Assembly: GCA_902792495.1 (NCBI GenBank)
Contig: CADBAC010000010.1
Span: 1 to 12,255 of the forward strand
Source of the DNA: Ruminococcus flavefaciens
Lineage (GTDB): Bacteria; Bacillota; Clostridia; Oscillospirales; Ruminococcaceae
DNA: 12,255 bases
Reading direction: 5' to 3'
A program made the position numbers and the translations under genes. Below are positions 1-12,255 of the stretch, in pieces. Numbering within the stretch: the stretch's first letter is position 1; the number at the start of each line of letters is the position of its first letter. Under the pieces are notes generated by a model. That model was not told the origin of the DNA and ran no database searches. It saw nothing but the letters and a program-made list of their open reading frames with translations.

Positions 1-2391
1 TTTGCAAGTCATGAGCCTCTTGTTGAGGACTGTCCCGATGTCAAGACCATAGAAGTGCCGCTTTCCCACAGATTTGAGACCTTCACCGTTGATATACATA
101 ATGAGATTGAAAAGGCAGGCTGGGACGCTTTTTACATATTCGACTGCCTTTCCGAATTGCAGGCTATGTGGGCTACCGACCTGATGATGGGCAACTTTTT
201 CAGAGTCACCTGCCCGTTCCTCTTTATACTTGATACAGTTGCATTCTTCCCGATAATCCGAGGAAAGCACTCAGTCCACGCAATAAACAAGATACTGAAT
301 ACCACGCAGCTTTTCTTCGACGTTTATTCCGATAAAAAGAACGTCTATGTGCGTCCCGAAAAGGTATGGAACAGAAACTCGGATACCATGTTCCTGCCGC
401 ATACATATGAGCCTGAAACAGGACATTTCCGTCCTATACTTGACGGCGTAAAGTCGAGCCGCTTCTATCAGGTTCTTGGCAATGCTCAGCGCTCCGCAGA
501 TGAGCAGTTCATGGACTCGTGGGACAGAAATTTCAAAAAGGCGAAGATACTCTATGACAGCGGTTTTGATATTTCGGAGCAATGCAGTAATATGTGCAAT
601 ATCATGATGACTCGCGATTCAAAAATGCGTGAAATGGTCAAGAAACACTTCAAGCCCGAGGACTATTTCAGCGTACGCGACCACATGATAGGCACTGGCA
701 TGATAGGCGGAAAAGCCTGCGGTATGCTCCTTGCAAGAGCAATTATCCGGAATAACGAGCCTGATATTGATGAAGTCCTCGAACCTCACGATTCTTTTTA
801 TGTCGGCTCTGATGTTTACTACACCTACATCGTCGACAACGATTTCTGGGATATGCGTATCAGGCAGCGTACAGAAGAAGGCTATTTCTCGCTCGCTGAT
901 GAGTTCGCTCAGCAGCTTATGAACGGCAGGTTTTCGGATGAAATGCGTGAACAGCTTAACCGTATCATCGAATATTACGGTCAGGATCCCTACATCGTCC
1001 GTTCAAGCAGTATCCTTGAGGACGGCTTCGGAAATGCTTTTGCAGGCAAATACGAGTCAGTTTTCTGTGCTAACAGAGGAACTCCTGAAGAACGCCTTGA
1101 AGAGTTTGAAAAGGCGATAAAAACTGTATACGCAAGCACTATGAGCCTTTCAGCTCTTGATTACAGAAAAAGGCGCGGACTTGATAAACGTGACGAGCAG
1201 ATGTCACTGCTGATACAGCGTGTATCGGGTTCTTACTACGGAGCATATTATATGCCGTGTGCAGCAGGTGTGGGATATTCATACAGTCCGTACAGCTTTC
1301 TCAAAAGCTCGGATCAGTCCGCAGGAATGCTCCGACTTGTAATGGGACTTGGTACGTCTGCCGTTGACAGGACGGAGGGCTCCTATCCACGTCTTGTAAG
1401 CCTTGATATGCCTGAGAAAACAGTTTATTCAAGCTATGCGGAAAGGCACAGATTCTCACAGGGCAAGATAGAAGTAATAAATACTTCCATTCATGATATG
1501 GAGCGTCTGCCGCTCCGTGATATTGAATCCGTGATACCGGAATATCTGCAAAATATACTTCTTGAACATGATTATGATGCCGAGAGTCGACTGCGCGAAA
1601 TGGGACGCAGAGTATCATCAACCTTTATCTCCTGCAAAGGTCTTGTCAGCAATAAAACACTTATGTCTCAGATGCAGAGAATGCTCAGATGTATACAGGA
1701 CGAATACGATTATCCTGTGGATACGGAGTTTACCATAAATGTTTCAGACAGCGGCGAATATTCCATTGACCTCCTGCAGTGCAGACCATTACAGGTACTG
1801 AAAGACAAAACAGGAGTTACCGTCCCTGACGTACCGCAGGAACATATCCTCCTTGAAAGCAAAGGCGCTTCAATGGGACTTTCAAAGGCTTCAAAGCTGG
1901 ATATCATCGTCTACGTCGACCCTGTTGTGTACTACAATATGCCCTACGCCGAGAAGAATTCCGTTGCCAAAATGATTGGAAAGGTAAACTGGCATTACCG
2001 CAATAAGGGCAAGCATATGATGTTAATGGTTCCGGGCAGAGTGGGCACATCATCTCCTGAACTTGGTGTACCTACGGCATTTTCTGATATAAGCGAATTT
2101 GACGTAGTATGCGAAATGGAGGAAGCACGGGCAGGCTATAATCCGGAGCTTTCCTATGGTAGTCATATCTTTCAGGACTTAGTCGAAGCTGAGATACTCT
2201 ACACGGCTGTATTTAATAACAGCAAGACACTTCATTTTGCTCCCGAAAAGTTCAGAGGGCTCAGGAATATGCTTGAGGACATTGACGAAAACAGCGGACT
2301 TGATGAAGTTATAAAGGTTTACGATGTGAGCAGATGCAAATGTGAACTTTATAACGATATCAAAAACGAGCATTTACTTATTACTATTTAA
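1..2391 (+). CDS. PEP synthase/PPDK-like ATP-grasp protein (5' end outside window)
   Basis: The frame is open from base 1 with no stop upstream, so the gene starts outside the window and the GTG at 55 is internal. The middle resembles the ATP-binding (PF01326) domain of PEP synthase and pyruvate phosphate dikinase: GGKACG at nt 706-723, YIVRSSSILED near 991-1023, AFAGKYES near 1036-1059, GLGTSAVDRTEGSYPR near 1345-1392 and the closing LLQCRPLQV near 1771-1797. The usual swivelling phosphohistidine domain (GGxxSHxAI) and the C-terminal PEP/pyruvate barrel are absent. Instead there is a tail of about 200 residues with PGRVGTSSPELGVP. The N-terminal part has a hydrophobic stretch ending in Asp (FYIFDCLSEL, nt 130-159) that could be a Walker B strand of a RecA/KaiC-like domain whose P-loop would lie upstream; this is an inference. 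It may phosphorylate or bind a partner rather than make PEP. The family call is firm, the function is not. Confidence 0.8.
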   Translation, partial: FASHEPLVEDCPDVKTIEVPLSHRFETFTVDIHNEIEKAGWDAFYIFDCLSELQAMWATDLMMGNFFRVTCPFLFILDTVAFFPIIRGKHSVHAINKILNTTQLFFDVYSDKKNVYVRPEKVWNRNSDTMFLPHTYEPETGHFRPILDGVKSSRFYQVLGNAQRSADEQFMDSWDRNFKKAKILYDSGFDISEQCSNMCNIMMTRDSKMREMVKKHFKPEDYFSVRDHMIGTGMIGGKACGMLLARAIIRNNEPDIDEVLEPHDSFYVGSDVYYTYIVDNDFWDMRIRQRTEEGYFSLADEFAQQLMNGRFSDEMREQLNRIIEYYGQDPYIVRSSSILEDGFGNAFAGKYESVFCANRGTPEERLEEFEKAIKTVYASTMSLSALDYRKRRGLDKRDEQMSLLIQRVSGSYYGAYYMPCAAGVGYSYSPYSFLKSSDQSAGMLRLVMGLGTSAVDRTEGSYPRLVSLDMPEKTVYSSYAERHRFSQGKIEVINTSIHDMERLPLRDIESVIPEYLQNILLEHDYDAESRLREMGRRVSSTFISCKGLVSNKTLMSQMQRMLRCIQDEYDYPVDTEFTINVSDSGEYSIDLLQCRPLQVLKDKTGVTVPDVPQEHILLESKGASMGLSKASKLDIIVYVDPVVYYNMPYAEKNSVAKMIGKVNWHYRNKGKHMMLMVPGRVGTSSPELGVPTAFSDISEFDVVCEMEEARAGYNPELSYGSHIFQDLVEAEILYTAVFNNSKTLHFAPEKFRGLRNMLEDIDENSGLDEVIKVYDVSRCKCELYNDIKNEHLLITI

Positions 2392-2397
2392 AGCAAT

Positions 2398-2430
2398 GGA
2401 GCTTCACTTTTGTGGAGCTCCTTATATTTT
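2398..2430 (+). terminator. Hairpin after the PPDK-like gene, probable weak terminator
   Basis: A 10-bp stem (arms 2398-2407 and 2412-2421, one G-U pair, loop TTTT) starts 7 nt after the stop codon. It is followed by TTATATTTT, a broken T tract. It lies directly before the ribosome site of the next gene, so it could end transcription of the first gene, partly attenuate the second, or mark a processing point. There is no clear promoter in the 51-bp gap. Confidence 0.6.
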
Positions 2431-2437
2431 GGAGTGA
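2431..2437 (+). promoter_or_regulatory. Shine-Dalgarno GGAGTGA that sets a TTG start
   Basis: GGAG at 2431-2434 stands 8 nt before the TTG at 2443. This makes 2443 the best start of the FUSC-HAD gene. An in-frame TTG at 2410 lies inside the preceding hairpin and has no ribosome site. Confidence 0.7.
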
Positions 2438-2442
2438 AAACA

Positions 2443-3756
2443 TTGAAACTTGTATTTCCGCCCATAGGGGCAAGGATAATGAAATCTGCTATTGCAGTCG
2501 GCTTATGTATGCTTGTATATTTCGTGAGGACGCTTTTGCCAATAGGCAACGGCATACCGTTTTACGGTGCATTAGCAGCTTTGTGGTGTATGCAGCAGTA
2601 CAATGACACAACTAAAACTAACGCAGTTCAGCGTTCGGTGGGAACACTTATCGGTGCTGGATATGGACTGCTTTTCCTGCTGTTGTTTCGACTGATTAAT
2701 GTTACTATCCCGATGATAGTATATATTTCTGCAAGTGCAGTGATAATACCCGTGATATATACAACTGTTGTTCTGAACAAGCGCAACGCCTCATTTTTCT
2801 CCTGCGTGGTATTTCTCAGTATTGCATTGACACACTCATTCGACAGCAATCCATATGTTTTCGTGATGAACAGAGTTATTGATACCTTTATTGGAATAAT
2901 TATCGGTGTAACAGTCAACGATTTCCGTCTGCCGATAAAACACGATACTGATAATCTATATGTAAGCGGAATTGACGACGTGCTTGTTTCTGCAGGACGG
3001 TCCGCCGCATACAGCAAGGTGGAGCTGAACAGGCTTATCCGCAGCGGTGTAAAATTTACCATATCTACTGTTCGTACTCCTGCTGTGCTTATGGACATAA
3101 TGAAAGGTGTGGAGTTACAGCTGCCTGTTATCGTTATGGACGGGGCAGCACTTTATGATGTAAAAGAAAAACAGTACCTTGAAACGGTCTATCTTCCATC
3201 AGATGTATCGTCTGAAGCAGAAAAGATCATCGCCGACTGCAGTTTGCACTGCTTCGTGAACGTAATGCTTGATTCAACGCTGCTTATATATTACGGTGAG
3301 TTCAGGAACGATGCTGAAAAGGAGCTATTTGATTCTTTCAGACATTCGCCTTACAGGAACTATATCAACTCGGAATATCGCCGAAAAGACGATAAAGAAC
3401 GCGTACTGTACCTGACTGTGCTTGCCGATAAATTCAGCACTTTCATACTCGAAGGGAAGCTTCGGAAACAGCTTGGAGAGCGTATAAGAATAAGCATTTC
3501 CGAGTCTGAATCTGAAGGCTTCATGTACCTGAAAGTATTCTCTCCTCAGGCTTCAAAGCAGAATATGCTGAAAAAACTCAAGGAGTACGCAAAAGCGGAG
3601 GATGTCATAACATTTGGCAGTATAAAGGGACAGTATGACGTTTATATCAATGATGGCGGCGGAAACGGAACTGTGAAAAGGCTTAAAAAGATATGCCGCA
3701 TAAACGGACTGGATCTCAAAGAGATAGATCAAACAGCCGGCCTCACTAAACAGTGA
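2443..3756 (+). CDS. FUSC-family membrane domain fused to degenerate HAD-like domain
   Basis: A 437-residue protein with a TTG start. Residues 1-160 hold about five or six hydrophobic segments (roughly 14-30, 38-50, 67-85, 88-112, 117-132, 143-158) and resemble the FUSC/aromatic acid exporter (ArAE_1) membrane domain. Residues 170-430 are cytoplasmic and resemble a Cof-type HAD hydrolase: the motif II-like stretch FTISTVRTP (205-213), PVIVMDGAALYD (228-239) and a motif III-like SKQNMLKKL (371-379). The motif I position reads VSGIDDVLVS (174-183), so the nucleophile Asp is replaced by Gly176 and only the second Asp remains. The GDxxND of motif IV is replaced by FGSIKGQYD (391-399). The HAD part is therefore probably not a phosphatase and may act as a ligand-sensing or scaffold domain. 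The gene is convergent with the amylase. The exported substrate, if any, is unknown. Confidence 0.75.
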   Translation: MKLVFPPIGARIMKSAIAVGLCMLVYFVRTLLPIGNGIPFYGALAALWCMQQYNDTTKTNAVQRSVGTLIGAGYGLLFLLLFRLINVTIPMIVYISASAVIIPVIYTTVVLNKRNASFFSCVVFLSIALTHSFDSNPYVFVMNRVIDTFIGIIIGVTVNDFRLPIKHDTDNLYVSGIDDVLVSAGRSAAYSKVELNRLIRSGVKFTISTVRTPAVLMDIMKGVELQLPVIVMDGAALYDVKEKQYLETVYLPSDVSSEAEKIIADCSLHCFVNVMLDSTLLIYYGEFRNDAEKELFDSFRHSPYRNYINSEYRRKDDKERVLYLTVLADKFSTFILEGKLRKQLGERIRISISESESEGFMYLKVFSPQASKQNMLKKLKEYAKAEDVITFGSIKGQYDVYINDGGGNGTVKRLKKICRINGLDLKEIDQTAGLTKQ

Positions 3757-3777
3757 AGCCAGCTGTTTGATCTATCT
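3722..3777. terminator. Long bidirectional hairpin at convergent gene ends
   Basis: Two 25-base arms (3722-3746 and 3753-3777) are complementary except at two positions, with a 6-base loop TAAACA. On the minus strand both exceptions become G-U pairs, so that RNA forms an unbroken stem; on the plus strand they are C-A mismatches. The left arm codes for the last residues of the FUSC-HAD protein, and the right arm contains the stop and last codon of the amylase. Neither side has a clean T tract (plus: TTTCCATTTTCC; minus: CTCTTTGAG). It is probably a shared terminator or 3' stability element for the two convergent genes. Confidence 0.75.
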
Positions 3778-5082
3778 TTCCATTTTCCATATCTGAGCTG
3801 AATACGGCGGCAGCTCGCTTCCGCCTCCAAAGTCGTGCTTTGAGCCTGTTATAAGCTCGTCTGCCATGCCGCAGCCTGCGTCAAAATGAGCGGTGAACGG
3901 CTGAGAATCAGCATTTATCGCAATGAGTATGCGCTCATCGTCACAGCGGCGCTGAATGATACACTGCTTGTTTGTCAGCACAGGAACGCTTATATCTCCG
4001 TAGCATAGAGCCTTGCTCTCGCGATGTATCTTTGCAAGCTTTGAAATATAAACTGAAAGCTCATTGTCTATCGGTGCGTCATATGAAAGTCTGAGAGCAG
4101 GATCGCCGTCTTTTTTATCACCCTCAGCACCCCATTCGCTGCCGTAATAAATGCATGGAATACCTGGCATTCCGAACATGATCGCATATATCAGCGGCAG
4201 ATGATCTTTGTTTGACAGTATAGTTGCAACTCTTGAAACATCGTGGTTGTCAACAAAGCTCAGGAGGTGCATACCGCGGTACATACACCAGTTTTCTGGA
4301 CCGAACTGATTTTTCAGAGAATGGCATATCTCAAACATATTCATGCTGTTGAAGCTTGAATACAGCCCCTTGTAGCACTGATAATTCGTCGCTGAATGAA
4401 GCATTTCATTATTTACAAACTGCGAGTAATCTCCGTGAAGGAGCTCTCCTATCAGCACAAAATCCTCTTTCAGTCCGCTTGTAAAGCTGCGAAGCCTCTT
4501 CAGAAATTCCTTATCGAGACAATATGCCACATCGAGTCTCAGACCGTCGATGTCAAACTCGTCTACCCAGCCCTTTATGCAGGAGAAGATATGCTCAACG
4601 ACTTCATTGTTCCAGAGGTTCAGCTTGACAAGGTCGAAGTGTCCCTCCCAGCCCTCATACCACAATCCGTCATTGTAGTTGGAGTTGCCGCCGAAGTTTA
4701 TATGGAACCAGTCCTTATAGCGTGAATTCTCGCGATTACGCAGTACGTCCTGAAATGCCCAGAAACCTCTGCCAACGTGATTGAAAACGCCGTCAAGCAC
4801 GACCTTTATGCCCCTTTTGTGAAGCTCTGCACATACCTGTGCAAAGTCCTCGTTAGAACCTAAACGGCAGTCTATTTTTGTAAAGTCCCTTGTGTTATAT
4901 CCGTGGGTATCAGATTCAAAAACAGGCGAAAAATATACCGCATTGCAATTGAGTGATTTTATATGATCCGCCCAGTCTATAACTTTCAGTATTCTTGATT
5001 GCTGAACTCCGTCATTCTCAAATGGTGCTCCGCAGAATCCGAGAGGATATATCTGATAAAACACGCTTTCATATGCCCACAT
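3772..5082 (-). CDS. GH13 alpha-amylase-family glycosidase, intracellular
   Basis: A 436-residue protein from the ATG at 5082. It is a near-minimal GH13 (beta/alpha)8 barrel with a short C-terminal domain. Conserved regions are DGVFNH (97-102), GLRLDVA with the nucleophile Asp184, LIGELLHG with the acid/base Glu213, and FVDNHD with His280 and Asp281 (transition-state Asp). NPxF-type calcium loops and starch-binding modules are not evident. There is no signal peptide, so it acts in the cytoplasm, probably on maltodextrins or other alpha-glucans taken up or stored. It is closest in style to neopullulanase/maltogenic or cyclomaltodextrinase-like enzymes, but it lacks their N-terminal CBM34-type domain; the exact specificity is not readable. 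It has its own promoter behind the isocitrate dehydrogenase gene and ends in a hairpin shared with the convergent gene. Confidence 0.9.
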   Translation of the reverse strand: MWAYESVFYQIYPLGFCGAPFENDGVQQSRILKVIDWADHIKSLNCNAVYFSPVFESDTHGYNTRDFTKIDCRLGSNEDFAQVCAELHKRGIKVVLDGVFNHVGRGFWAFQDVLRNRENSRYKDWFHINFGGNSNYNDGLWYEGWEGHFDLVKLNLWNNEVVEHIFSCIKGWVDEFDIDGLRLDVAYCLDKEFLKRLRSFTSGLKEDFVLIGELLHGDYSQFVNNEMLHSATNYQCYKGLYSSFNSMNMFEICHSLKNQFGPENWCMYRGMHLLSFVDNHDVSRVATILSNKDHLPLIYAIMFGMPGIPCIYYGSEWGAEGDKKDGDPALRLSYDAPIDNELSVYISKLAKIHRESKALCYGDISVPVLTNKQCIIQRRCDDERILIAINADSQPFTAHFDAGCGMADELITGSKHDFGGGSELPPYSAQIWKMER

Positions 5083-5089
5083 TTTTATT

Positions 5090-5095
5090 ACCTCC
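5090..5095 (-). promoter_or_regulatory. Shine-Dalgarno GGAGGT of the amylase gene
   Basis: On the minus strand GGAGGT is followed by 7 nt and then the ATG at 5082. A longer in-frame reading from the TTG at 5103 would put this ribosome site inside the gene, so 5082 is the start. Confidence 0.85.
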
Positions 5096-5118
5096 GTTGT
5101 CAATAGTCTATAATCAAG

Positions 5119-5151
5119 AACGGCGCCTGTCCATTCAGGATGAGCGCCGTT
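5119..5151 (-). promoter_or_regulatory. Leader hairpin of the amylase gene (GGCGC family)
   Basis: On the minus strand an 8-bp perfect stem AACGGCGC/GCGCCGTT encloses a second short stem (TCC/GGA, loop TGAAT). It begins about 20-25 nt after the -10 box and about 37 nt before the start codon. What follows (CTTGATTATAG) is not a real T tract, so it is a weak terminator at best. It resembles the leader hairpins of the citrate synthase and ATP-grasp genes in sequence and placement. It could also serve as the 3' end of the citrate synthase-icd transcript. Confidence 0.65.
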
Positions 5152-5171
5152 GCTATTCTTATTACTTTCTT

Positions 5172-5200
5172 ATCTTATCATATGCTCAATGTTTTGTCAA
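5172..5200 (-). promoter_or_regulatory. Sigma-A-type promoter of the amylase gene
   Basis: On the minus strand a perfect -35 TTGACA (5195-5200) is followed after 17 nt by TAAGAT (5172-5177; four of six consensus bases). It lies 15 bp after the icd stop, so the amylase can be transcribed apart from the upstream gene pair. Confidence 0.6.
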
Positions 5201-5214
5201 TAGAACGATTAACT

Positions 5215-6432
5215 TTATTTCTTGTACATTTCACTTAGCCTTCTTCCAGTCTCAATGAGGAATGTTTCGGTATCAACAGTACGCTTGCTCTTCAGCTTGG
5301 ATATAGCTGCAAGGTCGCCTGTCATAATACCTTCGCTTATAGTATCCAATATAGCTTTTTCGAGCTTGTCTGCATATTCACACAATGCAGGCGTTGAATC
5401 AAGTTCACCTCTTTTACGCAGAGCACCTGTCCATGCAAAAACTGTAGCTACAGGGTTAGTTGACGTCTTTTCACCTTTAAGATATTTGTAATAATGACGC
5501 TGAACTGTTCCGTGGGCTGCCTCATATTCATATTTTCCGTCAGGCGATACTAGCACTGATGTCATCATTGCGAGGCTTCCGTATGCAGTTGCGACCATAT
5601 CTGACATAACATCTCCATCATAGTTTTTACAAGCCCAGATATATCCGCCATTTGAACGTATTACTCTTGCAACAGCATCATCTATAAGGGTATAGAAATA
5701 CTCGATACCAACAGCTTCAAATCTTGCCTTGTATTCCTTTTCATATATTTCAGCAAAAATATCCTTGAAGCGATGATCGTATTTTTTAGATATAGTGTCT
5801 TTTGTTGCAAACCATAGATCCTGTTTTGTATCAATAGCATAGTTGAAGCAGGAACGTGCAAATCCTTCAATTGACTTATCCTTGTTATGCAGTCCCTGTA
5901 TAATTCCTGCACTGTCAGAAAAATCGTATATTAAACTCAGTGACTCATTGCCATCTTTATCAGTAACTTTCAGTTCAGCCATGCTTCCCTCGCTGACACG
6001 CATTTCTGTATTTTTATATACATCGCCGTAAGCGTGTCTGGCAATAGTTATAGGCTTGGTCCATGTTGGTATGTATGGTTCTATTCCTTTGGCAATAATT
6101 GGAGCACGGAAAACTGTTCCATCAAGTATCGCTCTTATTGTTCCATTGGGCGATTTCCACATCTCCTTCAGGTCATATTCATCCATTCTTGCTGCATTCG
6201 GAGTTATAGTAGCGCATTTTACAGCCACTCCGTATTTCTTTGTTGCCTCAGCAGATTCGATAGTTACCTTGTCATCAGTCTCATTTCTGTGTACAAGTCC
6301 GAGATCGTAGTATTCAGTCTTTAAATCGATATACGGAAGAATGAGAATATCCTTTATCATCCTCCATATAACGCGCGTCATTTCATCTCCGTCCATTTCG
6401 ACCAAGGGTGTTTTCATTTTGATCTTTTCCAT
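5215..6432 (-). CDS. icd: NADP-dependent isocitrate dehydrogenase (eukaryotic-type, dimeric)
   Basis: 405 residues, the same length class as the animal/yeast-type homodimeric enzyme rather than the E. coli type. It oxidises isocitrate to 2-oxoglutarate with NADP in the cytoplasm. Visible substrate-site residues are KSPNGTIR (93-100), GTVFR (105-109), Arg132 in [10 protein letters not shown] with Tyr139, Lys211, and metal ligands Asp251, Asp274 and Asp278 in the IDDAV and NYDGDVMSD segments. [12 protein letters not shown] carries Arg312-His313, the pair that binds the 2'-phosphate of NADP. The ATG at 6432 is preceded by AAAGG with 9 nt spacing. The gene follows citrate synthase after 46 bp with no promoter or terminator seen between, so the two are probably one operon supplying 2-oxoglutarate for glutamate synthesis. 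Aconitase is not in the window. Confidence 0.97.
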
Positions 6433-6478
6433 ATTTATCAGCCTTTCTTGATTTATTTGAAGTCATATGACCACTGAA

Positions 6479-7816
6479 CTAACGGTTCGATATATCTACA
6501 TATTCTTTTTCTCTGGCTATTGATTTGTAGGCAGGACGCATGATTCGCTTACCACTGTTTATTTCTTCAAATCTGTGAGCACACCAACCAGCAATTCTTG
6601 AAACTGCAAACAATGGAGTGAAAAGGTCGTCGGGTATTCCGAGCATCTTATACACAAATCCACTGTACATATCAATATTTGCACACATTGTTTTTCCTGA
6701 TTTCTTGATGCTTTCAAAAACAGCAGGCGTAAGGCGCTCAACTGCTTCAAGAAGCTTGAATTCCTTTTCAAATTCTGTCCCAGTTGCTATCTCACCTGCG
6801 TATTTTTTCAGTATGACCGCACGCGGATCCGACAGCGTATATACTGCGTGGCCCATGCCGTATATAAGTCCTCGTCCGTCACCTATCTCCTTTCGCAGTA
6901 TCTTCCCGAGAACTTCTGCTATCTCATCATCGTTTTCCCAGTTTTTTACATTGGATTTTATAAGCTCCTGCATTTCAAGCACTTTATGATTGGCACCTCC
7001 GTGCCGTGGCCCCTTCAATGAACCTATTGCTGCGGAATATGCCGAATACGGATCGGTTCCTGATGATGTAAGAACACGGCAGGTAAAGGTTGAGTTGTTT
7101 CCTCCGCCATGTTCAGCATGGAGCATAAGCATCAAGTCAAGAAGTTTAGCTTCTTCTCTTGTAAACTTCCTGTCTGCGCGAAGTATTGACAGAATATTTT
7201 CAGCGGTAGATTGGCCTTTTATCAATGGATGGAGTATCAGTGACCTATCATCATAGCAGCGCCTTTTTGTCTCATAAGCTCCTACCATTATCACAGGCAT
7301 TTTTGCTATCAGTGATATTGCTGTATCGACTTCATGTTCCGGAGTCTGTGATTCGGCTTCTTCATCATACGAATATAGTGACAGAACAGCTCTAGCCATT
7401 TTGTTCATAATATTGGGCGACGGAGCTTTAAGTATCATATCAACGAAAAAATCCTTTGGTAAGGCGCGTTCATCGGAAAGCATTATATTAAATTCTTCAA
7501 GTTCTTTCCTATCCGGCAGCCTTCCTGTAAGTAGCAGAAATACGATTTCTTCAAATCCAAACCTGTCTTCTGTGCGTACTTTTTCTATCAAGTCATTAAT
7601 GCTGTATCCTCTGAAAATCAGTTTTCCTTCAGCAGCTCTTTTTTCACCATCATCAACAACATATCCGTGAACATTACAGATATTCGTCACACCGGCCATA
7701 ACACCCGTTCCATCGAGGTTCCTAAGACCTCTTTTAACGCTATATTTATCAAAATATTTTGGATCAATACTGTTTTCGGATGAAAAAGAAGAATACATTG
7801 TTTCTTTTACGTTCAT
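6479..7816 (-). CDS. gltA: Citrate synthase
   Basis: 445 residues from the ATG at 7816. It condenses oxaloacetate and acetyl-CoA to citrate. Fold and active-site motifs are IFRGYSINDLIE (67-78), the HAEHGGGNNSTF block with catalytic His236, SLKGPRHGGANHKV (266-279), MGHAVY with His323 and ANIDMYSG with Asp382. The first His block carries HAEHGGGNN in place of the HADHExN of proteobacterial enzymes, a variant I associate with clostridial citrate synthases. The N terminus has about 40 residues before the first conserved block. It is the first gene of the gltA-icd pair and has its own consensus promoter, with a terminator-like hairpin in the leader. A 2-methylcitrate synthase side activity cannot be excluded, but pairing with icd argues for the citrate role. 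Confidence 0.95.
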   Translation of the reverse strand: MNVKETMYSSFSSENSIDPKYFDKYSVKRGLRNLDGTGVMAGVTNICNVHGYVVDDGEKRAAEGKLIFRGYSINDLIEKVRTEDRFGFEEIVFLLLTGRLPDRKELEEFNIMLSDERALPKDFFVDMILKAPSPNIMNKMARAVLSLYSYDEEAESQTPEHEVDTAISLIAKMPVIMVGAYETKRRCYDDRSLILHPLIKGQSTAENILSILRADRKFTREEAKLLDLMLMLHAEHGGGNNSTFTCRVLTSSGTDPYSAYSAAIGSLKGPRHGGANHKVLEMQELIKSNVKNWENDDEIAEVLGKILRKEIGDGRGLIYGMGHAVYTLSDPRAVILKKYAGEIATGTEFEKEFKLLEAVERLTPAVFESIKKSGKTMCANIDMYSGFVYKMLGIPDDLFTPLFAVSRIAGWCAHRFEEINSGKRIMRPAYKSIAREKEYVDISNR

Positions 7817-7824
7817 AGCTATCA

Positions 7825-7828
7825 CTCC
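7825..7828 (-). promoter_or_regulatory. Shine-Dalgarno GGAG of citrate synthase
   Basis: On the minus strand GGAG is followed by TGATAGCT (8 nt) and the ATG at 7816. A GTG at 7825 in the same frame overlaps this site and is rejected as the start. Confidence 0.8.
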
Positions 7829-7831
7829 AAC

Positions 7832-7867
7832 AAAAAACGGTGCTTGCCCATTATGGGAAGCACCGTT
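7832..7867 (-). terminator. Terminator-like hairpin inside the gltA leader (attenuator)
   Basis: On the minus strand a 10-bp stem (AACGGTGCTT/AAGCACCGTT) plus, after one bulged C, a 4-bp stem (CCCA/TGGG, loop TAA) overlaps a run of six T. This is a textbook intrinsic terminator. It starts about 19 nt after the predicted transcription start and ends 15 nt before the start codon. No gene transcribed in this direction precedes it, so it can only act on transcripts from the gltA promoter itself. A regulated readthrough (attenuation) is the simplest reading. Confidence 0.8.
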
Positions 7868-7892
7868 GCTTTATTTGTCTTTTTATGATGTC

Positions 7893-7921
7893 ATTATATC
7901 CTTTTTTACTCAGCTTGTCAA
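7893..7921 (-). promoter_or_regulatory. Consensus sigma-A promoter of gltA-icd
   Basis: On the minus strand TTGACA (7916-7921), 17-nt spacer and TATAAT (7893-7898), a full match to consensus at both boxes. Transcription should start near 7886, giving a leader of about 70 nt that contains the hairpin at 7832-7867. Such a strong promoter followed by a terminator fits control at elongation rather than initiation. Confidence 0.85.
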
Positions 7922-7984
7922 TACCTTTTTGAAATTTTCTCGAACATACTCGCTTTTGTTTAGAAAAAAATTTTTGTTAGACTA

Positions 7985-8013
7985 TTGACAAACATAAAAA
8001 CCTGTGATATGAT
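7985..8013 (+). promoter_or_regulatory. Sigma-A promoter of the ATP-grasp/alpha-E operon
   Basis: TTGACA (7985-7990), 17-nt spacer and TATGAT (8008-8013). An A/T-rich tract at 7961-7978 just upstream could act as an UP element. A second TATAAT-like hexamer at 8019-8024 has no matching -35 at proper spacing. Transcription should start near 8020. The promoter is divergent from that of gltA, with the two -35 boxes 63 bp apart. Confidence 0.8.
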
Positions 8014-8033
8014 GTAAATATAATAAAACAAGC

Positions 8034-8068
8034 AAAGGCGCTTATCCGCATGGATAGGCGCCTTTTTT
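8034..8068 (+). terminator. Terminator-like hairpin in the ATP-grasp operon leader (attenuator)
   Basis: An 11-bp GC-rich stem (8037-8047 with 8052-8062, one U-G pair, loop GCAT), extended by AAA/TTT pairs, runs into a T6 tract (8063-8068). It begins about 15 nt after the predicted transcription start and ends 26 nt before the start codon. The gene upstream is divergent, so this hairpin can stop only the operon's own transcript. It shares its stem sequence and the ATGG at the loop with the hairpin of the gltA leader. Confidence 0.8.
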
Positions 8069-8082
8069 GTTTGTTAATGATT

Positions 8083-8086
8083 GGAG
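8083..8086 (+). promoter_or_regulatory. Shine-Dalgarno GGAG of the ATP-grasp gene
   Basis: GGAG followed by TGATAATA (8 nt) and the ATG at 8095. The spacing and flanking bases (TTGGAGTGATA) are nearly the same as at the gltA start. An in-frame ATG at 8050 lies in the hairpin loop and lacks a good ribosome site. Confidence 0.8.
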
Positions 8087-8094
8087 TGATAATA

Positions 8095-9438
8095 ATGACA
8101 CAGCAGAATATTGAGCAATTTACAAAGCCGGTAGGCAATGCAAACGAGATAAATGAGCTTCTAAGACGTTACGGTGTAAAATTCGGCATATACAAAAATG
8201 GTGTTTTCAACGAGCAATTCTTCCCTTTTGATCCTATACCCCGAGTCATATCTTCGGAGGATTTCAAAAGCATTGAAAAGGGACTTGTTCAGCGTGTGAA
8301 TGCACTGAATGAGTTCCTTTTTGATATTTATCACGATCAAAATATCGTAAAGGACGGCGTTATCCCCGAGAACTTCATTTACATCTCAAAGGGTTATCTT
8401 GCACAGTGCGAGGGCATAACTCCGAAGAACAGGATATACAGTCATATTTCCGGGATAGATCTTGTTCAGGCTAAAGACGGTGAATGGTATATTCTTGAAG
8501 ATAACCTGCGTATACCGTCAGGAGCTTCATATCCGCTTATTGCCCGTGAACTTACGAGAATTGCCGCACCTGACGCTTTTTCTGAAAATGAGATCGTCGA
8601 TAACCGCAACTACGCAAAGCTGCTCAAAGAAACGATGGACTATGCAAACTGCGGCGGTATAAGTGCGATACTCACTCCCGGACGATACAATGCCGCTTAC
8701 TTTGAACACTCCTATCTTGCGGAGCATACAGGCTCGGTGCTTGTTCAGAATGACGAGCTTTTCGTCGAGGACAATATTCTCTACCACAGAACATATTCTG
8801 GCGGCAAAACAAGGATAGGTGTTCTGTACAGGCGTATCGGCGACGAGTATCTTGATCCGCTGAATTTCCTGCCCGAATCTCTTATAGGCATACCGAATCT
8901 TATGGAGGCTTACCGCAGCGGAAATGTGGGTATTATAAACGCTCCCGGAAACGGAGTTGCCGACGACAAAGGTATCTACTATTTCGTACCCAAGATGATA
9001 AAATATTACCTCGGTGAAGAGCCGATACTGAAAAATGCTCCGACCTATCTTCCCTTCTATGATGACGATATGAAGTACGTTATGGACAACCTCGGTAAAC
9101 TTGTTATCAAGGACGTTGCAGAGGCAGGCGGATACGGTGTTGTATTCGGCAGCGACCTCACAAAAGAAAAGCTGGAGGAATTCCGCCAGACTATAATTGC
9201 CGAGCCGAGACGATTTATCGCACAGGAGGTCATCGACTTCCTTGACTTGCCGATACTTGACAACGACGAAACAGTAATGCGAAAGGCAGACCTGAGAGCG
9301 TTTGTGCTGTCAGGTGAAACGACTAAGGTATGGGCTTCTGGACTTACAAGATTCTCACGCAATCCCGATTCTTTCGTGGTCAATTCATCGCAGGGAGGCG
9401 GATTTAAAGATACCTGGGTACTCAAAACGGGTACATAA
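8095..9438 (+). CDS. Circularly permuted ATP-grasp protein (CP_ATPgrasp_2 type)
   Basis: 447 residues. Hallmarks of the circularly permuted ATP-grasp family (formerly DUF404/DUF407) appear in order: GEWYILEDNLRIPSGASY (129-146), VLYRRIGDEYLDPL (243-256), GIPNLMEAYRSGNVGIINAPGNGV (265-288), the nucleotide-loop region LVIKDVAEAGGYGVVFG (336-352), RFIAQEVIDF (373-382), DLRAFV (399-404) and the signature NSSQGGGFKDTWVL (430-443). Such enzymes are expected to form an amide or peptide bond by an acyl-phosphate intermediate; the substrate is not known. It is the first gene of an operon with alpha-E, transglutaminase and AstE-like genes, the context known for this family, where it is thought to make or attach a peptide-like group. 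Start chosen by the GGAG at 8083. The alpha-E gene follows after 17 bp. Confidence 0.92.
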   Translation: MTQQNIEQFTKPVGNANEINELLRRYGVKFGIYKNGVFNEQFFPFDPIPRVISSEDFKSIEKGLVQRVNALNEFLFDIYHDQNIVKDGVIPENFIYISKGYLAQCEGITPKNRIYSHISGIDLVQAKDGEWYILEDNLRIPSGASYPLIARELTRIAAPDAFSENEIVDNRNYAKLLKETMDYANCGGISAILTPGRYNAAYFEHSYLAEHTGSVLVQNDELFVEDNILYHRTYSGGKTRIGVLYRRIGDEYLDPLNFLPESLIGIPNLMEAYRSGNVGIINAPGNGVADDKGIYYFVPKMIKYYLGEEPILKNAPTYLPFYDDDMKYVMDNLGKLVIKDVAEAGGYGVVFGSDLTKEKLEEFRQTIIAEPRRFIAQEVIDFLDLPILDNDETVMRKADLRAFVLSGETTKVWASGLTRFSRNPDSFVVNSSQGGGFKDTWVLKTGT

Positions 9439-9455
9439 AACTGAAAGGAGAATTT

Positions 9456-10157
9456 ATGTCAACAATCTCAAAGGAACACAGCGACCGACTTTTCTGGCTT
9501 GGGCGCTATGCGGAAAGATTTTTCATCACGCTCAGGTCACTTGACAAGCTATATGACAAAATGATAGACGACAAACAAGGTTACAAGGAGTATCTTTCCT
9601 ACTTCGGAATTGCTGATAAATACTCAGACAGCAAAGATTTCATACATAGCTTTCTGTATGATGAAAGCAATCCCAACTCTGCTGCATTTTGCCTTGAAAG
9701 AGCTTACGATAACGGTATAGTTCTGCGTGAGGAGATATCAACAAAAACACTTTCCTTTCTGCAGATGGCTAAGGATACGCTCACGAATTCACAGAGCAAG
9801 GCAAATATAAGATTATCGCTCCTGCCACTGAAAGATATACTGTACAGCTTCTGGGGCAGCGTGAACGAGCACATCTACGACGACGAGATACGCAATATAA
9901 TCTACATCGGAAAAACTCTTGAACGCCTTGATATGTACATTAGAATGAAGTATCCATTTGCTGATGTAGAAAAGGAATTCATCAGACTTTGCAAAAATCT
10001 GCACCGTGTTCCAAAAGGAACTCCGTACCGCTATAACACAAATTATCTTTGCACTGTCGTTGAAGTGCTCGGCACCGAAAGCAATTATAAGCTTTATTCT
10101 GATAAGGCAATACAAAGCCTTGAGCACCTGTTTGAACCAATGGAGGTGTCATTATGA
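9456..10157 (+). CDS. Alpha-E domain protein, short form
   Basis: 233 residues, all-helical in character. The N-terminal signature RLFWLGRYAERFFITLR (11-27) matches the WxGRYxER motif that opens the alpha-E (DUF403) family. Family members are usually near 300 residues, so this one is clearly short, yet it has a normal start (AAAGGAG at 9444-9450) and stop and shows no frameshift. Its role is unknown; it nearly always accompanies circularly permuted ATP-grasp proteins and is thought to be their partner or a module of the same enzyme. Its stop overlaps the start of the transglutaminase gene (ATGA), which points to translational coupling. Confidence 0.88.
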   Translation: MSTISKEHSDRLFWLGRYAERFFITLRSLDKLYDKMIDDKQGYKEYLSYFGIADKYSDSKDFIHSFLYDESNPNSAAFCLERAYDNGIVLREEISTKTLSFLQMAKDTLTNSQSKANIRLSLLPLKDILYSFWGSVNEHIYDDEIRNIIYIGKTLERLDMYIRMKYPFADVEKEFIRLCKNLHRVPKGTPYRYNTNYLCTVVEVLGTESNYKLYSDKAIQSLEHLFEPMEVSL

Positions 10158-10924
10158 AAACGCTTAATTTCAGCTTCTCCACGAAGCTCACATTTGACGA
10201 TTACGTCCACGATCACAGCTTTGCTCTGAGGATAATCCCGCCTGATACCGAATTTCAGAAAATCATTTCATGCAGTCTTAATATCTCTCCCTCTGTTATT
10301 ACAAAGCAGACCGTTGACGCTTTCGGCAACAACGTAACGGCAGGATATATTCAGGGTGACCATCGTTTCCTTGATTTTGATATCAAGGGAACAGCTGAAG
10401 TGGATTCATCAAAGCACAGCACATTTCTCATGCCGTGCTATCTGTATCAGTCGGAGTTCACAGCTCCCGATGAGAAATTAATAAAATTCTACTCTGAGCT
10501 CAAGGGTAATTATAGTGAAAAGCCCGCCGAAAAAGCAGTATTTTTCAGCGATATTCTGTCCGACCTTATCGAGTACAAAAAAGGCGTTACCACAACTGCG
10601 ACAACTGCCGCTGAAGCCTTTGCAATGAGAGCGGGAGTATGCCAGGATTTCTCGCATATCCTCATATCACTACTGAGAATGGACGGTATACCTGCTCGAT
10701 ATGTAGCAGGTCTGGCATTCTGTGACGGCGAAACTCATTCGTGGGTTGAATACTGGACCGGCGACCACTGGGAAGGATTCGATCCTGCAAATAACTGTCC
10801 GGTGAATGACGATTACCTCGTAATCTCAACGGGACGAGATTTTCGTGACTGTGCTATCGACAGGGGCGTGATGTTCGGAAGATATACCCAGCAATTGCAG
10901 TTAGTACGCTCAGTCTTAACATAA
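10154..10924 (+). CDS. Transglutaminase-like cysteine protease/amidase with bacterial N-terminal domain
   Basis: 256 residues. The first 80 or so resemble the beta-rich bacterial transglutaminase N-terminal domain. The core carries the papain-like triad: Cys163 in RAGVCQDFSHI, His195 in THSWVEYW and Asp210 in GFDPANNC. There is no signal peptide or membrane segment, so it is cytoplasmic. In ATP-grasp/alpha-E operons such proteins are expected to cleave or exchange an amide or isopeptide bond; crosslinking is possible but less likely. A strong GGAGGTG (10142-10148) lies inside the end of the alpha-E gene, with the ATG overlapping its stop. The active site is intact. The substrate is unknown. 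Confidence 0.92.
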   Translation: MKTLNFSFSTKLTFDDYVHDHSFALRIIPPDTEFQKIISCSLNISPSVITKQTVDAFGNNVTAGYIQGDHRFLDFDIKGTAEVDSSKHSTFLMPCYLYQSEFTAPDEKLIKFYSELKGNYSEKPAEKAVFFSDILSDLIEYKKGVTTTATTAAEAFAMRAGVCQDFSHILISLLRMDGIPARYVAGLAFCDGETHSWVEYWTGDHWEGFDPANNCPVNDDYLVISTGRDFRDCAIDRGVMFGRYTQQLQLVRSVLT

Positions 10925-10928
10925 GCAG

Positions 10929-10947
10929 GGGCGGGTATTACCCGCCC
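10929..10947 (+). other. Intercistronic hairpin without T tract
   Basis: GGGCGGGT and ACCCGCCC form a perfect 8-bp, very GC-rich stem with loop ATT. It starts 4 nt after the transglutaminase stop and ends just before the AAGGA ribosome site of the next gene. With no T tract behind it, it is not an intrinsic terminator; it could slow polymerase, protect or split the mRNA, or tune translation of the next gene. Confidence 0.7.
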
Positions 10948-10963
10948 GAAAGGAATGAATTAA

Positions 10964-11905
10964 ATGATAGAAACAATTGCGACTGCTGCACTTGCAGTCA
11001 ATGAGAATCTTAATATACAGAAACGACGAATCGAAAACGGAACGTCAAAAAAACGTCTCAGCCTTGTTACCGGAACTCACGGCGACGAGCTTGAAGGACA
11101 GTATCTTGCATACATGATTGGTTCTTATCTTGACGAACATATAGACTGCCTTGACGGTATCGTTGACATTTATCCTGCACTCAATCCTATGGGAATAGAC
11201 TCCATAACTCGCGGAGTACCCATGTTTGATCTTGATATGAACCGTGTTTTTCCCGGCTCTAAGGACGGCACTATGATAGAGATGATCTGCTCCATGATAG
11301 TAGATGATATCGTTGGATCAGACGTTTGCATAGACGTTCATTCAAGTAATATTTTCTTGCAGGAGATACCGCAGATACGAATGAGCGTACCTACTGCGCC
11401 AGCACTTTTACCATATGCGAAGATGATGAATGTTGACTTTATATGGGTACACGATGCAGCAACTGTTCTTGAATCAACTCTCGCACATACTCTCAATACA
11501 CGGGGAACGAAAACTCTTGTTGTAGAAATGGGAGTTGGTATGCGTATTACAAGGAAATACTGTAAGCAGCTTTTTGACGGTATATTTTATCTGCTGAAGG
11601 ATCTTGGAATGTGGAGCGGCGAGACAACTCCAGTGCGCGAACCAATAGTTTCGGAGGGGCGTGAGGTCGGTTTTGTAAATTCTGATGCAGCCGGTATTTT
11701 TGTCCCGTGCGTCAGCTTTGGTGAGGCAGTGGAAAAAGGCAATCATATCGGTGATGTGGTCGATCCGCTGTCGTCAAAAACAGTAGAAAAAGTGGACGCT
11801 GTATGTGACGGAATGATATTCACTCTGCGCGAATATCCCGTCGTGTACGGCGGCTCGTTGCTTGCAAGGATATTGCAGCCTGCTTCGGGAGGTGTTGAGA
11901 AATGA
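10964..11905 (+). CDS. AstE/AspA-type zinc amidohydrolase (M14-like), intact site
   Basis: 313 residues, the usual length of the succinylglutamate desuccinylase/aspartoacylase family (PF04952). Predicted zinc ligands are His39 and Glu42 in GTHGDELEG and His126 in CIDVHSSN; the likely catalytic acid/base is Glu188 in TLVVEMGVG. A DMNRVFPG motif (91-98) binds the substrate carboxylate in relatives. The C-terminal beta part (about 215-300) is normal. It should hydrolyse an N-acyl amide or a C-terminal amide of an Asp/Glu-like compound; arginine catabolism is not implied, as no other ast genes are near. Start ATG 10964 follows AGGA by 9 nt. The next gene overlaps by ATGA and is a distant paralog. 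Specificity is unknown. Confidence 0.9.
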   Translation: MIETIATAALAVNENLNIQKRRIENGTSKKRLSLVTGTHGDELEGQYLAYMIGSYLDEHIDCLDGIVDIYPALNPMGIDSITRGVPMFDLDMNRVFPGSKDGTMIEMICSMIVDDIVGSDVCIDVHSSNIFLQEIPQIRMSVPTAPALLPYAKMMNVDFIWVHDAATVLESTLAHTLNTRGTKTLVVEMGVGMRITRKYCKQLFDGIFYLLKDLGMWSGETTPVREPIVSEGREVGFVNSDAAGIFVPCVSFGEAVEKGNHIGDVVDPLSSKTVEKVDAVCDGMIFTLREYPVVYGGSLLARILQPASGGVEK

Positions 11906-12255
11906 AGAAAAAAGTATTATACTCGCTGAAATCACCTTATCGCGAACAGCTTGACGTTATAGGTTTTCGCTTCGGTCACGGAAAAAAATCGGCGGCTATT
12001 ATCGGTGCAATGCGGGGCAATGAAGTTCAGCAGATGTACGTTTGCAGCCGAATGGTGCAGGAGCTGAAAAAACTGGAAGCAAAGGGACTTATCGCAGAGG
12101 ATAACGAGATAATGGTCATTCCCTGCGTGAATTACTACTCAATGAATATCGGCAAGCGTTTCTGGGCAATGGACAACACCGACATCAACCGAATGTTCCC
12201 GGGTTACTGGCAGGGCGAGACCACACAACGTATCGCTGACGGTCTTTTCTCGAAG
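11902..12255 (+). CDS. Second AstE/AspA-type protein with altered zinc motif (3' end outside window)
   Basis: The first 118 residues are visible and the frame is still open at the window end. It is the same superfamily as the gene before: AAIIGAMRGNEVQQ (31-44) aligns with the metal motif, and DNTDINRMFPGYWQGETTQR (91-110) with the DMNRVFPG region. The zinc-binding His of HGDE is Arg38 here, in RGNE, while the Glu ligand (Glu41) is kept. The third ligand lies beyond the window. RGNE with SMNIGKRFW and INRMFPG appears to be a distinct subgroup, so the change is probably fixed and not a mutation. It may bind metal differently or have lost catalysis. Strong GGAGGTG (11888-11894), 7 nt spacing and ATGA overlap show translational coupling with its paralog. 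Confidence 0.85.
   Translation, partial: MKKKVLYSLKSPYREQLDVIGFRFGHGKKSAAIIGAMRGNEVQQMYVCSRMVQELKKLEAKGLIAEDNEIMVIPCVNYYSMNIGKRFWAMDNTDINRMFPGYWQGETTQRIADGLFSK

Follow-up and report, generated by a model that had tools for sequence, protein, structure and literature searches.

The window analysed here, a stretch of 12,255 nucleotides from Ruminococcus flavefaciens, carries four copies of a hairpin element, three of which lie directly behind promoters of the type TTGACA-17. On the forward strand, the promoter TTGACA-17-TATGAT (7985..8013, 11 of 12 consensus matches, with a TG before the -10 box) is followed by a hexaloop mini-hairpin AGC[AAAGGC]GCT (8031..8042), a putative ANTAR-type antiterminator recognised by sequence and a weak fold, and by a terminator-like hairpin with a U-run (8034..8068), which by fold and position is mutually exclusive with the hexaloop hairpin. 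Behind them begins an operon for ATP-grasp, Alpha-E, transglutaminase and AstE proteins (first gene 8095..9438). On the reverse strand, the citrate synthase gene (6479..7816) and the icd gene (Iso_dh) 3' of it (5215-6432) are preceded by TTGACA-17-TATAAT (7893..7921, 12 of 12 matches), by the mini-hairpin AGC[AACGGT]GCT (7859..7870, from sequence and fold), whose computed fold also pairs loop bases 1 and 6 into a tetraloop, and by a terminator-like hairpin with U6 (7832..7867, from sequence and fold). A GH13 alpha-amylase gene on the same strand (3772..5082) stands behind TTGACA-17-TAAGAT (5172..5200, 10 of 12 matches), the mini-hairpin AGC[AACGGC]GCT (5143..5154, from sequence) and a terminator-like hairpin with a weak U-run TTCTT(G) (5116..5151, from sequence and fold). 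Pfam agrees with the gene identities given by an earlier, sequence-only reading of this DNA (amylase, citrate synthase-icd, ATP-grasp operon), and the three hairpins and their TTGACA-17 promoters lie where it had placed them, on the same strands, the -10 box and the hairpin being 20-25 nt apart. The pattern it had described, stem, loop and stem followed by T, holds for the three hairpins except that the run is weak in the amylase copy (TTCTTG).

All three hairpins are far more stable than their dinucleotide shuffles (z -4.5, -6.0 and -5.9; 0 of 200 shuffles in each case). The ATP-grasp hexaloop hairpin alone is not above shuffles in stability (z 0.05, 102 of 200 shuffles as good), and the fold computed for the nascent segment 8020-8050 is this very hairpin, at -2.8 kcal/mol. 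The sequence-only reading had equated the element with the stem and counted three copies; in fact AGCAA just 5' of each stem is conserved as well, and a model search over 217 kb gave a fourth copy, AAGC[AATGGA]GCTT plus terminator, at 2391-2428 (+) with 33.5 bits and E 0.0014. This copy is intercistronic and consists of the mini-hairpin AGC[AATGGA]GCT (2392..2403, +) and a terminator-like hairpin GGAGCTTCAC..GTGGAGCTCC with a T-rich tail (2398..2428, +), both assigned by sequence and model match, ahead of a Pfam-assigned FUSC/HAD membrane protein gene (2443..3756, +); its U-run is poor, as is that of the amylase copy. It is absent among the matches listed in the whole-genome model searches. 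Rfam gave no match at the gathering cut-off in the window, and only sub-threshold ones in 7800-8120. The covariance-model search that the earlier reading had proposed, with a lack of hits beyond the three as the outcome that would tell against it, returned only three sites from the organism's own genome (79.6% complete, three-sequence model); this genome alone would thus have spoken against the idea, while the relatives, which carry many promoter-linked, covarying copies, do not.

The most conserved part of the element is a 12-mer AGC[AANGGN]GCT, a mini-hairpin whose six-base loop carries A1 and G4, and the 3' half of this mini-hairpin doubles as the 5' arm of the terminator. Counted on covariance-model matches, NGC[A..G..]GCN occurs in 77 of 82 and AGC[AANGRN]GCT in 75 of 82; counts from pattern-based scans are not independent evidence for the core, since G4 and most of the stem are fixed by the search pattern. 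GC, loop A2, loop G4 and GCT are invariant in 34 selected leaders, and the terminator overlap is present at 122 of 137 distinct AGCAANGGNGCT sites in loci most of which were fetched for the motif. Among 150 rows with hexaloop stems outside AGC/GCT, seven in true register were kept by eye, most others being off-register duplicates or chance stems (a three-pair TCG/TGG row in L283 was left out as chance). Pairing is kept in AAC/GTT (three rows, two before gltB and one at an ATP-grasp operon), in GGC/GCC (two, a homologous pair) and in AGC/GTT (one), and is broken in TGC/GCT (one). The covariation expected by the earlier reading is borne out in the terminator stem, where 8 of 12 pairs show two-sided changes in relatives and pairing reaches 94% against 40.5-54% in slid controls. 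Moreover, under a symmetric pairing rule applied to 102 elements, the partner of G is T 81 times and C 262 times, while the partner of C is A 3 times and G 162 times (p 4e-12). One-sided changes therefore give G.U rather than A.C, which argues that pairing is selected in RNA.

In relatives the element precedes genes for amtB-PII, glutamine synthetase III, glutamate synthase, CTP synthase, NAD synthase, a C26/GATase peptidase and a PPDK-like protein, as well as citrate synthase and the ATP-grasp operon. At ATP-grasp loci, which were fetched by protein, the unit is present in 67 of 78, where dinucleotide shuffles average 3.1 with a maximum of 7, and it was not detected by the scan in the other 11; L282 (no upstream DNA) and L292 (too short) stand outside the 78. 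Most FUSC copies are intercistronic, and some intergenic copies have no good promoter nearby. The string AGCAAGGGAGCTGCGGAT.., seen in many genomes, was considered as coding and rejected, being the amtB/pyrG leader. The copies in relatives support the earlier proposal of a position right after promoters and of a nitrogen/carbon regulon. A carbon-only regulon, as amylase and citrate synthase had suggested, was dropped, the wider gene set being one of nitrogen, and the predicted gene functions support a nitrogen/glutamine regulon.

Among the proteins of the own genome is an ANTAR protein (PF03861, G000:C46; 57.8 bits against a cut-off of 27.3), whose gene lies directly behind that of glutamine synthetase (glnA); in two relatives (G035 and G149) the order is gltBD-glnA-ANTAR-purF-asnB. 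The Ruminococcus proteins, of which L218, L219, L221, L222 and a few others were compared, match AmiR chain 1qo0. They share with AmiR-type proteins a receiver-like domain followed by ANTAR, a His at the position of EutV Tyr164 and, as a further likeness, an Asn where the phospho-acceptor normally stands, seen in all four proteins checked for it, and differ in being encoded behind glutamine synthetase. AmiR and NasT rely on a partner protein rather than on phosphorylation, and the position behind glutamine synthetase suggests that this enzyme may be the partner here. By our own residue mapping, EutV residues K149, E160, M172, N173 and R175 are kept, and both Ruminococcus ANTAR types differ from EutV at Y164, R142, R168 and R177. 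Of 125 genomes of the genus, 115 have a detected ANTAR. The motif occurs in 67 of these 115 and in 2 of the 10 others (G160 and G163; p 0.022, kinship not corrected for); among high-quality genomes, it occurs in 41 of 65 with ANTAR and 0 of 3 without (p 0.058), so that the co-occurrence is only suggestive.

ANTAR target RNAs are described in the eut leaders of Enterococcus faecalis with EutV, in nasF with NasR and in amiE with AmiR (PLoS Genet 2012, PMC3369931), and a 13-mer AGCAANGRRGCUY was published there over the 5' arm of the eut terminators. The Ruminococcus element has in common with them a hexaloop bearing A1 and G4 that shares sequence with the 5' arm of an intrinsic terminator, much of this core, and nitrogen genes; it differs in lacking the further hexaloop hairpin, P1, that precedes those targets at a short linker, and at position 9 of the 13-mer, which is a purine in 30 of 108 and mostly a pyrimidine (the thirteenth base, read by eye, is G in most amtB-type copies). 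The earlier label of an undescribed element stands in part: the kind is known from ANTAR antitermination, and the single-hexaloop, promoter-abutting attenuator is new, such a target not being found in the literature searched. PMC3369931 also describes a nitrogen ANTAR regulon in Desulfotomaculum acetoxidans, with at least 13 elements in six units found with a dual-hairpin model; this too is a multi-operon regulon with attenuators, whereas Ruminococcus has single hexaloops and adds genes such as NAD synthase, CTP synthase, citrate synthase and the ATP-grasp operon. Since both ANTAR RNA surveys compared (PMC3369931 and PMC8164766) used dual-hairpin models, single-hexaloop elements could have been missed.

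With the RNA element and its alternative pairings, the genes it precedes and the ANTAR genes all observed in these genomes, an RNA regulon is supported, and the elements are probably transcription attenuators of an ANTAR-type nitrogen regulon, with one hexaloop and no upstream P1; protein binding, direction of response and signal are inferred. RNA polymerase would start at the strong promoter, and AGC[AANGGN]GCU would appear within the first few nucleotides of the transcript. Unaided, NGGNGCU would pair with the following AGCNCCN ahead of the U-run, and transcription would stop, leaving a transcript of about 50 nt. Under a shortage of nitrogen or glutamine, the ANTAR protein encoded next to glutamine synthetase may bind and stabilise the hexaloop hairpin, upon which the terminator could not form and the gene would be read.

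The lack of P1 is the point at which this proposal departs from current models. In 188 of 194 promoter-linked elements the predicted start lies less than 17 nt (0-16 nt) from AGC, which leaves no room for P1, and no P1 candidate was found in the predicted transcript of any of the 194, a set that required a promoter within 60 nt and thus excludes long leaders by design. In Enterococcus, EutV requires dual hexaloops and deletion of P1 abolished induction (PMC3369931), so that a single one may not suffice. A later study (Nucleic Acids Res 2022, PMC8934654) reports that one hexaloop is enough for EutV binding in vitro, that termination is prevented only if both hexaloops of the dual motif are contacted, and that single sites are expected where the time limit set by the transcribing polymerase is absent; a single hexaloop before a terminator is unexpected in this light. 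That a lone hexaloop at the extreme 5' end is a complete antiterminator without P1, read by an ANTAR protein whose receiver is degenerate and whose partner and nitrogen sensor is glutamine synthetase, is a tentative proposal to which we give slightly less than an even chance; P1 might then be dispensable because ANTAR captures the hexaloop emerging from a polymerase barely past the promoter. It is unlikely, by comparison, that the elements are canonical dual-hexaloop targets with P1 overlooked owing to a start further upstream than predicted. A like scan does find P1 in the order, in L315 before a glnA-like gene (ATATGGGC[AATGGC]GTTCATAT, linker 5), and a relaxed scan at sequence level, whether or not the site is transcribed, gave candidates in 5 of 109 promoter-linked units, with two intergenic FUSC copies (L068, L073) showing one at linker 0; against it stand the short distances and empty transcripts above, and promoters at 10-12 of 12 consensus matches.

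Other explanations dispense with the ANTAR protein. The earlier reading had left a DNA operator as the alternative to a cis-regulatory RNA, and the evidence favours the RNA. A repressor binding a palindrome close behind the start site would account for stems adjoining promoters and for the reverse strand also scoring with the model, at lower bits, but the G.U bias shows no symmetric constraint on two strands, the T-run lies on the mRNA side, AGC is conserved though outside the palindrome, FUSC copies are mostly intercistronic, and some copies between genes lack a good promoter nearby; we consider an operator very improbable. Just as improbable are constitutive 5' hairpins that protect the mRNA, or ordinary terminators of neighbouring genes, without a regulator. 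Their terminator-like shape, a motif match behind an upstream gene end (L077) and generic terminators that, read by eye, also scored with the three-sequence model would fit; yet among 61 consensus promoters in the fetched loci, 22 are not followed within 75 nt by any stem of at least 6 pairs (some stems at the other 39 being tRNA or unrelated), conservation extends to the hexaloop core, and the genes form a functionally coherent set. It might also be that a different RNA-binding protein, or a small RNA, recognises AGCAANGG and reads a regulon of this layout, as ANTAR binding is only inferred and the published 13-mer is not fully matched at position 9. This we consider hardly probable, given that the ANTAR genes lie in the same pathway, behind glnA, that several RNA-contact residues are kept, and that ANTAR targets are reported for genes of this sort (PMC3369931). 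Two further candidates were dropped, namely CsrA binding to a loop ATGGA, since short-stem copies lack this motif, and a BglG/LicT-type antiterminator.

The hairpins at the 5' ends of many Ruminococcus nitrogen messages thus look like built-in stop signals that an ANTAR protein could lift. If true, this would give a testable nitrogen-control circuit for fibre-degrading bacteria of the rumen and gut, in which genes for NAD, CTP, citrate/2-oxoglutarate and the ATP-grasp operon are joined to ammonium assimilation. Should the lone-hexaloop reading be right, the nitrogen regulon would be genus-wide and perhaps order-wide, and these natural single-hexaloop leaders could show whether ANTAR antitermination needs P1.

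The sequence-only reading had placed three leader hairpins shortly after TTGACA-17 promoters, and a check of the sequence confirmed their places and strands (elements at 5116-5151 and 7832-7867 on the minus strand and at 8034-8068 on the plus strand), the promoters, with a spacing to the hairpin of 20-25 nt, and a fold stability far above that of shuffled sequence. The genes behind them are also as it had named them, namely a GH13 amylase, citrate synthase-icd and a CP_ATPgrasp_2/Alpha-E/transglutaminase/AstE operon, and no Rfam family matches the hairpins at cut-off. A fourth element lies at 2391-2428 on the plus strand, directly at the stop of a PPDK-like gene and ahead of a gene (2443-3756) for a FUSC-type membrane domain fused with a HAD hydrolase domain, which is a recurring member of the regulon. 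U-runs are poor in some elements. An in-frame ATG at 8050-8052, in the loop of the ATP-grasp hairpin, opens an ORF beginning inside the attenuator, which is probably chance.

The conserved part of the element is AGC[AANGGN]GCT, in which AGC can pair with GCT into a mini-hairpin around a hexaloop A1..G4. Since NGGNGCT is the 5' arm of the terminator, the hexaloop hairpin and the terminator are mutually exclusive. Computed folding of the nascent ATP-grasp leader gives this mini-hairpin, at a stability not above shuffles, and in the citrate synthase leader the computed fold closes the hexaloop further, to a tetraloop. The covariation expected of the stems is found among relatives, where two terminator-stem pairs (columns 9-39 and 12-36) pass through all four Watson-Crick types. 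One-sided changes in this stem give G.T and hardly ever C.A, which marks selection at the level of RNA, on the mRNA strand; changes in the hexaloop stem are few and mostly compensated. At two loci (L236, L242) two ATP-grasp attenuators stand in series, 77 nt apart.

Many further copies, in this genome and in related ones, had been named as what would support the first reading. A three-sequence model returned only the three known sites in the own genome, the assembly of which is 79.6% complete, and it was in the relatives that clear, clustered homologues appeared; 89 of 149 genomes matched at E <= 0.01, a count which includes ordinary terminators. With a 34-sequence model 23 of 40 same-genus genomes, picked partly for already having matches, gave hits. 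The exact pattern AGCAANGGNGCTN{3,26}RGCNYYNTTT was found in 69 of 125 genus genomes, some matches looking like chance inside genes, and its backward-read control gave a single match (genome G009). As an independent check, the ATP-grasp gene was traced by its protein in public genome records, with the best 80 of 292 loci used; many are labelled Ruminococcus, including R. flavefaciens and R. albus. Upstream DNA was long enough in 78 of them, and in 67 of these a hexaloop overlaps a terminator, against 3.1 on average and 7 at most in dinucleotide shuffles of the stretches. Among the 11 loci lacking it by scan, the core is visible by eye in L274, L290 and L307.

The genes headed by the element form a nitrogen/glutamine set. 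Directly behind 82 model matches are protein similarity groups, named from one or a few members each, of ATP-grasp (16), FUSC/HAD (12), GNAT (12), NAD synthase (11), C26 peptidase (7), citrate synthase (5), AmtB (3), amylase (2) and PPDK-like proteins (2); two matches, both in L147, run into a truncated FUSC frame, and the remainder are singletons or have no clear gene. The element also heads CTP synthase with glutamine synthetase III (GSIII) behind it, AmtB-PII with a GSIII-like gene behind it, and a LysA-like gene. The form AAC[A..G..]GTT plus terminator leads gltB in L221 (by Pfam) and in L107 and L197 (by gene start), and GSIII in other families of the order, in genomes G101 (by Pfam), G123, G112 and G098 (by translated sequence).

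The ANTAR target as published has AGCAANGRRGCUY over the terminator 5' arm, within a dual hexaloop motif (PMC3369931), and PMC8164766 likewise uses dual stem-loops. The E. faecalis target needs the upstream hairpin P1, and altering its linker, naturally 5-12 nt, harmed induction (PMC3369931). The Ruminococcus elements differ in that no P1 candidate is present in the predicted transcript of any of 194 elements with a promoter within 60 nt; the predicted start lies less than 17 nt before AGC in 188 of them. A comparable scan does pick up a canonical dual-hexaloop leader in L315, from another family of the order, where it stands ahead of a glnA-like gene on the minus strand (near 7655). At the sequence level, transcribed or not, 5 of 109 units have a P1 candidate; one with a linker of 0 is also present at two intergenic FUSC copies. 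In amtB and pyrG leaders the first AGC is followed, about 55-65 nt on, by a second hexaloop unit with its own terminator, CATACAC[AAAGGG]GTGTATG, near-invariant as is its 7-bp stem CATACAC/GTGTATG and often preceded by AGCGCTAATTC. Such tandem units occur in L091, L094, L148, L218, L220, L221 and others, in a list of 38 rows, three of which are chance stems (two from ATP-grasp loci, one coding).

ANTAR proteins are the candidate regulators. Their co-occurrence with the element across genomes is no more than suggestive, the exceptions being G160 (86% complete) and G163 (71% complete), and most genomes of the genus have two ANTAR paralogues. The ANTAR gene stands directly behind a glutamine synthetase gene at four loci (L218, L219, L221 and, in the own genome, L222); domain matches in G035 and G149 give gltBD-glnA-ANTAR-purF-asnB, an operon adjoined in both by the CTP synthase element. 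By our own mapping onto EutV, in a chain numbering offset by two, five contact residues (K149, E160, M172, N173, R175) are unchanged, His stands in place of Y164, and both ANTAR types deviate at R142, R168 and R177; the roles of these residues are taken from PMC8934654. The usual phospho-acceptor place is Asn in the four glutamine synthetase-linked proteins, and in other relatives that could be read it is Gly (L170), Cys (L171), Asn (L195) and, in one case, Asp (L193). The second ANTAR type scores below the receiver cut-off. The signal may therefore come through a partner protein and not by phosphorylation, and one guess is glutamine synthetase itself.

Open-access PMC text, surveyed non-exhaustively, gave no report of this Ruminococcus regulon or of single-hexaloop antitermination, and the supplementary tables of PMC3369931 could list Ruminococcus sites. 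The ANTAR-type target design is known, and what appears to be new, judged from sequence, is its single-hexaloop variant in Ruminococcus.
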